This document shows, piece after piece, positions 1-64,000 of a stretch of DNA of 64,000 nucleotides (its first letter is position 1; each line of letters opens with the position of its first letter). Below the pieces are notes generated by a model. That model did no database searches. It was not told the origin of the DNA and saw nothing but the letters and a program-made list of their open reading frames with translations. Source of the stretch: Armatimonadota bacterium (GTDB taxonomy: Bacteria > Armatimonadota > UBA5829 > DTJY01); the NCBI GenBank assembly GCA_029907255.1, contig JARYMF010000002.1, positions 62,001-126,000 on the forward strand. The letters run 5' to 3'. Made by a program: the position numbers and the translations under genes.

Positions 1-1497
1 CGTCCCATCCTCTTTGGCGAGTATTGGTTTCCAGTTTGCCATGAGCAGACCGACGTCATGATCAACCCTGGCTTGCGAGAATATTTTGGCCGCGGCCATG
101 CCGACCCCGATTCGAAGTTTGCAAGGGAAATAGCGGCAGAATATGACCTTCCGGTCATGAAGCCGTGCGCAAAGCCTGGCGCATGGAGCGGTATCTATCA
201 CTCCGAACACATTGTAGGTGGAGCGATATGGGCTTCCCACGACGATGCCTTCTATTTCCCCGATGGAAAGCATTGCGGATATGCTTGGCATCACGGCTTT
301 TGGGGCTTAATTGATGTCTGGCGCCGTCCGAAGCCTGAATGGTATCTTGCACGACTTATCTTCAGCCCTGTTTGTTTTCCAGCTAGTCGTGTGGACTATA
401 TCCCTGGCGAGGAGTCTGTGTGCGTTCCAGTGGAGAATCGCTATTCTTTCACAAATTTGTCGGAACTAAAAGTAACCTGGGAAGTTTGCGGTAAATCAGG
501 AATCATAAAAGCTAGCATTCCCCCTTCTTCGATTGGAAATATTGAGATTCCAATCCCAAAGGGAACTCCGATGGGCGAAAGTGTCATCCTGCGAGCTTGG
601 GATAAAAATGGCAATTTGGTTAATGCCCGTTCGATTCAGCTGGGTGAAATTGAGCAAAAACCTCTGCCAAGAAGTAAGGCGGGCCCGCCGAAATGGCAGG
701 ATGACGGGAAAACAATCGTTGTTTGGGGCAGAGGATTTTCGCTGGTTCTCGACCGCACTCTAGGTGATTTCGCAGTCAATGATAAACGGCATGATGCTCC
801 TATCACTGCATTTCCTTCCATCCACCTGACTAGATATGATTTTGGGGATTTAGCAGGTCCAAACTCACCGCCCTGCGCGGTATTCCCCGACAGCAAAACC
901 AGAGTTGTTGAGGAGGTCTCCGCCGAGGAGACGCAGGAAGGCCTAAAGCTCACTGTTCGCGACCGCTATGAAGGTTTTGCAGGTTGGACCAGCTGGCTTG
1001 TAGATAAAGAAGGCATGGGGCGAATTACTTATGACTATATCTACTTAGGCGACGAGATGAATATGCGGGAGCTAGGCGCAAAGCTTCTCCTAAAGCCTGA
1101 ATGCGACGAGATAAGATGGCGCCGATGGTCGGAGTGGGGAAATGTATTCCCCGAGGATTGCATTCTTAGACCTGAGGGTAGCGCAAGGGCCCGCCGCGAC
1201 TCAAGGTGGGGAGAGGAAGCGTGGAATAAGAAGCCAGCTTGGCCTTGGTCGCTCGACCAAACTGAGCTTGGAACTGCGGACTTCCGCTCGGTAAAGTTCG
1301 ATATATATGAAGCATCGCTAGAATCGCCGGATAGGAAAGGTATCAAAGTTCACGCCAATGCCGACGTTCATGTGCGCCCCGCACTTTCGAAAGACGGCGT
1401 CTGGATGCATATCTTGTCTCAGTGTCGTCTTGGCCAGGTTTTACTAAAAAAGGGCGACCGGCTTTCAGGCGAGTATGTTGTGGAGGTTGTGAAATGA
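1..1497 (+). CDS. GH2-family glycosidase (beta-galactosidase-like), 5' truncated by the window edge
   Basis: The frame is open from base 1, so only the C-terminal ~498 residues are present. The first residues read RPILFGEYWFPV, the GH2 strand carrying the catalytic nucleophile (RPILxxEY in LacZ-type enzymes); the nucleophile would be the Glu at bases 19-21. A typical barrel-end segment follows (GLIDVWRRPKPEW, about residues 105-117), then linker sheets and a C-terminal beta-sandwich like domain 5 of LacZ (MNMRELGAKLLL, about residue 357). Family knowledge: GH2 enzymes hydrolyse beta-galactosides, mannosides or glucuronides; the specificity cannot be read here because the acid/base region lies outside. 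The stop codon overlaps the next start (ATGA), so translation is probably coupled to the DUF4838 gene. The location in the cell is unknown because the N-terminus is missing. Confidence 0.85.
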   Translation, partial: RPILFGEYWFPVCHEQTDVMINPGLREYFGRGHADPDSKFAREIAAEYDLPVMKPCAKPGAWSGIYHSEHIVGGAIWASHDDAFYFPDGKHCGYAWHHGFWGLIDVWRRPKPEWYLARLIFSPVCFPASRVDYIPGEESVCVPVENRYSFTNLSELKVTWEVCGKSGIIKASIPPSSIGNIEIPIPKGTPMGESVILRAWDKNGNLVNARSIQLGEIEQKPLPRSKAGPPKWQDDGKTIVVWGRGFSLVLDRTLGDFAVNDKRHDAPITAFPSIHLTRYDFGDLAGPNSPPCAVFPDSKTRVVEEVSAEETQEGLKLTVRDRYEGFAGWTSWLVDKEGMGRITYDYIYLGDEMNMRELGAKLLLKPECDEIRWRRWSEWGNVFPEDCILRPEGSARARRDSRWGEEAWNKKPAWPWSLDQTELGTADFRSVKFDIYEASLESPDRKGIKVHANADVHVRPALSKDGVWMHILSQCRLGQVLLKKGDRLSGEYVVEVVK

Positions 1498-3425
1498 TAA
1501 AGGGGTCGGCGTTGCTAATCACATTGACCTTGCTTTTATTCCACAGTATGGGGGTTGCTGGCAATATGGAAGCTGAGATTGTTACAAAAGGCAAAACTAA
1601 CTGGCGGATAGTCAATGTGTCAGATGGCGAAGTCTGCAAGTTTGCGGCAGGCGAACTGCAGAGATATCTAAAAGAGATAAGCGGCTGTGAACTGCCGATA
1701 GGTTCGGGCGACGGTCCTGCGATTGTGCTAGGCCTCCGCACTGACCTTTCTTCGGACGATGATATGCTTCTGCCAGACCCAGCGGTTGGTTTTGATGGCT
1801 ATGCTTTGGCAATAACCTCGGACAAAATTGTTGTTGGCGGCGACAACGAACGCGGCGTTGTTTATGGCGTTTATGACCTCTTGGAGCGCATCGGTTGCCG
1901 ATGGTTTTATCCTCAGCAGGACCCCAAAGATGTTGAGGTTGTTCCTCGCCTAAGTACTGTTCGTTTGGAAGTTGGTAAAACTGCGATTGCCTCACCTATC
2001 GAATACCGTATTTGCAATGCGAGCTCTTTCTTTTTTGAAGTTAATCCCTCAGCAATGAAAGCCCAGCTCGACGTTGCCATGAAAGCACGGTATAACGGCA
2101 TGGGCTGGCAGTGTGACCACCGGACTCCCGTAGGCGAACAATATAAACAGATGGAGGCTGGGGGCGTCATTAAAGAGATAAAGAAGCGAGGCATGATTCT
2201 TCATGGTCCGGCACACAGTTATCCCCATTTCCTTCCGAATGACCTCTACAACGAACATCCAGAATGGTTTGGAATGCGTAATGGAAAGCGTGTTAAGCAG
2301 GAGTTTGCCGGCTCGCAGTTCTGCCTTTCAAACCCTGAGGCTCGGCAAATGTTCATTAAAAATGCTGAGAAATTTGTGCTGGAGAGCCCTGGACTGGACA
2401 TTTTTTGCCCGCTTCCATTCGATGGTGGACAGTTCTGCGAATGCCCCGAATGCTCCAAATCAACGCCAGCTGACCTGATGTTCGTGCTGATGAACGAGCT
2501 AATTGAGCGGCTTTCGGTAAGTGCGCCGAAGTTGCTGGTCGAGACTTACGGCGGCTACAACCCAAAAGAGCCGCCAGAAAAGGTGAAGCCCCATCCAAAG
2601 CTGCGAATCATTTGGGCTCACTGGGGGCGCTATCATGGCTATGGGTATGACGATGCAAGATATGACCTTAAAGATAATTTGGAGAAGTGGCGCAAGTCTG
2701 CACCAGGTGGATTCACCCTCTGTCAGTATTATACCGATAACTTTGCAACTCCATGGATATCCGCACCTTATGCGATTGTCATTAAGGGCGATAGGCGGTA
2801 TATCCTAAGTAGCGGCGTCAAAGGTGTATATGTGCTTCATTGGGCGAAGGGATATTGGTGGAACCACGGCCTGAATAGCTATATGGCTGGTAGGTGCTTC
2901 TACGACGTTTCTCTCGACCCATATGACCTAATTCGAGACTATGCCGTGTACTATTTTGGCGAGAATGCTGGTCCACTGCTGTCAGCCTACTACACTCAAT
3001 GGGCAACGAATATAGATTTGCCTTATCATGTGAGGGATGGGACCAGCGAGTCGGACCGCAAATTGCTTGCCGAACAGCGCCGCCTCTGGATAAACCCGGC
3101 GGTCGAGGCAGTTAAAGACGATCCCCTGCTATCTCACCGTGTTGGCAAGGTTGACAAGCTTCACCGTGTGGCTGAAATGCTGGCGGAGGCGCATCGCATG
3201 CGGGAGGAGGTTGCCGAACTGCGCAAAGCGGGCGACATCAAAGGGGCTAGGAAGCTGCTGGAAAAGGCAAAGGCATACACAGATGAAGTTCTCGCTTATA
3301 TGGCATCCGTTGCCGACCTGGGCGAGGGCTTAATTGACCGCAATGAGGTTTCTGGTTTTATTACCCTAGGGGTCAAGAGATGGATTGAAGAAGAGGAAAA
3401 GGCGATTGGGGGGATTGCAAAGTAA
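1494..3425 (+). CDS. Secreted DUF4838 protein (alpha-glucuronidase-like N-terminus)
   Basis: The product has 643 residues. The start chosen is the ATG overlapping the previous stop, because it gives a clean signal peptide (MIKGSALLITLTLLLFHSMG); an in-frame upstream start would only add a non-hydrophobic extension. Residues about 48-150 resemble the N-terminal domain of GH67/GH20-type enzymes (FAAGELQRYLKEISG, then RGVVYGVYDLLERIGCRWFYP). The DUF4838 region follows, with a C-x-C-x2-C cluster at C315, C317 and C320 preceded by a Ser-Asn-Pro-Glu motif. The C-terminus is helical. No reaction is established for DUF4838; they are usually found near glycoside hydrolases and are probably carbohydrate-active. 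Linkage to GH2 upstream and a toroid enzyme downstream supports a role in glycan breakdown. A larger paralogue lies at 55059-57674. Confidence 0.85.
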   Translation: MIKGSALLITLTLLLFHSMGVAGNMEAEIVTKGKTNWRIVNVSDGEVCKFAAGELQRYLKEISGCELPIGSGDGPAIVLGLRTDLSSDDDMLLPDPAVGFDGYALAITSDKIVVGGDNERGVVYGVYDLLERIGCRWFYPQQDPKDVEVVPRLSTVRLEVGKTAIASPIEYRICNASSFFFEVNPSAMKAQLDVAMKARYNGMGWQCDHRTPVGEQYKQMEAGGVIKEIKKRGMILHGPAHSYPHFLPNDLYNEHPEWFGMRNGKRVKQEFAGSQFCLSNPEARQMFIKNAEKFVLESPGLDIFCPLPFDGGQFCECPECSKSTPADLMFVLMNELIERLSVSAPKLLVETYGGYNPKEPPEKVKPHPKLRIIWAHWGRYHGYGYDDARYDLKDNLEKWRKSAPGGFTLCQYYTDNFATPWISAPYAIVIKGDRRYILSSGVKGVYVLHWAKGYWWNHGLNSYMAGRCFYDVSLDPYDLIRDYAVYYFGENAGPLLSAYYTQWATNIDLPYHVRDGTSESDRKLLAEQRRLWINPAVEAVKDDPLLSHRVGKVDKLHRVAEMLAEAHRMREEVAELRKAGDIKGARKLLEKAKAYTDEVLAYMASVADLGEGLIDRNEVSGFITLGVKRWIEEEEKAIGGIAK

Positions 3426-3428
3426 AGC

Positions 3429-3492
3429 CGCTTGCTTTTTAATTAAAACCAATGGTTTTTGCTAATGAGAGGTGTTTGCTTTTAAGCAAGCG
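3429..3492 (+). repeat. Nested inverted repeat between DUF4838 and toroid genes
   Basis: A 9-bp outer stem pairs CGCTTGCTT (3429-3437) with AAGCAAGCG (3484-3492) and encloses a small hairpin AAAACC-AAT-GGTTTT (3445-3459). The right arm can also fold locally as TTGCTT-TT-AAGCAA. It begins a few bases after the DUF4838 stop. The inner hairpin ends in a short T run and could be a weak terminator; the outer palindrome could equally be a processing site or an operator. No function is proven. Confidence 0.45.
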
Positions 3493-3549
3493 CTAATCTT
3501 TATCGGCGGTTAAAGAAATTACAGGCAGAGAGTTATTTGGAGGGTTAGT

Positions 3550-5805
3550 ATGCGATTTCCAAAGTACGGATTAGTAGTCTTGTTGGCATTTACAATTCTG
3601 CCACTTGCAGCACTCAGCGGACAAAATACCGAAAGGATTCCAACGGTCCAAGAGGCTATTAACTCGCGGCGAGATATATGGGGCGAATTGGCGATGAAAC
3701 AGCCTAATGGGCCAAGCTATGAGTTTTTCGAAAAGCTTCTTCCACCCCTCAGGTATGTCAGTGCCACATTTGAGCACTACCCAATAGTGCTCTGCGCACC
3801 TAGTGGAAAAGTAAAGGCAAGGTTGGTTAGCAATGGGAGCTCGGTCAACGCCTTAGCCCGCACTCTAACTTGGCGCTCTGAAGCCGGCAATCCCGTTATC
3901 TTCTATGTTGGAAGGGATGAGGAAGTCTTCGGCAAGGACCTTAGCAAACTCGACGGCCCTAAGTACGAGAAAGGTTACCTCCCGATTGTTCACAACCGCT
4001 ACCGCCATGCTGGCGTCACCATAGAACAAGAGGCATTCGCATGTGTTGAGCCGCCATATTCTGATAGCGGCGTCGTGTTCTTGAGCTTCAAAGGAAGCGG
4101 CAAATTGGTGGCGTTGCTCACAATGACCACAAATGCGGTTATGTATCCCAAAAATGGGGTACTTCGCAATTCCGAAGGCGGCGCTGTGTTGTGGTTTGGC
4201 AAGGGATGGAAATGGGAGCCTGGAGGCCAGAGATTGGTTACTGAGCTGTCTCCTATTAGGCCGGCACTGCTAGCTGTTCCAACAAAGCCTATAAAAGAAC
4301 AACTGCCAACTCTAGACCAGTCGCTATATCAAGCCCAACGCAGAAAGTGTGCTGATGTCTGGGAAGCACTCCTCAGCCGTGGGATGCAAGTTGAGACCCC
4401 CGAACCAGTTGTTAACAATGCTTGGAAAGCCCTTATAATTGGTATTTTTGAACTCGTCCACGGCGATGAAATGCGCTATAGCGCCGGTAACCAATATGCG
4501 CAAATGTATGTAAGTGAAGGGTCAGACGCAATCCGAGCGGTTTTGCTGTGGGGCTATAAAGAAGATGCGCGCCGAATGCTCTTGCCGCTAATGAACTTTA
4601 GACGCCAGGGTCTACTTTACCATCAAGCTGGCAAAAAACTCCAAATGCTGAGCCACTACTATTGGCTGACAAGGGATGAATCGTGGTTCAAGGAGCATCG
4701 GGACCTGTGGATGATTGAAGCCAATAGGCTTGCAAACGAACGCGAGAAAGAAACTGGATTGCTGCCTCGCGAACGATACTGCGGCGATATTGGCACACCG
4801 GTTTATTCCCTAAGCACGAATGCAAATGGATGGGCAGGTCTCCGCGACCTTTCAGCTATCCTCAGGGAAATGAAAGAGTATGACGAGGCGGTCCGTCTTG
4901 AAAAATCGGCTGAAGAATGGCTGCCCCATATATTCGATGCGCTTGAGAAAAGCATACGTAGAGATATAGACCCACCTTTCATTCCCATTGCGTTATTCGG
5001 CGAAGAAAAGCCATACGACCCTCTGACTGGGACTCGAATTGGCGGCTACTGGGACCTAGTGGCACCATATATACTCGGTTCGGGCATTTTCAAAACTGGC
5101 TCGTACTATGAGACTTGCATCAAGCGCTACCTTGAGGAAAAAGGCGGGCTGATGATGGGTATGGTGCGCACCCATCCGGGGATATCGTGGTGGATGGTCA
5201 ATCAAAACATTGACGATCTCTACACGATTCGGTATGTCCTTACACTACTGCGGCGGGACGAAGTAGATCGTGCTCTCGTGAGTTTCTACGGTAAGCTTGC
5301 TCAAGGGCTCACGCGTGATACTTTTATTGGCGGCGAAGGAACCTGCCCTCTGCCGAGGGACGAGTTTGGCCGTCAGATATCACTGCCCCCCAATAGTGCA
5401 AGCAATGCTTTCTTCCTCTGGATGCTTAGGTACATCCTAATTCAGGATTGGGATACGGACGATGATCGAAAGCCAGATACCCTGCGGTTGATGTTTGCCA
5501 CACCTAGAAGATGGATGGAAGATGGTAAAGTAATCAAAGTAGAACGAGCTCCAACTGCCTTTGGGGAAGTCTCGATGACCATGACCTCCTACCTTAGCAA
5601 AGGCGAGGTCGTCGCCGAAGTAACCGCCCCGCCCGAGCCGCCGAAACACATGCTTATCCGTTGCAGGCTTCCGGATGGCTGGAAAGTTGTCTCGGCGAAG
5701 GTGGGCAACCGCAGCCTGGATGTAGATGGGCAGGGCACTGTAGATATAACGGGGCTCAAGGGCAAATTTAGCGTATCTTTCAAGGCTATTCGAATAGCTA
5801 GATAG
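3550..5805 (+). CDS. Secreted six-hairpin (alpha/alpha-toroid) glycosidase-like protein
   Basis: The product has 751 residues; the ATG start has a good ribosome site (TGGAGGG six bases upstream). Residues 1-24 are a signal peptide. Residues about 30-250 look like a beta-sandwich. Residues about 280-640 hold repeated paired helices with aromatic-rich loops (MLSHYYWLTRDESWFKEH, NANGWAGLRDLS, GGYWDLVAPYILGSG), the look of GH78/GH63/GH127-type toroids. A short C-terminal beta domain follows (PPEPPKHMLIRCRLPDGWKV). I cannot place it in a numbered GH family or name the catalytic acids with confidence. It sits between a DUF4838 protein and a GH29 fucosidase, so an exported glycan-cleaving role is likely. 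The stretch after it (5806-5927) shows nothing beyond the next ribosome site. Confidence 0.7.
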   Translation: MRFPKYGLVVLLAFTILPLAALSGQNTERIPTVQEAINSRRDIWGELAMKQPNGPSYEFFEKLLPPLRYVSATFEHYPIVLCAPSGKVKARLVSNGSSVNALARTLTWRSEAGNPVIFYVGRDEEVFGKDLSKLDGPKYEKGYLPIVHNRYRHAGVTIEQEAFACVEPPYSDSGVVFLSFKGSGKLVALLTMTTNAVMYPKNGVLRNSEGGAVLWFGKGWKWEPGGQRLVTELSPIRPALLAVPTKPIKEQLPTLDQSLYQAQRRKCADVWEALLSRGMQVETPEPVVNNAWKALIIGIFELVHGDEMRYSAGNQYAQMYVSEGSDAIRAVLLWGYKEDARRMLLPLMNFRRQGLLYHQAGKKLQMLSHYYWLTRDESWFKEHRDLWMIEANRLANEREKETGLLPRERYCGDIGTPVYSLSTNANGWAGLRDLSAILREMKEYDEAVRLEKSAEEWLPHIFDALEKSIRRDIDPPFIPIALFGEEKPYDPLTGTRIGGYWDLVAPYILGSGIFKTGSYYETCIKRYLEEKGGLMMGMVRTHPGISWWMVNQNIDDLYTIRYVLTLLRRDEVDRALVSFYGKLAQGLTRDTFIGGEGTCPLPRDEFGRQISLPPNSASNAFFLWMLRYILIQDWDTDDDRKPDTLRLMFATPRRWMEDGKVIKVERAPTAFGEVSMTMTSYLSKGEVVAEVTAPPEPPKHMLIRCRLPDGWKVVSAKVGNRSLDVDGQGTVDITGLKGKFSVSFKAIRIAR

Positions 5806-5927
5806 TTTACAACAATTTAATAGACATTAAGGGCGATAAGAAGCTCAAATTTAGCGGTATATGCGAAGGATTTGCGGATTTACTGCCTAAATGTGAAACG
5901 AAGACTTTTAGTAAGGAGGCTTATACT

Positions 5928-7223
5928 ATGCCAAAACTACCAGATCCTACTCCTGGCGACACTAGTTGGTTTGTTCATGATAGATTTGGCTTGTTTATTC
6001 ATTGGGGAATCTACTCCGCGGCGGCCCGCCATGAATGGGTCAAGAACCGAGAGAAAATCAGCGATGAGGATTACCAAGTGTATTTTGACCACTTCGACCC
6101 TGACCTTTATGACCCCACCGTTTGGGCTAAGGAAGCAAAGAATGCAGGAATGAAATACTTTGTTGTTACAACCAAGCATCATGACGGCTTTTGCCTTTGG
6201 GATTCCGCGCTCACCGATTACAAGGCTACCAACACCCCGGCTGGGCGCGATCTCCTCAGACCAATGGTTGAAGCATTCAGGGCGGAGGGCCTGAAAGTCG
6301 GATTCTATCACTCGCTTATTGACTGGCATCACCCCGAATTTCCGATTGATGGCTTGCACCCAATGCGTGACAACCTGGAGTTTCGCGAAGCCCAAAAAGG
6401 GCGGGATATCAGAAAGTATGTCGAATACCTCCATGGACAGACTCGAGAATTGCTCACCATGTTTGGGCGTATCGACATCATGTGGTTTGATTTCTCATAT
6501 CCAAAAGCCGATTGGGGCTGGTCAAAGGGCAAGGGCCGCGATGACTGGCAGTCCGAGAAATTAGCCAAAATGGTTCGGGAGCTTCAGCCGCACATAATCC
6601 TTAATGACCGCATTGACCTGCCGGAAAGTGCAGATTTCCGAACGCCGGAACAGTATCAACCAAAAGGATGGCTGGAGGTTGATGGCAAGCCAGTTGTTTG
6701 GGAAGCGTGCCAAACCTTCAGCGGAAGTTGGGGATACTACCGCGATGAATGCAATTGGCGCTCGACGGATGAATTGATTCGGACGCTAATAGATTGCGTT
6801 TCCAAGGGCGGCAACTTCCTATTGAATGTTGGGCCGAATGCTCGAGGCGAGTTTGACCCAAGGGCTGTTGAAAGGCTTCGAGGAATCGGTGAGTGGATGC
6901 GGCTCCATAATAGATCAATCTACGGCTGTACTGCCAGCGACTTTGTGCCTCCGCCTAACTGCGCATATACTCAAAATGGCAAGCGGCTCTACCTGCATAT
7001 CTTCGCATGGCCTTATAAACACATCCACCTCGAAGGACTTGCGGGCAAGGTTGCCTATGCTCAGTTGCTGAACGATGCATCTGAAGTAAAGAGAATTGAG
7101 ATTGACCCTCACCAAGAGCCGCAAAACACTACGATGAAGGGCACGCCTGGGACTCTTACCCTTGAGCTGCCGCTTCAGAAGCCGCCCGTGGCGATTCCAG
7201 TGGTGGAGTTGTTCCTTAAGTGA
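5928..7223 (+). CDS. Alpha-L-fucosidase, GH29
   Basis: The product has 431 residues, typical of the bacterial catalytic domain with a short C-terminal sheet. The start follows a strong GGAGG. Hallmarks: FGLFIHWGIYS (H25, W26), YFVVTTKHHDGFCLWDS (H84, H85, D86) and RIDIMWFDFS, whose D188 aligns with the GH29 nucleophile. GH29 enzymes release terminal alpha-L-fucose by a retaining mechanism. No signal peptide is visible, so it probably acts in the cytoplasm on imported oligosaccharides, unlike its secreted neighbours. Its TGA overlaps the GTG start of the next gene (GTGA), so the pair is translationally coupled. The general acid cannot be assigned from sequence alone, and the substrate linkage is unknown. 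Confidence 0.93.
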   Translation: MPKLPDPTPGDTSWFVHDRFGLFIHWGIYSAAARHEWVKNREKISDEDYQVYFDHFDPDLYDPTVWAKEAKNAGMKYFVVTTKHHDGFCLWDSALTDYKATNTPAGRDLLRPMVEAFRAEGLKVGFYHSLIDWHHPEFPIDGLHPMRDNLEFREAQKGRDIRKYVEYLHGQTRELLTMFGRIDIMWFDFSYPKADWGWSKGKGRDDWQSEKLAKMVRELQPHIILNDRIDLPESADFRTPEQYQPKGWLEVDGKPVVWEACQTFSGSWGYYRDECNWRSTDELIRTLIDCVSKGGNFLLNVGPNARGEFDPRAVERLRGIGEWMRLHNRSIYGCTASDFVPPPNCAYTQNGKRLYLHIFAWPYKHIHLEGLAGKVAYAQLLNDASEVKRIEIDPHQEPQNTTMKGTPGTLTLELPLQKPPVAIPVVELFLK

Positions 7224-9256
7224 AGCAAATCATGCTTTTGCTTGCCATTATCCCAGCCTGTGTGTATGCAAAGGATGTATACCAGGTCCGCAGGCTTTCT
7301 GAGCATGAGTTGCTGAAAACCTACGAGAATATAATGCTTGACTGCTGCCGATTCTCGGACAGAGATTGGCATGAGTCAGCCTTTGATGTCGAAGCTGGAT
7401 ATTGGGGCAACGGAATAAGCGAGGGAAATGAGGGCATTCGTGCAATTGGAAACATGGTTCTAACGAGTGCCGCACTCTTAAAGTACTCTCGCCTGAAAGA
7501 TGCTGAGCGCCAATATCTCAAAAGCAGAGCCCTGCGCGCAATTCGGTATGCTGTTGCAACTCATGTCACTGGGACGCAAAAGTGCACCGACGGCAAAAAG
7601 TGGGGCTGCAGTTGGCAGTCAGGGATGTGGGCGAGCAACCTGGCGTTCGGTGCGTGGCTTATTTGGGACGACCTTGATAATGAATTGCGGGAAGGGATTG
7701 AGCGCGTCGTTTCTAAGGAGGCAGACCGTCTTCTTAATAGAACCCCGCCAACTAATCGCTGGGGTGATACCAAGGCTGAGGAGAATGGTTGGGACCTTAC
7801 TTGCATATCTATTGCATCAAATATGTTCGCCCACCATCCCAATGCATCTGAATGGAACAAAAAGGCAGTCGAATATATGATGAACACCCTTTCGGTTCCC
7901 CGCGACCTTAGGGATGAGAGGCTAATAGATGGGAGACCGGTCAAGGAATGGGTCAAAGGTGCAAATTTGCATCCCGATTTCACGCTCGAGAACCACAACT
8001 TCTTCCATCCATCCTACGTCGCCTGCAGTAGTTATTTCCTAGCAGTAGCTTCAATGCACTATGCCTATGCAAGACGTCCAATTCCACAAGCTGCGACCCA
8101 CCACCTTATGGATACTTGGGCAATGTTCCAAACTTTAATGCTTCCATGCGGAGAAACCATTTTCCCACAAGGGATGGACTGGGAGTTGCACGGGCTTCCC
8201 TATATAAATCTATTTGCTTTTCTATCCACTAAAATGCACGATTCCCTTGCCGCAAGGTTGGAAAGCATTCACTTGCAGTACATCAGGACGTGGCAGAATA
8301 TGCAAGATGGCAACCTGGCAATTCCTGGGTCAAAATTGGGGTTCACGCGGCATGCTATCTTTGCCGAACAGGTGACATATGGCTTTCTCTCGCATAAGCT
8401 ATTTGGTCCGGCATGCGAGCCTAACGCCGACACTCGCCAATTGGAATGCGTGCGGCAATTCGGTCCAATTGGCGTTATTCTTCATCGCACGCCCAGCAAG
8501 CTCGTCTCTTTCTCCTGGAAAAACCGAGTCATGGGCACGCTGGCACCCATTGGAGAGAAGCACAAAGGCAATTGCCATTTCGCTGTCCCAATAACTAATG
8601 GCTTTATAGGCACGTTCCAATTGGGCGAAGGAGGGAGCCAGGCGCTGACGGTTGTAAAACACTCCTGGCGAAAAACGGAGAATGGATTCGAGACGTTTGG
8701 TGAGTTGCTTACAAACGGTGGGCTTCTTAAACAAGAGCTCAAGGTGACTTCAGTTGGTGAGAAGGTAGTGGTTTATGAGGACAAGGTAACCGCTCTAGAT
8801 GACGTATTAATTGAAAGCGAACTCGGCGTTCCAGTTGGCATTGAAAATGATATTCTCACTGGCGGCTTAAGAACTGTATATCACCAAGGCGGCAAAATTA
8901 ACTTCGACTGGCAGAACCCGCAGAAGCCAGTTGCATTTCATGGCAAGTGGGTCAATGTAGATGGACGGTTGGGTGTTGTGTCTGTCGCTGGGTCTGGAAT
9001 AGCTTATGTGCAAGCCACGGCGTACAATACTCAGGCAGTCTATGCAGATGTACTTTATGGTTCTTTCTCAAATCGCCGGCGGCAATTCAAAGCAGGCGAT
9101 CAGGTTGCATATAGGTTAATTGTTTTCTTTGTTGAGACAACGCCGGAGGAGACTTCTCTAATTTCGGAAAGTGTGATGATAAAAGAGAAGCCCAAAGGCA
9201 GAGCGCTCAGCATTAAACTTTGTGAAGGTAAAGAGCTTCAAATAGCGCTAATGTAG
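7220..9256 (+). CDS. Secreted alpha/alpha-toroid protein of unknown function (heparinase-like)
   Basis: The product has 678 residues, starting at a GTG that overlaps the fucosidase stop by four bases; an in-frame ATG four codons later is an alternative. The N-terminus is a signal peptide (MKQIMLLLAIIPACVYA). Residues about 20-390 form a helical repeat rich in Trp, Asn and His (WQSGMWASNLAFGAW, LENHNFFHPSYVACSSYF, GMDWELHGLPY), similar in layout to the toroid of heparinase II/III lyases. Residues about 400-678 look like the beta-sandwich that follows in such enzymes. I do not recognise a specific family; a polysaccharide lyase or glycosidase are the likeliest options. Coupling to GH29 implies use on the same fucosylated substrate. 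Confidence 0.65.
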   Translation: MKQIMLLLAIIPACVYAKDVYQVRRLSEHELLKTYENIMLDCCRFSDRDWHESAFDVEAGYWGNGISEGNEGIRAIGNMVLTSAALLKYSRLKDAERQYLKSRALRAIRYAVATHVTGTQKCTDGKKWGCSWQSGMWASNLAFGAWLIWDDLDNELREGIERVVSKEADRLLNRTPPTNRWGDTKAEENGWDLTCISIASNMFAHHPNASEWNKKAVEYMMNTLSVPRDLRDERLIDGRPVKEWVKGANLHPDFTLENHNFFHPSYVACSSYFLAVASMHYAYARRPIPQAATHHLMDTWAMFQTLMLPCGETIFPQGMDWELHGLPYINLFAFLSTKMHDSLAARLESIHLQYIRTWQNMQDGNLAIPGSKLGFTRHAIFAEQVTYGFLSHKLFGPACEPNADTRQLECVRQFGPIGVILHRTPSKLVSFSWKNRVMGTLAPIGEKHKGNCHFAVPITNGFIGTFQLGEGGSQALTVVKHSWRKTENGFETFGELLTNGGLLKQELKVTSVGEKVVVYEDKVTALDDVLIESELGVPVGIENDILTGGLRTVYHQGGKINFDWQNPQKPVAFHGKWVNVDGRLGVVSVAGSGIAYVQATAYNTQAVYADVLYGSFSNRRRQFKAGDQVAYRLIVFFVETTPEETSLISESVMIKEKPKGRALSIKLCEGKELQIALM

Positions 9257-9266
9257 AGGTTTTTGC

Positions 9267-11150
9267 GTGCAAAGTCGTCCACTTAGAATACCAAAGGATG
9301 TGTTAATTGGCGAGCCTAATCCTCCAATCGCATATGCCAGCGAAAAAGGGTCATGGGACCTTTCCTTTATCCTCTCTAAGCCGGTCTCGTCTGACCAAGT
9401 GCTCTGGCTTTGCTTTCATGGCGGCCGCAATCTCAAGCCTCCATGGCAAGGGTTTCAGACCGATAATCCATCTCAAGAAGGATATGTTTCCCTGCAAACC
9501 GCATCTGGCGAACTGCTGAGCGCCATCAATCATAGCGAAGATAACGGCATCTTTTCATTCAAGGTTCCCTTAGAAGGGTTTGAAAAAGGAGAGGTTTTGA
9601 CAGCACATTTAACTGGAGTTACCGCACCTCGGCTGTCTCACCCCGACCGGTTTGTTCTACTTATGGTTGCCTCTCCTGTTGAAGAAATCAAAATCCACGG
9701 CATTTTCGGAGAAACGCTGGATCGCATCGTTGGTGCGTGCATGTTTCCAGTTGTGGGAAGCGTTCCTGCTAGCATCAGGGCAATAGCGCCGAGCACTATT
9801 CCTCCTGCGAAAAGGTTATCCCTGCTTGTGAGGCCTGAGGATGCGAATCGGAATACGGCGTGCCAAACCCCCGGTGATATTATCGTGCGCTTGAATGGCG
9901 AAAAGATACCCACCACTCGCTTTGAAGTTGATGGCTCGAACTGCGCCCACCTTGAGGCTTCGATTCCCAAGGAGGGTATCTACCGACTTGAGGTAGAGGA
10001 TGCCGCAAATGGTATGAAATCTGTTACTAATCCAATCATATGCGGCAACGCCGAATATAAACTCTTATGGGGTGCGCTCCACGGACATACTGAAATTTCG
10101 GATGGCGTCGGCTCTCTCGATAGGTATTTCAAATACATTAGGGACGAATGTGCGCTTGATTTTGCCGCCTCAAGCGACCACGACAGTGAGAAGGAAACGC
10201 CAGAGAACCTTTGGCACTTGGTTCAGGAAGCTGTGGCTCGATATAATGAACCTCACCGATTCACAGTTTTCCTTGGTTATGAATGGGCAAAATGGCGCAA
10301 GCTTGGTCACGGTGACCGCAATGTGTATTACCTAGAAGATTATAGGCCAATCTACCGCTCTGATGAGGGCCATTATCCGACGCCGCTGGATCTTTTCGGT
10401 GCACTGAAGAATGAATCAGCAATCATCATTCCACATCATCCTCCACATCCAAGCAACCACAATGACTGGACCTTTCATGAACCCGATAAAGAACGGCTGG
10501 TCGAGATATATTCGATATGGGGATGCTCTGAACGCAGCCCCGAGGATGGCAATCCTTTGCCTGGTAGTCCTGTCCTGCGCGAGGATAACACGCCAATGAA
10601 TCCTTTAGGCTATGTGCAGCGCGCCCTTGCGCTCGGATGGCGTGTGGGTTTTACAGCGGATTTTGATGACCATCTCGGTCATGTAGGCGACCGAACAACA
10701 CGCGGTCGTGGGCAGACTGGCGGGCTTACTGCTGTTTGGGCGAAAGAAAATACTCGGCAAGCAATCTGGGAGGCACTTTGGAATCGGCGGTGCTATGGAA
10801 CTACAGGCGAGCGCATTATTTTGAATTTTCAAATAAACAATGGTTTTATGGGGTCGGAATTCCTGCTTGCAGAACATCCGAACCTTGCGTCATCTCGAAA
10901 AATCTCAGTTTCGGTCTGCGGCACTGCACCAATCAAGCTAATCGAAATAGTAAGAAACAATAAAGATATCTATGCTTTCACTCCTGGCAGGCTCGACGTC
11001 GAACTAGAATGGGTGGATGGCAAACAACTTGAAGATGTTAATCTGCCGCCTACAGTGCACTTGCCCAAGCCGTTCACCTTCTACTACATTCGCATTACCC
11101 AAGAAGATGGCGCAATTGCCTGGTCGAGCCCAATTTGGATTATCTCATAG
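9267..11150 (+). CDS. DUF3604-type PHP-like metal-dependent protein
   Basis: The product has 627 residues from a GTG start seven bases after AGAGG. Residues 1-260 are beta-rich and unassigned. The C-terminal part carries PHP-like metal motifs: LWGALHGHTEISDG (H272, H274), ASSDHDSEKE (D304, H305), FLGYEW and IIIPHHPPHPSNH. This matches DUF3604, a PHP-superfamily group; PHP proteins are metal-dependent phosphoesterases, but DUF3604 substrates are not established. No signal peptide is seen. It closes the glycan locus ten bases after the toroid gene. A role in cleaving a phosphate or sulfate substituent from a sugar is possible but speculative. Confidence 0.75.
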   Translation: MQSRPLRIPKDVLIGEPNPPIAYASEKGSWDLSFILSKPVSSDQVLWLCFHGGRNLKPPWQGFQTDNPSQEGYVSLQTASGELLSAINHSEDNGIFSFKVPLEGFEKGEVLTAHLTGVTAPRLSHPDRFVLLMVASPVEEIKIHGIFGETLDRIVGACMFPVVGSVPASIRAIAPSTIPPAKRLSLLVRPEDANRNTACQTPGDIIVRLNGEKIPTTRFEVDGSNCAHLEASIPKEGIYRLEVEDAANGMKSVTNPIICGNAEYKLLWGALHGHTEISDGVGSLDRYFKYIRDECALDFAASSDHDSEKETPENLWHLVQEAVARYNEPHRFTVFLGYEWAKWRKLGHGDRNVYYLEDYRPIYRSDEGHYPTPLDLFGALKNESAIIIPHHPPHPSNHNDWTFHEPDKERLVEIYSIWGCSERSPEDGNPLPGSPVLREDNTPMNPLGYVQRALALGWRVGFTADFDDHLGHVGDRTTRGRGQTGGLTAVWAKENTRQAIWEALWNRRCYGTTGERIILNFQINNGFMGSEFLLAEHPNLASSRKISVSVCGTAPIKLIEIVRNNKDIYAFTPGRLDVELEWVDGKQLEDVNLPPTVHLPKPFTFYYIRITQEDGAIAWSSPIWIIS

Positions 11151-11258
11151 CTTAATTTGGTGTTTTAAACTGCGCCTAGGTTGGTAGTATATTTAGGATA
11201 GGCAGGTTAAGCCCTAAGCCTATAAGGGTCAAAATGATGTAGAAGGGAGAAAAGTACT

Positions 11259-11831
11259 TTGGACTTGAAAGGAACGCAGACAGAAAAAAACTTATTAAAA
11301 GCATTTGCCGGAGAATCTCAGGCAAGGAATCGGTATACCTTTTTTGCAAGCGTCGCCAGGAACGAAGGCTATATGCAAATCGCTGACATTTTCCTCGAGA
11401 CAGCTGAGCAAGAGAAGGAGCATGCCAAGCGATTTTTCAAGTTTCTCCAAGGCGGCGATGTTGAAATTCAAGCCGCCTATCCCGCAGGTGTGATTGGTAC
11501 AACTGCTGAAAATCTCAAGGAGGCGGCAGAAGGCGAATACTTAGAGTGGGCAAAGCTTTATCAGGAGTTCGCCAAAGTTGCCGAAGAAGAAGGCTTCCGC
11601 CAGATTGCAGCTGTATTCCGCGCAATTTCAGTCTCCGAGAAACAACACGAAAAGCGCTATAGGGGGCTTTTGGCAAATGTTGAGGCTGGAACCGTGTTCC
11701 AAAAGAGCCAGCCGGTGGTTTGGCGGTGCAGGAATTGTGGATATATTCATGAGGGAACATCGGCGCCAAAAGTTTGCCCAGCTTGCGAGCATCCCCAGGC
11801 ATATTTTGAATTGCTGGCAGAGAATTGGTAG
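11259..11831 (+). CDS. rbr: Rubrerythrin
   Basis: The product has 190 residues, the usual size. It starts at TTG 11259, eight bases after AAGGGAGA; no ATG fits. The N-terminal four-helix diiron domain shows the ligands E19 (GESQARNRY), E52/H55 (EQEKEH), E93 and E127/H130 (SEKQH). The C-terminal rubredoxin knuckles are C157/C160 and C173/C176 (CRNCGY, CPAC). Rubrerythrins reduce hydrogen peroxide in the cytoplasm of anaerobes and microaerophiles. It is followed 42 bases later by ferritin, an oxidative-stress and iron-storage pair. The preceding 108 bases (11151-11258) hold no clear promoter. Confidence 0.97.
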   Translation: MDLKGTQTEKNLLKAFAGESQARNRYTFFASVARNEGYMQIADIFLETAEQEKEHAKRFFKFLQGGDVEIQAAYPAGVIGTTAENLKEAAEGEYLEWAKLYQEFAKVAEEEGFRQIAAVFRAISVSEKQHEKRYRGLLANVEAGTVFQKSQPVVWRCRNCGYIHEGTSAPKVCPACEHPQAYFELLAENW

Positions 11832-11873
11832 CCGTTGCTATCAAATCCCATTAACTTGCAATAGGAGGCAAGA

Positions 11874-12410
11874 ATGTTAAGTCAGAGAATGTTAGATGCA
11901 TTAAATAAGCAGATAAACGCAGAGATGTATTCAGGCTACCTTTACCTCTCAATGTCTGCCTACTACCAATCAATTGGCTTGCCTGGTTTTGCAAATTGGT
12001 TCTTTGTGCAGAATCAAGAGGAGCAAGCCCATGCTCAGATTATCTACAACCATGTAATTGACCGCGGTGGGCGGGTCATCCTCAAAGCGATTGATGCGCC
12101 GCCGACTGATTGGTCGGGACCTATCGCACCCGTTGAAGACGCCCTCAAACACGAGCAAAAGGTTACCGCAATGATTAACGATTTGGTGAACCTCGCGCTG
12201 GAAGAAAAGGATTTTGCCGCAAACGCCATGCTTCAGTGGTTTGTGACCGAACAGGTAGAAGAGGAGAAAAACCCAGCGGACATTCTCCAGCAGCTCAAGT
12301 TAACAGGTGATGCGCCTGGCGGTTTGGTGATAATTGACCGTGAGCTTGCCGCGCGTGTCTTTGTGCCTCCTGCAATCCTAACAGGCGGTGGAGCAGCGAC
12401 CGCGGGTTAG
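11874..12410 (+). CDS. ftn: Ferritin (non-haem)
   Basis: The product has 178 residues, close to bacterial FtnA, with a good AGGAGG before the ATG. The ferroxidase-centre residues are visible: E17 (INAEMYSGYLYL), E50/H53 (QNQEEQAHA) and E94, with a later QVEEEK segment. It oxidises Fe(II) and stores Fe(III) in a 24-mer in the cytoplasm. No haem-binding Met typical of bacterioferritin is apparent. It is probably cotranscribed with rubrerythrin and is followed by a long hairpin that likely ends the unit. The C-terminal tail is Ala/Gly-rich and probably disordered. Confidence 0.95.
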   Translation: MLSQRMLDALNKQINAEMYSGYLYLSMSAYYQSIGLPGFANWFFVQNQEEQAHAQIIYNHVIDRGGRVILKAIDAPPTDWSGPIAPVEDALKHEQKVTAMINDLVNLALEEKDFAANAMLQWFVTEQVEEEKNPADILQQLKLTGDAPGGLVIIDRELAARVFVPPAILTGGGAATAG

Positions 12411-12429
12411 CCCCTGTCGTTCGCAATAT

Positions 12430-12492
12430 AGGCTCCTCTTTTCCCTTGCCTAATGAGAAGGAAAAAAGGCCCAAAAGGGAGAAGAGGAGCCT
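12430..12492 (+). terminator. Long hairpin after ferritin
   Basis: An 18-bp stem with one G-U-type mismatch pairs 12430-12447 (AGGCTCCTCTTTTCCCTT) with 12475-12492, around a 27-base purine-rich loop. No U tract follows, so it is an atypical intrinsic terminator or an mRNA-protecting stem. Between it and the sulfatase start (12493-12723) I see no gene; a short open frame across it has no homology-like features. Confidence 0.55.
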
Positions 12493-12723
12493 TGTGAGCA
12501 GATTTCAAATTTCAATCAATATTTTCCAGTTGAATGCTAATATATTTTTCCCGAAGACCATCTTGCCTTCCCCAACCGAGCACATAACTTCCTCGCATGC
12601 AATAATTAACTGGTTGATATTTATTCTGGCTAGTGGCGTGAACCCGCTAAAATATGAAGGTGAAAGCAATTTGGCGAATCTTAAGGGTATATTAATTGCT
12701 TCACTTTGCAAGGAAAATTAGTC

Positions 12724-14121
12724 ATGTTGGAGCAAAAAGTAACTAGGCGAGAGTTTCTCAAATCGTCCGCGGCGGCAGTCGTTGGAATTGGAGGTATCGG
12801 TATGCCTTTTGCAAAAGAGCCTGCTGCAAAGAAGCCCAACTTTGTTATTATCTACTGCGACGACCTAGGATATGGCGACTTGGGATGCTTTGGGTCGAAG
12901 GAGGCGAAAACTCCAAACCTTGATTCTCTTGCTAAAAGCGGCGTCCGCTTTACAAATTGGTATTCGAACTCCCCTGTATGCTCTCCATCTCGCGCATCTT
13001 TACTGACCGGCCGCTATCCAATGCGCGCCGGAGTTCCTCGTATTCTTGGCGGGAGGCGGGGTTTGGCAGGCCTTCCGCCAACAGAGGTTACGTTGGCAAC
13101 AGCCCTGAAGCCCCTTGGCTATCGGACAGCGATTTTCGGCAAATGGCATCTCGGCACGGCAGAAGAATACCGGCCAAATGCCCACGGGTTTGATGAATTT
13201 TTCGGGTTTCTGGCTGGCTGTGTTGATTACTATTCTCATATTTATTACTGGGGCCAGGGACGCGGCGAAAATCCTGTGCACGACCTCTGGCACAATGACA
13301 AAGAGGTGTGGGAAAATGGGCGCTATCTAACAGAGTTAATCACCGAGAAAGCGGTGGAGTTTATCAAGCGCCAAAGCAACCAGCCGTTTTTCCTCTATGT
13401 GCCTTACAACGCCCCGCATTATCCAATGCATGCGCCCAAAAAGTATCTCGACCGCTTTGCTAACATACCTCCCGACCGCCGAATCATGGCCGCCATGATT
13501 GCCGCTGTGGATGATGGAGTCGGCGAGATAGTCAAAGCGCTCAAGCAGGCGGGGCAATATGAGAATACCGTAATCTTTTTCTCTAGCGACAATGGACCAT
13601 CTAATGAGACCCGCAATTGGCTCGATGGCAGGGTTGATCCATATCTCGGCGGCAGTGCTGGAATCTTTCGCGGACACAAGGGGAGCCTTTTCGAAGGAGG
13701 CATACGCATGCCAGCAATCATGAGCGCACCTGGCCGCATTCCAGCAGGAAAAGTTTGCCACGAAGTAGGCGCAATGATGGACATCTTCCCAACATTCATT
13801 GAATTTGCCGGCGGTAAGCTCCCAACTGGCCGAAGTATTGACGGCATAAGTATCCAGCAGATGGTAGTCGAAGGTGCAAAGTCTCCACATCATCGGCTCT
13901 TTTGGGAGTATGCTGGCCAACTAGCAGTTCGACAGGGAGAGTGGAAGCTTGTGCTGAATGGCAAGCTTGATTTCAGCCAAACCCAGCCCGATGCTGTTCA
14001 TCTTTCTAATCTAGAGACAGACCCTGGCGAAAAGACCAATCTAGCAGATAAGCATCCGTCCCTTGTAGAAGAGCTAACGGCTGCCGTTCAGGGTTGGTTC
14101 GCCGAACTAAGGAGTGATTAA
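12724..14121 (+). CDS. Secreted type I sulfatase (arylsulfatase/S1 family), Tat signal
   Basis: The product has 465 residues. I chose the ATG at 12724 because AAGGA lies nine bases before it and it puts the Tat motif TRREFLK at residues 7-13; an in-frame TTG at 12706 is possible. Alkaline-phosphatase fold: metal acids D46/D47 (IYCDDLGYGD), then CSPSRASLLTGR with C86 as the formylglycine precursor in CxPxR. The later SSDNGP and FRGHKGSLFEGGIRMP motifs are also family-typical. It removes sulfate esters from sugars or aryl substrates outside the cytoplasm. The Cys-type motif needs a formylglycine-generating enzyme, and none is in the window. Its TAA shares a base with the next ATG. Confidence 0.94.
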   Translation: MLEQKVTRREFLKSSAAAVVGIGGIGMPFAKEPAAKKPNFVIIYCDDLGYGDLGCFGSKEAKTPNLDSLAKSGVRFTNWYSNSPVCSPSRASLLTGRYPMRAGVPRILGGRRGLAGLPPTEVTLATALKPLGYRTAIFGKWHLGTAEEYRPNAHGFDEFFGFLAGCVDYYSHIYYWGQGRGENPVHDLWHNDKEVWENGRYLTELITEKAVEFIKRQSNQPFFLYVPYNAPHYPMHAPKKYLDRFANIPPDRRIMAAMIAAVDDGVGEIVKALKQAGQYENTVIFFSSDNGPSNETRNWLDGRVDPYLGGSAGIFRGHKGSLFEGGIRMPAIMSAPGRIPAGKVCHEVGAMMDIFPTFIEFAGGKLPTGRSIDGISIQQMVVEGAKSPHHRLFWEYAGQLAVRQGEWKLVLNGKLDFSQTQPDAVHLSNLETDPGEKTNLADKHPSLVEELTAAVQGWFAELRSD

Positions 14122-14897
14122 TGATGGGTGATAGTTCAAAAAATCGCCGCGGTTTTATATTAAAAGGCTTGCTGGCATTATTAGGTGGACTCATTGGCAG
14201 GCGCGTGCTTGCTGAGGAGAATTCTTCTGGATTAGAAACCGAAGGGGAGGTGCTCAAAACCTGTGTCTATAAAGGGCGCCCGCCTATTGAGCCGCTCGAT
14301 ACGATGGTTCGCTTTGAGCGCTCGGATAACAATAACAAGCGGGCTATGACTCACGAAATCCTGTCCCTAATGCATGAGGAAAAGGGCACGAAGTCTTATC
14401 CTTGGACCATTTATTCTCACTTGACTACTCATCATGTCGAAGGAGATGCTTGTGTAATCTGTTCTCGCCTGCATAAAAACGGTAGGGGTTGGTCTTGTGG
14501 CCTTCATTCGGAAGTTTTCAGCAATGCTCCAATGGTTGGCCTAGGAGTTAATGTTGAAATGAGCAATCTTTATGCGGGCTCTGAGCAGACGGTATTGTAT
14601 GGCGTCAATGTCATGGCTTGTGGACCAAATCCATGCCAGAGCGGCATTGTTATCAAGAATAATGGCTCAGGTCCAGGTGCTATCTTCGAAAAGCAAATAT
14701 CGCTTGAAAGTGGCGGTTCGATTGGGATTGACCTACCTGCGAAGTTTGACGTTGGCATTCAAATGCATGGGAATGCCATAGCTTTAGATGGTGAAGGCAA
14801 AATTAAATTGCGCTATTCCAATGGGCGCATAGAATTCCTAAATGGCGACAAATGCATTGGCCATATTAATGTGGAAGAGGAGGACCACGAATTATAA
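14121..14897 (+). CDS. Unknown secreted protein coupled to the sulfatase
   Basis: The product has 258 residues, starting at one of two adjacent ATGs (14121 or 14124) after AAGGAG. The N-terminus (KNRRGFILKGLLALLGG) is twin-arginine-like, matching the sulfatase. After a linker, residues about 60-250 are short beta strands with many Gly and Asn and six Cys/His-containing loops (THHVEGDACVICSRL, ALDGEGKIKLRYSNG), resembling repetitive beta structures or tail-spike-like folds. I do not recognise a family and name no function. The one-base overlap with the sulfatase and the shared export route suggest the two act on the same substrate, perhaps this one as a binding partner. Confidence 0.6.
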   Translation: MMGDSSKNRRGFILKGLLALLGGLIGRRVLAEENSSGLETEGEVLKTCVYKGRPPIEPLDTMVRFERSDNNNKRAMTHEILSLMHEEKGTKSYPWTIYSHLTTHHVEGDACVICSRLHKNGRGWSCGLHSEVFSNAPMVGLGVNVEMSNLYAGSEQTVLYGVNVMACGPNPCQSGIVIKNNGSGPGAIFEKQISLESGGSIGIDLPAKFDVGIQMHGNAIALDGEGKIKLRYSNGRIEFLNGDKCIGHINVEEEDHEL

Positions 14898-14941
14898 GGC
14901 TTGTGCATTTTGAATACTTTTGTCTTCAAAGGAGGAAAAAA

Positions 14942-16012
14942 ATGGCTTACAAGATGATTCAAGTTGGCACGGGAGGCTTTGGCGCTTGGTGGTGCAAAGT
15001 ATTTCTCCCGCCAAACATCAAAGAAGGACTTGTAGAAGTAGTAGCCGCGGTGGATATTAATTCGGAAGCTTTGTTAAATGCTCGTGAGCATCTTGGTTTG
15101 CCAGAGGATAAGTGCTACACCGATATTAATAAAGCGTTCGACGAAAACCCTGCCGATTTCTGCACCATAGTCGTACCGCCAGCATTTCACGAGGATATAG
15201 TTGACGTGGCACTTGCTCACGATATGCACATACTATCCGAGAAGCCAATCGCAGACACCTTGGAAGCATCCGTCCGCATTGCCGAAAAAGTCAAACGCGC
15301 AGGAAAGAAAATGGGCGTTACCATGAGCCACCGCTTTGACCAAGACAAGACTACTCTTCGGCAGGAGCTTAGGTCGGGGCAGTATGGCCAGCTTGACTAT
15401 TTAATTTGCCGATTCACATGTGATTGCCGGCGGTTTGGAAGCTGGGGCAAATTCCGTCACGAAATACCTGACGCCCTAATGGTTGAGGGAGCTGTTCACC
15501 ATCTCGACATACTTGCAGACCTAGCTGGGGCAAAGTGCGATACTATTTACGCACAGACCTGGAATCCGCCGTGGGGTGAATTTGCTGGTGACTCCCAAGG
15601 GCTTGTTATGATGTCTTTTCAAAACGGAGCGCGCGCTTTCTATGAGGGTGCCAAGACCAATGCCACAGGGCTAAATGGCTGGGGCCAGGAATATATTCGC
15701 GCCGAATGCGAGAAGGCAACTATTATCCTAAACCACCGCCGGATTGAGCGATTCTGGTACAACCCATCTGGTTCATATTCGGATGAAGGCACAGGCGAAA
15801 TAGTACCGCTCATTGAACAGCCAAAATGGGCAAATACATGGCTTATTGAGAAATTCGTGCGTTGGCTCGACGGCGGCGAACCAATGGAAACAAATGTGGA
15901 GGACAATCTCCAGTCGGTTGCGCTAATCTTTGCGGCAATCAAAAGTAGCAAAACAGGTAGCCCCGTTAAGGTGCAGCAGCTTCTAGAAGAAGCACGCAGA
16001 AACATCACATAA
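14942..16012 (+). CDS. Gfo/Idh/MocA-family oxidoreductase
   Basis: The product has 356 residues. The ATG at 14942 follows AAAGGAGG and begins right at the Rossmann fold (MIQVGTGGFGAWWCKVF); an upstream in-frame start adds residues with no fold value. The conserved EKP is at 100-102 (HILSEKPIAD), and the C-terminal sheet domain has EGAVHHLDIL, where the His pair is the usual catalytic position. These enzymes oxidise or reduce sugars and inositols with NAD(P) in the cytoplasm; the substrate is unknown. It follows the sulfatase pair by 44 bases and may process the released sugar. It converges with the purine permease gene. Confidence 0.93.
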   Translation: MAYKMIQVGTGGFGAWWCKVFLPPNIKEGLVEVVAAVDINSEALLNAREHLGLPEDKCYTDINKAFDENPADFCTIVVPPAFHEDIVDVALAHDMHILSEKPIADTLEASVRIAEKVKRAGKKMGVTMSHRFDQDKTTLRQELRSGQYGQLDYLICRFTCDCRRFGSWGKFRHEIPDALMVEGAVHHLDILADLAGAKCDTIYAQTWNPPWGEFAGDSQGLVMMSFQNGARAFYEGAKTNATGLNGWGQEYIRAECEKATIILNHRRIERFWYNPSGSYSDEGTGEIVPLIEQPKWANTWLIEKFVRWLDGGEPMETNVEDNLQSVALIFAAIKSSKTGSPVKVQQLLEEARRNIT

Positions 16013-16054
16013 GGCTGGTGACGGCGTGGCGAGGGCTGTTTTGGCGAACAGTCG

Positions 16055-17344
16055 TTATTTCTGCATGGCGAAGTTTAGGGCGAATAGGGCGGAAACAACA
16101 ACCATCAAAGGGTGCAGTTCCTTCCACTTCCCAACCATTAGCTTAACTAGAGTGTAGGCAATGAATCCGTATCCGATTCCTCGTGATATGCTTAGAGTGA
16201 GAGGGATTACGAGGATGGTTAGGAATGCCGGGAACGATTCCTCTAAGTTGCCGAATGGAATCTCGCAGACTACAGTCATTAGAAGAAAGCCAACGACAAT
16301 GAGCGCTGGCGCGGTTGCTACGGCGGGAACAATGCTGATTGCTGGCGCAAAGAACACGGCAAGCAGGAATAGAACGCCTACGACCACTGCAGTCAGCCCA
16401 GTTCGGCCCCCCGCCGAAACACCAGAAGCGCTTTCAATATAGGTAGTTACTGAGCTTGCACTACATATCGAGCCCCACACTGCCGCAAGTGAATCCACAA
16501 GGAGCACTCGGTTCAGGCGCGGAAGGCGCCCATCGGGGGTCAGATAGCCTGCCTCGCCTCCAACTGCAATTACCGTGCCCATGGTGTCAAAGAAATCAGT
16601 GATTAGAAAAGCAAATATCGTTGCAACTAAGCTGAGATTCAACGCCCCTAAGATGTCCAGCTTTGCAAACGTCGAAAAGTCTGGAGGGGCGATTAGCTTA
16701 TCGGGTATCTTACCAATTCCGGCGGCGATGGCAATGCCGGTGGTGATTAAAATCCCAAGCAGTATAGATCCTTTAATTCGCCGAGCCATGAGCACAAGCA
16801 TGATAACTAAGCCGCATGTCGAAACTAGCGTGCCGATGTTTCGAAAAGAACCAAAGCTTGTTAGCGTCGCTGAGTCTCCAATTACCCAGCCGGCTTGCTG
16901 CATGCCGATATATGCGATTAGAAGTCCGATTCCGACTCCAATTGCTCGCTTTAAGCTTAGAGGAATTGCATGCATGACGGACTCGCGAATTCGGGTGAGC
17001 ACCAGAATTGTAATGATTGCTCCCTCAATAAAAACAATTCCCATGGCTGTCTGCCACGGGATATTCATGCCTTTTACAACCGAATAGGCGAGTACAGCGT
17101 TTAAGCCCATTCCGCTCGCAAGCGCAAAGGGGTAGTTTGTGTAGAAGCCCATCAAAAGTGTTGGGATTGCAGCAGCAAGGGCAGTGGCCGCGATAGTTGG
17201 GACAAGGGGTAGCCCGGCTGCCTGAAGTATGCTCGGGTTGACGAAGATAATATACGCCATGGTCATAAACGTAGTTAAGCCGGCAATTACCTCGGTTCTT
17301 ATGTCAGTGTTTCTTTCTTTGAGTCGGAATATGCGTTCGAGCAT
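16055..17344 (-). CDS. NCS2-family purine permease (AzgA/PbuG type)
   Basis: The product has 429 residues with about 12-14 membrane spans, the usual NCS2 AzgA length. Diagnostic stretches: ERNTDIRTEVIAGLTTFMTMAYIIFVNP at the N-terminus, ASGMGLNAVLAYSVV, and FDTMGTVIAVGGEAGYL in the substrate region. AzgA/PbuG proteins take up hypoxanthine, guanine or adenine by proton symport. It is the last gene of the minus-strand run that begins at 21415, 109 bases after apt; that gap shows no purine riboswitch I can recognise. Pairing with apt fits adenine salvage. Confidence 0.93.
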   Translation of the reverse strand: MLERIFRLKERNTDIRTEVIAGLTTFMTMAYIIFVNPSILQAAGLPLVPTIAATALAAAIPTLLMGFYTNYPFALASGMGLNAVLAYSVVKGMNIPWQTAMGIVFIEGAIITILVLTRIRESVMHAIPLSLKRAIGVGIGLLIAYIGMQQAGWVIGDSATLTSFGSFRNIGTLVSTCGLVIMLVLMARRIKGSILLGILITTGIAIAAGIGKIPDKLIAPPDFSTFAKLDILGALNLSLVATIFAFLITDFFDTMGTVIAVGGEAGYLTPDGRLPRLNRVLLVDSLAAVWGSICSASSVTTYIESASGVSAGGRTGLTAVVVGVLFLLAVFFAPAISIVPAVATAPALIVVGFLLMTVVCEIPFGNLEESFPAFLTILVIPLTLSISRGIGYGFIAYTLVKLMVGKWKELHPLMVVVSALFALNFAMQK

Positions 17345-17453
17345 TCTGCCACTCCAGACTGTTTGCTATTGTTTTAATGCCTAGCTCTAGCCGACTTTTT
17401 AGTGCCGTTATGTCTTTTTACCATGAACGATAACAAGAATCGAGCGATTTATA

Positions 17454-17975
17454 TCAGTAAGTTACAAAGCTTTTCACATCATAGCCTTTGAGCTGATCTC
17501 GACCACGAAGGAAAGTAAGCTCTACAAGGAAGACAAGGCCAGCAACTTTTCCGCCAAGCTCCTCAACGAGCTTCACCGAAGCCGCCGCAGTGCCGCCTGT
17601 TGCCAGTAAATCATCCACAATTACTACTCGCTGTCCAGGAACAATTGCATCACGATGCATCTCGACTACGTTCGTCCCATATTCCAAGGCATACTCGCAC
17701 TGGACTGTTTCATGTGGGAGTTTGCCAAGTTTCCGCACGGGGATAAACCCAACGCCTAGCTCTAGCGCAATTGGGGTCCCGAACATAAAACCCCTTGACT
17801 CAATTCCAACGATTGCCTCTGCCTTTTTCTCTCTGGCAAAGTCAGCCATCCTTTGTATGACCTCAGTAAATGCTTGTGGATGCAGCAGGACTGGGGTGAT
17901 ATCTTTGAAGATTATCCCCGGCTTAGGGAAATCGGGTATATCTCGAATTAGGTTCTTTAAAAGCTGTTCAGACAT
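17454..17975 (-). CDS. apt: Adenine phosphoribosyltransferase
   Basis: The product has 173 residues, the normal Apt length. It opens with IRDIPDFPKPGIIFKDITP and carries the PRPP-binding motif VVIVDDLLATGGTAAA, plus ESRGFMFG. It converts adenine and PRPP to AMP in the cytoplasm. It lies between mtnA and the purine permease. Adenine is also the by-product of methylthioadenosine breakdown, which links it to mtnA. No unusual residue is seen. Confidence 0.97.
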   Translation of the reverse strand: MSEQLLKNLIRDIPDFPKPGIIFKDITPVLLHPQAFTEVIQRMADFAREKKAEAIVGIESRGFMFGTPIALELGVGFIPVRKLGKLPHETVQCEYALEYGTNVVEMHRDAIVPGQRVVIVDDLLATGGTAAASVKLVEELGGKVAGLVFLVELTFLRGRDQLKGYDVKSFVTY

Positions 17976-18035
17976 GGCATCAGCTCCTCTCTGTGAGCCA
18001 TTGTAATCATAAAGCGCAATAATTACAACAATAGT

Positions 18036-19073
18036 TTATTGCCTTCTCCCGATTGCTAGGCTTTCCTCGAATGGTGGCCATAGGATGCCGCGCTCGGTGA
18101 TAATGGCGGTCACATATTCGGCTGGAGTCACGTCGAAGGCTGGGTTCATTACACGCACGCCCTCCGGGGCAATTCGAATGCCAGAAATATGGGTAACTTC
18201 ATCTGGCGATCGTTCCTCAATGGGAATCATTTCGCCGTTGGGAAGCGAAAGGTCAACGGTTGACATGGGAGCTGCGACGTAGAACGCGATGTTATGTTTT
18301 CTCGCTAAAATGGCGAGGCTGTACGTGCCAATCTTATTTGCAACATCGCCATTGGCTGCAATTCTGTCCGCTCCGACAATCACGCAATTGACTAAGCCTT
18401 TTTGCATGGCATAGCCAGCCATGTTGTCTGTAATAACCGTAACCGGAATGCCAAGTTGCTGAAGTTCCCATGCTGTGAGACGCATGCCTTGAAGACGAGG
18501 GCGTGTCTCGTCGGCAATGACTTTGACCTTTTTGCCAGACTCAACGGCGGCTCGGATTACCCCAAGAGCTGTTCCATATCCTGCGGTTGCAAGGGCTCCT
18601 GCATTGCAATGAGTGAGCACGGTGTCTCCATCTTGAATAAGCTCAGAGCCATTCTTGCCAATGCGTTGGTTAACCTCAATATCTTCTTCGAGTATTGTGA
18701 TAGCCTCGTCTATGAGTCTGCGCCGGATTTGGTCTATTGGAAGGCGAGCGTTTTCGTTTGCCGCGCGCAGCATCCGCTCAACCGCCCAGAAAAGGTTTAC
18801 GGCGGTGGGTCGGGTGGCGCGGAAATCATTGGCTACTTTCGCGATTTGTTCCCAAAAATTGTTTTCTGGAATTGATTGAGCGGCAAGAGCAATCCCAAGG
18901 GCAACCGCAACTCCTATGGCGGGTGCGCCTCGTACTTGCATTGTTCTTATTGCTTCCACGACGCCTTGGTAGTCGGCATATTCAATATATGCCAGCTCGT
19001 CTGGAAGCTTTGTCTGGTCTATGAGAACTACCTTGCCGTCTTTCCAATCAACTGGTCGAAGTTCGGCAGCCAC
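18036..19073 (-). CDS. mtnA: Methylthioribose-1-phosphate isomerase
   Basis: The product has 345 residues, as expected. Key segments: [16 protein letters not shown] near the N-terminus, [18 protein letters not shown] with the catalytic Cys, [18 protein letters not shown] with the catalytic Asp, and the C-terminal [17 protein letters not shown]. It isomerises MTR-1-phosphate to MTRu-1-phosphate in methionine salvage. The family is related to eIF2B alpha and ribose-1,5-bisphosphate isomerases, so that alternative is not fully excluded, but the Cys/Asp pair fits MtnA. No MTA phosphorylase or later salvage gene is in the window. It begins 18 bases after the PIG-L gene. Confidence 0.95.
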
Positions 19074-19091
19074 CGTAATACCTGTGTTTTT

Positions 19092-19940
19092 CTAGCTGAA
19101 CTTAGCTAAGCGATTGGAGACTTCGTCTGCAAATCGCGAAATATAGCCTGCTACGTACTCCTTCACATCTAGCGATGGGTCCTTAATTAGAGGAGTTAAG
19201 TCCATCGCAAAGCTCATCTGGGTTGTAATATCAGTGCCGTGCGACTCGAAGTAGGTTGCGTTTGCCCTTCGCCTCCCAATTGTCGCTAAGTCATACCGCT
19301 TTCCGCCGCAGATTTGGGAGTCGAAGACTCCTAGGAGTGCTGCCGCCAAATTCTCATGCCCTGCAAGGTCGAAGGCAACTTTGTCCTCATCAATCATCCA
19401 GTCGAGGTCCCGCCAAACTTCGCATCCATAGACGGCTTTGGGTTTGGCATCGTCCGGAAGCTCTCTCAATGCCTGAATTGTGCGAAGGGCAACCGACACG
19501 TGGGTGTCGTGTTTGTCCGCTAGGTTATGAGTATAAAGGATCTCTGGGCGGCTCGCTAGTAGCAGTTTTTTAATATCCTCAACTACGTTCTTGTTAGACG
19601 GATCTTTTACTGCTGAACTGCTGTAATCTAAAAGCGCAACTGCTGCGTATTCACCCACAACAGCGGCTTTCTTTTGTTCCGTTCGGCGGACCTTCTGCAT
19701 GTCTTCATCGGTATAGTTGGCATACAAGTCGTCCCTCGGACTGCCGGCTCCATTTGTCACTACAACGCCCATGAACCAATTTGTCGGGCTTCCGAAGCAT
19801 TTTAGAATGCCGTCGTATGCCATAATTTCAATATCATCTTGGTGACACCCTATTGCCATATGGGTTGTTCGAGCAATTGCTTTTTCAACCAGTTCGCCAT
19901 CTGGGACAAATATTTCGGCGTTTGGATTTGTGAGTTGCAT
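19092..19940 (-). CDS. PIG-L/LmbE-like deacetylase
   Basis: The product has 282 residues. I chose the ATG at 19940, seven bases after GGAGG; a GTG at 19964 gives a longer form with no ribosome site. The zinc motif reads AIGCHQDDIEI, so HQDD replaces the usual HPDD, and the partner is YTHNLADKHDTHVSV. PIG-L proteins remove N-acetyl groups from GlcNAc-containing glycans and conjugates (as in mycothiol and bacillithiol synthesis). Placed between a ROK-like kinase and mtnA. The substrate is unknown; a small N-acetyl amino sugar is the natural guess. Confidence 0.9.
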   Translation of the reverse strand: MQLTNPNAEIFVPDGELVEKAIARTTHMAIGCHQDDIEIMAYDGILKCFGSPTNWFMGVVVTNGAGSPRDDLYANYTDEDMQKVRRTEQKKAAVVGEYAAVALLDYSSSAVKDPSNKNVVEDIKKLLLASRPEILYTHNLADKHDTHVSVALRTIQALRELPDDAKPKAVYGCEVWRDLDWMIDEDKVAFDLAGHENLAAALLGVFDSQICGGKRYDLATIGRRRANATYFESHGTDITTQMSFAMDLTPLIKDPSLDVKEYVAGYISRFADEVSNRLAKFS

Positions 19941-19996
19941 TAGTTTTTCCTCCGCATCCGTCACTCTCTATTCCGTAAAAGAGAGTAAGGTTTGAA

Positions 19997-21415
19997 TTAT
20001 TTCTTAATCTCCGGAAGGCTTGCCGCCGCAACGGCTTGGCCAACACGACGTGTGGCTTCGTCCTCCGGCAGGTGAAGCGATATCCGGTCCACGAGCTCAG
20101 GAAATTCCGTCCGCAAGACTTCCTTCGCACGCTCGATTATTATTGGGCCTCCACTGCCTGAGGTTACGCGTCCAAGAACTAGCATGTGCCTGATTTCATA
20201 AAAGTCAGCATAGTGGGCAATGGCGTACCCTACATAGCAACCAATTGTGTGCCAGATTTGCTTTGCACGTTCTTCGCCCGCCTCAAGCAAGTTTTGAACC
20301 GATTTTAGCTTGTCTGCTAAACTCAGATTCTCATTAAGTTCGATTCCTGCTGCGCTTGCCAACCTGAATACGCCCTGCTGGGAAAGATATTGAACGCCAC
20401 AGCCAGCGTCACCTGACCATTCGTCTACTGGGGCATCAGGATGGTAGTCAATTGGCGCAAAAGCAAGTTCATTCAACCACCCTGTGATATTTCCTTCTTG
20501 GTTGACGTATCCTGCCGCTTCGCTTGACCCCATTGCAATGCCAAGAACTGCGTTGTCATTTAGAGACATTGCACCTGCGAGTGCGGTTACGTCGCCGTCG
20601 TTTACAACAACTAGTGGAACACCCCATTCTTCGCCCATTCGATTGAATATTGATTTTACTTTTGTCTCAAACAGCTCCTTCGGAACGCCGCGGAATAACG
20701 AGGCAACCATTGGGCGGTTGTTGATAATAACCCCAGCAGAGCTCCCGCCTATTGCGTCTACCCGAGGCATATGGGCGGCGGCCGATTTGAGCCCAGCCAT
20801 GATTTCGCGGTAGTGGTACTCTGGATCGCTCTGTCCGCGTGGGTCCCATACAACTTCCTCGCTGAAAACGGGCTCGCCATTAATCACAGCGGCGGCTTTC
20901 CGATCGCTTGCACCGAGATCGAATCCTATGCGGCATCCGTCTAAGTGCCTACCAAGAGCAGCGCTAACTTCGTGCGGTGGGGCGACCTTTTCAGGGTCGG
21001 TAATTTCAACTTCGAATGGCCTCTCGTACGTAGTTGGGCCCATGAAGTCCCAATCAAAGGCGCGCTCCCCATTTGGCGAATAAACTTCCTGGATGTATTC
21101 GCCAATCTCTCTCGGGCCGCCAATGGTTACTTTCCACGCGCCTTTCTGCCATAGAAAGAACTTTACCAGGCGCTCAACGTATGGAAAATTGAGGCTAGCT
21201 TTCTCATGGCTCGCCGGAAGTATTTGCGTTTCATATCGCGACCTGGTTCCATCTCCTCTCTCCAAACCTATGACGAGAGGGACGCCTCTGCCAGATTCCT
21301 TGACAAGTTCGCGAAATGCCCGGTTTGCTAGGACCGCTGGGCGGAACATGTCATCCAATGGCGGTTTAACCTTCGGTATACCGAGTTCTGCTAGCTTTTT
21401 CAAATCTTTACTCAT
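19997..21415 (-). CDS. ROK-like sugar kinase or regulator (ASKHA fold)
   Basis: The product has 472 residues, longer than a usual ROK kinase (about 300). Residues 1-160 form an unusual N-terminal extension with a beta-rich look. The ASKHA part starts near residue 163 with the phosphate-binding strand CRIGFDLGASDRKAAAV. It continues through VVVNDGDVTALAGAM (catalytic Asp) and LGIAMGSSEAAGYVN, with LVLGRVTSGSGG near the end. I do not see the ROK zinc triad of Cys residues. It is probably a cytoplasmic kinase of an amino sugar or related substrate. It is first in the operon with the PIG-L gene, 56 bases after it, and has the promoter at 21534-21562. Confidence 0.8.
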   Translation of the reverse strand: MSKDLKKLAELGIPKVKPPLDDMFRPAVLANRAFRELVKESGRGVPLVIGLERGDGTRSRYETQILPASHEKASLNFPYVERLVKFFLWQKGAWKVTIGGPREIGEYIQEVYSPNGERAFDWDFMGPTTYERPFEVEITDPEKVAPPHEVSAALGRHLDGCRIGFDLGASDRKAAAVINGEPVFSEEVVWDPRGQSDPEYHYREIMAGLKSAAAHMPRVDAIGGSSAGVIINNRPMVASLFRGVPKELFETKVKSIFNRMGEEWGVPLVVVNDGDVTALAGAMSLNDNAVLGIAMGSSEAAGYVNQEGNITGWLNELAFAPIDYHPDAPVDEWSGDAGCGVQYLSQQGVFRLASAAGIELNENLSLADKLKSVQNLLEAGEERAKQIWHTIGCYVGYAIAHYADFYEIRHMLVLGRVTSGSGGPIIIERAKEVLRTEFPELVDRISLHLPEDEATRRVGQAVAAASLPEIKK

Positions 21416-21533
21416 ACAATTACCCCTCTGCTATATGCGAATTGGCGATATGATCGTTGGTGAACGGAGATTGCGACTGTTTGCCCTCCTTTTTCGCCAA
21501 AACGCGATTGCCAATGTAAACGTATGCATTTCA

Positions 21534-21562
21534 ATAATAAGACGCAGGAGTGATATTGTCAA
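21534..21562 (-). promoter_or_regulatory. Near-consensus sigma-70 promoter for the ROK/PIG-L/mtnA operon
   Basis: On the minus strand TTGACA (21557-21562) is followed by 17 bases and TATTAT (21534-21539). The start would lie about 120 bases before the ROK-like ATG. It is the best-matching promoter in this half of the window. Confidence 0.7.
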
Positions 21563-21652
21563 GGTTGGGTGAGCGTTTCCTAGGCTAGCAATTGGTGTTC
21601 ATGCAAGACACGGCAAAAATAGCTGGCAAATTCTAAATCTTTATAGAAGGAT

Positions 21653-21682
21653 TTGACCCGCTATTGAAAGTATGAATCATAA
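21653..21682 (+). promoter_or_regulatory. Possible promoter for the six-hairpin glycosidase
   Basis: TTGACC (21653-21658) and TCATAA (21677-21682) are separated by 18 bases, about 80 bases before the ATG. The -10 match is only moderate. Confidence 0.35.
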
Positions 21683-21760
21683 AGAATAACGGTTGATTAT
21701 GATTATTTTGACTACCGATACCAACCGAACAGTTGTATTGGACTTGGAGCGAGTAAGAAG

Positions 21761-23917
21761 ATGAAAAGAATTTGGGTTATTATGCTTGCCTTAGGCATTA
21801 TTATTCCCTGCAGAGGTGATGTCGTGAGCATTCCAGACGATTTCCCAAAGTTTTCAGTCCCTGGCTATGAAAAGGAGATGGCGAGCATTCGTCAGCTTTT
21901 CTGGCTGCATTATCCTGGCTCGGGCCCCAAGGCTACGCTTTGGGACGAGTGGCTAAGTGGCCCAGCGTTGTGGCCTGCTGTGAGTGGTTCGATGGAAAAA
22001 ATGCGTAAGGATTGGGCTCGTGTTCTTAGCGAGAGGATTATTGATCCCGAGGGGTATGTGGCTACTCATCAGCATGCATCAATAGCTCACCAGCATGGCT
22101 GGCCGTTTCCTTTTTGGAATCAGGGCGTGGGTACTGTAGGGTGGCATTTTTCGTTTAAGAACACCGTGGGTCCCCCTTGGCGCCAGCATGATTTGAGCAC
22201 AACCAGCGGATGGAAATTATCTGGTGCTGAGGATAAAGGAATTAGCGAGGACGGTTGGAAACTCGAGCTGACCGAACCAAATGCCTCTGCTTCTACGCCT
22301 TCGATTAAGGTGGACACCTTTCAGTCGCCATTCCTCCAACTTCGCTGGTCAGCGACTGGCCTTGGAGATGCAAAGCCCTTCATCGAATGGACAACCAAGG
22401 AAAATCCCAGGTTTTCTGCCGACCGTCGAATGTACTTTGAGCCTGTTGAGGGGACAGCGATAACCTATACAATGATTCCACTCTACAAACACCCAAAATG
22501 GGCTGGTGAGGTCACAAAGCTTCGAATCTGCTTTGGAAACTCTGTTCCAGGCGGATTGGTTACTATTCAAGCTTTCTTTACCCAATACGATACTCGGCAC
22601 AATGTTAACAGCCAGAACTTTATACTTGGTTGTTCAAATTACTTTCACTGGACAGGCGATATCAATTTCCTTCGACGGAATATTAACCGCATGAGAATGG
22701 CGCTGCGGCATATGATGACAGAACATCATACGCTTGAGAAAAAAGTTGTCTATACTACTTGGGTTGGTCACGATGGTCGAAGCGGTTTGAAACGCAACGC
22801 CGATGGGTCAAAGGAGATCTTCTCCGGCAGGGGGATTGGAAATAACTATTGGGATTTGCTGCCATTTGGTGGAATGGATGCATATGCGACAATTCATTAC
22901 TATGGTGCACTGCTGGCAATGGCAGAAATAGAAAAAGAAATTACTGAGCATCCGGAATGGAACATTCCGCTTGGCACGCTTGTTTTTAATTCCGAAATGC
23001 TGCTTAAGCATGCAGAGGAAGTAAAGGAAACTGGCAACAAGATTTTTTGGAACTCTAAAACTGGACGTTTTGGCACCGGTCCCGATGCAGATGGGAAAAT
23101 GCATGATTATGGATTTACTTTCTTAAACTTAGAGGCAATTTACTATGATTTTGCCACGCCAGAGCACGCACGCTCGATTATGGAATGGATGTCAGGCAGG
23201 CGCATTGTAAAGGATGATACTGCGCAAGGCATGGATATCTACCATTGGAGATTTGCGCCTAGGGCGACTACAAAGCGAAATCTGGATTACTATTTCTGGG
23301 CATGGAGCTCACCTGAAAGCATTCCTTGGGGTGGTCAGGTTCAAGACGGTGGAGCAGTCCTCGGATTTTCTTATCACGACATTATGGCGCGTATTCGCAC
23401 TCTTGGAGCGGACGATGCTTGGGCTCGCCTAAAAGAAATCGTTAAATGGTTCGATGAAGTCCAGGCGGCGGGCGGATATCGTAAATACTACGACGGTTCT
23501 CGCGAGGGCACTTTGCAGGGTGGTGGAACCGCAGGCGGCTTGGGCCTTGATTGTGAGTTCTTCGAGAGTGTTATGGTTCCGCAAGTGATGCTCGACGGAT
23601 TTCTTGGTTTCAAGCCAACTGCGGATGGTTTTAAAATAGCCCCCAAGCTTCCGCGAGACTGGCTTGAGCTGACCATTGACCGCATTCGCTGGCACGATTT
23701 CATCTTTACCATCAAAGCGACGCATACCAAAGTAGAAGTTCGCCGAATTTCCAGTCTACCTGCATGTAAGCCTGTCATTATCTCACTGCCTGGCAGTTGG
23801 AAAGCATTGGATACATCAGGAAGTGTAGTTAGAAGGCTTCGCGATGGGTTATTTGAAGTAGATTGGAGAAGCGGTGATACCGTAAGGTTTGAGATGACCG
23901 ACTCGGAGTTGCGATAG
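21761..23917 (+). CDS. Secreted six-hairpin glycosidase-like protein
   Basis: The product has 718 residues with a signal peptide at 1-20 (MKRIWVIMLALGIIIPCRG). Residues about 100-290 include a beta-sandwich segment. The toroid runs about 300-640 with aromatic motifs NNYWDLLPFGGMDAYATIHY, GFTFLNLEAIYYDFA and DCEFFESVMVPQVMLDGFLG, the last also typical of GH78/GH63/GH94-like enzymes. A short beta domain closes it. I cannot assign a GH number or the catalytic residues. It stands alone on the plus strand, followed by an MFS exporter 120 bases later. The ribosome site (GGAG) is eleven bases from the ATG and weak. Confidence 0.75.
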   Translation: MKRIWVIMLALGIIIPCRGDVVSIPDDFPKFSVPGYEKEMASIRQLFWLHYPGSGPKATLWDEWLSGPALWPAVSGSMEKMRKDWARVLSERIIDPEGYVATHQHASIAHQHGWPFPFWNQGVGTVGWHFSFKNTVGPPWRQHDLSTTSGWKLSGAEDKGISEDGWKLELTEPNASASTPSIKVDTFQSPFLQLRWSATGLGDAKPFIEWTTKENPRFSADRRMYFEPVEGTAITYTMIPLYKHPKWAGEVTKLRICFGNSVPGGLVTIQAFFTQYDTRHNVNSQNFILGCSNYFHWTGDINFLRRNINRMRMALRHMMTEHHTLEKKVVYTTWVGHDGRSGLKRNADGSKEIFSGRGIGNNYWDLLPFGGMDAYATIHYYGALLAMAEIEKEITEHPEWNIPLGTLVFNSEMLLKHAEEVKETGNKIFWNSKTGRFGTGPDADGKMHDYGFTFLNLEAIYYDFATPEHARSIMEWMSGRRIVKDDTAQGMDIYHWRFAPRATTKRNLDYYFWAWSSPESIPWGGQVQDGGAVLGFSYHDIMARIRTLGADDAWARLKEIVKWFDEVQAAGGYRKYYDGSREGTLQGGGTAGGLGLDCEFFESVMVPQVMLDGFLGFKPTADGFKIAPKLPRDWLELTIDRIRWHDFIFTIKATHTKVEVRRISSLPACKPVIISLPGSWKALDTSGSVVRRLRDGLFEVDWRSGDTVRFEMTDSELR

Positions 23918-24037
23918 AAATAAGGTCATCTGCGAAGATGTCCGATGGCGACTTTCTAGGGTTTGCTTGACATACGCACGGATATATGGCATCCTGTAAG
24001 AAATTATAGTACCCACAACAGCAAGGAAGATTCATAG

Positions 24038-25234
24038 TTGTTCGCCGCACTCAGACACCGAAATTATAGGCTGTATTGGTCAGGAATACTGATCTCAGCC
24101 ATTGGTAGCTGGGTGCAGACAATTGCTCAGGGATGGCTTGTCTTCAAGCTAACAAACTCCTCCCTGATGCTTGGCACAGTGCTGTTTTTAAATAGTATTC
24201 CCTTCACAGCGCTGTCGCTTTTCGCGGGGGTGATTGCAGACCGGGTTGACCGCCGAAAATTACTGCTGCTGACCCAAAGCATATTGGCACTTTCGGCGTT
24301 CATATTAGGGGTGCTCGTCACTATTGGGAGCATTAGAATTTGGCATATAATGGGGTTGGCGTTTTTGAGTGGATGTGCAAACGCTTTCGATATCCCCACA
24401 CGCCATTCGAGCATTCCTTTCCTTGTTGCAAAAGAGCACCTGATGAATGCAATTGCCTTGCAGTCGGCAGCGTTCAACAGCGCACGTATCATTGGGCCGG
24501 CGATTGCAGGGATACTTGTAGAACACATTGGGATAGGGCGGTGTTTTTTCGTTAATTCGGTTAGCTTTTTGGCAGTCATTGCGGCTTTAATATTAATAAA
24601 AATAAAGAGTCCGAAGACTGCAGAGCGAGCCGACGTGCTCTCTGAGTTTCGACAAGGAATGAGATATGTTTGGGAGCACAGCACCATTAGGACTCTTATC
24701 ATTATGGTGGCATTTCCCAGTGTGTTTTCGATGCCTTATACAACGTTGATGCCTGTGTTTGCAGACCGAGTGCTAAAAGTTGGCGTGACTGGCTGTGGGA
24801 CCCTAATGTCGGCGGTAGGTATAGGAGCACTTGTTGGAGCATTGAATCTTGCATTTTTTAGCAATTCTCAGAGGAAAGGCTTGATTCTCTCCATAGCCTC
24901 GGTCTCGCTTGCAGTTATGCTGATACTTTTTGCAAATTCAAAGATATTTCCCTTGTCGCTGGTTTTTTTGGTTGGCCTTGGTTTTATGAATGTAACTTAC
25001 CTTGCAACGACAAATACGCTTGTGCAGAGCATTGTGCCGGATAATCTTAGGGGGCGCGTTGTGAGCGCATACTTATTTGCATTCCAAGGCCTTTTGCCAC
25101 TTGGGCATATTCAGGCGGGGGCGCTGGCAAATGTAATTGGAGTGCAAGCCACATTGACTATAGGTGGTATTATCTGCGGCAGCGCTGCTACTCTGATGCT
25201 CTTATGCCAACCCAAAGTAAGGTGCCTTAAGTGA
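24038..25234 (+). CDS. MFS transporter (MFS_3/EntS type)
   Basis: The product has 398 residues with about 12 spans. It starts at TTG 24038, nine bases after AAGGAA; no ATG precedes the conserved N-terminus FAALRHRNYRLYWSGILIS. Loop motif A is present (GVIADRVDRRKLLLLTQ). The family includes enterobactin exporter EntS and other drug or small-molecule exporters; substrate unknown. Its neighbours (glycosidase, TolB-like protein) do not indicate the cargo. A TTGACA at 23967 upstream has no acceptable -10. Confidence 0.88.
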   Translation: MFAALRHRNYRLYWSGILISAIGSWVQTIAQGWLVFKLTNSSLMLGTVLFLNSIPFTALSLFAGVIADRVDRRKLLLLTQSILALSAFILGVLVTIGSIRIWHIMGLAFLSGCANAFDIPTRHSSIPFLVAKEHLMNAIALQSAAFNSARIIGPAIAGILVEHIGIGRCFFVNSVSFLAVIAALILIKIKSPKTAERADVLSEFRQGMRYVWEHSTIRTLIIMVAFPSVFSMPYTTLMPVFADRVLKVGVTGCGTLMSAVGIGALVGALNLAFFSNSQRKGLILSIASVSLAVMLILFANSKIFPLSLVFLVGLGFMNVTYLATTNTLVQSIVPDNLRGRVVSAYLFAFQGLLPLGHIQAGALANVIGVQATLTIGGIICGSAATLMLLCQPKVRCLK

Positions 25235-25278
25235 TATTTTGAGATAATACTGTCTAATCCGATTATGGAGGTAAGTAT

Positions 25279-26331
25279 TTGTTCCGAACCTGTTATATAA
25301 CTTTGCTTTTCTTGGTTTTATCTGTGGGCGCAACAGCGGCTGTCTCAATCCCACCGGTAGCTTGGTCCGGTGACGGTGCGAAAATTGCCGTAGCCAGCCA
25401 GATTGAGGGAGCGTATGGCATACACATATTTGACCCTAATGGATGTAGAGGTAATTTTATAAGATTTCACCATGAAATTCTTGCGATGAAATGGCCAGCA
25501 AGCGACCAGCCAATTGCAGTTTTAGCGCGTCAGTCGGACGGCAAGTGCTATTTGTGGCTATTAAATATTTCAGGAATCATTAAGAAAATTTCTAACAGGG
25601 CTGTCTACATACCGAAAATAGCAAGCCCAAATTATTTCTCTTGGTCGCCAGACGGAACAGCTATCGCCTTCGCTTCGAACTCCGGCGGTAGCGTGAATAT
25701 ATACCGCATTCGCGTTGATTCGGGCAGAGAGCAAAAGCTGACAAGTGGGAGCATGGATTTCGAGCCAACTTGGTCTCCCGATGGGAGTAAAATTGCTTTC
25801 ACTAGCAGAAAGGGGAAATCCCTTGGCATATATCTCGTCTCCTCAGCAGGTGGTTCTGCGCGGTGTGTTATTGACACACCTGACGACGAAGAGAACCCAA
25901 CATGGTCGCCTGATAGTACGCGCTTAGCATTTCTTCGCACTGGCGGGCGTACTGGAATATACACCATATCAATCTCAGGTTCGGGGTTAAAGCCAATCGC
26001 CATAGGGGGAAGTAGTTATCGGTCGCCAGTATGGTCATCTACCGGTAAGTGGATTAGTTATATATATGGGAAGGAACCAGCAAATATTTTTGCTACTAGC
26101 GTTGCAAAATCCACAGGATTTGGTCCCCATTTTCAGGCTTCGTTCGACCGCTCAAAAGCAGTTAGCACTTGGTTAAGGGTGCCGACGTGGTCTCCAAACC
26201 ACGACCGTCTTGTTTATGCAACTTACGAAGATGGGAGATTGAGCGTCCGCATTGCTACTCTTTCAGAAAAAAGTGGCCCCGCTATATCTTATGTTTATAC
26301 TGCTCCACCTATTGTTCGCAAGCGCTCGTAA
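25279..26331 (+). CDS. Secreted TolB-like (PD40) beta-propeller protein
   Basis: The product has 350 residues from TTG 25279, six bases after TGGAGG. A signal peptide ends near residue 21. At least four PD40/TolB blades are visible through the repeated pattern WSPDGxxIAF: YFSWSPDGTAIAFAS, EPTWSPDGSKIAFTS, NPTWSPDSTRLAFL and SPVWSSTGKWISY. Propellers of this type act as periplasmic scaffolds or binding platforms. There is no Tol-Pal gene nearby, so calling it TolB would be unsafe. Its last blade ends at the C-terminus without extra domains. Confidence 0.85.
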   Translation: MFRTCYITLLFLVLSVGATAAVSIPPVAWSGDGAKIAVASQIEGAYGIHIFDPNGCRGNFIRFHHEILAMKWPASDQPIAVLARQSDGKCYLWLLNISGIIKKISNRAVYIPKIASPNYFSWSPDGTAIAFASNSGGSVNIYRIRVDSGREQKLTSGSMDFEPTWSPDGSKIAFTSRKGKSLGIYLVSSAGGSARCVIDTPDDEENPTWSPDSTRLAFLRTGGRTGIYTISISGSGLKPIAIGGSSYRSPVWSSTGKWISYIYGKEPANIFATSVAKSTGFGPHFQASFDRSKAVSTWLRVPTWSPNHDRLVYATYEDGRLSVRIATLSEKSGPAISYVYTAPPIVRKRS

Positions 26332-26418
26332 AGGCAATTGTTTAGAATCATGCATTGTTAACAATTCAAACCCGCATTTATACCAAAAGCAGACGTTCTA
26401 CGTATTCGAATAGTAAAA

Positions 26419-26724
26419 TTATTTAATGTCGAAGAGTTTGTGTAGACCTGAGATTTCAAATATTCGGCGGATTGAGCCATGAGTTCCTCTCACCTGAATT
26501 TTCCCTTTTCCTTTTAACTCATGGTAAGCTTTAATAAGAGCTTTCAATCCCTCCGAATCCATGTATTCGACGCCACTTAGGTCTACGCAAAAAGTGGTAT
26601 GATTGCCTTCTATTAGTTGTTGGAGACATTTGGCGAGATGCGGGGATGTATCGAAGTCAAGGTCACCAGTTACGACGACGACAGGCATTTCGCCATCGTA
26701 TTCGAGGTTTACTTTGAAGTCCAT
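26419..26724 (-). CDS. STAS-domain anti-sigma-factor antagonist
   Basis: The product has 101 residues, a single STAS domain of SpoIIAA/RsbV type. The conserved segment is VDLSGVEYMDSEGLKAL, with S57 as the likely phosphorylation site. The start follows GGGGG. In known systems such proteins bind anti-sigma kinases when unphosphorylated. No kinase, sigma factor or phosphatase gene is near, so the partner is unknown. It lies 183 bases downstream of the radical-SAM gene on the same strand and could be read from the division-cluster transcript. Confidence 0.9.
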   Translation of the reverse strand: MDFKVNLEYDGEMPVVVVTGDLDFDTSPHLAKCLQQLIEGNHTTFCVDLSGVEYMDSEGLKALIKAYHELKGKGKIQVRGTHGSIRRIFEISGLHKLFDIK

Positions 26725-26907
26725 CTATTTCCCCCTAATCCATTTTTTTGTCTTTGCCATCCCTCAACTTCGGGGGATAACGACGGCCTGCTTATTCTAT
26801 AGTTTAGCAAATACTAATCTTCTTGTCAATCTCTTTAAGCAACTAGTAAATTAAAAATTTCACTTTTGAATCTCTTTGTTCAAAGCATTTTTAAAAGTAC
26901 TGCTGGT

Positions 26908-28620
26908 CTAAGTATGGCAGACGCCGCATCTACGGCAGACTCCGACCAAACATTCTTCCGTAGGAGCAGCCATCATTGCTCGCTCGTATTCAGCCCAGAG
27001 ATATGCTTTTGCCACCCCGATGTGGATGTGGTCCCAAGGGAAAATTTCATCTTTGTGTCTTTGCCGATGAGCGTAAAACTCGGGGGAAATCTGAGCATTC
27101 TCAAAAGCTTTGCGCCATGAGAGACCCTCACGATGCATCAAGAGGAGTATTTCTTTGAGCCTGCGGTCGCCTCTAGCGAGGATTCCTTGGACCACGGCTT
27201 CCCTTGCGCTTTCGCATGAAACGTTCACATGTTTGACAGTTCGAAGTGCCCTTCGGATGGTCGTTAATTTTTCTGAAAGTTCTTTTTCATGTTCCATTGA
27301 GCACCATTGGAATGGTGTCCAGGGTTTAGGAACAAAGCAGCTAGCAGATACGATAAGCCGCCGCCATTTAAATGCCTCAGCAATTTTTGTAACAAGATGA
27401 ATGATTGCATAAACATCTTTGGCTTCCTCAGTTGGAAGGCCAACCATAAAATAGAGCTTCAAGCTTCGAAAGCCGCCGTCCCAGGCAATGGCCGTCGCAT
27501 TAAGTATCGCCTCGTCGCTTATTGGCTTGTTTATTACCAATCGAAGCCGCTCACTTCCTGCCTCCGGTGCCAATGTTAGAGTCTCATGGCCGCCTGCGTG
27601 AAGGGCTCTTACAATGTCGCGGTTGAGGGTGTCCAACCGAGTGGATGATATCGAAAAAAGTCTGTTTTGCTCGATAAGCGATTGGCAAATTAAAAGCGAA
27701 CTTGGATGGTCGAACACCGAAGCGCTCACAAGGCCTACTCTTGTTTGTCGTGCTGAGTGCTCGGAAGCCTTTATCCCCGCAAGCACAGATTCTGGGCTTC
27801 GGGGTCTTGGAGGGCGATAAATATGTCCCGCAACGCAGAATCTGCATTGCCTGCCACACCCGCGCGCAATCTCGGCGAGTATCATGTTCGAAAATTCGGT
27901 CTCGGGCGTTTGTATGACGCTTGCAGGGTTATACAAGTTGAGATTCCTTACCCAGCGCCGTCTAATTCGTTCTGGTGCGCCGTGGGTTACTTTGTAGCCG
28001 CTGAGCGTGCCGTCGTCTTTATACGAGGGGTGGTAGAACTTCGGTATGTAGATTCCTTCGACTTGTGCCAGGGCTTCCAAAATGGCATCACGATCATTCG
28101 GACGACGAAGTATCTCAACCATTTCCTTGATGAGTTCTTCCGCCTCACCAATTATAAAGGCATCGAAGAACGGCGCTAAAGTTTCGGGATTGAATGTAAC
28201 TGCGGCTCCCCCTGCGATTACAAGAGGCTGGTCTGGCCCACGATCCTCTGGAAGTTCGCTAATTTTCGAAAGAGAAAGTATTTTAAGCACATTGAGGTAA
28301 TCAAGCTCATATGAGATTGAAAAAGCCAGCACATCAAAATTTCGAACTGGCATTTGGGATTCCATGCTTATAAGCGGCTCGTTGGTTCTGAGTAGGTCTG
28401 CCATATCATCAGCATCGGGGAGGAAAACTCTCTCACAGACTGCGCCCTCGGTTTCATTTAGCAATCGGTAGACTACTTGGAAACCTAGATTTGACATGCC
28501 GATGTAGTATGTGTTTGGAAAAGCGAGGGCGAATCGAATGTTTGCAGCGTGGGGTTTATAGATTGTGCCCGTTTCCTTTTCAAGGCGCTTCCTAATAGTC
28601 TCTGCTAGTTGCTTTGACAT
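26908..28620 (-). CDS. B12-binding/radical-SAM protein, TIGR03960 type
   Basis: The product has 570 residues. An N-terminal B12-like Rossmann part (FPNTYYIGMSNLGFQVVYRLL) precedes the radical-SAM core with C255, C259 and C262 (IARGCGRQCRFC). The C-terminus ends in a Cys-rich tail, CLVGVCRRCGVCHT. This matches the TIGR03960 group, whose reaction is not established; it usually sits beside a TIGR03936/DUF2344 gene near rne/rng and rplU. Here that partner is absent and the gene follows ftsZ instead, after a hairpin at 28651-28700. It might modify a protein, RNA or lipid; nothing more can be said. Confidence 0.88.
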   Translation of the reverse strand: MSKQLAETIRKRLEKETGTIYKPHAANIRFALAFPNTYYIGMSNLGFQVVYRLLNETEGAVCERVFLPDADDMADLLRTNEPLISMESQMPVRNFDVLAFSISYELDYLNVLKILSLSKISELPEDRGPDQPLVIAGGAAVTFNPETLAPFFDAFIIGEAEELIKEMVEILRRPNDRDAILEALAQVEGIYIPKFYHPSYKDDGTLSGYKVTHGAPERIRRRWVRNLNLYNPASVIQTPETEFSNMILAEIARGCGRQCRFCVAGHIYRPPRPRSPESVLAGIKASEHSARQTRVGLVSASVFDHPSSLLICQSLIEQNRLFSISSTRLDTLNRDIVRALHAGGHETLTLAPEAGSERLRLVINKPISDEAILNATAIAWDGGFRSLKLYFMVGLPTEEAKDVYAIIHLVTKIAEAFKWRRLIVSASCFVPKPWTPFQWCSMEHEKELSEKLTTIRRALRTVKHVNVSCESAREAVVQGILARGDRRLKEILLLMHREGLSWRKAFENAQISPEFYAHRQRHKDEIFPWDHIHIGVAKAYLWAEYERAMMAAPTEECLVGVCRRCGVCHT

Positions 28621-28650
28621 GCTGGCACCTCAGGGAACGGGTTAATAGAT

Positions 28651-28700
28651 AATGGGAGAATGGGAATCATTGCTTCTTTTCCTTTGCCCATTCTCCCATT
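28651..28700 (-). terminator. Hairpin between ftsZ and the radical-SAM gene
   Basis: A perfect 14-bp stem (AATGGGAGAATGGG, 28651-28664, with 28687-28700) encloses a 22-base loop. No U tract follows on the minus strand, so it may attenuate the transcript or protect the ftsZ message rather than terminate fully. Confidence 0.5.
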
Positions 28701-28737
28701 TTAACTCTGGTTTTGTTTTACCCTTTTGCGTGTCTTT

Positions 28738-29790
28738 TTATCTTCGTCGCAGGAAAGCAGGGATGTCAAAGTCTTCTGTCACGCCGCGAGTGGGAATGCT
28801 CTCGCGGGCTGTCATGCGTTCGGTGCCCATCGTCCTAGCTCCGTCGAAGCCAGTTGCTAGAACAGTGACCTGGACTGCGCCTTCCATTCGCTCGTTAATA
28901 ACTGTTCCAAAGATAATATTTGCGTCGCGTTCGTCGCTTGTCTTGAATATAACATCAGCTGCTTCGTACACCTCGGAGAGCGTCAAATCTGGGCCGCCGG
29001 TAATGTTGAAGAGCACGCCCCTGGCTCCTTCGATGGTGCTTTCAAGAAGCGGGCTTGATATCGCCGCCTGAGCAGCCTCCACAGCGCGATTGTCGCCTGT
29101 TGCATATCCAATGCCCATTAGGGCTGTTCCCGCGTCCGCCATTACAGCCTTAACGTCCGCAAAGTCCACGTTAATCATGCCGGGAATAGTGATGATATCT
29201 GAAATTCCCTGAACACCCTGCCTGAGAATGTCGTCTGCCATCCGGAACGCCTCAATAAGGGTGGCTTTCTTTTCGGTGACTGCTAGTAAACGGTCATTTG
29301 GGATTGTGATGATTGTATCAACTTTGTCCCTGAGGCTGTCTATGCCTTCCTCCGCTGTGCGCGCTCTTCGGGGTCCCTCGAAGCTGAATGGTTTGGTGAC
29401 CACAGCTACCGTGAGAGCGCCCAATTCTTTGGAAATCTGGGCCACAATCGGAGCGGCGCCTGTCCCAGTGCCGCCGCCCATGCCTGCGGTGATGAAGACC
29501 ATGTCCGCGCCTTCAAGTGCCTTTTTGATATCTTGCTTGCTTTCCTCAGCCGCATTTCGTCCAATCTCAGGATCGCCACCACAACCCAGGCCTTTTGTAA
29601 GGTTCTCGCCAATCTGCAACCGTTCGTCAGCAGATGACATTGCAAGGACCTGCGCATCGGTGTTCATGGCTAGGAAGCCTACACCGGTAACGCCGCACTC
29701 AATCATGCGATTGACTGCGTTCGTGCCTCCTCCCCCAATGCCGACCACTTTGATTTTTGCGTAATGGTCCGAATTGCTGCCGTTTGCCAT
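28738..29790 (-). CDS. ftsZ: Cell-division GTPase FtsZ
   Basis: The product has 350 residues, slightly shorter than many FtsZ proteins because the variable linker is short. The nucleotide site starts with [15 protein letters not shown] and the tubulin signature GGGTGTG is at 105-111. The T7-loop ([11 protein letters not shown]) supplies the catalytic Asp. The C-terminal peptide [11 protein letters not shown] is the docking tail for FtsA and other partners. It polymerises into the Z ring at midcell. It follows ftsA by 33 bases, the last classic member of the cluster. Confidence 0.99.
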
Positions 29791-29823
29791 AATACTTTGC
29801 CCCCCTTTGCTGTATTTAGAAAG

Positions 29824-31062
29824 CTAGTCTTGGTAAATCCTAGCAAATACCTCGCGGATACGCTTTAATATGTTAAAGAGAACTGTGCCGTCGCGCCTTT
29901 CGTCCATTTGTTTGTCCTGGTATTTGCGCCAGAACTCTAGCAGACCGACCGCCGTCGAACATGCTGGACTGCTCACCGCGCTTGCATGCCCAGTTAGGTT
30001 TGACGGCGCCCCGACTCTCACGGGGAGGCCTAGTATCTCGGACATCAACTCCGGCAGACCCCGAAGTAGTGCTCCTCCGCCAGTTAGCACTAGCCCAGCA
30101 GAGAGCTTTTCTCGGCATCCTGCCTTTTCTATCTGCTCCCCAATGAGCTGGCACATCTCTGCGGCTCTGGGTTCGATTATCTCTGCCAGCACTTTTTGGG
30201 GAAGCCGCCTTACTTTATTGCTGCCTATGCTGGTGAATTCGAAGCTTTCATCATTTCCCACAAATTTTATGGCAGCATATCCATAATTTAGTTTGATGCG
30301 CTCCGCTTCCTCAATTGTTGTTCGAAGGCCGACGGATATGTCCTTTGTAACATGGTTTCCGCCGACGGGAACAATCCCAGAGAAATATATTTCTCCTTCT
30401 ATATATGCGGCAACGTCACTTGTGCCGCCGCCAATGTCTGCCAGGGCAACGCCAAGCTCGCGCTCCGCTGGCAAAAGTACACATTCGCCGGTTGCTACGG
30501 GCTCAAGTACCGTGCCATCAACCGACAGCCCAGCTTGGTTGACACATTTTAACACATTTTGGAGGAATGTGGATACCCCTGTTACAACATGAGTTTCTAC
30601 TTCTAACCGATTTCCATGCATTCCAATTGGGGTGCGAACGCCACGCTGTCCATCAACCGAGTACCATCGCGGGATTGCATGGATTATTTCACGGTCGGAA
30701 GGCAGAACAATAGTTCTGGACGATTCCAAGGCACGCTCTAAATCAGCCTCGGTAATTTCTCTCCTCGGATGTGTTATTGCTACAACGCTTCTACTATTTA
30801 GGCAGGCGATATGTTCGCCAGTTATGCCGACAACTACGGAGTCTATCTTTTCGCCTGCCATTTTTTGTGCTTCCTCGACTGCCTTGCGGATGGCTGAAAC
30901 GGTCGAGGCAATATCTACTACCACCCCTTTCCTTAACCCCGTGCATGGAGTTATTCCAACACCCAGTATTTCAAGGCTTGCACCAGTGGTTACCTCGGCA
31001 ACTAGACAGCAAATTTTAGTGGTCCCAATGTCTAGACTGCTTATTAGATAGCTGTAGTCCAA
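29824..31062 (-). CDS. ftsA: Cell-division actin-like protein FtsA
   Basis: The product has 412 residues. It opens with SSLDIGTTKICCLVAE (ATP phosphate 1), has the 1C subdomain inserted between residues about 85 and 165, and contains ALADIGGGTSDVAAYIEG (phosphate 2) and VLTGGGALLRGLPEL. The C-terminal ~20 residues (FNILKRIREVFARIYQD) form the amphipathic membrane-anchoring helix. It tethers FtsZ to the membrane and recruits later division proteins. It is 12 bases from sbp. Nothing unusual is seen. Confidence 0.98.
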   Translation of the reverse strand: MDYSYLISSLDIGTTKICCLVAEVTTGASLEILGVGITPCTGLRKGVVVDIASTVSAIRKAVEEAQKMAGEKIDSVVVGITGEHIACLNSRSVVAITHPRREITEADLERALESSRTIVLPSDREIIHAIPRWYSVDGQRGVRTPIGMHGNRLEVETHVVTGVSTFLQNVLKCVNQAGLSVDGTVLEPVATGECVLLPAERELGVALADIGGGTSDVAAYIEGEIYFSGIVPVGGNHVTKDISVGLRTTIEEAERIKLNYGYAAIKFVGNDESFEFTSIGSNKVRRLPQKVLAEIIEPRAAEMCQLIGEQIEKAGCREKLSAGLVLTGGGALLRGLPELMSEILGLPVRVGAPSNLTGHASAVSSPACSTAVGLLEFWRKYQDKQMDERRDGTVLFNILKRIREVFARIYQD

Positions 31063-31074
31063 AGCAATCCCCGC

Positions 31075-31440
31075 CTAATGTTCCTTTTTTGTCAACGCAA
31101 TCTGGGTGAGCCAGTAGCGCCTTATAAGCGACAGGTTGAGGAAGACTCGCCCTCCAAGTGCAACAACAGCAGCAAGGAATAAATCGACTCCAATTTGGTC
31201 GCCAAGATAAGCTAGCAGAACGGCGAGAAGTGTATTTACTAAGAAACCGCTAATAAATATGTCTGCGCGAAACTTTTCTTCCAGTCCTGCGCGAATACCG
31301 CCAAAAAGTGAGTCCAATCCGGCAAGTGTCGCCAGGGAAAGGTAGCTTGCAAATCCAGCTGGTACTGTAACATTTGGTAAATATATAATTATGAATCCAA
31401 TTAATAAGCCAACTATCGGCAGCCAAACCATTCTGCCCAT
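31075..31440 (-). CDS. sbp: Small basic protein (DUF1290)
   Basis: The product has 121 residues with three to four membrane spans (starting MVWLPIVGLLIGFIIIYLP) and a positively charged C-terminus. The conserved YLSLATLAGLDSLFGGIRAG marks DUF1290/Sbp, found in dcw clusters of Firmicutes, Actinobacteria and Armatimonadota. Its role is unknown. It ends 12 bases before ftsA and starts one base after DUF881's stop, so it is in the same transcript. Confidence 0.93.
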   Translation of the reverse strand: MGRMVWLPIVGLLIGFIIIYLPNVTVPAGFASYLSLATLAGLDSLFGGIRAGLEEKFRADIFISGFLVNTLLAVLLAYLGDQIGVDLFLAAVVALGGRVFLNLSLIRRYWLTQIALTKKEH

Positions 31441-31441
31441 C

Positions 31442-32203
31442 CTATTCTACGCTCACCGGCTTGGCATATTGAAATTCTGTGCTTCCGTTGTATGCCGGCA
31501 CCATCAGGTTTTTCTTTTTTTGAATTCGAACCATATCGCTGAGGTCTTCTAGCATTTTAAACTGGTCAACAATCCCGCCCCTGATTTTTAAAGCACTCTC
31601 CATCGCATCCGGTGGCCCAATAGCAACGATTGTGTATGGAGGAGCAATGGCTACATCATTTACTTTAATGCTTCCTCCTGTGCATCGAATTGCTGATTTT
31701 GCTATGAGGCGCTGGCCGTTTACGGCTATTGCCTCCGCTCCCGCCGCAAGGAGCTCGTTGACGAAATTGCGAATGTCCTGGTCGTGAATAATATATTCCT
31801 GCGCTAAATCGGGCGGTGCATCCGGCGGCGGTTCCTTGTCGCTATCTTTGAGAACTACTACTATTCCATCTCCTTGAACGGGGGTCAGACCAGCGAGAAA
31901 CTTCGCCTTCTGCAAGTCTTTGTTCAAAAGTTCTGTGCGAGTCGATCCCTGCCCTAGAGCTGACTGATACTCCTCTAATTTCTTTTGATAATTCGCGATT
32001 TCTTTGCGCAGTTGCTCTCCTCGCTGGCGCTCGTCTTGAAGGGCTTGAACCAACCCTGGGAAACGAGTAGTGGGAATCCCAGAGGCAGTGCGGATGTGTT
32101 GCTGAGTTTTTAATGCTGCAGCTAGTAGCATTCCCAACACGATGCTGAGAATAGTAACCTGCCATATCCATGAGTTGTGTTTGATGCCAACGGGAGTGCT
32201 CAT
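31442..32203 (-). CDS. DUF881 membrane protein
   Basis: The product has 253 residues: one N-terminal membrane helix (about residues 15-32), a coiled coil about 50-85 (ALQDERQRGEQLRKEIANYQ) and the DUF881 fold with the typical LVNELLAAGAEAIAVNGQRL and IVAIGPPDAMESAL. The family sits beside ftsQ or sbp in Gram-positive-type dcw clusters; its role is unproven and probably extracytoplasmic. The 103-base gap upstream contains a perfect TATAAT (32283-32288, minus strand) but a poor -35, so an extra promoter there is uncertain. Confidence 0.9.
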   Translation of the reverse strand: MSTPVGIKHNSWIWQVTILSIVLGMLLAAALKTQQHIRTASGIPTTRFPGLVQALQDERQRGEQLRKEIANYQKKLEEYQSALGQGSTRTELLNKDLQKAKFLAGLTPVQGDGIVVVLKDSDKEPPPDAPPDLAQEYIIHDQDIRNFVNELLAAGAEAIAVNGQRLIAKSAIRCTGGSIKVNDVAIAPPYTIVAIGPPDAMESALKIRGGIVDQFKMLEDLSDMVRIQKKKNLMVPAYNGSTEFQYAKPVSVE

Positions 32204-32306
32204 ATTTGTTGACCAAGGATCGTCCTTTAGATTGCTAAGGACATTCTCCTATCATTGCGTTTTATTTATGGAAGCGAGTTAAATTATAGTACAAAATCCT
32301 AAGGCT

Positions 32307-33077
32307 TTACTTGTATTTTATTGCCGAACCTTCGCGCCCGCAGCTGACGTCAATATATTCCGCACCAGTGCGTGCGCTTGGCAACTGCTCCATTGCCGAC
32401 TCGACTATGTCAAGCTTTTCGTCGAGTTTGTTCGGGCGGCCCATTTTGACCTCAAGCCCATCGGATGTATTTAAACATAAATCACCATTTTGGTCAACGA
32501 ATATTTTGGCTACAGTGAAATTCTTTTTTTGTTGTGCAAGAAGCAAGCATTCTATTGCAGAATTGAAATTTTGTGTTTTCAAGGGCTTGCCCAAGAGGAT
32601 TTTTCGTGGGGCTGGGCAGATTACTAGCGGAAGGTTCGCAGATGGTTTGGGAACAATTCGAAATGGCACGCTGTAACGGTCAATTTCATAGTATTTGTCG
32701 TTCGCACTTAGTGTTAGTATTGGTTTTCTTTCTGTAATCCTGACAACTAGGGTTCCTGGAACTACCTTGTGCACTGAGGCTCTAAAAACAACTGGGTTGC
32801 ATTGTAAGCGCTTAACTAACCGGCGGGTTTGCAAACGAAATAAGTTAGTCTTTGGCGGGATATTAAGATACTGCACCACCGCCTTTGGGGAAAGAATTTT
32901 TGTGCCTTCAACTTTGATATTTGTAATATAGAACCATGGCGAGGTGAAGGCTGTTGCCACAAGTTCCAAGAAAAGCAGAAAAAGCAGGCAAGATAATGTC
33001 AGCCGCCAAGCGTTTATGACGTAGCGCTTTCGGCGTCGGCGCTTTGGTCTCGGCTGTATGTAGGTAATATCGTTCAT
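32307..33077 (-). CDS. ftsQ: Cell-division protein FtsQ/DivIB
   Basis: The product has 256 residues: a basic cytoplasmic head (PRPKRRRRKR), one membrane helix (about 26-46) and an external POTRA domain (FYITNIKVEGTKILSPKAVV). The following FtsQ segment includes VFRASVHKVVPGTLVVRITE. It links the Z ring to peptidoglycan synthesis with FtsL. The start shares one base with the ddl stop (TAATG), so translation is coupled. The C-terminus is short. Confidence 0.93.
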   Translation of the reverse strand: MNDITYIQPRPKRRRRKRYVINAWRLTLSCLLFLLFLELVATAFTSPWFYITNIKVEGTKILSPKAVVQYLNIPPKTNLFRLQTRRLVKRLQCNPVVFRASVHKVVPGTLVVRITERKPILTLSANDKYYEIDRYSVPFRIVPKPSANLPLVICPAPRKILLGKPLKTQNFNSAIECLLLAQQKKNFTVAKIFVDQNGDLCLNTSDGLEVKMGRPNKLDEKLDIVESAMEQLPSARTGAEYIDVSCGREGSAIKYK

Positions 33078-34120
33078 TAAGCTCTGCCTTCCAATGCGTA
33101 CTCGATTAACATATCAAGCAGCTTTGGGAAAGAAATGCCCGCGGCTTGTGCCGCACGCGGTAGCAGGCTTGTTGGGGTCATTCCCGGGATTGTGTTTACC
33201 TCTAGCACCCAAATGTTCGTTCCTTTGACTATCATGTCTGTGCGCGACATCCCCCTGCACCCAAGTGCTTTATGTGATGCGAGTGCCAAGCGCTCGGCTT
33301 CGCGGTATTGTTCCTCTGGAATGCGGGCTGGACAGATTTCCTCGGTTGCACCAGGCGTGTATTTGGCATGGTAATCATAGAACCCACCTTCGGGTACAAT
33401 TTCAACTAACGGTAGAACGAAAGGCTTTTCATTGCCAAGCACTGCGCCGGTAATCTCAACTCCGCCTTCGATGAATTCCTCAACTAAAATGTCGCTGTCG
33501 TATTCATAGGCAGATTCGATGGCTTTAGCGAAGTCCTCTGCTGTTCGAACTATGCTGATGCCAATGGTAGAACCTTCCTCATTGGGCTTAACGATGACGG
33601 GATAACCTAATATGCGTTCGACTTCTGCTTGGAATTCTTTTATATCGCTGCCTCGGCGAATTGAAAGACCCTTAGGAACAGGGATTCCCTCGTATTGGAG
33701 CACTTTGCGAGCCATAATTTTATTGAGAGCCAGGGCGCTAGCAAGCACGCCTGAACCGACATATGGTATTTCAAGTAGCTCAAGTAGTCCCTGAATGGTG
33801 CCATCTTCGCCAAACTTTCCATGGAGTGCGATAATTACTACATCAGGTTTTGGAGAATGGCCATTCATTCGAACTATGTCGTCAAGAGGCCGCAGTTCAA
33901 TCGACGTATTGGATGAAGGTTCGGCCTTCGCCGACGACCCTGTAATGGCAGTTTTCGGTTTAGTTGCGGCCGATACCCCAATCAGTGCACTATCAACCGC
34001 AAAGGCGTCGTACTTTTGCGGATCTAGAGCGTTCATAATCATTCGGCCTGTTGAGAGTGAAACTTCTCGCTCTTTGGATCTCCCTCCCATTAAGACGGCA
34101 ACTCTAATTTTTTGCGACAC
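33077..34120 (-). CDS. ddl: D-alanine--D-alanine ligase
   Basis: The product has 347 residues. I chose GTG 34120, seven bases after GGAGAG and one base after murB's stop; TTG 34135 is an alternative. Motifs: VAVLMGGRSKEREVSLSTG at the start, VKPNEEGSTIGISIV and ILVEEFIEGGVEITGAVL for ATP-grasp, and GCRGMSRTDMIVK near the end. It joins two D-Ala with ATP for the pentapeptide. The sequence between residues about 40 and 75 is longer than in E. coli DdlB. Confidence 0.97.
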   Translation of the reverse strand: MSQKIRVAVLMGGRSKEREVSLSTGRMIMNALDPQKYDAFAVDSALIGVSAATKPKTAITGSSAKAEPSSNTSIELRPLDDIVRMNGHSPKPDVVIIALHGKFGEDGTIQGLLELLEIPYVGSGVLASALALNKIMARKVLQYEGIPVPKGLSIRRGSDIKEFQAEVERILGYPVIVKPNEEGSTIGISIVRTAEDFAKAIESAYEYDSDILVEEFIEGGVEITGAVLGNEKPFVLPLVEIVPEGGFYDYHAKYTPGATEEICPARIPEEQYREAERLALASHKALGCRGMSRTDMIVKGTNIWVLEVNTIPGMTPTSLLPRAAQAAGISFPKLLDMLIEYALEGRA

Positions 34121-34121
34121 T

Positions 34122-35036
34122 CTACCACTCTCCAACTATTCGTATTTCAGTTTCCAATTTAATACCATATTTTTCTTCAACAAGTCGCTGCAGGCGCCGA
34201 ACAAGCTCGTAGATGTCTGCGGCAGATGCTCTGCCAATGTTTTCAATAAAGTTCGCATGTGTTGGCGAAACTCTTGCACCTCCAACGGACATCCCTTTTG
34301 CACCGGCAGACTCAAGCAATTGGCCAGCATATCCGTTCGGCGGGTTCTTAAATACCGACCCTGCCGTTTTCATATTGACAGGTTGTTTCTCACGGCGCTT
34401 TGCCATTAGCTGGTTCACGGTGCGCGCTATTTCAGCTTTTTCGCCGTGCTTAAGCTCGAAGGTCGCCTCGAGAATAATTAGCCCGCGGTCGCTGATATCG
34501 CTAGTTCTATAGGCAAGATGCAATTCGTCTCTTTTTAATTCACACGGGCGACCTTCATAATCCAGAGCCTTAATTGAGTAAAGTGTATCTTTAATTTCGC
34601 ATGATGGGATGCCGGCGTTCATGCATACTGCCCCACCGACTGAACCAGGGATGCCTACCAGTCCCTCCAAGCCTGAGAGGCCGCTATCCAGGGCTTGCTT
34701 CACGAGTGCCGGAAGTCGCGCTGCTGCCCCAGCAACCAGCCGTGTTCCCTGGGTATGAATGTGTGTAAATGCCGAACCAAGTTTTAGCACTAAACCCTTT
34801 AACCCTTTGTCCGAAACTAAGAGGTTTGTCCCGGAGCCAATAACGAATATGGGCTTTGAGTGTTCGCGTGCCCATCTAAGAAGCAAGCGTATGTCATCTG
34901 GGTCCTCGGCGATTGCAAATATCTCTGCTGGACCGCCGACGCCTAAGGATGTATATTTAGACATTGGTTCTCCAAAAAGTATTTCGCCGCGAATTGTCGG
35001 CAATTCGCAAAGAGAGTGCTTCGGTGTGGTATTCAT
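34122..35036 (-). CDS. murB: UDP-N-acetylenolpyruvoylglucosamine reductase
   Basis: The product has 304 residues, like the B. subtilis form. FAD-domain motifs are TSLGVGGPAEIFAIAED, FVIGSGTNLLVSDKG and GLVGIPGSVGGAVCMNAG; the catalytic region has TAGSVFKNPPNGYAGQL with the general-acid Ser. It makes UDP-MurNAc in the cytoplasm. The start overlaps the murC stop by ATGA. murA is not in the window. Confidence 0.97.
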   Translation of the reverse strand: MNTTPKHSLCELPTIRGEILFGEPMSKYTSLGVGGPAEIFAIAEDPDDIRLLLRWAREHSKPIFVIGSGTNLLVSDKGLKGLVLKLGSAFTHIHTQGTRLVAGAAARLPALVKQALDSGLSGLEGLVGIPGSVGGAVCMNAGIPSCEIKDTLYSIKALDYEGRPCELKRDELHLAYRTSDISDRGLIILEATFELKHGEKAEIARTVNQLMAKRREKQPVNMKTAGSVFKNPPNGYAGQLLESAGAKGMSVGGARVSPTHANFIENIGRASAADIYELVRRLQRLVEEKYGIKLETEIRIVGEW

Positions 35037-36436
35037 TTAGATATTCCTTTTTCCTCGGCCTCTCGAAGTAGTGATAGAAGCATTTCGCCAGCTGTTCGTA
35101 TGTCTCCTGCACCCATGAACAATACTAAATCGGAAGGCTGAAGCTCTGCCATCAAATTTTCTGCAATTAGCTCTTTATCTGCAATGAACTTAGCCGGCTT
35201 ATTAGGGTCTTTTGCGCGGATTAGGTTAGTAATTTCAGCGGCCGTCACACCAGGGATTGGCTTTTCTCTTGCAGGGTAGATTTCTGTGACTACTACTCGG
35301 TCTGCTTCACTGAGCGCCTCAGCAAACTCCCTTGCAAACTGCTGGGTTCGGCTGTAAAGGTGCGGTTGAAAGACTGCAATAATTCGTCGCCCCAATGTCC
35401 GGGCTGCCGCCAATGTTGCTCTAATTTCGGTGGGGTGGTGGGCGTAGTCGTCTACTACCATGATTCCTGCAGCGGTTCCTAATATTTCAAACCTGCGTTC
35501 GGCTCCTTTGAATTCCCCAAGTGCTTTGCTGATTACATCAAAACCGATTCGTAGCTCTGAAGCCACCGCTGCTGCCGCCACAGCATTTGCAACATTGTGT
35601 CTACCTGGGATACGCAAAGTAACTAATCCCAACTCATTGCCTTTGCTGAGAATTTTAAACGAAGGCTGAGGTGAATCGCTTATATCGGTTGCTGTATAGT
35701 CGGCAGGGAAGTCTAAGCCATAAGTTACAACTCGCGTCTTAACTTGTGAGATAAGCGAACGCGTGTTGGGGCAATCGGTGCAGAGGACGGCAAAGCCTCC
35801 GGGTTGTACTTGCGATAGAAACCTACTGAACGCCGCCATAACGCCATCCAGCGATTTGTAGTGGTCTAAGTGCTCAGCTTCAATGTTGGTGATGACAGCA
35901 ACAGCGGGATGGAGTTCAAGAAACGAATCATATGCTTCGCACGCCTCGGTGAGAAAATATCTGCTCTTTCCCAACCGAGCATTGCCCTTTAAGGTTTCGA
36001 GGTCGCCGCCAATTAAAATCGTCGGGTCTAGTCCTCCGCGCTCAAGCACTAGCGCAAGCATGGATGTTGTTGTTGTCTTGCCATGTGTTCCTGAGACTGC
36101 TATGCCAAAGGTTCCAGCCATCAAACGCCCAAGCATTTGTGCCCGCGTGAGCACAGGTATGCCTTTTTCGCGAGCGGCAATTATCTCAGGATTATCAGCA
36201 GGTATCGCTGCGGATGCCACTACTAGCTCGGCATCGCCGACGTTTTGGGCGTGGTGTCCTTCAGCTAGTTCTATGCCGAGGGCCGAGAGCCTTTCCTTTA
36301 CGTGGCCTATTTTCAAGTCCGAGCCAGAGATATGATAACCCATACCAGCCATCACAGTGGCTAGGCCGCTCATCCCGACCCCACCGATTCCAATCATATG
36401 GATACGGGTGCCTTTCGGTAGATTTGTTTTTTTCAT
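35033..36436 (-). CDS. murC: UDP-N-acetylmuramate--L-alanine ligase
   Basis: The product has 467 residues. The N-terminal nucleotide-sugar domain has HMIGIGGVGMSGLA, the ATP loop is SGTHGKTTTTSMLAL, and DDYAHHPTEIRATL lies in the C-terminal domain. It adds L-Ala to UDP-MurNAc. It is followed by murB with an ATGA overlap, and two bases separate it from murG. Nothing unusual is seen. Confidence 0.98.
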   Translation of the reverse strand: MKKTNLPKGTRIHMIGIGGVGMSGLATVMAGMGYHISGSDLKIGHVKERLSALGIELAEGHHAQNVGDAELVVASAAIPADNPEIIAAREKGIPVLTRAQMLGRLMAGTFGIAVSGTHGKTTTTSMLALVLERGGLDPTILIGGDLETLKGNARLGKSRYFLTEACEAYDSFLELHPAVAVITNIEAEHLDHYKSLDGVMAAFSRFLSQVQPGGFAVLCTDCPNTRSLISQVKTRVVTYGLDFPADYTATDISDSPQPSFKILSKGNELGLVTLRIPGRHNVANAVAAAAVASELRIGFDVISKALGEFKGAERRFEILGTAAGIMVVDDYAHHPTEIRATLAAARTLGRRIIAVFQPHLYSRTQQFAREFAEALSEADRVVVTEIYPAREKPIPGVTAAEITNLIRAKDPNKPAKFIADKELIAENLMAELQPSDLVLFMGAGDIRTAGEMLLSLLREAEEKGISK

Positions 36437-36438
36437 TT

Positions 36439-37533
36439 CTAGTTTCCAACGAGCTCCATAGCTACTTCAAGTACTTTCTCGGCAGCGTTGGGTCTGCCAA
36501 GCGCTTTGCTTGCTTTACCCATCTCCACGAGTTTTTCCGGCGATTCCATCAATTGCGTGATTGTATCCGACAATACCTTAGGACTGAGATTGGCTTCCAA
36601 AATCACAACAGCGGCTCCTGCCCTGGCTAGGTATTCGGCGTTTAGTTGCTGATGGTTCGCCTGGGCGAACGGATATGGTATTATTATAGCAGGCAAACCC
36701 ATCGCCGTAATTTCACATATGGTTGACGCACCGCCACGGCTAACGACGAGATTGGAGGCCGCATAGGCTGTTACCATATCCTCGATATAAGGGAAAAGGT
36801 GATAGTTTTCCCAATTTTGAGATTTTTGGCGCATCTGGGCTTCTTCAAAGTTGCGCCTGCCCGATTGATGGATTATTTGAATTGGCAGATTGCGCAGTGT
36901 TGGCAAACAGTCGGCAACTATCTCATTGATTTTTCGCGCGCCTTGACTTCCACCAAGCACTAATACTGTAAACAATTGCTCTTCCAAACCTAGCAGCTTC
37001 CGAGCAGTTTTCTTGTCGGGCGGGTTTGAGAATGCCGAACGAATCGGCATGCCTGTGAGAACTGTCTTTTCTTTTGGAAAATAGGCAAGTGTATCTTCAA
37101 AGGAGATACATATCCGGTCAGCAAACCGACTTAGCCATTTATTTGTTCGTCCCGGTATGACGTTTTGCTCATGGATGAGTATATGGCCTCGCCTAAGAGC
37201 CTGGGCAAGCACTACTGCAGCTGCCACGTAGCCCCCAGTTCCGATTACCAAGTCGGCCCGGAATTTTCTCAAGACTGCCAATGCTTCCACGAAGCCTCTA
37301 GCGAGGACGGCGGCGGTTAGAAGCGTGTCCGGCGAAGCAAGTTTTTTTAGTTTGCGGCTTGATAAGCCAACGAATTCGATGCCCGCTTTATTTGCGAGCT
37401 CTGCTTCAGGCCCGCCTTTGCTTCCGAGATAGAGAAGACGCCAATCATGATGTTTTCTGCGGATCGCCTCAGCTATACTCGTAGCCGGATATGCGTGTCC
37501 TCCTGTTCCGCCTCCTGTTATTACGACTCTCAT
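36439..37533 (-). CDS. murG: UDP-GlcNAc:lipid I GlcNAc transferase
   Basis: The product has 364 residues. The N-terminal G-loop reads VITGGGTGGHAYPATSIAEAI, with GTGGYVAAAVVLAQAL and HEQNVIPGRTNKWLS later; the second domain has LVLGGSQGARKINEIV and SRGGASTICEITAMGLPAII. It makes lipid II at the inner face of the membrane. The start codon lies 65 bases inside ftsW, and the G-loop itself is encoded in the overlap, so no shorter start is plausible. Confidence 0.98.
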   Translation of the reverse strand: MRVVITGGGTGGHAYPATSIAEAIRRKHHDWRLLYLGSKGGPEAELANKAGIEFVGLSSRKLKKLASPDTLLTAAVLARGFVEALAVLRKFRADLVIGTGGYVAAAVVLAQALRRGHILIHEQNVIPGRTNKWLSRFADRICISFEDTLAYFPKEKTVLTGMPIRSAFSNPPDKKTARKLLGLEEQLFTVLVLGGSQGARKINEIVADCLPTLRNLPIQIIHQSGRRNFEEAQMRQKSQNWENYHLFPYIEDMVTAYAASNLVVSRGGASTICEITAMGLPAIIIPYPFAQANHQQLNAEYLARAGAAVVILEANLSPKVLSDTITQLMESPEKLVEMGKASKALGRPNAAEKVLEVAMELVGN

Positions 37534-38662
37534 TAATGTACTCTTTCACAGGCTCCGGATACTTCGATATACCAAGCAGTATTCCGACGCCAAAAAGGTT
37601 TAGTACCAAGCTTGAACCGCCATAGCTTATGAACGGTAGTGGCACACCAGTAGCCGGGACAGACGATGTGACTACCAGCATATTAAGCAGAGCTTGTCCG
37701 CATATTAAAATTGATATTCCAGCGGCTAGAAGTTTGCCAAAATTTTCCTTTGTCCGATACGCAATTGCAAGGCCTCGAAGACCAAATATTAAGAAAAGTC
37801 CCGCCAAACTAAGAGTGCCTATTAGTCCTAATTCTTCGCCCAGGGTTGCTAAAATGAAATCAGTATGCTCAGCAGGGAGGTAAAAGCATTTTTCTCTACC
37901 TTCACACAAGCCAACTCCTCTGATGCCCCCTGAACCCAGCGCAATGAGCGACCTGCATACTTGGTAGCCGCTTCCGTAGTAATCTGCGAAGGGATTTCGA
38001 AACGACGTTACTCGTGCAAGCCGGTAAGGTTCGATAATTATAAGTAGAGAACCTAAGATAACGCCGGCTAAGAAGATTACTAATAGGTGTTTTTTTCTTG
38101 CGCCAGCCATAAAAAGCATAGCGAACCAAGTGCCACATATTATTATTGCTGTGCCCATATCTGGTTCAGCCATGATTAATATTCCTGTAATACCCATGAG
38201 CGCAATTGGGATGATGAGTCCCTCTTTGAACCGGCGTATGTCGGTTTTCTTGTTTGATAAGTACACTGCTAGAAAAAGAACGAGCGCTATTTTGGTTAAT
38301 TCTGACGGCTGAATTTGAATAGGCGAACCTTTTATACCTATCCATCTTGAGGCACCGTTAACTTCGATGCCCAAGCCGGGAATAAATACCGCGACGAGAC
38401 CAAAAATTGAAATAAAAAGCAGGGTAGGTGCCAACCCTCTTAGCTTCCAGTAGGGGATGTGCGACGTAATGAGTAACACTATTAATCCAGCAACTGCAAA
38501 GACTGCTTGGCGCTTGAAAAAGTAGAAGCTGTCGCCGCCAGTATACTTTGCTTGGCCTGCTGTCGCATAGCTCGCATCGAAAACCAGCAGAATGCCGCCG
38601 ACGAGAAAAATGATGGTTAGCAGAAAAAGCAAAGTATCTACCTGTCGCTTTCTAATTTCCAA
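37469..38662 (-). CDS. ftsW: Lipid II polymerase FtsW (SEDS family)
   Basis: The product has 397 residues with about ten spans. SEDS signatures: SRWIGIKGSPIQIQPSELTK, AEPDMGTAIIICGTWFAMLF, LPAEHTDFILATLGEELGLI and GVPLPFISYGGSSLVLNLF. It polymerises glycan with FtsI at the septum. Its very basic C-terminal tail (about 22 residues, ESRNNRRRNRRTRISG) is encoded by DNA that also encodes the start of murG in another frame. Confidence 0.97.
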   Translation of the reverse strand: MEIRKRQVDTLLFLLTIIFLVGGILLVFDASYATAGQAKYTGGDSFYFFKRQAVFAVAGLIVLLITSHIPYWKLRGLAPTLLFISIFGLVAVFIPGLGIEVNGASRWIGIKGSPIQIQPSELTKIALVLFLAVYLSNKKTDIRRFKEGLIIPIALMGITGILIMAEPDMGTAIIICGTWFAMLFMAGARKKHLLVIFLAGVILGSLLIIIEPYRLARVTSFRNPFADYYGSGYQVCRSLIALGSGGIRGVGLCEGREKCFYLPAEHTDFILATLGEELGLIGTLSLAGLFLIFGLRGLAIAYRTKENFGKLLAAGISILICGQALLNMLVVTSSVPATGVPLPFISYGGSSLVLNLFGVGILLGISKYPEPVKEYINESRNNRRRNRRTRISGYEYS

Positions 38663-38665
38663 AGC

Positions 38666-40069
38666 TTACGCCTCCACACGAGCGGCAAGGTCGGCTACTG
38701 CCGCCTTGAATGTTGCTCCTCTGTGTTCAAAATCCCTAAACATATCAAAGCTTGCACATCCAGGAGATAGCATAATTGTGTCGCCAGGCTCTGCGTTTTC
38801 CCAAGCAATGCGAACTGCCTCGTCCATTGAGGCCGCCTTGCTAATTTGGGTGAAACCTGCTGCTCTAGCTGCCTTTTCAATTAGCGGTGCATCTTGGCCA
38901 ATTAGGACCACATGCTTTGCATAGCGAGCAAATGCCTCGCCGAGGGGCCCATAATCTGCACCCTTGTCTTTTCCACCGGCGATTACAATGGTTGGTTTGC
39001 CAATGGCTTCGAGAGACCGAACTGCCGCTGTGACATTTGTGCACATCGAGTTGTTGAGAAACTCAACGCCCTTGATTACCGCCACCGGTTCAAGCCTATG
39101 CTCTAAGGGTTGGAAAGCGTCCACGGCTTCTTGCACTGCATGACGGTTGGCGCCGAATGCTAGGGCGGCAGCAGAAGCGGCGAGGACATTTTCGAGATTA
39201 TGCGTGCCTCTAAGTCGCATGTTAGCCGTATCGCAAACAAAGCTTTCACCTTCTGGTGTTCTGACCCATACTTCTGTCCCCCGGGCGAATGTTCCAATTT
39301 CGACTTCTTTGGTGCGGCTGAACTGCCATATTTGGCTTTTGATTTGGGGGGCATATTGCATAACAATAGGGTCATCTGCGTTTAGTATCGCGAAGTCGGC
39401 TGGTTCCTGGTATTGGAAAATCTGCGCCTTCACTTTGGCGTAGGTTTGCAAATCAGGATGGCGGTCCAAGTGGTCAGCAGAGATATTTAGAAGGGCGGCA
39501 ACCCTTGGGCGGAATGAGCTGACCCATTCGAGTTGGAAGGAGCTAATTTCAGCAACGATTACGTCTGATGCCGATGCTCGATATGCTGCACGGACAAGCG
39601 GCAGACGTATCTCACCTGCAACGATGTTGCCTGCTATGTAGACATGGCGGCCGTCACACTTCAAGATTTCGCCAGTCAAAGCTGTTGTGGTGGTTTTTCC
39701 GTTCGTGCCGGTTATGGCGATAATTGGAGCAGGGGATATGCGATATCCTAGTTCTACCTCCGAGAATATGGGAATACCGCGTTCGCGACCCATAACAATA
39801 GCTGGGCATGTATCCGGCACCCCGGGGCTTGTTACAATAAGGTCGGCAGTCCAAAGGTTTTCATATGCCTGCTTGCCAACCTTTACTTGGAGGCCAAGTT
39901 CGCGCGCTATCCTCAGGGATTCCTGAATTTCTGATTCTTCTTTATGGTCATGAAGCGTTACAATTGCGCCAAGGGCAGTTAAAACTTCGGCTGCCGCCAT
40001 ACCTGACCGTGCCATTCCTATAATGTGCGCATTCTTGCCAAAGAAATCGGTCTGCTTGCTTAATGCCAT
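38666..40069 (-). CDS. murD: UDP-MurNAc-L-Ala--D-glutamate ligase
   Basis: The product has 467 residues, a little longer than E. coli MurD. It has the ATP loop ITGTNGKTTTTALTGEI, LNISADHLDRHPDLQTYAKV in the central domain and SPGCASFDMFRDFEHRG near the end. It adds D-Glu to UDP-MurNAc-L-Ala. It overlaps mraY by 10 bases. Normal member of the cluster. Confidence 0.98.
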   Translation of the reverse strand: MALSKQTDFFGKNAHIIGMARSGMAAAEVLTALGAIVTLHDHKEESEIQESLRIARELGLQVKVGKQAYENLWTADLIVTSPGVPDTCPAIVMGRERGIPIFSEVELGYRISPAPIIAITGTNGKTTTTALTGEILKCDGRHVYIAGNIVAGEIRLPLVRAAYRASASDVIVAEISSFQLEWVSSFRPRVAALLNISADHLDRHPDLQTYAKVKAQIFQYQEPADFAILNADDPIVMQYAPQIKSQIWQFSRTKEVEIGTFARGTEVWVRTPEGESFVCDTANMRLRGTHNLENVLAASAAALAFGANRHAVQEAVDAFQPLEHRLEPVAVIKGVEFLNNSMCTNVTAAVRSLEAIGKPTIVIAGGKDKGADYGPLGEAFARYAKHVVLIGQDAPLIEKAARAAGFTQISKAASMDEAVRIAWENAEPGDTIMLSPGCASFDMFRDFEHRGATFKAAVADLAARVEA

Positions 40070-41031
40070 ATTCTAAACATCCCCATCCCTGCCAGTATGG
40101 CAAATGCAATCAATCCAGACACCAACCAGAATCTGACTACAATTTTTTGCTCCGGCCATCCCATAAGTTCAAAATGGTGGTGAATGGGCGTCATTTTAAA
40201 CACCCGCTTCCCGGTAAGCTTGAATGATGCTACCTGAATCATTACGGATAATCCCTCAATCACAATTACCAAAGCAATGAGTATATAAAGAAGTTCTCGT
40301 TTGCCCGCAATGGCAATTCCGGCGGTGGCGGCACCGAGTGCGAGCGATCCCGTGTCGCCCATGAAAATTCTCGCTGGATTGGCGTTGTACCAAAGAAATC
40401 CTACGCATCCACCTGCCAGCGCCCAAGCTAGAACGGTTAGTCCACTTTCTGCAGATAGAACAACAAGTGCTCCGAGCGTAAGCGCGATTATTGTCGTAAG
40501 CCCTGCGACCAAGCCATCAAGCCCATCGGCAAGGTTGAACGCGTTTGATATCCATACTATCAGCAAAACCGCAAGTGGATAGTATGCCCAACCTAAGTGA
40601 ACGTCGGTGTTCCCCCACAGATGCACTACTGTAGTTGCAGGCGTTCGATTAACATGTAGCCACCATACAAACGCAATTGCTATCAGAAACTGGCCGAGAA
40701 GTTTATGCCGCGCCTTAAGCCCCAGTGATTTTCCCCTTGATGCAATCAGGTAATCGTCTATGAAGCCCAATACTGCAAAAGCTAGGGTAAGAAGTGCGAC
40801 CGCCGCAATCTTTGCATGACTTACCCAAACGGCCGCCGCTCCTGCCGCGGCACCTACCAATATGATTAGTCCGCCCATTGTGGGCGTTCCTTGTTTTTCT
40901 CGATGCCGCTCAGGAACGTCTTCGCTTATTGTTTGCCTCACCTTGAGGCTGGTGAGCAGTGCAATTGTTTTGTGCCCAATCAAAAGCGAAACCACTGTGG
41001 CTATAAGAAATGCTATTGCCGCGTTATTCAC
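40060..41031 (-). CDS. mraY: Phospho-MurNAc-pentapeptide translocase
   Basis: The product has 323 residues, the length seen in Gram-positive bacteria, with ten spans. It starts at GTG 41031. Motifs: KQGTPTMGGLI, DDYLI (catalytic DD), NAFNLADGLDGLVAGL, FMGDTGSLALG and MTPIHHHFELMGWPE. It makes lipid I from UDP-MurNAc-pentapeptide. It overlaps murF by 8 bases and murD by 10. Confidence 0.98.
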   Translation of the reverse strand: MNNAAIAFLIATVVSLLIGHKTIALLTSLKVRQTISEDVPERHREKQGTPTMGGLIILVGAAAGAAAVWVSHAKIAAVALLTLAFAVLGFIDDYLIASRGKSLGLKARHKLLGQFLIAIAFVWWLHVNRTPATTVVHLWGNTDVHLGWAYYPLAVLLIVWISNAFNLADGLDGLVAGLTTIIALTLGALVVLSAESGLTVLAWALAGGCVGFLWYNANPARIFMGDTGSLALGAATAGIAIAGKRELLYILIALVIVIEGLSVMIQVASFKLTGKRVFKMTPIHHHFELMGWPEQKIVVRFWLVSGLIAFAILAGMGMFRIWH

Positions 41032-42406
41032 TGAGCAATATCCTCACAATCTCTTCCATCTTCATAGCTCTTGAGCCTTTTACAAGAATTGCATCGCCGT
41101 CGGCAACTTGCTTTTTAAGGTATTCGGCTGCATGTAAACTATCTGGAAACCACTGCACTGCTGAATCCGAAAGTCCTCGCATCCGGGCACCTTCTGCGAT
41201 TCCCCGCGCGAGTTCGCCAACTGTGATTAGCATATCCACTCCAGTTTCCACTGCTGCGACGCCGACATCTTTATGGGCTTTTGGGGCATAATCGCCGAGC
41301 TCAAGCATATCGCCCAATACCGCGATTCTGCGCTTGTATCCGCTGAGCGATTGGAGAGTTCGAAGCGCTGCCAAAGTAGACGCAGGGCTTGCGTTGTAGG
41401 CATCGTTCAGCACTACGTAGCCGGCTCTTGACCTGACCAATTCCATTCGCATTGCCGGTGGAGTGAAATTTTCAAGGCCTTCTCGAATTAAGCGTAAGTC
41501 CACGCCAAGTGCGTAGCCTGTTGCTGCCGCTGCAAGCGCATTATAAACATTATATCTGCCAAGCACAGGAATAGAAATCTTTATCGCAGCACCTTCTACC
41601 ACGAGTACAAATTCATATCTGCCGCATGCCGCTTGCTTGATTCGTGCGCCAATGACATCAGCTGATTTACACGAGCCGAAGCTTATTATCCTGCCTGCAA
41701 AACGATGCTTTAGAAACTCGAAGTATCCATCTTCAGCATTTAGAATTGCAATCCCGTCTGGCGGTAGTTCGCTCAAAAGCTCAGATTTTGCTTCGGCAAT
41801 CGCACCTTGGGAGCCAAGCCTTTCGATATGAGAGATGCCTATGTTGGTTATCACACCAATGTGGGGTTTGGCAATCTGAGAAAGCCGTCGAATTTCACCA
41901 AGCCCTCGCATCGCCATCTCGAGCACCACTATTTCGTGGGTGCGGTCAAGTTGAAAAAGCGTCAATGGCACGCCAATTTCGTTGTTAAAGTTAGCTGCGT
42001 TTTTTAGAACATTCCACTTGCGACTGAGGACCGAAGCGGTCATTTCCTTGGTTGTCGTCTTTCCTACGCTTCCTGTAATTGCCACAACTCGCACGTCAAA
42101 CTTGCTTCGGTAATAGCTTGCTAAATCGCCCAGCGCCCATAATGTGTCCGAAACGCCCACAACTGGCACGTCTGCTTTGGGAAGATAACTGTTTTCTGCA
42201 ATAACTATTCCGCTGGCGCCTTTTTTGATTGCCTCATCAACGTATGCATGCCCATCTGTTCGCTCGCCCTTCAGCGCGAAGAAGAGGTCGCCAGGCTTCA
42301 ACGTTCGGGTATCAATGCTGACGCCCGTAGCCTTTGCTGAAGCATCGCCTCCGAGCAAGTCTCCACCTGTGGCAGCTATGACTTCTTGTATGGTAATGCC
42401 TTCCAA
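41024..42406 (-). CDS. murF: UDP-MurNAc-tripeptide--D-Ala-D-Ala ligase
   Basis: The product has 460 residues. It starts at TTG 42406, eight bases after a GGAG; no ATG fits the conserved N-terminus. ATP loop: AITGSVGKTTTKEMTASVL; central domain: TNIGISHIERLGSQGAIAEA; C-terminal: LNDAYNASPASTLAALRTL. It adds D-Ala-D-Ala to the stem. The 116 bases before it (42407-42522) show no signal. Confidence 0.97.
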   Translation of the reverse strand: MEGITIQEVIAATGGDLLGGDASAKATGVSIDTRTLKPGDLFFALKGERTDGHAYVDEAIKKGASGIVIAENSYLPKADVPVVGVSDTLWALGDLASYYRSKFDVRVVAITGSVGKTTTKEMTASVLSRKWNVLKNAANFNNEIGVPLTLFQLDRTHEIVVLEMAMRGLGEIRRLSQIAKPHIGVITNIGISHIERLGSQGAIAEAKSELLSELPPDGIAILNAEDGYFEFLKHRFAGRIISFGSCKSADVIGARIKQAACGRYEFVLVVEGAAIKISIPVLGRYNVYNALAAAATGYALGVDLRLIREGLENFTPPAMRMELVRSRAGYVVLNDAYNASPASTLAALRTLQSLSGYKRRIAVLGDMLELGDYAPKAHKDVGVAAVETGVDMLITVGELARGIAEGARMRGLSDSAVQWFPDSLHAAEYLKKQVADGDAILVKGSRAMKMEEIVRILLSE

Positions 42407-42522
42407 TTATTGTCTCCAGAAACTTTCAGAATAGCTAATGGCACAAGTTTTAAGGATTTGGCTGTGCATTTCAAGATATTTATACCTAAATCCCATACAT
42501 TGGGCTGTTACTTTGCAAGCAT

Positions 42523-44004
42523 TCATTTAGTCTTGCCAAGAATTTCGCGAACCACCTGACGGTCGTCAAACGGGATTGTTTTGTCTTTAAATATCTGATA
42601 AGTTTCATGCCCCTTGCCGGCAATGACGACTATATCGCCAGGCGAAGCAACCTCTAGTGCTAGCTTGATTGCCTGCCGCCGGTCGAGGTCTATCTTTACT
42701 CGGTCCATGTTCTCGGGGGAGATACCCCCAAGTATTTCCTGCGCTATTTGGTCGGGCGGCTCGCTTCGTGGATTGTCGGAGGTTATAATACAGATGTCCG
42801 CCATTTCCGAGCCTATCCTTCCCATAATCGGGCGCTTTGCTCGGTCGCGGTCACCCCCACAGCCGAATACGACAATCAACCGACCAGCTGTGAGCTCTCT
42901 TGCCGACCTCAGGACGTTTTCAAGACCATCTGGAGTGTGCGCATAATCAACAATCACCGAGAATGGCTGGCCGCAGTCCACCGCTTCGAATCTGCCAGCT
43001 ACTGGTGGGATGGATTGGATGCCTGCTTTAATCTGCTCAATGCTAAGGTCAAGGGCAACTCCTACGCTTATTGCGGCTAGGGAGTTGTATACGTTGAAGA
43101 GTCCGCCTAGCTTTAACGCTACCTCAAATTCTCCAGTCGGCAAAGCTGCGCAGAATGAAATACCTTTGGCTGTGGCATGGACATTCGATGCACGTACGTC
43201 GGCTTTCTCCCGCATCCCGTAAGTTATAACTTTTCCACACGTGGCATCAACAAACCGCTTGCCATTTGGGTCGTCAATGTTTACAACCCCAGTGAACGCC
43301 TTATTAGAAGCCTGCGGGTAATCCCTAAAAAGCTTTATTTTTGTTTCGAGGTAGTGCTCGAAGGTTTGGTGGAAGTCCAGATGGTCTTGAGTAAGGTTTG
43401 TGAACACCCCAATGTCAAACTCACACCCGTCTGTTCTATGCATAGCCAAGGCATGCGAGGATACCTCCATCGCTACTGCCGCGACACCTTCATCTGCCAT
43501 ATGCGCGAGAAGCGCCTGAAGGTCCACCGCCTCTGGTGTAGTTCGCTCAGTGGGTATGGTTTTCCCTCTAATGCGAGCGCCCAGTGTACCAATGACGCCT
43601 GTCGCAAGCCCTGCTTGGCGTAGCATGCTTTCCACAAGGTAGGTCGTGGTTGTCTTGCCGTTTGTGCCGGTTATGCCAATAAGCTTCAGGCGTCGCGAGG
43701 GATAGCCAAAGAATTGATTTGCCAGGATAGGCAGTGCTTGGCGAACGTTAGGCACTATGACGAACGGCACGGAGTTGCAGCTCGCATGAAGGCAATCAAT
43801 GCGGTCAATTAGGATCGCCGATGCTCGCCGGCTTATTGCTTCGCCAATGAAATCGTGGCCGTCGAATTTCTCGCCCCGAATGCATGCGAAGAGCGCCCCA
43901 GGGTCTACCCGGCGAGAATCGTAAGCGACAGCCTTAATCTCGGGATTCGCCGATCCTGTGACGCGCTTTTCTGGAAGCGGCTCGATTAATTGACTTAACA
44001 ACAT
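42523..44004 (-). CDS. murE: UDP-MurNAc-tripeptide synthetase (third amino acid ligase)
   Basis: The product has 493 residues from the ATG at 44004, eight bases after AGGGAG; a longer in-frame start at 44058 lacks a ribosome site. ATP loop: GITGTNGKTTTTYLVESML. Central: NLTQDHLDFHQTFEHYLETK. The stretch TSDNPRSEPPDQIAQEIL contains the DNPR motif that favours meso-diaminopimelate as third residue over lysine (family knowledge). A good promoter at 44078-44106 gives this gene and those after it a separate start. Confidence 0.97.
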   Translation of the reverse strand: MLLSQLIEPLPEKRVTGSANPEIKAVAYDSRRVDPGALFACIRGEKFDGHDFIGEAISRRASAILIDRIDCLHASCNSVPFVIVPNVRQALPILANQFFGYPSRRLKLIGITGTNGKTTTTYLVESMLRQAGLATGVIGTLGARIRGKTIPTERTTPEAVDLQALLAHMADEGVAAVAMEVSSHALAMHRTDGCEFDIGVFTNLTQDHLDFHQTFEHYLETKIKLFRDYPQASNKAFTGVVNIDDPNGKRFVDATCGKVITYGMREKADVRASNVHATAKGISFCAALPTGEFEVALKLGGLFNVYNSLAAISVGVALDLSIEQIKAGIQSIPPVAGRFEAVDCGQPFSVIVDYAHTPDGLENVLRSARELTAGRLIVVFGCGGDRDRAKRPIMGRIGSEMADICIITSDNPRSEPPDQIAQEILGGISPENMDRVKIDLDRRQAIKLALEVASPGDIVVIAGKGHETYQIFKDKTIPFDDRQVVREILGKTK

Positions 44005-44077
44005 CGGACGAACTCCCTTGAGCTTTCCTTGTGAGGTGCTTCGCACTGCCTTCACCAAGGTTGCTCGTGAACATGAA

Positions 44078-44106
44078 ATTATACCATATGGAAAATTCCT
44101 TGTGAA
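44078..44106 (-). promoter_or_regulatory. Internal dcw promoter before murE
   Basis: On the minus strand TTCACA (44101-44106) and TATAAT (44078-44083) are 17 bases apart. Transcription would start near 44071 and give a leader of about 67 bases to the murE ATG. It lies in the 131-base gap between ftsI and murE. Confidence 0.6.
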
Positions 44107-44135
44107 TTGGAAACACTCAGACGCTCCTTTAATAG

Positions 44136-45935
44136 CTATCCTGACCTTTGCTTGCCGTTTGCTTCCCGCCCTTTTGTTCTGTTCGCAACTGGCGGGCTGT
44201 TTGGCAAGTCATCGGGAGGAACTTTCATATACCACATTGCTTTTCTCGCCACCTCTCGGAAAACAGGCGCGGCGGCTACCGCTCCGAATTGGGTGTCCTT
44301 TGGCTCGTCAACCGCAATTAGGATTACCGCACGTGGATTTGTCACAGGAAGAAAGCCTACAAACGATGCGACATACTTGCCTGCAGCATAGCCCTTCCCG
44401 ACCGTGCTTGGCTTTTGAGCAGTTCCTGTTTTGCCGGCAACGCGGTATCCTTCTACTCTTGCTGCCTTTCCAGTACCTCCAGAGACTACCCCATGAAGCA
44501 TTTCGGCGATCAAGTCTGCGGTTTCTTCCGTGACCACTCGCCGAACAATCTTCGGGTGAAATACCCTGAATGGTTTTCCATCTGGCCGACGAATCTCTTT
44601 GACGATGTGCGGGCGCATCATTATGCCATGGTTAGCAATTACCGCGTAGACCTGAGCTAATTGGAGCGGTGTGACTGCAATTCCTTGCCCAAAGGCAATG
44701 TTCGCAACCTTAATGTCTGGCCAATCCTGCCACTTGCCTGCCCATCCTTTCATTTCGCCTACCATTCCGGTGCCGGGCTTGTCGAAAAGACCGAAGGCTT
44801 TTTCATATTGGTAGAGTTTTTTGGGCCCCAGTTTAAGCCCAATGGATGCAGCTCCGACATTACAGGAGTGTTGGAGAACCTTTGCGACGTTGAGTTGGCC
44901 GTGGCCGCCTTTGAATTTTCCATGGAGTGAGCAGTGGATAACGTGATTGCCTATCCCCATGCTTCCGCGACAATAAAATGTATCATCTAGATCAATAACT
45001 TTTTCGTTAAGGGCTGCGCTACATGTTACTGTCTTCAGTGTTGAACCTGGTTCGTATAGGTCGGTAATTGCTCGATTTCTACGCGCAGCAGCATCTGACG
45101 CTGCAATTTCCTGCGGGTCAAATGTTGGCATATTCGCCAAAGCCATTATCTCGCCAGTCTTGGGGTCAATCATGACTGCCGAGGCGCCGGCCGCTCTGCG
45201 GTCGTTATATGCCTTCCTCAATTCCATTTCGAGGTTGTGCTGAAGTGTAGAGTCTATTGTGAGGATAATATCCATTCCATCTACCGGTTCCACCCGCTGG
45301 CGAACTGTGCCGGGGATAATCCTCCCTCTAGCGTCCACCTCAGCAATTATATAGCCGTCTTTGCCTCTCAAAAATTTATCGTAAGCTTTTTCTAAGCCTT
45401 CAATGCCCTTGCCATCAATGTTTGTAAAGCCAATAACATTTGCCCCTAGGCCGCCTGCTGGATAGACTCGCTTAATGATCGAGGTTACTTCGACTTGGGG
45501 CAGTTTGGCTTCCTTGATTGCAAGCCCTGCTCGGGCGTTCACACCACGTTTAATATAGACAAACGCCTTATCATTGCTGAGTTTAGAGAGCACGAATTCT
45601 TCATCGCAACCCAAAATCTTTGCAAGTTGGGCGGCAATCTTGGGTCTGTCCTTTTTTGCTATCTTTTTGGGGTGAGCGCCGATGTCGTAGGCCTGAACAT
45701 TTACCGCAAGTTTGACTCCGTTCCTATCGTATATGGTACCTCGTCTAGCATGGAGAACGAATCGCTTTAGGCGGTAGTACTCGGCTTTTTTAGCGAAATA
45801 TGGGGCGCGGATGACCTGTATCCAAATGAGACGCAAAGCAAGGCAGGCATAGAGGAAAATCAAAATGTAGAAAAGATTCCGCAGCCTGCGCTGTACACGC
45901 CGTTCGAAGTATATTTGGCGTCTCAATTCAGCCAC
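44136..45935 (-). CDS. ftsI: Septal transpeptidase PBP3/FtsI (class B PBP)
   Basis: The product has 599 residues. One N-terminal span (about 21-41), a dimerisation domain (about 55-215) and the transpeptidase domain with S298-T-L-K301 (YEPGSTLKT), S357-C-N359 and VAGKTGTAQKP. No PASTA domain is visible. It cross-links septal peptidoglycan with FtsW. The C-terminal ~25 residues are polar and poorly conserved-looking. Separated from ftsL by 111 bases containing a hairpin. Confidence 0.96.
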   Translation of the reverse strand: MAELRRQIYFERRVQRRLRNLFYILIFLYACLALRLIWIQVIRAPYFAKKAEYYRLKRFVLHARRGTIYDRNGVKLAVNVQAYDIGAHPKKIAKKDRPKIAAQLAKILGCDEEFVLSKLSNDKAFVYIKRGVNARAGLAIKEAKLPQVEVTSIIKRVYPAGGLGANVIGFTNIDGKGIEGLEKAYDKFLRGKDGYIIAEVDARGRIIPGTVRQRVEPVDGMDIILTIDSTLQHNLEMELRKAYNDRRAAGASAVMIDPKTGEIMALANMPTFDPQEIAASDAAARRNRAITDLYEPGSTLKTVTCSAALNEKVIDLDDTFYCRGSMGIGNHVIHCSLHGKFKGGHGQLNVAKVLQHSCNVGAASIGLKLGPKKLYQYEKAFGLFDKPGTGMVGEMKGWAGKWQDWPDIKVANIAFGQGIAVTPLQLAQVYAVIANHGIMMRPHIVKEIRRPDGKPFRVFHPKIVRRVVTEETADLIAEMLHGVVSGGTGKAARVEGYRVAGKTGTAQKPSTVGKGYAAGKYVASFVGFLPVTNPRAVILIAVDEPKDTQFGAVAAAPVFREVARKAMWYMKVPPDDLPNSPPVANRTKGREANGKQRSG

Positions 45936-45971
45936 CCCTCATGTTGTGCTTCATGAGATCTTTACAAGAAT

Positions 45972-46004
45972 ACCAGCTCATGACTTTGCGAATCATGAGC
46001 TGGT
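45972..46004 (+). repeat. 12-bp inverted repeat between ftsL and ftsI
   Basis: ACCAGCTCATGA (45972-45983) pairs perfectly with 45993-46004 around a 9-base loop. A T-run follows on the plus strand (GGTTTTTGG), opposite to the direction of the division genes, so it resembles a plus-strand terminator although no plus gene lies there. It may act as an RNA-stabilising or attenuating stem in the minus transcript. Confidence 0.45.
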
Positions 46005-46046
46005 TTTTGGGAGAGCAATAAATAGGGTTGATGTTAGCCTTCTGGT

Positions 46047-46445
46047 CTATCTTGCTTCGCGACCTGTAGTATTCTCCGCCAACCAAAGCTCACGCGTAGG
46101 GCACTGAACATAAGCCATTTGCTGGGCTGGCACCATCCCATTTTCAATGGCGAGTTTTGTGATTCTATCCGGTTGTCGAAGAATATCTCTTTGAACCCTT
46201 AGCTCCTGGTTTTCGATTTTAAGTGTCTTAAGATAAGATTGTAGGTCTGATTTTTCGTATCCTTGTTTTGCAACTTTGGCGTACGCGCTTACGTAGACCG
46301 TCAGAACGCCGAAGCATGTTGCGGCTATCACAAGGATTGCTACCATAGGGTTGCTGAATAGCAATCCTAGTAGCCCTTTGCGCTTTCGCCTTCTGGTTTT
46401 CGGAGCAATTTCATAACGGACTTCGTGTCTCTTTTGTGCCAACAT
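46047..46445 (-). CDS. ftsL: FtsL/DivIC-like septum protein
   Basis: The product has 132 residues. I chose ATG 46445 (GAGAGG eight bases upstream); GTG 46454 is an alternative. It has a basic head (PKTRRRKRKG), one membrane helix (about 33-54) and a coiled coil (KSDLQSYLKTLKIENQELRV) followed by RITKLAIENGMV, the FtsL/DivIC ending. It forms the FtsQLB-type bridge. Assignment rests on topology and position between rsmH and ftsI, since FtsL sequences diverge strongly. Confidence 0.8.
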   Translation of the reverse strand: MLAQKRHEVRYEIAPKTRRRKRKGLLGLLFSNPMVAILVIAATCFGVLTVYVSAYAKVAKQGYEKSDLQSYLKTLKIENQELRVQRDILRQPDRITKLAIENGMVPAQQMAYVQCPTRELWLAENTTGREAR

Positions 46446-46551
46446 TTTAGCCACCTCTCCCCATGTGGTGAAAACTTTTATGTAATGGGAGGCCTGCGTT
46501 TCTGCTTTTAAAGCGGTCGGTAGGCTTCCCCGTCCATGCTAATACTCATGG

Positions 46552-47487
46552 CTACAATTTTTTTGCTGCACGGAGTTTTGCACTCCTAGCCCTAGGATTT
46601 GTTCGAATCTCTTCCTCAGACGGTGTCACTGGTCGCTTTGTAATTATCTCGATATCCTTTTTTGCTCCGCAGACGCATACCGGCAGTCCTGGCGGGCAAA
46701 TGCATCTGCCAATGTGCTTTCCGAAAGTGTCTTTTACGATTCTGTCTTCGAGCGAATGATAGCTTAAGACGACTAACCTGCCGCCGCTTTTAAGAAGCTT
46801 AATGGCAGCTTCCAAACCTTCTTGAAGTGATTCCAACTCGCGGTTAACTGCAATTCTTAGCGCCTGAAACGTGCGAGTTGCTGGATGAATGCTGGTAGGC
46901 CTTGCACCCGCAGGTATTGCCGCCAAGATTGTTTCAACCAGCTCGAAGGTCGTTTCGATAGGACGTCGCTGTCTTCGGTTTACAATGAACTTGGCTATTC
47001 TTTTTGCCCAGCGTTCCTCGCCGTATTTCCATATTGTCTCGGCCAAACGACGCTCAGAAAGAGAGTTCACAATCTCTTTGGCTGTCAGTCGCTGAGCCGT
47101 ATCCATTCGCATATCGAGCGGAGCATTGTATCTAAAGCTGAAACCTCGCTCTGCGGCTTCAAGCTGCATAGATGAAACACCTAGGTCGAATAGTATGCCA
47201 TCAGCCGCATCTATGCCTACTCTCTCTGCGATTGCTAGCAAGTCAGCATAATTCCCTTTAACGAGAATTAGGTTGTCGGAATAGTCAGCGAGGTTCTTGG
47301 AGGCAGCTTCAATTGCCTCCTGGTCCCGATCTATCCCGAGCAGTTTACCTCCCGGCACTATCTGCTTGAGGATTGCGGCGGCGTGCCCTCCGCCACCGAT
47401 AGTGCAATCAACTATTGTTTCTCCCGCCCGCGGGTCCAAAAACCGCAGAACCTCTGCGAGCATGACGGGAACATGGAATTCCGTCAT
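46552..47487 (-). CDS. rsmH: 16S rRNA C1402 N4-methyltransferase RsmH
   Basis: The product has 311 residues. I chose ATG 47487, giving MTEFHVPVMLAEVLRFLDP, the canonical start; a TTG at 47508 would overlap mraZ. SAM motif IVDCTIGGGGHAAAIL; FDLGVSSMQL and PATRTFQALRIAVNRELESL are family signatures. It methylates C1402 of 16S rRNA. It lies 13 bases after mraZ with only a weak ribosome site. Confidence 0.97.
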   Translation of the reverse strand: MTEFHVPVMLAEVLRFLDPRAGETIVDCTIGGGGHAAAILKQIVPGGKLLGIDRDQEAIEAASKNLADYSDNLILVKGNYADLLAIAERVGIDAADGILFDLGVSSMQLEAAERGFSFRYNAPLDMRMDTAQRLTAKEIVNSLSERRLAETIWKYGEERWAKRIAKFIVNRRQRRPIETTFELVETILAAIPAGARPTSIHPATRTFQALRIAVNRELESLQEGLEAAIKLLKSGGRLVVLSYHSLEDRIVKDTFGKHIGRCICPPGLPVCVCGAKKDIEIITKRPVTPSEEEIRTNPRARSAKLRAAKKL

Positions 47488-47500
47488 GGCTAGCCCGCCA

Positions 47501-47929
47501 TTATCCAAGTCCTATTTCTCTTGCGGAAGCACTTAGTTGTTCGTCAGTCAAGGTGGAGTTGAACTCATCCCACCGCTGTTTGCTCCATATTTCGATTTTG
47601 TTGCCAGCGCCGATGATCATTGCTTCTTTTTCAATGCCGGCGTGTTCTCTGAGATTGGCGGGAATTGCAACTCTGCCTTGAGCATCAGTGCTGCAATCAA
47701 CAGCTTCGCCGGAGAAAAACCGCTGGAGGGTGACAGCATTAGGGTCTAGAAGCGGCTGTGCCTTCAACCTTTCGTCTAGCTGTCGGAATACTTCATCCGT
47801 GAAAATCCAGAGGCAGCCATTCAGACCCTTGGTGATGACGAACTTTTCGCCAAGAAGTAGCCTGAACTTCTGCGGAATTATTATTCGCCCCTTTTCATCT
47901 AAATTATGGGCGTAACCACCCCTAAACAT
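47501..47929 (-). CDS. mraZ: Transcriptional regulator MraZ
   Basis: The product has 142 residues. The ATG at 47929 (GGAGG eight bases upstream) gives MFRGGYAHNLDEKGRIIIPQ, the normal MraZ start; the open frame continues upstream through the promoter and is not coding. Two AbrB-like half-domains: DEKGRIIIP (about 11-20) and DAQGRVAIPANLREHAGI (about 86-103). In E. coli MraZ represses its own cluster by binding repeated TGGGN-type boxes. First gene of the division cluster. Confidence 0.96.
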   Translation of the reverse strand: MFRGGYAHNLDEKGRIIIPQKFRLLLGEKFVITKGLNGCLWIFTDEVFRQLDERLKAQPLLDPNAVTLQRFFSGEAVDCSTDAQGRVAIPANLREHAGIEKEAMIIGAGNKIEIWSKQRWDEFNSTLTDEQLSASAREIGLG

Positions 47930-47950
47930 GCCCGCTGCCTCCGCTAAGTT

Positions 47951-48007
47951 ACTACTCCGGCACCACTTGCTACCCCAAAATATACTGCTAGTTTTCCTGC
48001 TTGTCAA
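47951..48007 (-). promoter_or_regulatory. mraZ promoter with possible MraZ boxes
   Basis: On the minus strand TTGACA (48002-48007), 17 bases, TATATT (47979-47984). Just downstream lie GGGGT and, ten bases on, GTGGT, with a further GGAGT, within 47951-47975; this G-rich repeat resembles MraZ operators. The promoter is well supported, the boxes less so. Confidence 0.65.
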
Positions 48008-48035
48008 CCCCTTTTAGCCCGGAATGTAAAATTTT

Positions 48036-48065
48036 TTGAAAGAATTTTGCGCTGACTTGCATAAT
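48036..48065 (+). promoter_or_regulatory. Possible promoter for the NagB-like gene
   Basis: TTGAAA (48036-48041), 18 bases, CATAAT (48060-48065), about 175 bases before the ATG. It is divergent from the mraZ promoter. The rest of 48066-48241 contains no other feature I can support. Confidence 0.4.
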
Positions 48066-48241
48066 CAGCGAATAATTGGAAGGAAAACAAGCACTTTGAT
48101 GAATTAATTAGTAAATCTAGAATCTGAATTTGTGGCGGCTTTTTGTTTGGCCAAAGGTTGCAAGGAAATCTTGGGTAATTGTAGAAAATAATTCTTGGTG
48201 TAGGCATAGGCTATAAAACTTTTTGGCGAAGGAGTGAAGAA

Positions 48242-49195
48242 ATGGCAATTAACCTTATTACAACAATTAAGGGCTCTCTTCTTGAGAATTTCTTCCCAGC
48301 GGGGTGGGACCTTGAAAAGATTGATAAGCTCTGCTCGCTTCTGCCTGAGTCCATTACGGAGCGTCAGCCATGGTGGAATCCCCAATTTAGACCCATACCT
48401 TGTGATTCTCTTGAAGATTTCAACGTAATGATGGGCGAGGGTATTGCAGGATGTATCCGCGATTCAAGGGCTGCTGGGAAACCTATCGTTTTCATTCTTC
48501 CTGTCGGACCAATGGGCATGTATAGATGGGCGGTCTACTTCTTGAAGGAATGGAATATCCCTTGCGACCATGTCCACGGCTTTAATATGGACGAGTGGAG
48601 TGATGCAGAGGGAAATACAGTTTCTCCTGACAGCCCAGAGTCATTCCAGTATGCAATGGAGGATGCGTTTTATGGACCGCTTGGCAGTCTTACAGTTCCC
48701 AAGGAGCAGCGCCACTTTGCGGTAAAGTCGGAATTGCCGACTTATGGCGAGAAGATACGTGCCCTCAAAGCGCAGGGCGCACGGTTGGTCGTTGTCTTCG
48801 GTATCGGACGCGTTTGTCATATCGCATTTTGGGAGCCTCACTTCGCCGCCGAGTTCACCCTTGACGAATGGAAGAAACAAGATTATCGGCTCGGTGCCCT
48901 GCTTCACCCACTTACGATTGAGCAAAATGCGATTACGAGTTTCAAGAGCCGAACAACCCTAGTGCCTGCGCGGGCGAATACTATAGGTCCAGGGCTATTT
49001 CTGATGGCTGACGAGATAATAGGCGGTGCAGATGGCTCTCTTGGTAGAGGGATGATGTGGCAGGGAATGTCGCTTTGGATGACGCTCAGGCATGAGCCAA
49101 CTCCTTGGATTCCAAGCACATTTATGACCACGCTCCCCGGCAGGCTGTTCTTCTTGAAAGAGCTTGCTGGCCCACTGATTCCCGAGTGTAACTAG
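48242..49195 (+). CDS. Glucosamine-6-phosphate isomerase-like (NagB superfamily) protein
   Basis: The product has 317 residues, longer than NagB (266) by an N-terminal extension. AAGGAG lies seven bases before the ATG. NagB landmarks: GFNMDEWSD with D117 (equal to the catalytic D72), and [15 protein letters not shown] with H193 (H143) and E198 (E148). The Asp of NDGH (D141) is Val191 and the Gly is Cys192, so the catalytic triad is incomplete. No second sugar-binding domain is seen. It may act on a different sugar phosphate or be a regulator. It stands alone opposite mraZ. Confidence 0.8.
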
Positions 49196-49363
49196 GGTCT
49201 GTAGGCGCTAGCGGTATTGTTATTATACTCGAATGCAAGTCGGCGGTGGTTTGCGGCAGGCTGTAGCGTTAATTTTTGTGCCTGATTGTGGCGTTTAGAT
49301 GGGAGTTTGTGCATATCAATTGAGGATTTTTCAACATTGTTTGACTAGTTGAATAGTCCGAAC

Positions 49364-49392
49364 TTGAGTGGCGTAATACTTAATGCTATACT
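49364..49392 (+). promoter_or_regulatory. Promoter for the polytopic membrane protein
   Basis: TTGAGT (49364-49369), 17 bases, TATACT (49387-49392), about 38 bases before the start codon of the next gene. Confidence 0.55.
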
Positions 49393-49429
49393 GTGGGCAG
49401 ATTAGGAGCTCCAGGGGGTAGGAGAGAAA

Positions 49430-50959
49430 ATGAATGAAAGGGAGCGGGCTTCTAAAACTGCCAAGACGTCTCCCCAAAAGCCGCTTATTGAATCTGCGAA
49501 CCGGTCGCCACTTGTAACAATAGGGTACTTGCTAGTCCTCCTAGCGGCTATTTTCGCAATCAATTTCGGCCGCCAGCTCAGTGGGGATGTTTATTCGCAC
49601 CTCAAAACTGGCGAATGGATAGCTACTCACCGCTCTTTCCCTTGGCCTGACCCCTTTTCATATACCGCCACAAAGCAGTGGATCTTTCATGAATGGGCAT
49701 TTCAAGTATTCGCTTGGTTTGTTTCGCGTATCTCATTCGAATTTCTCACGTGGTTGTGCTTTGGTTTAGTAGCCGGGGCGCTTGTTTTGGTGTTTTTTAC
49801 AGCGCGGTCGCAAGCATCCATTCCAGCCGCATTTCTTGTAAGCGTATTAACCGCTGGTGTAAGCGCAGATATGGTGGATGTTCGTCCGAATGTAGCAGGA
49901 ATTCTTGCTTTTGCAGTCCTTGTATGGGGGGTTGAGAATGGTGCCCGAAGCGGAAAAGGGCTGCCATATTGGTTGCCTCTCCTATTTCTCGTATGGGCGA
50001 ATTTACACGGGAGTTTTATATCAGGCCTTCTACTACTCGGTGTTGAGTGTGTTGCCGCCTTTTATACTGCTTTTCGTGAGAAAAACAAGAAGATTGACTA
50101 CTCCATTCCTCTGCGGAATCTAGCTGTAACTTTTGGGTGTGGAGTTGCTGTTTTAGTGAACCCCAACGGCTTGAGCCTTTACGCTTATCCATTTAAAACA
50201 GTTGGTCATGGGGAGATGACTTCAATTATAGCCGAGTGGATGCCGCCCGACTTTCGGTCTTTATTTGGTGCTTTCTTATGCGTGCTGATATTAGTTCTTA
50301 TATTTGCCATCTCGCAGAGCAGTAAGCCGCTCCGCCCGCGAACGCTGGCAATGATTGTTGTTTTTCTCTCTGCATCGCTCATGGCCAAGCGAATTGGTCC
50401 TTTGTTCGCCATCGCAGTTGCGCCTGCTTTGGCGAGCTTGATAACCCCACTTCTTAGTAGGTTATTAGAAAACCGTTGGAGGGCGTGGGTGATAGGAATA
50501 CTTGTAATCGCCGCTGTTTCTGGAGGCGTTGCATATAGGATATCCGATATAGATGGGATGGATGTCTTTACCTATGTCACGAGCTCCGACGTTTTTCCAG
50601 CTGCTGCTTGCGACTTCATTCTAAAAGAGCGGCCGCCCGGTCCGATGTTTAACGAGTTAAATTACGGCAGCTATCTTATCTGGCGACTTTGGCCCAAGTA
50701 TAAAGTTTTTATAGACAACAGAGACGATATTTTCTATGAAGGTGCCTTTGAAGATTTTGTGCGGGTAGCAATGGTAGGCGGCAACTCCGTATGGAGAAAG
50801 ATATTCGACAAGTATGGCGTAAACTTAGTTATCATTATGCCCGATACTCTTCTCGCAGACGTGCTCACCGAAGCTCCCGACTGGCAGCGTATTTATCAGG
50901 ATGACAAAGCAGTTATATTTGTGCGTCGGGTTCCTTATAAACGGGCGGTTTCAATGTAA
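49430..50959 (+). CDS. Polytopic membrane protein, possible GT-C-like
   Basis: The product has 509 residues with about ten spans after a polar N-terminus of 26 residues. The first external loop has GDVYSHLKTGEWIATHRSF and DPFSYTATKQWIFHEW, a signature of membrane proteins resembling GT-C glycosyltransferases (acidic residue plus His in the first loop). A C-terminal soluble part (NELNYGSYLIWRLWPKY, KVFIDNRDDIFYEG) follows. Widespread in environmental bacteria but not characterised to my knowledge. A role in glycosylation or lipid-linked sugar transfer is inference. It has its own promoter. Confidence 0.6.
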   Translation: MNERERASKTAKTSPQKPLIESANRSPLVTIGYLLVLLAAIFAINFGRQLSGDVYSHLKTGEWIATHRSFPWPDPFSYTATKQWIFHEWAFQVFAWFVSRISFEFLTWLCFGLVAGALVLVFFTARSQASIPAAFLVSVLTAGVSADMVDVRPNVAGILAFAVLVWGVENGARSGKGLPYWLPLLFLVWANLHGSFISGLLLLGVECVAAFYTAFREKNKKIDYSIPLRNLAVTFGCGVAVLVNPNGLSLYAYPFKTVGHGEMTSIIAEWMPPDFRSLFGAFLCVLILVLIFAISQSSKPLRPRTLAMIVVFLSASLMAKRIGPLFAIAVAPALASLITPLLSRLLENRWRAWVIGILVIAAVSGGVAYRISDIDGMDVFTYVTSSDVFPAAACDFILKERPPGPMFNELNYGSYLIWRLWPKYKVFIDNRDDIFYEGAFEDFVRVAMVGGNSVWRKIFDKYGVNLVIIMPDTLLADVLTEAPDWQRIYQDDKAVIFVRRVPYKRAVSM

Positions 50960-51085
50960 GTTTGGCTTCTAAGCGTACCAACTCCTTGGCGGCTGTGACT
51001 TTGCCCCTTTCCAGCACAAAGTTATCAATCATGTTCCGCTAGTATGCTTATTCATCAGAGGAAAGCAATGCCCATAGGTGAACAT

Positions 51086-51113
51086 TTACCATACAGCGCC
51101 GTCATGTTAAAAT
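51086..51113 (+). promoter_or_regulatory. Possible extended -10 promoter
   Basis: TTACCA (51086-51091), 16 bases, TAAAAT (51108-51113) preceded by TG one base away (extended -10). It lies about 34 bases before the beta-barrel gene. The -35 is weak. Confidence 0.4.
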
Positions 51114-51146
51114 GAGTGTATCTAAACGGTGCTTTAGGAGGTGGTT

Positions 51147-51974
51147 TTGGTAAGAAGGCTTTGCTTTTTTCAAGGCGTTGTTGCACTTATAATTTGCATA
51201 GTTAGTGCTTCAGTTTATTCGGCTCAGGAACCTGAGAAAACTGCGCCCGAACCGATGTCGGTTCCAGCGCAAAAAACACAGACTTCATCTGCAAAACCAA
51301 AGAAGCCTCGTGGCACGCGAACAATCGAAACCCAGGTAAGCGGATTTACCTCGCAGGACGCAGACCAGTTGTACCTAAGAGTCTCGCTGTCGGAGAAAAG
51401 AAACCAGCGTGATTGGTTTGTGCGTGGGGCTTACATCCGGACAGTAGCAAAATCTGGGAATACGTCGTGGCATGTGACGACACAAAAGGTTGATTCGCGG
51501 CTTGAAAACTCCAAGCCAGATAACGGTTATTCTGTCTGGACTGCAGTATTGAGCAGACGGGATAGAAATCGGGTGTCAAAAAACCAGCCAAAGAAATCCG
51601 GCTACCATCTTCTTTCCTATGGAGTTGGGAAACAACTTGGAACGAAAATGAAGGGTGATGTCGGTCTCGGGTTTTTGGAAGACTACGACAATGGCACCGG
51701 TACAAAGCCGGTACTTGTTGCATCGCTACGTGGTCGACATTCTCTCAATCCAAAGCTTGCTCTAGAATCAGATATTTTGTTGCTTCAATCCATGGAAAAA
51801 TTCCGCGCAACAAAAGTTGATTCGGACATTTCCCTGGTCCATGAATTTGCACCGGGGCTGTCGTTGCGACTCGGCTGGTCTGTGAACAACCTCATTCGCT
51901 CAGTTCGTGGAAGCCGCGAGTGGGATTCAATCCTTAGGTTAGTCATTGGCTATCGGCATACAAGCGCAATCTAG
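51147..51974 (+). CDS. Probable outer-membrane beta-barrel protein (DUF481-like)
   Basis: The product is about 275 residues. AGGAGG (51137-51142) fits TTG 51147; the in-frame GTG 51141 overlaps that ribosome site. A signal peptide covers about residues 1-28, then a Pro/Lys/Thr linker to about 60. The rest is alternating-polarity strands with tight turns (LYLRVSLSEKRNQRDWFVRG, YGVGKQLGTKMKGDVGLGFL, LRLGWSVNNLIR), like small DUF481/YdiY-type barrels. It lacks a C-terminal Phe, ending in HTSAI. Function unknown. If correct it implies an outer membrane. Followed by a terminator. Confidence 0.55.
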   Translation: MVRRLCFFQGVVALIICIVSASVYSAQEPEKTAPEPMSVPAQKTQTSSAKPKKPRGTRTIETQVSGFTSQDADQLYLRVSLSEKRNQRDWFVRGAYIRTVAKSGNTSWHVTTQKVDSRLENSKPDNGYSVWTAVLSRRDRNRVSKNQPKKSGYHLLSYGVGKQLGTKMKGDVGLGFLEDYDNGTGTKPVLVASLRGRHSLNPKLALESDILLLQSMEKFRATKVDSDISLVHEFAPGLSLRLGWSVNNLIRSVRGSREWDSILRLVIGYRHTSAI

Positions 51975-51985
51975 TTGAAAGTGGA

Positions 51986-52034
51986 AAATGGAGGAAAGGA
52001 AAACAGGTGTTCACTTTCCTCCATTTATCTTTTT
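51986..52034 (+). terminator. Intrinsic terminator after the beta-barrel gene
   Basis: A 13-bp stem (AAATGGAGGAAAG, 51986-51998, with 52014-52026) encloses a 15-base loop and is followed by ATCTTTTT. It lies between convergent genes and may also stop hcp transcription from the other side, though the T-run is only on the plus strand. Confidence 0.8.
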
Positions 52035-52047
52035 ACAGCTCTAATAA

Positions 52048-53697
52048 TTATCCAAGGATTGCTTTCAGGTCTTGCTCGGGGGTTGTGATTGGCATGATAT
52101 TGAACTTCTCAACAAGGACGTTTAATGCTGTTGGCGGCAGGTAGGCTGGCAGGCTTGGGCCAAGCCGCATATTTCTTATCCCAAGGTGAAGTAACGTTAG
52201 CAGGATTGCTACTGCTTTTTGTTCATACCATGAAAGTATAAGAGAAAGCGGCAGGTCATTTATGCCTACACCAAAGGCATCTGCAAGAGCCGCTGCTATT
52301 TGGATTGCCGAATAAGCATCATTGCACTGGCCAATGTCGAGTAACCTTGGGATTCCACCAATGTCTCCCAGGTCCATTTTGTTGAAGCGGTACTTTCCGC
52401 ATGCTAATGTGAGTATGACGGTGTCCTTTGGAGCTTTTTCAACAAACTCTGTGTAGTAATTTCGTCCCGCTTTGGCGCCATCGCACCCACCGACGAGAAA
52501 GAAATGACGTATCGCTCCGCTTTTGACCGCCTCAATGATTGCATCAGCTGTGCTGAGCACTGCCTGCCGCCCAAAGCCTACGGTTATATACTTTTCCTCG
52601 CCATCTTCCGTGAATCCGGGTGCAGCGAGTGCTGCTTCGATTACTGGTGTGAAGTCTTTGTTCGCTATGTGTTTTACGCCTGGCCAGCCAACAAGACCTG
52701 TGGTGAAAATGCGGTCCTTGTAAACGTCACTCGGGCGCTGGAGGCAGTTTGTTGTCATAAGTATTGCGCCTGGGAAGGCGGCAAACTCCCTTATCTGGTT
52801 TTGCCAGGCGCTTCCATAATTGCCAACTAGATGCTTATATGCCTTAAGCTTTGGATATCCGTGCGCCGGAAGCATCTCACCATGGGTGTAAACGTTTATT
52901 CCCTTTCCGTCCGTCTGCTTTAGTAGCTCCTCGAGGTCTTTGAGATCATGGCCAGAGACGGCAATTGCTTTTCCTTTAACAGGCTCGATGCGCACCTTTG
53001 TCGGCTCGGGATGACCATATGCACTCGTGTTTGCCGCATCTAAGAGCTCCATGGCTTTCAGATTTAGTTCGCCGATTTTTAGGCACATTCCAAGCAACTC
53101 TTCAACGGTTGTATTCTCTTTCGTAAGAAAGTCTAAGCCTTCATGAGATCTGGCATAGACTTCATCGGATTCCTTGCCGAGAATTTGTGCATGGTCTGCG
53201 TATGCAGCTGCACCTTTCAAACCATACAGCACAAGATCTTGAAGCGCAGTAATCTCTTCGCCAAATTTTTTCCTACGCGCAATGACGCCTACCGATTCAC
53301 CTTGACGAAGAAGACCATCGCGGTCGGTTGCCGGAGTCCATCTCGCAGGACCATTAAGCAATTCGGGGGACTTGCCAGATTTTCGAGCAGCTTCTTCGTA
53401 AAGCTTACGTGCTTTTTCTTTTATCTCTGCCGCTTTTCTTACGAGTTCTTCAATTCGGTCGGCGTCGAAATCAACATTTGTTACCGTGGAAAATAGCGAT
53501 TCGAGTACGAACACATCCACGGCACGGTCGGATAATCCTAACTGTCTAGCTCGATGAGCGTACATGGAGATGCCTTCGGTTGCATAGACAAGAAGATCCA
53601 TCAAAGTTGTCGCTACAGGGTCTTTGCCGCAGACGCCTTGGATGGTACATCCGGTTCCTTTTGCTGTTTGCTCGCACTGATAACAGAACATTTCCAT
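52048..53697 (-). CDS. hcp: Hybrid-cluster protein (hydroxylamine/NO reductase)
   Basis: The product has 549 residues, typical. The N-terminal cluster ligands are C5, C8, C17 and C23 (FCYQCEQTAKGTGC). Hybrid-cluster ligands are visible as VSGHDL, YTHGEMLPAHGYP, TTNCLQRP, VGGCDGAKAG, TLACGKYRF and SWYEQKA. Hcp reduces NO to N2O or hydroxylamine under nitrosative stress. It is the last gene of the rrf2-ferredoxin-hcp unit, 67 bases after the ferredoxin gene. Strong assignment. Confidence 0.98.
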   Translation of the reverse strand: MEMFCYQCEQTAKGTGCTIQGVCGKDPVATTLMDLLVYATEGISMYAHRARQLGLSDRAVDVFVLESLFSTVTNVDFDADRIEELVRKAAEIKEKARKLYEEAARKSGKSPELLNGPARWTPATDRDGLLRQGESVGVIARRKKFGEEITALQDLVLYGLKGAAAYADHAQILGKESDEVYARSHEGLDFLTKENTTVEELLGMCLKIGELNLKAMELLDAANTSAYGHPEPTKVRIEPVKGKAIAVSGHDLKDLEELLKQTDGKGINVYTHGEMLPAHGYPKLKAYKHLVGNYGSAWQNQIREFAAFPGAILMTTNCLQRPSDVYKDRIFTTGLVGWPGVKHIANKDFTPVIEAALAAPGFTEDGEEKYITVGFGRQAVLSTADAIIEAVKSGAIRHFFLVGGCDGAKAGRNYYTEFVEKAPKDTVILTLACGKYRFNKMDLGDIGGIPRLLDIGQCNDAYSAIQIAAALADAFGVGINDLPLSLILSWYEQKAVAILLTLLHLGIRNMRLGPSLPAYLPPTALNVLVEKFNIMPITTPEQDLKAILG

Positions 53698-53764
53698 AAT
53701 CTATCTCCTTTTCTTTAGCTTTATATTTTTCGCCGAAAACAAAGGTTGGCGGGTTATAGCCCTC

Positions 53765-54526
53765 TTAGCTGTTTATCTCCTCACCGCGAATTGAAATAAT
53801 AATTTCATTAATTGGTATTTCTTTTCCCGATGCTGCGACTGCCATTTGGGCAATCCTTGTGAGGCCGCTGCAGCAGGGAACTTCCATGCGCGCTACCATT
53901 AAACTTTTTATGTCGGAATGAGCTAGTATCTCTGTGAGTTTTTCAATGTAATAAGGCGCATCGTCGAGCTTTGGACAGCCAATAACCAGCACTTTGCCGT
54001 GTAACATTTTGCGGTGGAAAGCCGAATATGCGAACGGCACACAGTCTGCCGCTAGCAGAACGTTTGCGCCCTGAAAATAGGGAGCATTGGATGGTACCAA
54101 TCGTAGCTGGACCGGCCAATTGCAAAGAGATGATGGGGCGACGTCCCCTTGCTCCGACTCGCTGGTCGCGGTAGGTGTGAGTATTTGAACATTAGTACCT
54201 GGACATCCACAGGGGAGTTGTTCGTTGTTTCGTGTTTCTGAGGTTTGAACTCCAGTATCCGACTTTTGAATTGTCGGTTGTTGGGCAACCCATTCTTTTG
54301 CTTTATGTTCGTCGAAAGGCTCAGCTTCCCGTTCTTCAATCGTTATTGCTCCTTGGGGACATTCCCCAATGCATGCGCCCAAGCCATCACAATAGCTTTC
54401 GCTTACCAGTCGAGCTTTGCCTTCGATAATTTTGATTGCTCCTTCAGCACATGCATCCACACAAAGCCCACACCCGTTGCATTTCTCTTCGTCGATTTTG
54501 ATGATTTTTCTGACCACCTTTTGCAT
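53765..54526 (-). CDS. Two-cluster ferredoxin-domain protein, Hcp partner
   Basis: The product has 253 residues. The first 4Fe-4S motif is complete (C16, C19, C22, C26: CNGCGLCVDAC). The second reads CDGLGACIGECP: C46, C52, C56 with Leu49 where a Cys would be, and a similar pattern is common in this Hcp-linked group. Residues 60-120 are a Gln/Ser/Thr-rich linker with CGCPG. The C-terminal domain has further Cys pairs (VPCCSGLTRIAQMA). It is likely the electron donor to Hcp. It starts eight bases after rrf2. Confidence 0.85.
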   Translation of the reverse strand: MQKVVRKIIKIDEEKCNGCGLCVDACAEGAIKIIEGKARLVSESYCDGLGACIGECPQGAITIEEREAEPFDEHKAKEWVAQQPTIQKSDTGVQTSETRNNEQLPCGCPGTNVQILTPTATSESEQGDVAPSSLCNWPVQLRLVPSNAPYFQGANVLLAADCVPFAYSAFHRKMLHGKVLVIGCPKLDDAPYYIEKLTEILAHSDIKSLMVARMEVPCCSGLTRIAQMAVAASGKEIPINEIIISIRGEEINS

Positions 54527-54534
54527 GCTCCTTA

Positions 54535-54945
54535 TTACGATTTACAACACAGATAATCTAGCGTTGTAGAAGCTAGATATTCTTTGACCTGTGTATTTAC
54601 GGAATGAATGAGATTGCCGAAGATACACTTGCTTCTTTGGCACACAGGTTTGCCCAAGAAGCAGTCTATTGGTTTTAGGACGCCTTCGATTGCTTCGTAA
54701 ACCTCCAGAAGCGTAATTTCGGCTGGTGATTTTGCCAAACGAAATCCTCCACCTTGACCGCGGACAGACTCAACCAATCCTGCTTTAGCGAGACGCTGGC
54801 AAACTTTTGCCAGATGGTTTTCGGAAACACCTAGCTCAGAGGCGATCTCCCGAGTTGATATCCATCTTCCAGGAGATTGGACTAGAAAAGCCATGGTATG
54901 AAATGCCAGCGAGGCTCCATCTGTTATTCTCAACATATTTGACAT
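54535..54945 (-). CDS. Rrf2-family iron-sulfur regulator
   Basis: The product has 136 residues, starting at the ATG at 54945 (MSNMLRITDGASLAFHTMAF); the open frame extends upstream but that part overlaps the promoter. The winged helix has VSENHLAKVCQRLAKAGLV and VRGQGGGFRLA. Three Cys in CFLGKPVCQRSKCIFG likely bind an Fe-S cluster, as in IscR and NsrR. NO-sensing Rrf2 proteins repress hcp-type genes, so an NsrR-like role is likely, but the exact orthology is not proven. It is first in the operon and has a palindrome over its -10. Confidence 0.92.
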   Translation of the reverse strand: MSNMLRITDGASLAFHTMAFLVQSPGRWISTREIASELGVSENHLAKVCQRLAKAGLVESVRGQGGGFRLAKSPAEITLLEVYEAIEGVLKPIDCFLGKPVCQRSKCIFGNLIHSVNTQVKEYLASTTLDYLCCKS

Positions 54946-54960
54946 TGCTTCACCCAATGA

Positions 54961-55007
54961 ATAAGGTATTTCGGTACCCTTATACCCATTTTTTATCACT
55001 CTGTCAA
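54961..55007 (-). promoter_or_regulatory. rrf2-hcp promoter with overlapping palindromic operator
   Basis: On the minus strand TTGACA (55002-55007), 17 bases, TATAAG (54979-54984). An inverted repeat ATAAGG-N11-CCTTAT (54961-54983) covers the -10 and start site. It is well placed for binding by the dimeric Rrf2 product; binding is inferred. Confidence 0.65.
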
Positions 55008-55021
55008 CATGTCAGATAAAC

Positions 55022-55053
55022 TTTTTGTGATTTATTTTTGTGATTTATTTTTG
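55022..55053. repeat. 13-bp tandem repeat with TTGTGA half-sites
   Basis: Two full copies of TTTTTGTGATTTA (55022-55034 and 55035-55047) and a partial third run between the DUF4838 stop and the rrf2 promoter. It is an A/T-rich block just upstream of the -35 and could act as an UP element. TTGTGA is also a CRP/HcpR-type half-site but both copies point the same way. Confidence 0.6.
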
Positions 55054-55058
55054 CAAGG

Positions 55059-57674
55059 CTACTCTTCGGGTGGTGTGTCCCTTTGCGTGTTGGAAACGCC
55101 CTCGGTTGTTAAACCAAGCGAACTAACTGGTAGGCGGATTATTGAGATGTCGTCAACCCAAGCTCGCGCTTTCGAGTGCTGGCGCATTACATTGATGAGC
55201 ACTTCGATTGAATCTGTGCCTGCAGGAGTGGTATAAGTCATGCGAAACTCCTGCCATTGGGTGGTTGGGGTTATCGGCTCTCTTATCCAATTTATGATTT
55301 TGTCGCCACTTTTTGCATTTACCCTGAGACCATAAAGGGCGGGTACATTGTTTGGGCCAGGATGTTCCAATGAGCGTAGCCAGACAGAAATTAGAAATTT
55401 CTCGCCTGGACCTGCTTGAACCCTTTTAACGATACTTGATGATTTGCAGTTCCAAATAATCGCACACCGCTCGCCGGAGTGGGGTTTCTCACGTGTGATG
55501 GCTACTGACCCTTGCTTTGGTTCATCGTGCCGTAGCTCAGGCTTTACTCCGCCCTCAAAGCCGCCATCGTTGGCGAGATTGGTTAAGTTTTGATTCGATG
55601 CCATTGCAAGAACTGCCTGTGCGGACTGGGCAATAATTGGGTCGGGGTCTTTAGCAAGTCGTTGCCACTCCGGGTCTTTTGGATTGGCTTTAAACGCCAT
55701 CTCGAAGCCTTTGTCTATTGCCTGGTGGACCTCCTGCGGTATTTCACCAACTTTAATAAAGTCATACGGCTCGCGGTAAATCATGTGCCATTGTTTGATT
55801 GGTTCTTTTTCCATGACTTTCTCTTTATACTCGGCTTTTGCTCGAGCAAGGCGTAAAACCTCGCGAGCTTGACTGGCTGCTTCTGATGCACTGCGGCATT
55901 TTGGCAGCGACTTTGTGAGCCAATATTCATGGTCGCATATGCGCACGAATTCAAATATTGCTTTTACGATGTGGATACGTTCCTTTACCTTCGCATCTCG
56001 TGCTTTTGCTTCGGCTTTTTGAAGAGCCTCCCATGCTAAGTCCGCGCCTCTCGCTGTCAGAACCTGGAATTGTTCATAATCATGGTCGAGATCAAGGTCA
56101 CTTCTGTCGGGCCCATAGGGGTGCGGTGGTGAGGTATTCTTTAGCCATGTTTCGTAATCTTTTTCGAGCAATTCATAAAATCTTTGCATTTCCTTTGCGG
56201 ATTCACCGAACATGTCGGAGTAATATTGCTCAAGGATTTTATCTTCGTCGAGACGAGGATCCCATTGAAGTTCAGCAGTTACAATGGCGGCGTGGGCATC
56301 TAGCGGGTAGGTTGGATTAAATTCTTTATAGTAGCCGCGCTGTACTCCACTGCCAACCATGTACCGGATTCGCCGTGCTTCTTGGTGGGGGTTAATCTTT
56401 GGAATGATGAACCATCGGTCATCATGGTAGCCGTAGTGGCCCATGTTCTTAGCTCCAGCGGCAATCCACGAATCCCAGCCGCGATAAAGTCCTTGCCCCA
56501 TAGCGCAGAAATAAGGCACGAGATTTGGGTGGAGCTTTACGGTCTTTGGTGGGAATCGGACACCCCCATATGCAAGAAAGCCAATCAATCTATCTGGGTG
56601 TTTTGCCGTTACTTTCTCTGCTACGGCATTCATGAATTTGACATACCTATCGGTCAGCTGGGTTGTGTTTATGTCGGATTCGGGCGCATCCATCGCTCTG
56701 CAATTCGCGCACTCGCAATGACCTGCCCCATCATTTACGGAGAGTGCGTGGCAGATTCGATAGGGGTCTCTGTCAAATGCGGCAGTGATTTTCTGTGCGC
56801 AAATATCTACTACTTCAGGATTGCTGACACAAGGTTGCCAATGTATCTGCTTGGTTGGGACAAAGCGTTTGCCATTTATTTCGGGGAAGTACTCAGGATG
56901 CGTTTTTCCATATTCTTCAGGCGAAACGAGGCTGAAGAAGTTGTGCATCATCGAGAGTGTCGTTCCACACCGATACCAAAAGAACATCCAGGGTGGATTG
57001 CCTTCCTTCTGCGTTAATTCCCAGCCCTTAGGATTAAAGCCTACGTGGCGGCTAATGAGATACGGCCAGTCAATCCAGGTGAGCTTTGGCACAGTTAGCG
57101 TTGGTCGCTTTTCGAAGACGTCGCCAATCCCTCCAGGCTCTGATGGCCAATAACGCCGAACCCCTAGATACTCGCGGATAAAAGAATAAGTTGCGTAATT
57201 ATTGCCTATATCTTTATTGCCCCGAATTACTAGTGTGTTTTGGTTAACCGTCTTCACCATGAAGCCGTGTAGGTTCGGGAGTGTGAGGTCTCCATATTTA
57301 ATCGGCGGCAGCTGGGGCATGGCTTCCCTGCCAACGTCTGTGTTTCCAATATAAATTGCCGGGCCATGCGCGAAAGGTTCTGACTTGATATCAAAATCAG
57401 CACCTGTGACCAATTTTAAGTAAAGCTTCAGTAATTCAGCGCATTTTGTTTCATAATTAGTCGGCTTCGCAGGGATTACAATTGTACACGCAGGTTTTCC
57501 ATCCTTGGCGATAGTAAAATAGTCAGGTTCACCAACCTCTCTGGGTGGCGGCCAGTTGAAATCCACCTTCTCGACGGGTAAAATCTTTGGGTGCCACTCA
57601 TCAGCCATTACTAATGAGGTGATTGGGCAACTTGCGATTAAAAATATCAAAACAAAGAATGCTAAAATTCTCAT
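55059..57674 (-). CDS. Secreted DUF4838 protein with C-terminal CBM-like domain
   Basis: The product has 871 residues. A signal peptide covers about 1-24. The alpha-glucuronidase-like N-terminal part runs to about 200 (ATYSFIREYLGVRRYWPSEP). The DUF4838 region has SNPE at 284-287 and a C-x-C-x2-C cluster at C320, C322, C325 (GHCECANC), with the same spacing as in the protein at 1494-3425. A helical part (about 560-690) precedes a CBM4/9-like sandwich (about 695-850: NDGGFEGGVKP, ARAWVDDISIIRL). Reaction unknown. It stands alone, divergent from the DUF1361 gene. AGGAGG lies 14 bases from the ATG; AAGGG six bases away may serve instead. Confidence 0.85.
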   Translation of the reverse strand: MRILAFFVLIFLIASCPITSLVMADEWHPKILPVEKVDFNWPPPREVGEPDYFTIAKDGKPACTIVIPAKPTNYETKCAELLKLYLKLVTGADFDIKSEPFAHGPAIYIGNTDVGREAMPQLPPIKYGDLTLPNLHGFMVKTVNQNTLVIRGNKDIGNNYATYSFIREYLGVRRYWPSEPGGIGDVFEKRPTLTVPKLTWIDWPYLISRHVGFNPKGWELTQKEGNPPWMFFWYRCGTTLSMMHNFFSLVSPEEYGKTHPEYFPEINGKRFVPTKQIHWQPCVSNPEVVDICAQKITAAFDRDPYRICHALSVNDGAGHCECANCRAMDAPESDINTTQLTDRYVKFMNAVAEKVTAKHPDRLIGFLAYGGVRFPPKTVKLHPNLVPYFCAMGQGLYRGWDSWIAAGAKNMGHYGYHDDRWFIIPKINPHQEARRIRYMVGSGVQRGYYKEFNPTYPLDAHAAIVTAELQWDPRLDEDKILEQYYSDMFGESAKEMQRFYELLEKDYETWLKNTSPPHPYGPDRSDLDLDHDYEQFQVLTARGADLAWEALQKAEAKARDAKVKERIHIVKAIFEFVRICDHEYWLTKSLPKCRSASEAASQAREVLRLARAKAEYKEKVMEKEPIKQWHMIYREPYDFIKVGEIPQEVHQAIDKGFEMAFKANPKDPEWQRLAKDPDPIIAQSAQAVLAMASNQNLTNLANDGGFEGGVKPELRHDEPKQGSVAITREKPHSGERCAIIWNCKSSSIVKRVQAGPGEKFLISVWLRSLEHPGPNNVPALYGLRVNAKSGDKIINWIREPITPTTQWQEFRMTYTTPAGTDSIEVLINVMRQHSKARAWVDDISIIRLPVSSLGLTTEGVSNTQRDTPPEE

Positions 57675-57715
57675 AAGAACCCTTATGCCTCCTACCGATA
57701 TATTTTCTAAAGGTA

Positions 57716-57743
57716 TTTACAAGTCCTACATACTTTTACAAGT
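57716..57743. repeat. Direct repeat in the divergent DUF4838/DUF1361 spacer
   Basis: TTTACAAGT occurs at 57716-57724 and again at 57735-57743, 19 bases apart, about two helical turns. It lies 42-69 bases before the DUF4838 start and could be a regulator site; there is no further support. Confidence 0.35.
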
Positions 57744-57796
57744 TTGCTTATTTTTGTGGAACTTTCGATTGGTGGAAAGGAGTATTTTGGATTTAG

Positions 57797-58441
57797 ATGA
57801 CTGAAATAATATGCATTTTTCATTGGGTAACTTGGAATACCTTTCTTGCAATCATACCTGTTGCGGCGGGCTACAGCATCCGTTACCTTACTGATAAGCG
57901 ACGGATGCGTGGAATAAACCTGGCTACTGTGTTCCTGTTTTTTCTTGGCGTTATCTGGCTTGCTTTTCTGCCGAATACATGCTATCTCCTCACCGAATGG
58001 AGGCATTTCCTAAATAGAGTTGGCCACTCAGGTCTCTACGCAAAATGGACTGTCGACCACGGTGCGGCATTGGACCTAATGATTTACACGTTGTTTTACC
58101 TTTGCTATAGTGGCATAGGGGTGCTAACGTTCACGCTTGCTGTGCGACCAATTGCCAGAATGCTTAAAGCGAGAGGGGCAACGCTGTGGGTTTGGGGAAT
58201 TCCATTTTTCTTGTTGATGTCAGTCGGCGTTTATCTCGGCTTGGTGCTGAGGTTTAACAGCTGGGATTTATTTACTAGGCCTGCGACAGTATGGGAATCG
58301 GTAGTCAATCTGTGGTCACGGCCTGCGCCAAGCTTCTTTATTATTTCTTTTGCCGCGTTCCTTTGGTTGCTTTTCATTGTTATGGATATTTGGGTAGATG
58401 GTTTAATTGCCCGCTGGAAGTCAAGCCTCAAAGAACAATAG
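57797..58441 (+). CDS. DUF1361 membrane protein
   Basis: The product has 214 residues with six spans. Family motifs: WNTFLAIIPV near the N-terminus, LAFLPNTCYLLTEWRHF after the third span and GVYLGLVLRFNSWDL before the fifth. DUF1361 has no established role. AAGGAG lies 14 bases before the ATG, further than usual. It is separated from the ThuA gene by 220 bases, so it is probably its own unit. Confidence 0.9.
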   Translation: MTEIICIFHWVTWNTFLAIIPVAAGYSIRYLTDKRRMRGINLATVFLFFLGVIWLAFLPNTCYLLTEWRHFLNRVGHSGLYAKWTVDHGAALDLMIYTLFYLCYSGIGVLTFTLAVRPIARMLKARGATLWVWGIPFFLLMSVGVYLGLVLRFNSWDLFTRPATVWESVVNLWSRPAPSFFIISFAAFLWLLFIVMDIWVDGLIARWKSSLKEQ

Positions 58442-58607
58442 AAACAGTTGTTAGGTTTATGCTTTAAGCCAGATATTTACTGCCAGCTAATGCCTACCTA
58501 GGTTTTAGCGATTACTATTTTGCTCGGATTGGTTATCCCTACCCGAACTTTCCCTATATTCGTATGAAGAATGAGGTACTTGCACGCTATGTCATCGTTT
58601 GTTACAC

Positions 58608-58635
58608 TTGAGAGCGTATATTTTCTAAGTATGCT
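58608..58635 (+). promoter_or_regulatory. Possible promoter for the ThuA-like gene
   Basis: TTGAGA (58608-58613), 16 bases, TATGCT (58630-58635), 26 bases before the start codon. Moderate match only. Confidence 0.35.
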
Positions 58636-58661
58636 TGTGCTGATTGGAATGGAGGATAATA

Positions 58662-59306
58662 ATGAAGAAAGCATTGATGGTGTGGGGCGGATGGGATGGC
58701 CATGAGCCCAAACAGTGTGTTGACATTGTCGCCCCCGTTCTCGAGGCTAACGGTTTTTCTGTCGAGATTTCGAATACCATGGACTCGTATCTCGACGAGG
58801 AAAAAATGAGGTCGCTCAGCTTAGTAGTGCCATGTTGGACAATGGGACAGATTACGCCTGAACAGGAGAAAGGGCTTCTCAATGCGATAAAGAGCGGCGT
58901 TGGAATCGCTGGTTGGCATGGAGGTATGGGAGATTCCTTTAGGAGCAACACGGCATATCAATTTATGGTCGGCGGCCAGTGGGTAGAGCATCCAGGTGGT
59001 ATAGTGGACTATGTGGTCAATATTACCAAGCCTGAAGATCCAATCGTTAAGGGGCTCGACGATTTCAAAATGAAGTCCGAGCAATACTACATGCATGTAG
59101 ACCCTTCAAATGAGGTTTTAGCAACGACCACATTCGGCGGCGAACATTATCCATGGATTGCGGGATGTGTTATGCCTGTAGTTTGGAAGCGGAAGTACGG
59201 CGAAGGCAGGGTATTCTACATGTCGCTAGGCCACGTGGCGAAGGATTTTGAGGTGCCTGAAGTACTCGAGATCATCAAGCGTGGAGCAATTTGGGCGGCG
59301 AGATAG
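58662..59306 (+). CDS. ThuA-like protein
   Basis: The product has 214 residues. I chose ATG 58662 (GGAGG six bases upstream); ATG 58644 lacks a site. ThuA motifs: [32 protein letters not shown] and [17 protein letters not shown]. The fold is class-I glutamine-amidotransferase-like; ThuA is linked to trehalose use in rhizobia, but most members are uncharacterised. It begins a run with a Gfo/Idh oxidoreductase and a sugar kinase-like gene, fitting a role in sugar catabolism. Confidence 0.9.
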
Positions 59307-59435
59307 CAAATAGCCGCAACAAGTTATTATATGCTGAGCCGATATAATTCGAGGCTAGGAGTATTGCAGAATTAGGTTATAAAACAACCACTTTGCATGA
59401 AAATACACTAGTGTTTGTAATTTGTGGGGGCGTCT

Positions 59436-60536
59436 ATGAAAACTGCAAAAATTGGCATTGTTGGATGCGGAAACATTTCAGGTATTTATTTCCAAAACGC
59501 AAAGATGCTGGAGGCAATCGAGGTTTCTGCGTGCGCTGATATCATCCCTGAGAGGGCGAAGGCGAAGGCGGAAGAATTTGGATGCAGGGCGGTGAGCGTT
59601 GAAGAGCTACTCGCCGACCCGGAAATTGAAATTGTGCTCAATCTTACGATTCCAGACGCCCATGCTTCGGTTGCAATGGCGGCGCTTGAGGCAGGAAAGT
59701 CGGTCTACAACGAGAAGCCGCTAGCTATTACTCGTGAAGATGGCCGCAAAATGCTTGAGTTGGCAAAATCGAAAGGTTTGCTTGTTGGATGTGCGCCTGA
59801 TACGTTCATGGGTGGTGGGATACAAACTTGTCGGAAGCTTATTGATGATGGGTGGATTGGCGAGCCTGTTGCCGCGACTGCTTTTATGATGTGCCATGGT
59901 CATGAGGGTTGGCACCCAGACCCTGAGTTCTACTACAAACCTGGTGGAGGCCCAATGTTCGATATGGGGCCCTACTACCTCACGGCTCTAGTTAATCTTA
60001 TAGGCCCAGTACGCCGTGTGACTGGGTCGGCAAGGATAACGTTCCCCGAGCGAATCATTGGAAGTGAGCCGAAGCGTGGCACGGTTATTAAGGTTGATGT
60101 TCCAACCCATGTTGCGGGAGTTATGGATTTTGCAAATGGTGCAGTTGGAACGATAATCACCAGCTTTGACGTGTGGGCGGCGAACTTGCCTAGAATCGAA
60201 ATCTATGGCACAGAGGGTTCTCTCAGCGTTCCCGACCCAAATACGTTTGGCGGACCGGTTAGAATAAGGCGTGCTGGTGAAAAAGAATGGGCGGAAGTTC
60301 CCCTTTCTCACGGTTATGCTGAGAATTCCAGGGGGCTTGGTGTTGCGGACATGGCTTATGCACTGCGCTCGGGAAGGGCACACCGTGCAAGCGGTGAACT
60401 TGCCTATCATGTGCTAGACATCATGCATGCTTTCCATGATGCTTCGGAGAAAGGCATGCATGTCATACTTGAAAGCACCTGTGAGCGACCATCAGCTCTT
60501 CCGCTCGGGCTTCCCAAAGGAAAGTTGGACGAATAG
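59436..60536 (+). CDS. Gfo/Idh/MocA-family oxidoreductase
   Basis: The product has 366 residues from ATG 59436 (GGGGG five bases upstream); GTG 59424 is a less likely start. Rossmann motif [18 protein letters not shown] at 93-95 ([10 protein letters not shown]). The C-terminal domain has [19 protein letters not shown], the usual active-site region with Asp and Tyr. It likely acts on a sugar or polyol with NAD(P) in the cytoplasm. The pairing with ThuA upstream is a recurring arrangement in several phyla. It differs clearly from the copy at 14942-16012. Confidence 0.94.
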
Positions 60537-60548
60537 GAGTATTTTGCG

Positions 60549-60562
60549 GGTTGGCGCCAACC
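60549..60562. promoter_or_regulatory. 14-bp perfect palindrome, possible operator
   Basis: GGTTGGCGCCAACC lies between the Gfo/Idh stop and the next start codon. Such a spacer palindrome could be a repressor site or a base-paired RNA element hiding the start, since no clear ribosome site precedes the next gene. Confidence 0.4.
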
Positions 60563-60593
60563 ATTTAACTTTACCATTCTTTGGTTAACTATT

Positions 60594-61568
60594 ATGGCAA
60601 CGCGGTTTGCATTGGGAGTAGATGGCGGCGGAACAAAGAGCGACGCCGTTCTAATAGATGAATTCGGAAATGTCGTTGGTTGGGGTCGAGGTGGGACTGG
60701 TCAGAGCCATTGGGCAGGTAGAGAAGGGGCACTTGAATCCTATTCTACTGCAGTCCGCGGTGCCCTCGGAGACAACCATCCTGAGGATTTGTGGGTTGCC
60801 GGATTATATTGGCCATATCTAGAGCGAATTGGGATTACCATACCTCCCTCCAGGTATGTTAATGCAGGCGAAGTTGAGCGTGGTTTAGCGGCTGGGCTGG
60901 AAACCCATGGTATAGTGGTCCTCTCAGGGACGGGTTCTTTCGTCGCTGGTCTAACAGAGGATGGCAGGTGTCTTACACTTGATGGGTTGGGACCTGTGCT
61001 TGGAGACTATGGGAGCGGTTATCAGATTGGGCTGGCGGGAATGCGTGCCGCTATGGCTTCTTCATGGGGACCAAGCCGCAAAACAATTCTAGAGACATTG
61101 ATTCCGCAGTCGCTTGGGGTTGAAAATACCGAAGGCATTTTCCGCCTTGTCTATTTCGGCGAATTTGGCAGATCGCAAACGGCATCGGTGGCGAAGGTAG
61201 TTGCTTGTGCTGCTGAAGAGGGCGATGATGTTTCTCGCAAAATAATCCTTCGTGCAGCAGACGATATATCTGAAGTGGCTGCGGATGTAATTAGGCAGCT
61301 TGGGCTCGAGAATAGCAACTACGCCCTTGTTGCTTCTGGTGGGGTGGCGCAGGGTTGTTCCATGTATTGGGAGCGGGTTGTCGAGCGCGTGCTAGAAATC
61401 GCTCCAAACCTTCGGCCAATTCGGCCCATCCTTAAGCCATGTGTTGGCGCTGCTTTATTGGCTTTAAAGGCAATGGGTGTTCAGTGGACGCCTGAGCTAG
61501 TGGACCGCATAAAGGAAACTCAGCAGGCATTCGCTCAAAATTATGATACACCGCTTAAAGGGTCATAA
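60594..61568 (+). CDS. N-acetylglucosamine kinase-like protein (BadF/BadG/BcrA ATPase fold)
   Basis: The product has 324 residues. ASKHA motifs: LGVDGGGTKSDAVLIDE at the start, GIVVLSGTGSFVAGL and DGLGPVLGDYGSGYQIG in the middle, and ALVASGGVAQGCSMYWER near the end. This is the pattern of eukaryotic-type GlcNAc kinase and bacterial relatives. It would phosphorylate an N-acetyl amino sugar in the cytoplasm. No convincing ribosome site lies before the ATG. It sits between a dehydrogenase gene and a secreted glycosidase gene. Confidence 0.85.
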   Translation: MATRFALGVDGGGTKSDAVLIDEFGNVVGWGRGGTGQSHWAGREGALESYSTAVRGALGDNHPEDLWVAGLYWPYLERIGITIPPSRYVNAGEVERGLAAGLETHGIVVLSGTGSFVAGLTEDGRCLTLDGLGPVLGDYGSGYQIGLAGMRAAMASSWGPSRKTILETLIPQSLGVENTEGIFRLVYFGEFGRSQTASVAKVVACAAEEGDDVSRKIILRAADDISEVAADVIRQLGLENSNYALVASGGVAQGCSMYWERVVERVLEIAPNLRPIRPILKPCVGAALLALKAMGVQWTPELVDRIKETQQAFAQNYDTPLKGS

Positions 61569-61569
61569 A

Positions 61570-64000
61570 ATGTGTAAGAAACTTTGCGCGTTATTTTTGC
61601 TTTTCATAGTCACGCCTATTTCAAGCATGGGCGGAGGGGAGGATAAAAAAGTGGCTTTCAAACTTGAGAATAAATATGCGATGTTTGCAGTTGGTGCCGA
61701 TGCCAAGAGCGTTCGCCTAATAGATAAACGCACAGGAAAAGACTATTGCGTCTCCCCTCAGACTGCTTTTGCTCACGTGCGGAAGGCGGGCAAGGTCTAT
61801 GATGCGTCTACTGTCTCATTTGCTGACGGGCGATTAGCCTTGAATTTCGGTGATTCTGGCATCAGGGCTATTCTCAAAACTGCGGCTAATGAACGGTATT
61901 TTACATTTGAGGTAGAAGCTGTAACTGGCCAGCCGGATGAATTCATATTCGTTAATGTAGATGTAAACTTCTTGCCGCATGATAAAGACCCATTTTCATC
62001 CTGTGTCATGGCACTAAATCTCAAGACCAATGTTCCCGAAATTCCAGGGGTGAACACCCATCTCAGAGCCATGTGCTATCCAAAATTTGGCTTCGAGGGT
62101 GCAAAGGTTGCCGTCATAGCATGTCCTTTCAGCGAAATGCGAAGCATTATGCAAGATGTCGTGCTGTCATCTAATGACCTGCCACATTCTAGCTTAGGCG
62201 GCCCATGGGCGCTTGACCAAGAAATCAATAGAGGCTCTTACATATTTAACTTCGACGGCATAAGCGAGGAAACGGTTGACGAATGGATAGCTTTGGCAAA
62301 GAAATACGGAATGACCCAGATTGATTTTCACGGCGGTTCGTCCTTTCGCTTTGGCGACTGCCAGCCAAATCCTCAGCGCTATCCCAAAGGGCGCGCAAGC
62401 TTGAAGGCAGTCATTGATAAGCTCCATGCTGCAGGTTTGAAAGCTGGTCTGCACCCATATGCCTTTTTCATTGCAAAAGATTGTCCTTGGGTAACGCCGG
62501 TGCCCGACCCGCGGCTTGCGAAAGATGCCGCGTTTACCTTGGCAGAAGATATTGCGGAAGATTCAAATGCCATTCCTGTTGTGGAACCAACTGATAAGAT
62601 GTCTGCAGTTACGGGTTTCTTTGTTCGAAATAGCGTTACACTTCAAATAGATGATGAGTTAATAACATATTCTGGCGTATCAAAAGAGCCGCCGTATTCT
62701 TTTACTGGTTGTAAAAGAGGTGCATATGGGACAAAAGTTTCGGCGCACAAGAAGGGGGCGAAGGTTCACCACCTTAAAGAATGTTTCTTCCTCTTTGCGC
62801 CCGATGGCGATTCCACCCTGCTTGCGGAAGTGGCAAAATCAATCGCCGACACGTTCAACGAGTGCGGCTTTGATATGATGTATCTTGATGCTTTGGATGG
62901 CGAGGATGTGCTTGGGGGTGGAGAATATGGCTGGCACTATGGGTCCAAGTTCGTGTTTGAAATATGTAAGCATCTAAAAAAGCCTGCACTGATGGAAATG
63001 AGCACTTTCCGCCACCACCTTTGGTACGTGCGATCACGTATCGGAGCTTGGGACCATCCAACCCGAAGCTATAAGAGGTTTATCGATCTTCATTGCCGCG
63101 ACAATGAAAAAGGTAAGTACATTTTTATGCCGGTGCATCTCGGCTGGTGGCATATAATTACCGGTGAAGGTCCTGCCGCGATTCAGAATGAGCGTACTTA
63201 TCCAGATGACATTGAGTATCTTCTTTGCAAAGCTTTGGGAAATGACGCAAGCCTTTCCTTGACTGGTTTTGGACCAGCAACACCTGGTTATCAAAGGCTT
63301 GCGACATTATTCCATAACTATGAGAATCTGCGCCATATGGGTTATTTCTCCGAAAAAGTTAAGGCGCAGTTGCGCGAACCAGGTAAGGAGTTTACCTTAG
63401 AGAAGAACGGCGATAAGTGGCAGTTTCGCCGTATGAGCTATAGTGTCCATAAGGTGGATAGCGAGCACACCTCTAAATGGGAAGTGAATAATCCTTTCGC
63501 AAGTCAGCCACTGCGACTCCGCATTGAAGCTCTTTTTTCGGCGGCAGATTATGACTCTCCTGAAAGCATGGTTATTGCAGATTTTAGCAATCCGTCGGAT
63601 TACCCGGACCACGAAGCCGCGCAGAACGTAACAGCGAGTCTTTATGCCTCAACAGACCAAGCAATGGCTGGAAAGCCGTGTGCGGTTTTCACCGCAAAAA
63701 GTGCCCTTCCGAAGCGAGATGCATCTTGGGCGAAGTTTGGCAAGGTACTGAGCCCAGACCTAAATATTGCAGATAAGCAAGCACTTGGAGTATGGGTGTA
63801 TGGCGATGGACAGGGAGAGATTCTCAACCTTCAATTGCTCAGCCCTCCCCATATGGTTGGTGGTATAGCAGACCACTATATTAAGGTTGATTTCAAAGGT
63901 TGGCGCTACTTCGAGCTAATAGAGGCTGAGGGAGGCAACATAGACAATTACTCGTGGCCATATAATGCTGGGGCTGCTGAGCATGGCTACGGCTACCTTT
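61570..64000 (+). CDS. Large secreted TIM-barrel glycosidase-like protein, truncated by the right edge
   Basis: The frame is open to base 64000, 810 codons without a stop, starting at ATG 61570 one base after the kinase stop; AAAGGG sits inside that gene. A signal peptide covers about 1-20 (MCKKLCALFLLFIVTPISS). Residues about 25-215 are a beta-sandwich; the barrel is about 225-540 (YIFNFDGISEETVDEWIALA, IDFHGGSSFRFG, GLKAGLHPYAFF, FDMMYLDALDGED). D440 is a candidate catalytic Asp. Residues about 345-402 are an inserted module (LQIDDELITYSGVS, FTGCKRGAYGT). The region after 640 looks like a carbohydrate-binding sandwich. GH family not assignable; a family of retaining alpha-glycosidases (GH36/GH31/GH97-like) is only a guess. 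Confidence 0.75.
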   Translation, partial: MCKKLCALFLLFIVTPISSMGGGEDKKVAFKLENKYAMFAVGADAKSVRLIDKRTGKDYCVSPQTAFAHVRKAGKVYDASTVSFADGRLALNFGDSGIRAILKTAANERYFTFEVEAVTGQPDEFIFVNVDVNFLPHDKDPFSSCVMALNLKTNVPEIPGVNTHLRAMCYPKFGFEGAKVAVIACPFSEMRSIMQDVVLSSNDLPHSSLGGPWALDQEINRGSYIFNFDGISEETVDEWIALAKKYGMTQIDFHGGSSFRFGDCQPNPQRYPKGRASLKAVIDKLHAAGLKAGLHPYAFFIAKDCPWVTPVPDPRLAKDAAFTLAEDIAEDSNAIPVVEPTDKMSAVTGFFVRNSVTLQIDDELITYSGVSKEPPYSFTGCKRGAYGTKVSAHKKGAKVHHLKECFFLFAPDGDSTLLAEVAKSIADTFNECGFDMMYLDALDGEDVLGGGEYGWHYGSKFVFEICKHLKKPALMEMSTFRHHLWYVRSRIGAWDHPTRSYKRFIDLHCRDNEKGKYIFMPVHLGWWHIITGEGPAAIQNERTYPDDIEYLLCKALGNDASLSLTGFGPATPGYQRLATLFHNYENLRHMGYFSEKVKAQLREPGKEFTLEKNGDKWQFRRMSYSVHKVDSEHTSKWEVNNPFASQPLRLRIEALFSAADYDSPESMVIADFSNPSDYPDHEAAQNVTASLYASTDQAMAGKPCAVFTAKSALPKRDASWAKFGKVLSPDLNIADKQALGVWVYGDGQGEILNLQLLSPPHMVGGIADHYIKVDFKGWRYFELIEAEGGNIDNYSWPYNAGAAEHGYGYL

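Follow-up and report, generated by a model that had tools for sequence, protein, structure and literature searches.

Two regulators account for most of the described control of hcp, the gene of the hybrid cluster protein: facultative bacteria use NsrR and anaerobes HcpR, with frdX as a ferredoxin-like partner gene (PMC1274295). In Streptomyces NsrR, Asp8 is described as the fourth ligand of the Fe-S cluster, contributed by the other subunit, and Arg12 as linking Asp8 to the recognition-helix region (PMC5411485), and His42 and Lys45 of ScNsrR are placed at the DNA interface (PMC9338935). A 2026 preprint presents an Rrf2 protein of Lachnospiraceae, C0FN14, that has Asp8 and lies beside an O2-reducing flavodiiron system (PMC13404960). 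Searching the open-access literature, with subscription papers and RegPrecise outside the search, we found no account of the operator or the clade considered below.

The window, i.e. the whole stretch of 64,000 nucleotides of an Armatimonadota genome that was analysed, carries on its minus strand an operon in the order rrf2, 2x[4Fe-4S] ferredoxin, hcp. The regulator gene (54535..54945) encodes 136 aa with the cysteines C95-x6-C102-x4-C107 and a histidine, H16; it is followed by a 2x[4Fe-4S] ferredoxin-like gene (53765..54526), called FrdX-like here by analogy, and by hcp, which encodes a hybrid cluster protein/hydroxylamine reductase (52048..53697; NCBIfam NF003658, 820.8 bits against a cut-off of 367). 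The likely start of rrf2 is the ATG at 54945, which agrees with the homologs, the GTG at 54999 being the mechanical start. On the same strand, the promoter consists of a perfect -35 hexamer, TTGACA (55002..55007), and, at a spacing of 17 bp, a -10 hexamer, TATAAG (54979..54984), that matches at five of six positions; it escaped a promoter scanner because the scanner requires the sixth-position T, which is missing here. A preliminary description of this DNA had pointed to a consensus promoter directly upstream of a three-Cys Rrf2 gene, and this reading of the locus was borne out. Upstream of the promoter there is a tandem duplication of TTTGTGATTTATT (55021-55052), present as a single copy in the congener L017, and directly upstream, on the same strand, lies a gene for a DUF4838 protein (55059-57674; PF16126, 147.8 bits).

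The same description had proposed that a palindrome, ATAAGG-N11-CCTTAT, over the -10 is the Rrf2 operator and may define a new recognition sequence. In favour of this proposal, the palindrome ATAAGGTATTTCGGTACCCTTAT is exact at 54961-54983 and overlaps TATAAG; against it, the element is not conserved, the congener having ATAAGA..CCTAAT, and its counts show no excess. At up to two mismatches there are 2 matches in the window where 2.48 are expected, and 126 in the organism's genome against 206 for the reversed pattern; at up to three mismatches it occurs upstream of 5 of the 76 orthologs (from the best 80 of 546) against 5.5 expected. We therefore rejected it, and it is hardly conceivable that this palindrome is itself the operator. 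The broader idea, that a new Rrf2 recognition sequence lies over the hcp promoter, is nevertheless strongly supported, with a different dyad, offset from the palindrome by 3.5 bp, in its place.

This dyad, GGTAT-N4-GTAC-N4-ATACC, came from a comparison of orthologs. Among the 101 genomes of the phylum that were searched, 82 had some Rrf2 match, and 11 loci (L017-L027, 43-95% identity) were close orthologs, whose upstream regions, together with that of the window, served to define the pattern. It is common to most of these 12 regions, exact or with few mismatches; in the congener it is exact, whereas in L026 it is partial and in L025 no dyad is evident. In the window the predicted operator reads GGTAT-AAGG-GTAC-CGAA-ATACC, a 22-bp dyad on the minus strand (54965..54986), and the A/T-rich triplets found two bases beyond each end (AAA at 54991-54989 and ATT at 54962-54960, logo columns -4..-2 and 25..27) give an extended operator at 54960..54991.

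The test set was obtained by a scan of genome contigs for relatives, of which the best 80 of 546 were kept; four of these loci were dropped, L062, L072 and L136 because they share contigs with training loci and L089 because it has too little upstream sequence, leaving 76. The dyad was present with at most three mismatches in 54 of these 76 further upstream regions (from the best 80 of 546), compared with 0.4 in dinucleotide shuffles, and with at most two mismatches in 37, compared with 0.1. Twelve altered spacings gave between 0 and 3 of the same 76 regions at up to two mismatches; at up to three, the spacing 4/3 matched 25 of the 76, because it leaves two of the three blocks in register. When the regulators were thinned to less than 55% identity, the dyad was retained in 27 of 36 at up to three mismatches. 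Expectation maximization on the 76 regions (again from the best 80 of 546), with no pattern given, converged on tttGGTATt.TaGTACCagAATAc; the site fraction was 0.90 and the log-likelihood ratio 759, and none of eight runs on input with shuffled letters exceeded 89. Shuffling was by dinucleotides for the 76-region test and by single letters for the tests of the EM motif, the regions upstream of hcp, the flavodiiron/NorB genes and the known consensuses. The aligned sites read RGTATWNTRGTACYNRAATACY, with the A/T-rich triplets at either side; further out the logo contains little information beyond an upstream TTGAC block and faint signals for purines on the side of the start codon. Since sites were chosen by the pattern, the core columns of the logo are partly circular, which is not true of the EM motif.

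As a negative control, the dyad was sought upstream of 18 weaker Rrf2 homologs from the same phylum and was found in none at up to four mismatches. It was also absent at up to three mismatches from 22 of the 76 regions (best 80 of 546), including eight Melainabacteria-like loci. In these eight (L070, L079, L110, L112, L113, L117, L125 and L134) the left half and the GTAC centre are mostly kept and the right arm is changed to a GTACCAGTTAG-like form, which is perhaps a variant operator. On the comparison of sequences, the assignment of 54965-54986 as the predicted operator, and that of its targets, are well supported. A similar, wider dyad of 24 bp, GGTAT-N5-GTAC-N5-TTACC, was observed upstream of another Rrf2 gene (L029), the product of which the tree places together with E. 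coli NsrR.

As to the position of the dyad in the promoter, the -10 (TATWNT) coincides with columns 3-8 of the logo, within the left half, and a TTGAC-like block is found in the orthologs at about the same distance as the -35 in the window. A -35 hexamer with at least five of six matches was present at 34 of 54 sites, with best spacings of 16, 17 and 18 in 13, 18 and 3 of them, a count that takes the best of five spacings and has no control. Repressor and polymerase could presumably not occupy the operator DNA together, and transcription would be expected to start within the right half-site or beside it. Another explanation would see in the conserved block no protein site but just a -10 element together with a feature of the leader or the RNA, given that the left half contains the -10 and the block lies near the expected transcription start. 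However, the block is a dyad, the motif found de novo includes a central GTACC and a right AATAc that a promoter does not need, and hcp genes not linked to the regulator also have the site, 81-157 bp upstream, so that we consider this explanation very improbable.

In the organism's own genome, the dyad with up to three mismatches shows no genome-wide excess (91 matches against 143 for the control). Eleven other places with one or two mismatches (L047-L057) all fall within ORFs; nine of the eleven belong to a single family of membrane proteins, grouped by likeness. With a tighter consensus at up to two mismatches, only the hcp promoter and two of these ORFs remain; since the hcp promoter thus has the single promoter site, the system would act there as a local autoregulatory switch. 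The membrane proteins concerned (L047-L052 and L055-L057, on contigs C2, C3, C9, C10 and C19) share a WYLGTLIPV-like stretch whose codons mimic the operator, and they exist in many copies, some of them clustered. The congener genome (G001) has further places with two mismatches (L201-L204).

For a scan of other organisms, 46 genomes were picked from those of the loci. The consensus with at most one mismatch was found in 27 of them, against 2 hits for the reversed control, at 29 distinct sites. Of the 28 that were read, 22 stand before an rrf2 of this type, four before an unlinked hcp (L149, L150, L151 and L168) and two before a NarI/Hdr-like operon; the remaining one belongs to the rrf2 of L075. 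In two genomes (G105 and G146) the site stands before a second copy of rrf2. The two NarI/Hdr-like cases, both at positions 1501-1522 of their loci (L153 and L155) in Desulfarculus-like genomes, precede a gene for a nitrate-reductase-gamma/4Fe-4S membrane protein, behind which a CCG-type protein (the FFPGCKIP reading frame) is encoded; Pfam identification was made for the L193 copies (L193 6054-8632, L194 1-2193), L153 and L155 being assigned by likeness. This membrane protein may be an electron donor for Hcp.

A separate search addressed 40 chosen genomes with no hcp beside rrf2. An hcp was found in 23 of the 40 at E <= 1e-40 and in the other 17 none at that threshold; 23 hcp rows with upstream sequence were scanned, a single gene being split over two of them (L190 and L192). 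Five of the 23 rows had a site with at most two mismatches, 81-157 bp upstream, and two had one at three mismatches, whereas 16 had none at up to three; three of those 16 lie behind another rrf2, and the rrf2 in L181 has its own site at two mismatches. The five genomes with a site at up to two mismatches before an unlinked hcp are G103, G115, G120 and G125, already seen in the consensus search, and a new one, G148. Two named strains are represented among the loci, Desulfocarbo indianensis (L091) and Dethiosulfatarculus sandiegensis (L133); in the former an unlinked hcp has a site. Sites before unlinked hcp genes indicate that the link between regulator and site is not merely due to common descent of one locus. 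As regards the genome scan that the preliminary description had suggested, the corrected dyad thus marks one promoter in the organism's own genome and, in other genomes, stands before unlinked hcp and other operons as well. Flavodiiron and NorB genes in 36 chosen genomes gave a different outcome: of 31 scannable loci (out of 32), none had a site at up to three mismatches, the best having four, within 300 bp upstream. Since part of these genes are internal to operons, their promoter may be further up.

The regulator belongs to the Rrf2 superfamily (Pfam PF02082, 119.6 bits, cut-off 30; TIGR00738, 109.8 bits, cut-off 73.3). Its AlphaFold monomer (mean pLDDT 89.3) matches chains of CymR, RsrR, IscR and NsrR; as a predicted model it confirms the Rrf2 fold and decides nothing on the subfamily. 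In a tree built from few columns, in which the E. coli references sit on long branches, the window protein and 79 others fall on one side of a branch with support 100/98, and 18 paralogs, EcNsrR and EcIscR on the other; rows of this clade are labelled with more than fifteen phyla. No variation occurs at C95, C102, C107, H16, S41, H44 or V48 across the 80 readable rows, L092 having been left out of the count. S12 aligns with Asp8 of E. coli NsrR and H16 with its Arg12: the former position is Ser in 71 rows, Ala in 8 and Thr in 1, and never Asp, while the latter is His in all 80. With Ser, Ala or Thr at the Asp8 position, the subfamily is without the NsrR ligand, and H16 may replace Asp8 in holding the cluster. 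In RsrR, where Cys, Glu (Glu8) and His (His12) reportedly bind a [2Fe-2S] cluster, the residue that aligns with H16 is His12; across the subfamily the His equivalent is invariant and the Glu equivalent absent. Three residues past the third Cys, 77 of the 80 readable rows have Gly (Gly110), the remaining ones Asp, Asn and Ser (one each). As marks of the subfamily we propose the three Cys (x6, then x3-4 in most rows), H16, H44, K47 and the upstream dyad, all of which the window displays.

Among the best 80 of 546 loci, hcp is found in 41, the ferredoxin gene in 50 and either of them in 66; in L106 hcp is upstream of rrf2. Eight of the 14 loci with neither (still among the best 80 of 546) have other named genes. 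In L120 and L126 a cytochrome c gene and norB (norCB) take the place of hcp, the NorB of L120 matching solved NorB (E 1e-112) and that of L126 being 72% identical to the L120 protein. A flavodiiron protein is found instead of hcp in L073, L103, L122 and L132; for that of L132 the matches include a nitric oxide reductase of solved structure (E 4e-107) and also O2-reducing relatives, the structure search listing rubredoxin:oxygen oxidoreductase and F420H2 oxidase. L127 has a nitrite/sulfite-reductase-like protein and L109 cytochrome b with a multihaem cytochrome. Mismatches in the sites of these loci number two in L120, one in L126, three in each of the four flavodiiron loci, two in L127 and none in L109. 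No recognised NO-linked cargo was seen in L068, L087, L061 and L102, and L076 and L139 break off less than 55 and 24 bases from rrf2 (within 54 and 23, respectively). Three loci (L071, L098 and L105) combine rrf2, hcp and a flavodiiron protein, in the order rrf2-flavodiiron-hcp or rrf2-hcp-flavodiiron. In L082, and by likeness of its start probably in L092, sufB follows the ferredoxin gene, which fits sensing of Fe-S status.

What hcp, norCB and many flavodiiron proteins have in common is NO reduction, and for this reason NO is the most likely signal, although our confidence is slightly lowered by the weakness of the flavodiiron sites and by the possibility that these proteins reduce O2. We regard it as probable that an autorepressor covers the -10 of operons for NO detoxification and leaves the DNA once its Fe-S cluster has been altered by NO. 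Sequence comparison supports the clade, the target genes and the operator with its autoregulatory placement over the -10; binding, repression, the cluster, ligation by H16 and NO as the signal are inferred. Counting against this reading are the 22 of 76 regions and the 16 of 23 hcp rows that lack a site, the negative result for flavodiiron and NorB genes, the presence of hcp in no more than 41 of 80 loci (best 80 of 546), the 17 of 40 genomes without an hcp match, and sufB behind the ferredoxin gene. In the window, Rrf2 would repress its own operon, rrf2-ferredoxin-hcp, through 54965-54986: a dimer would read GGTAT..GT|AC..ATACC and, with the -10 in the left half, the bound repressor would shut out RNA polymerase. 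The signal, most likely nitric oxide, would alter the Fe-S cluster of the regulator, held by C95, C102 and C107 together with, probably, the H16 of the other subunit, and thereby cause release from the DNA, after which Hcp and its ferredoxin would be made, together with more repressor that closes the loop.

One may also consider the same operator and repressor responding to general Fe-S, redox or oxygen status, with hcp serving oxidative-stress defence or Fe-S repair. The frequency of the ferredoxin gene (50 of 80 loci, best 80 of 546) and sufB behind it in L082 and, by likeness, L092 agree with such a signal, as do the redox sensor RsrR as the best match among solved structures, with a His at the His12 position, and the capacity of flavodiiron proteins to act as O2 reductases. 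Yet norCB, flavodiiron protein and hcp, for all three of which NO reduction is known, interchange behind the same regulator, and we hold a general redox or Fe-S signal to be unlikely. There is perhaps an even chance, or slightly better, that the NO-responsive repressor represents a third, undescribed lineage of NO regulators for hcp beside NsrR and HcpR, spread over many phyla and characterised by a Cys3-His Rrf2 protein, a 22-bp operator fused to the -10 and interchangeable NO-reducing cargo. To the known control of NO-detoxifying genes this adds, in poorly studied phyla, a separate lineage of Rrf2 proteins whose operator is defined; the operator lets targets of this Rrf2 subfamily be called from sequence, and Cys3-His cluster ligation is predicted for the subfamily.

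The comparison with known systems begins with the promoter, on which the consensuses of NsrR, HcpR (three forms), RisR, NorR2 and IscR type 1 fitted poorly, 98-300 of 300 shuffles being as good, whereas the new dyad fits perfectly and no shuffle of 300 was as good. The suggestion in the preliminary description of a site unlike those of NsrR and IscR is strongly supported for the new dyad. For the NsrR operator, gATGyAT-N5-ATrCATc (PMC1274295), the best fit had 6 of 14 mismatches and 287 of 300 shuffles were as good. The protein is likewise remote from both equivalogs of NCBIfam, scoring 49 bits for NsrR (cut-off 182) and 59.3 bits for IscR (cut-off 207.55), without an equivalent of His107.

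The new regulator has in common with NsrR the Rrf2 fold, three Cys, hcp among its targets and the recognition helix, in which H44 and K47 align with a His and a Lys of E. coli NsrR, but it is only 29% identical to that protein, has Ser, Ala or Thr for Asp8 and an invariant His for Arg12, and its operator differs from gATGyAT-N5-ATrCATc. RsrR, a Streptomyces Rrf2 redox sensor, is its best sequence match in the PDB and shares the His at position 12; compared by residues, the equivalent of Glu8 is Ser, Ala or Thr here, and there are three Cys. RisR and IscR, regulators of Fe-S biogenesis, are also three-Cys Rrf2 proteins, but there is no His107 equivalent here, their motifs do not fit, and their targets are others. 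Like the new dyad, the site bound by RisR in promoters that it represses is an A/T-flanked palindrome (PMC9973013). C0FN14 resembles the new regulator as an Rrf2 beside a flavodiiron gene in anaerobes, and differs in having Asp8 and in being tied to an O2-reducing system (PMC13404960). With HcpR, the regulator of hcp and frdX in anaerobes, the new regulator shares hcp and a ferredoxin-like gene as targets (PMC1274295); HcpR, however, is of the CRP/FNR family, and the promoter has no HcpR-type site. In sum, the dyad is a new recognition sequence of the Rrf2 family, shared within a widespread subfamily.
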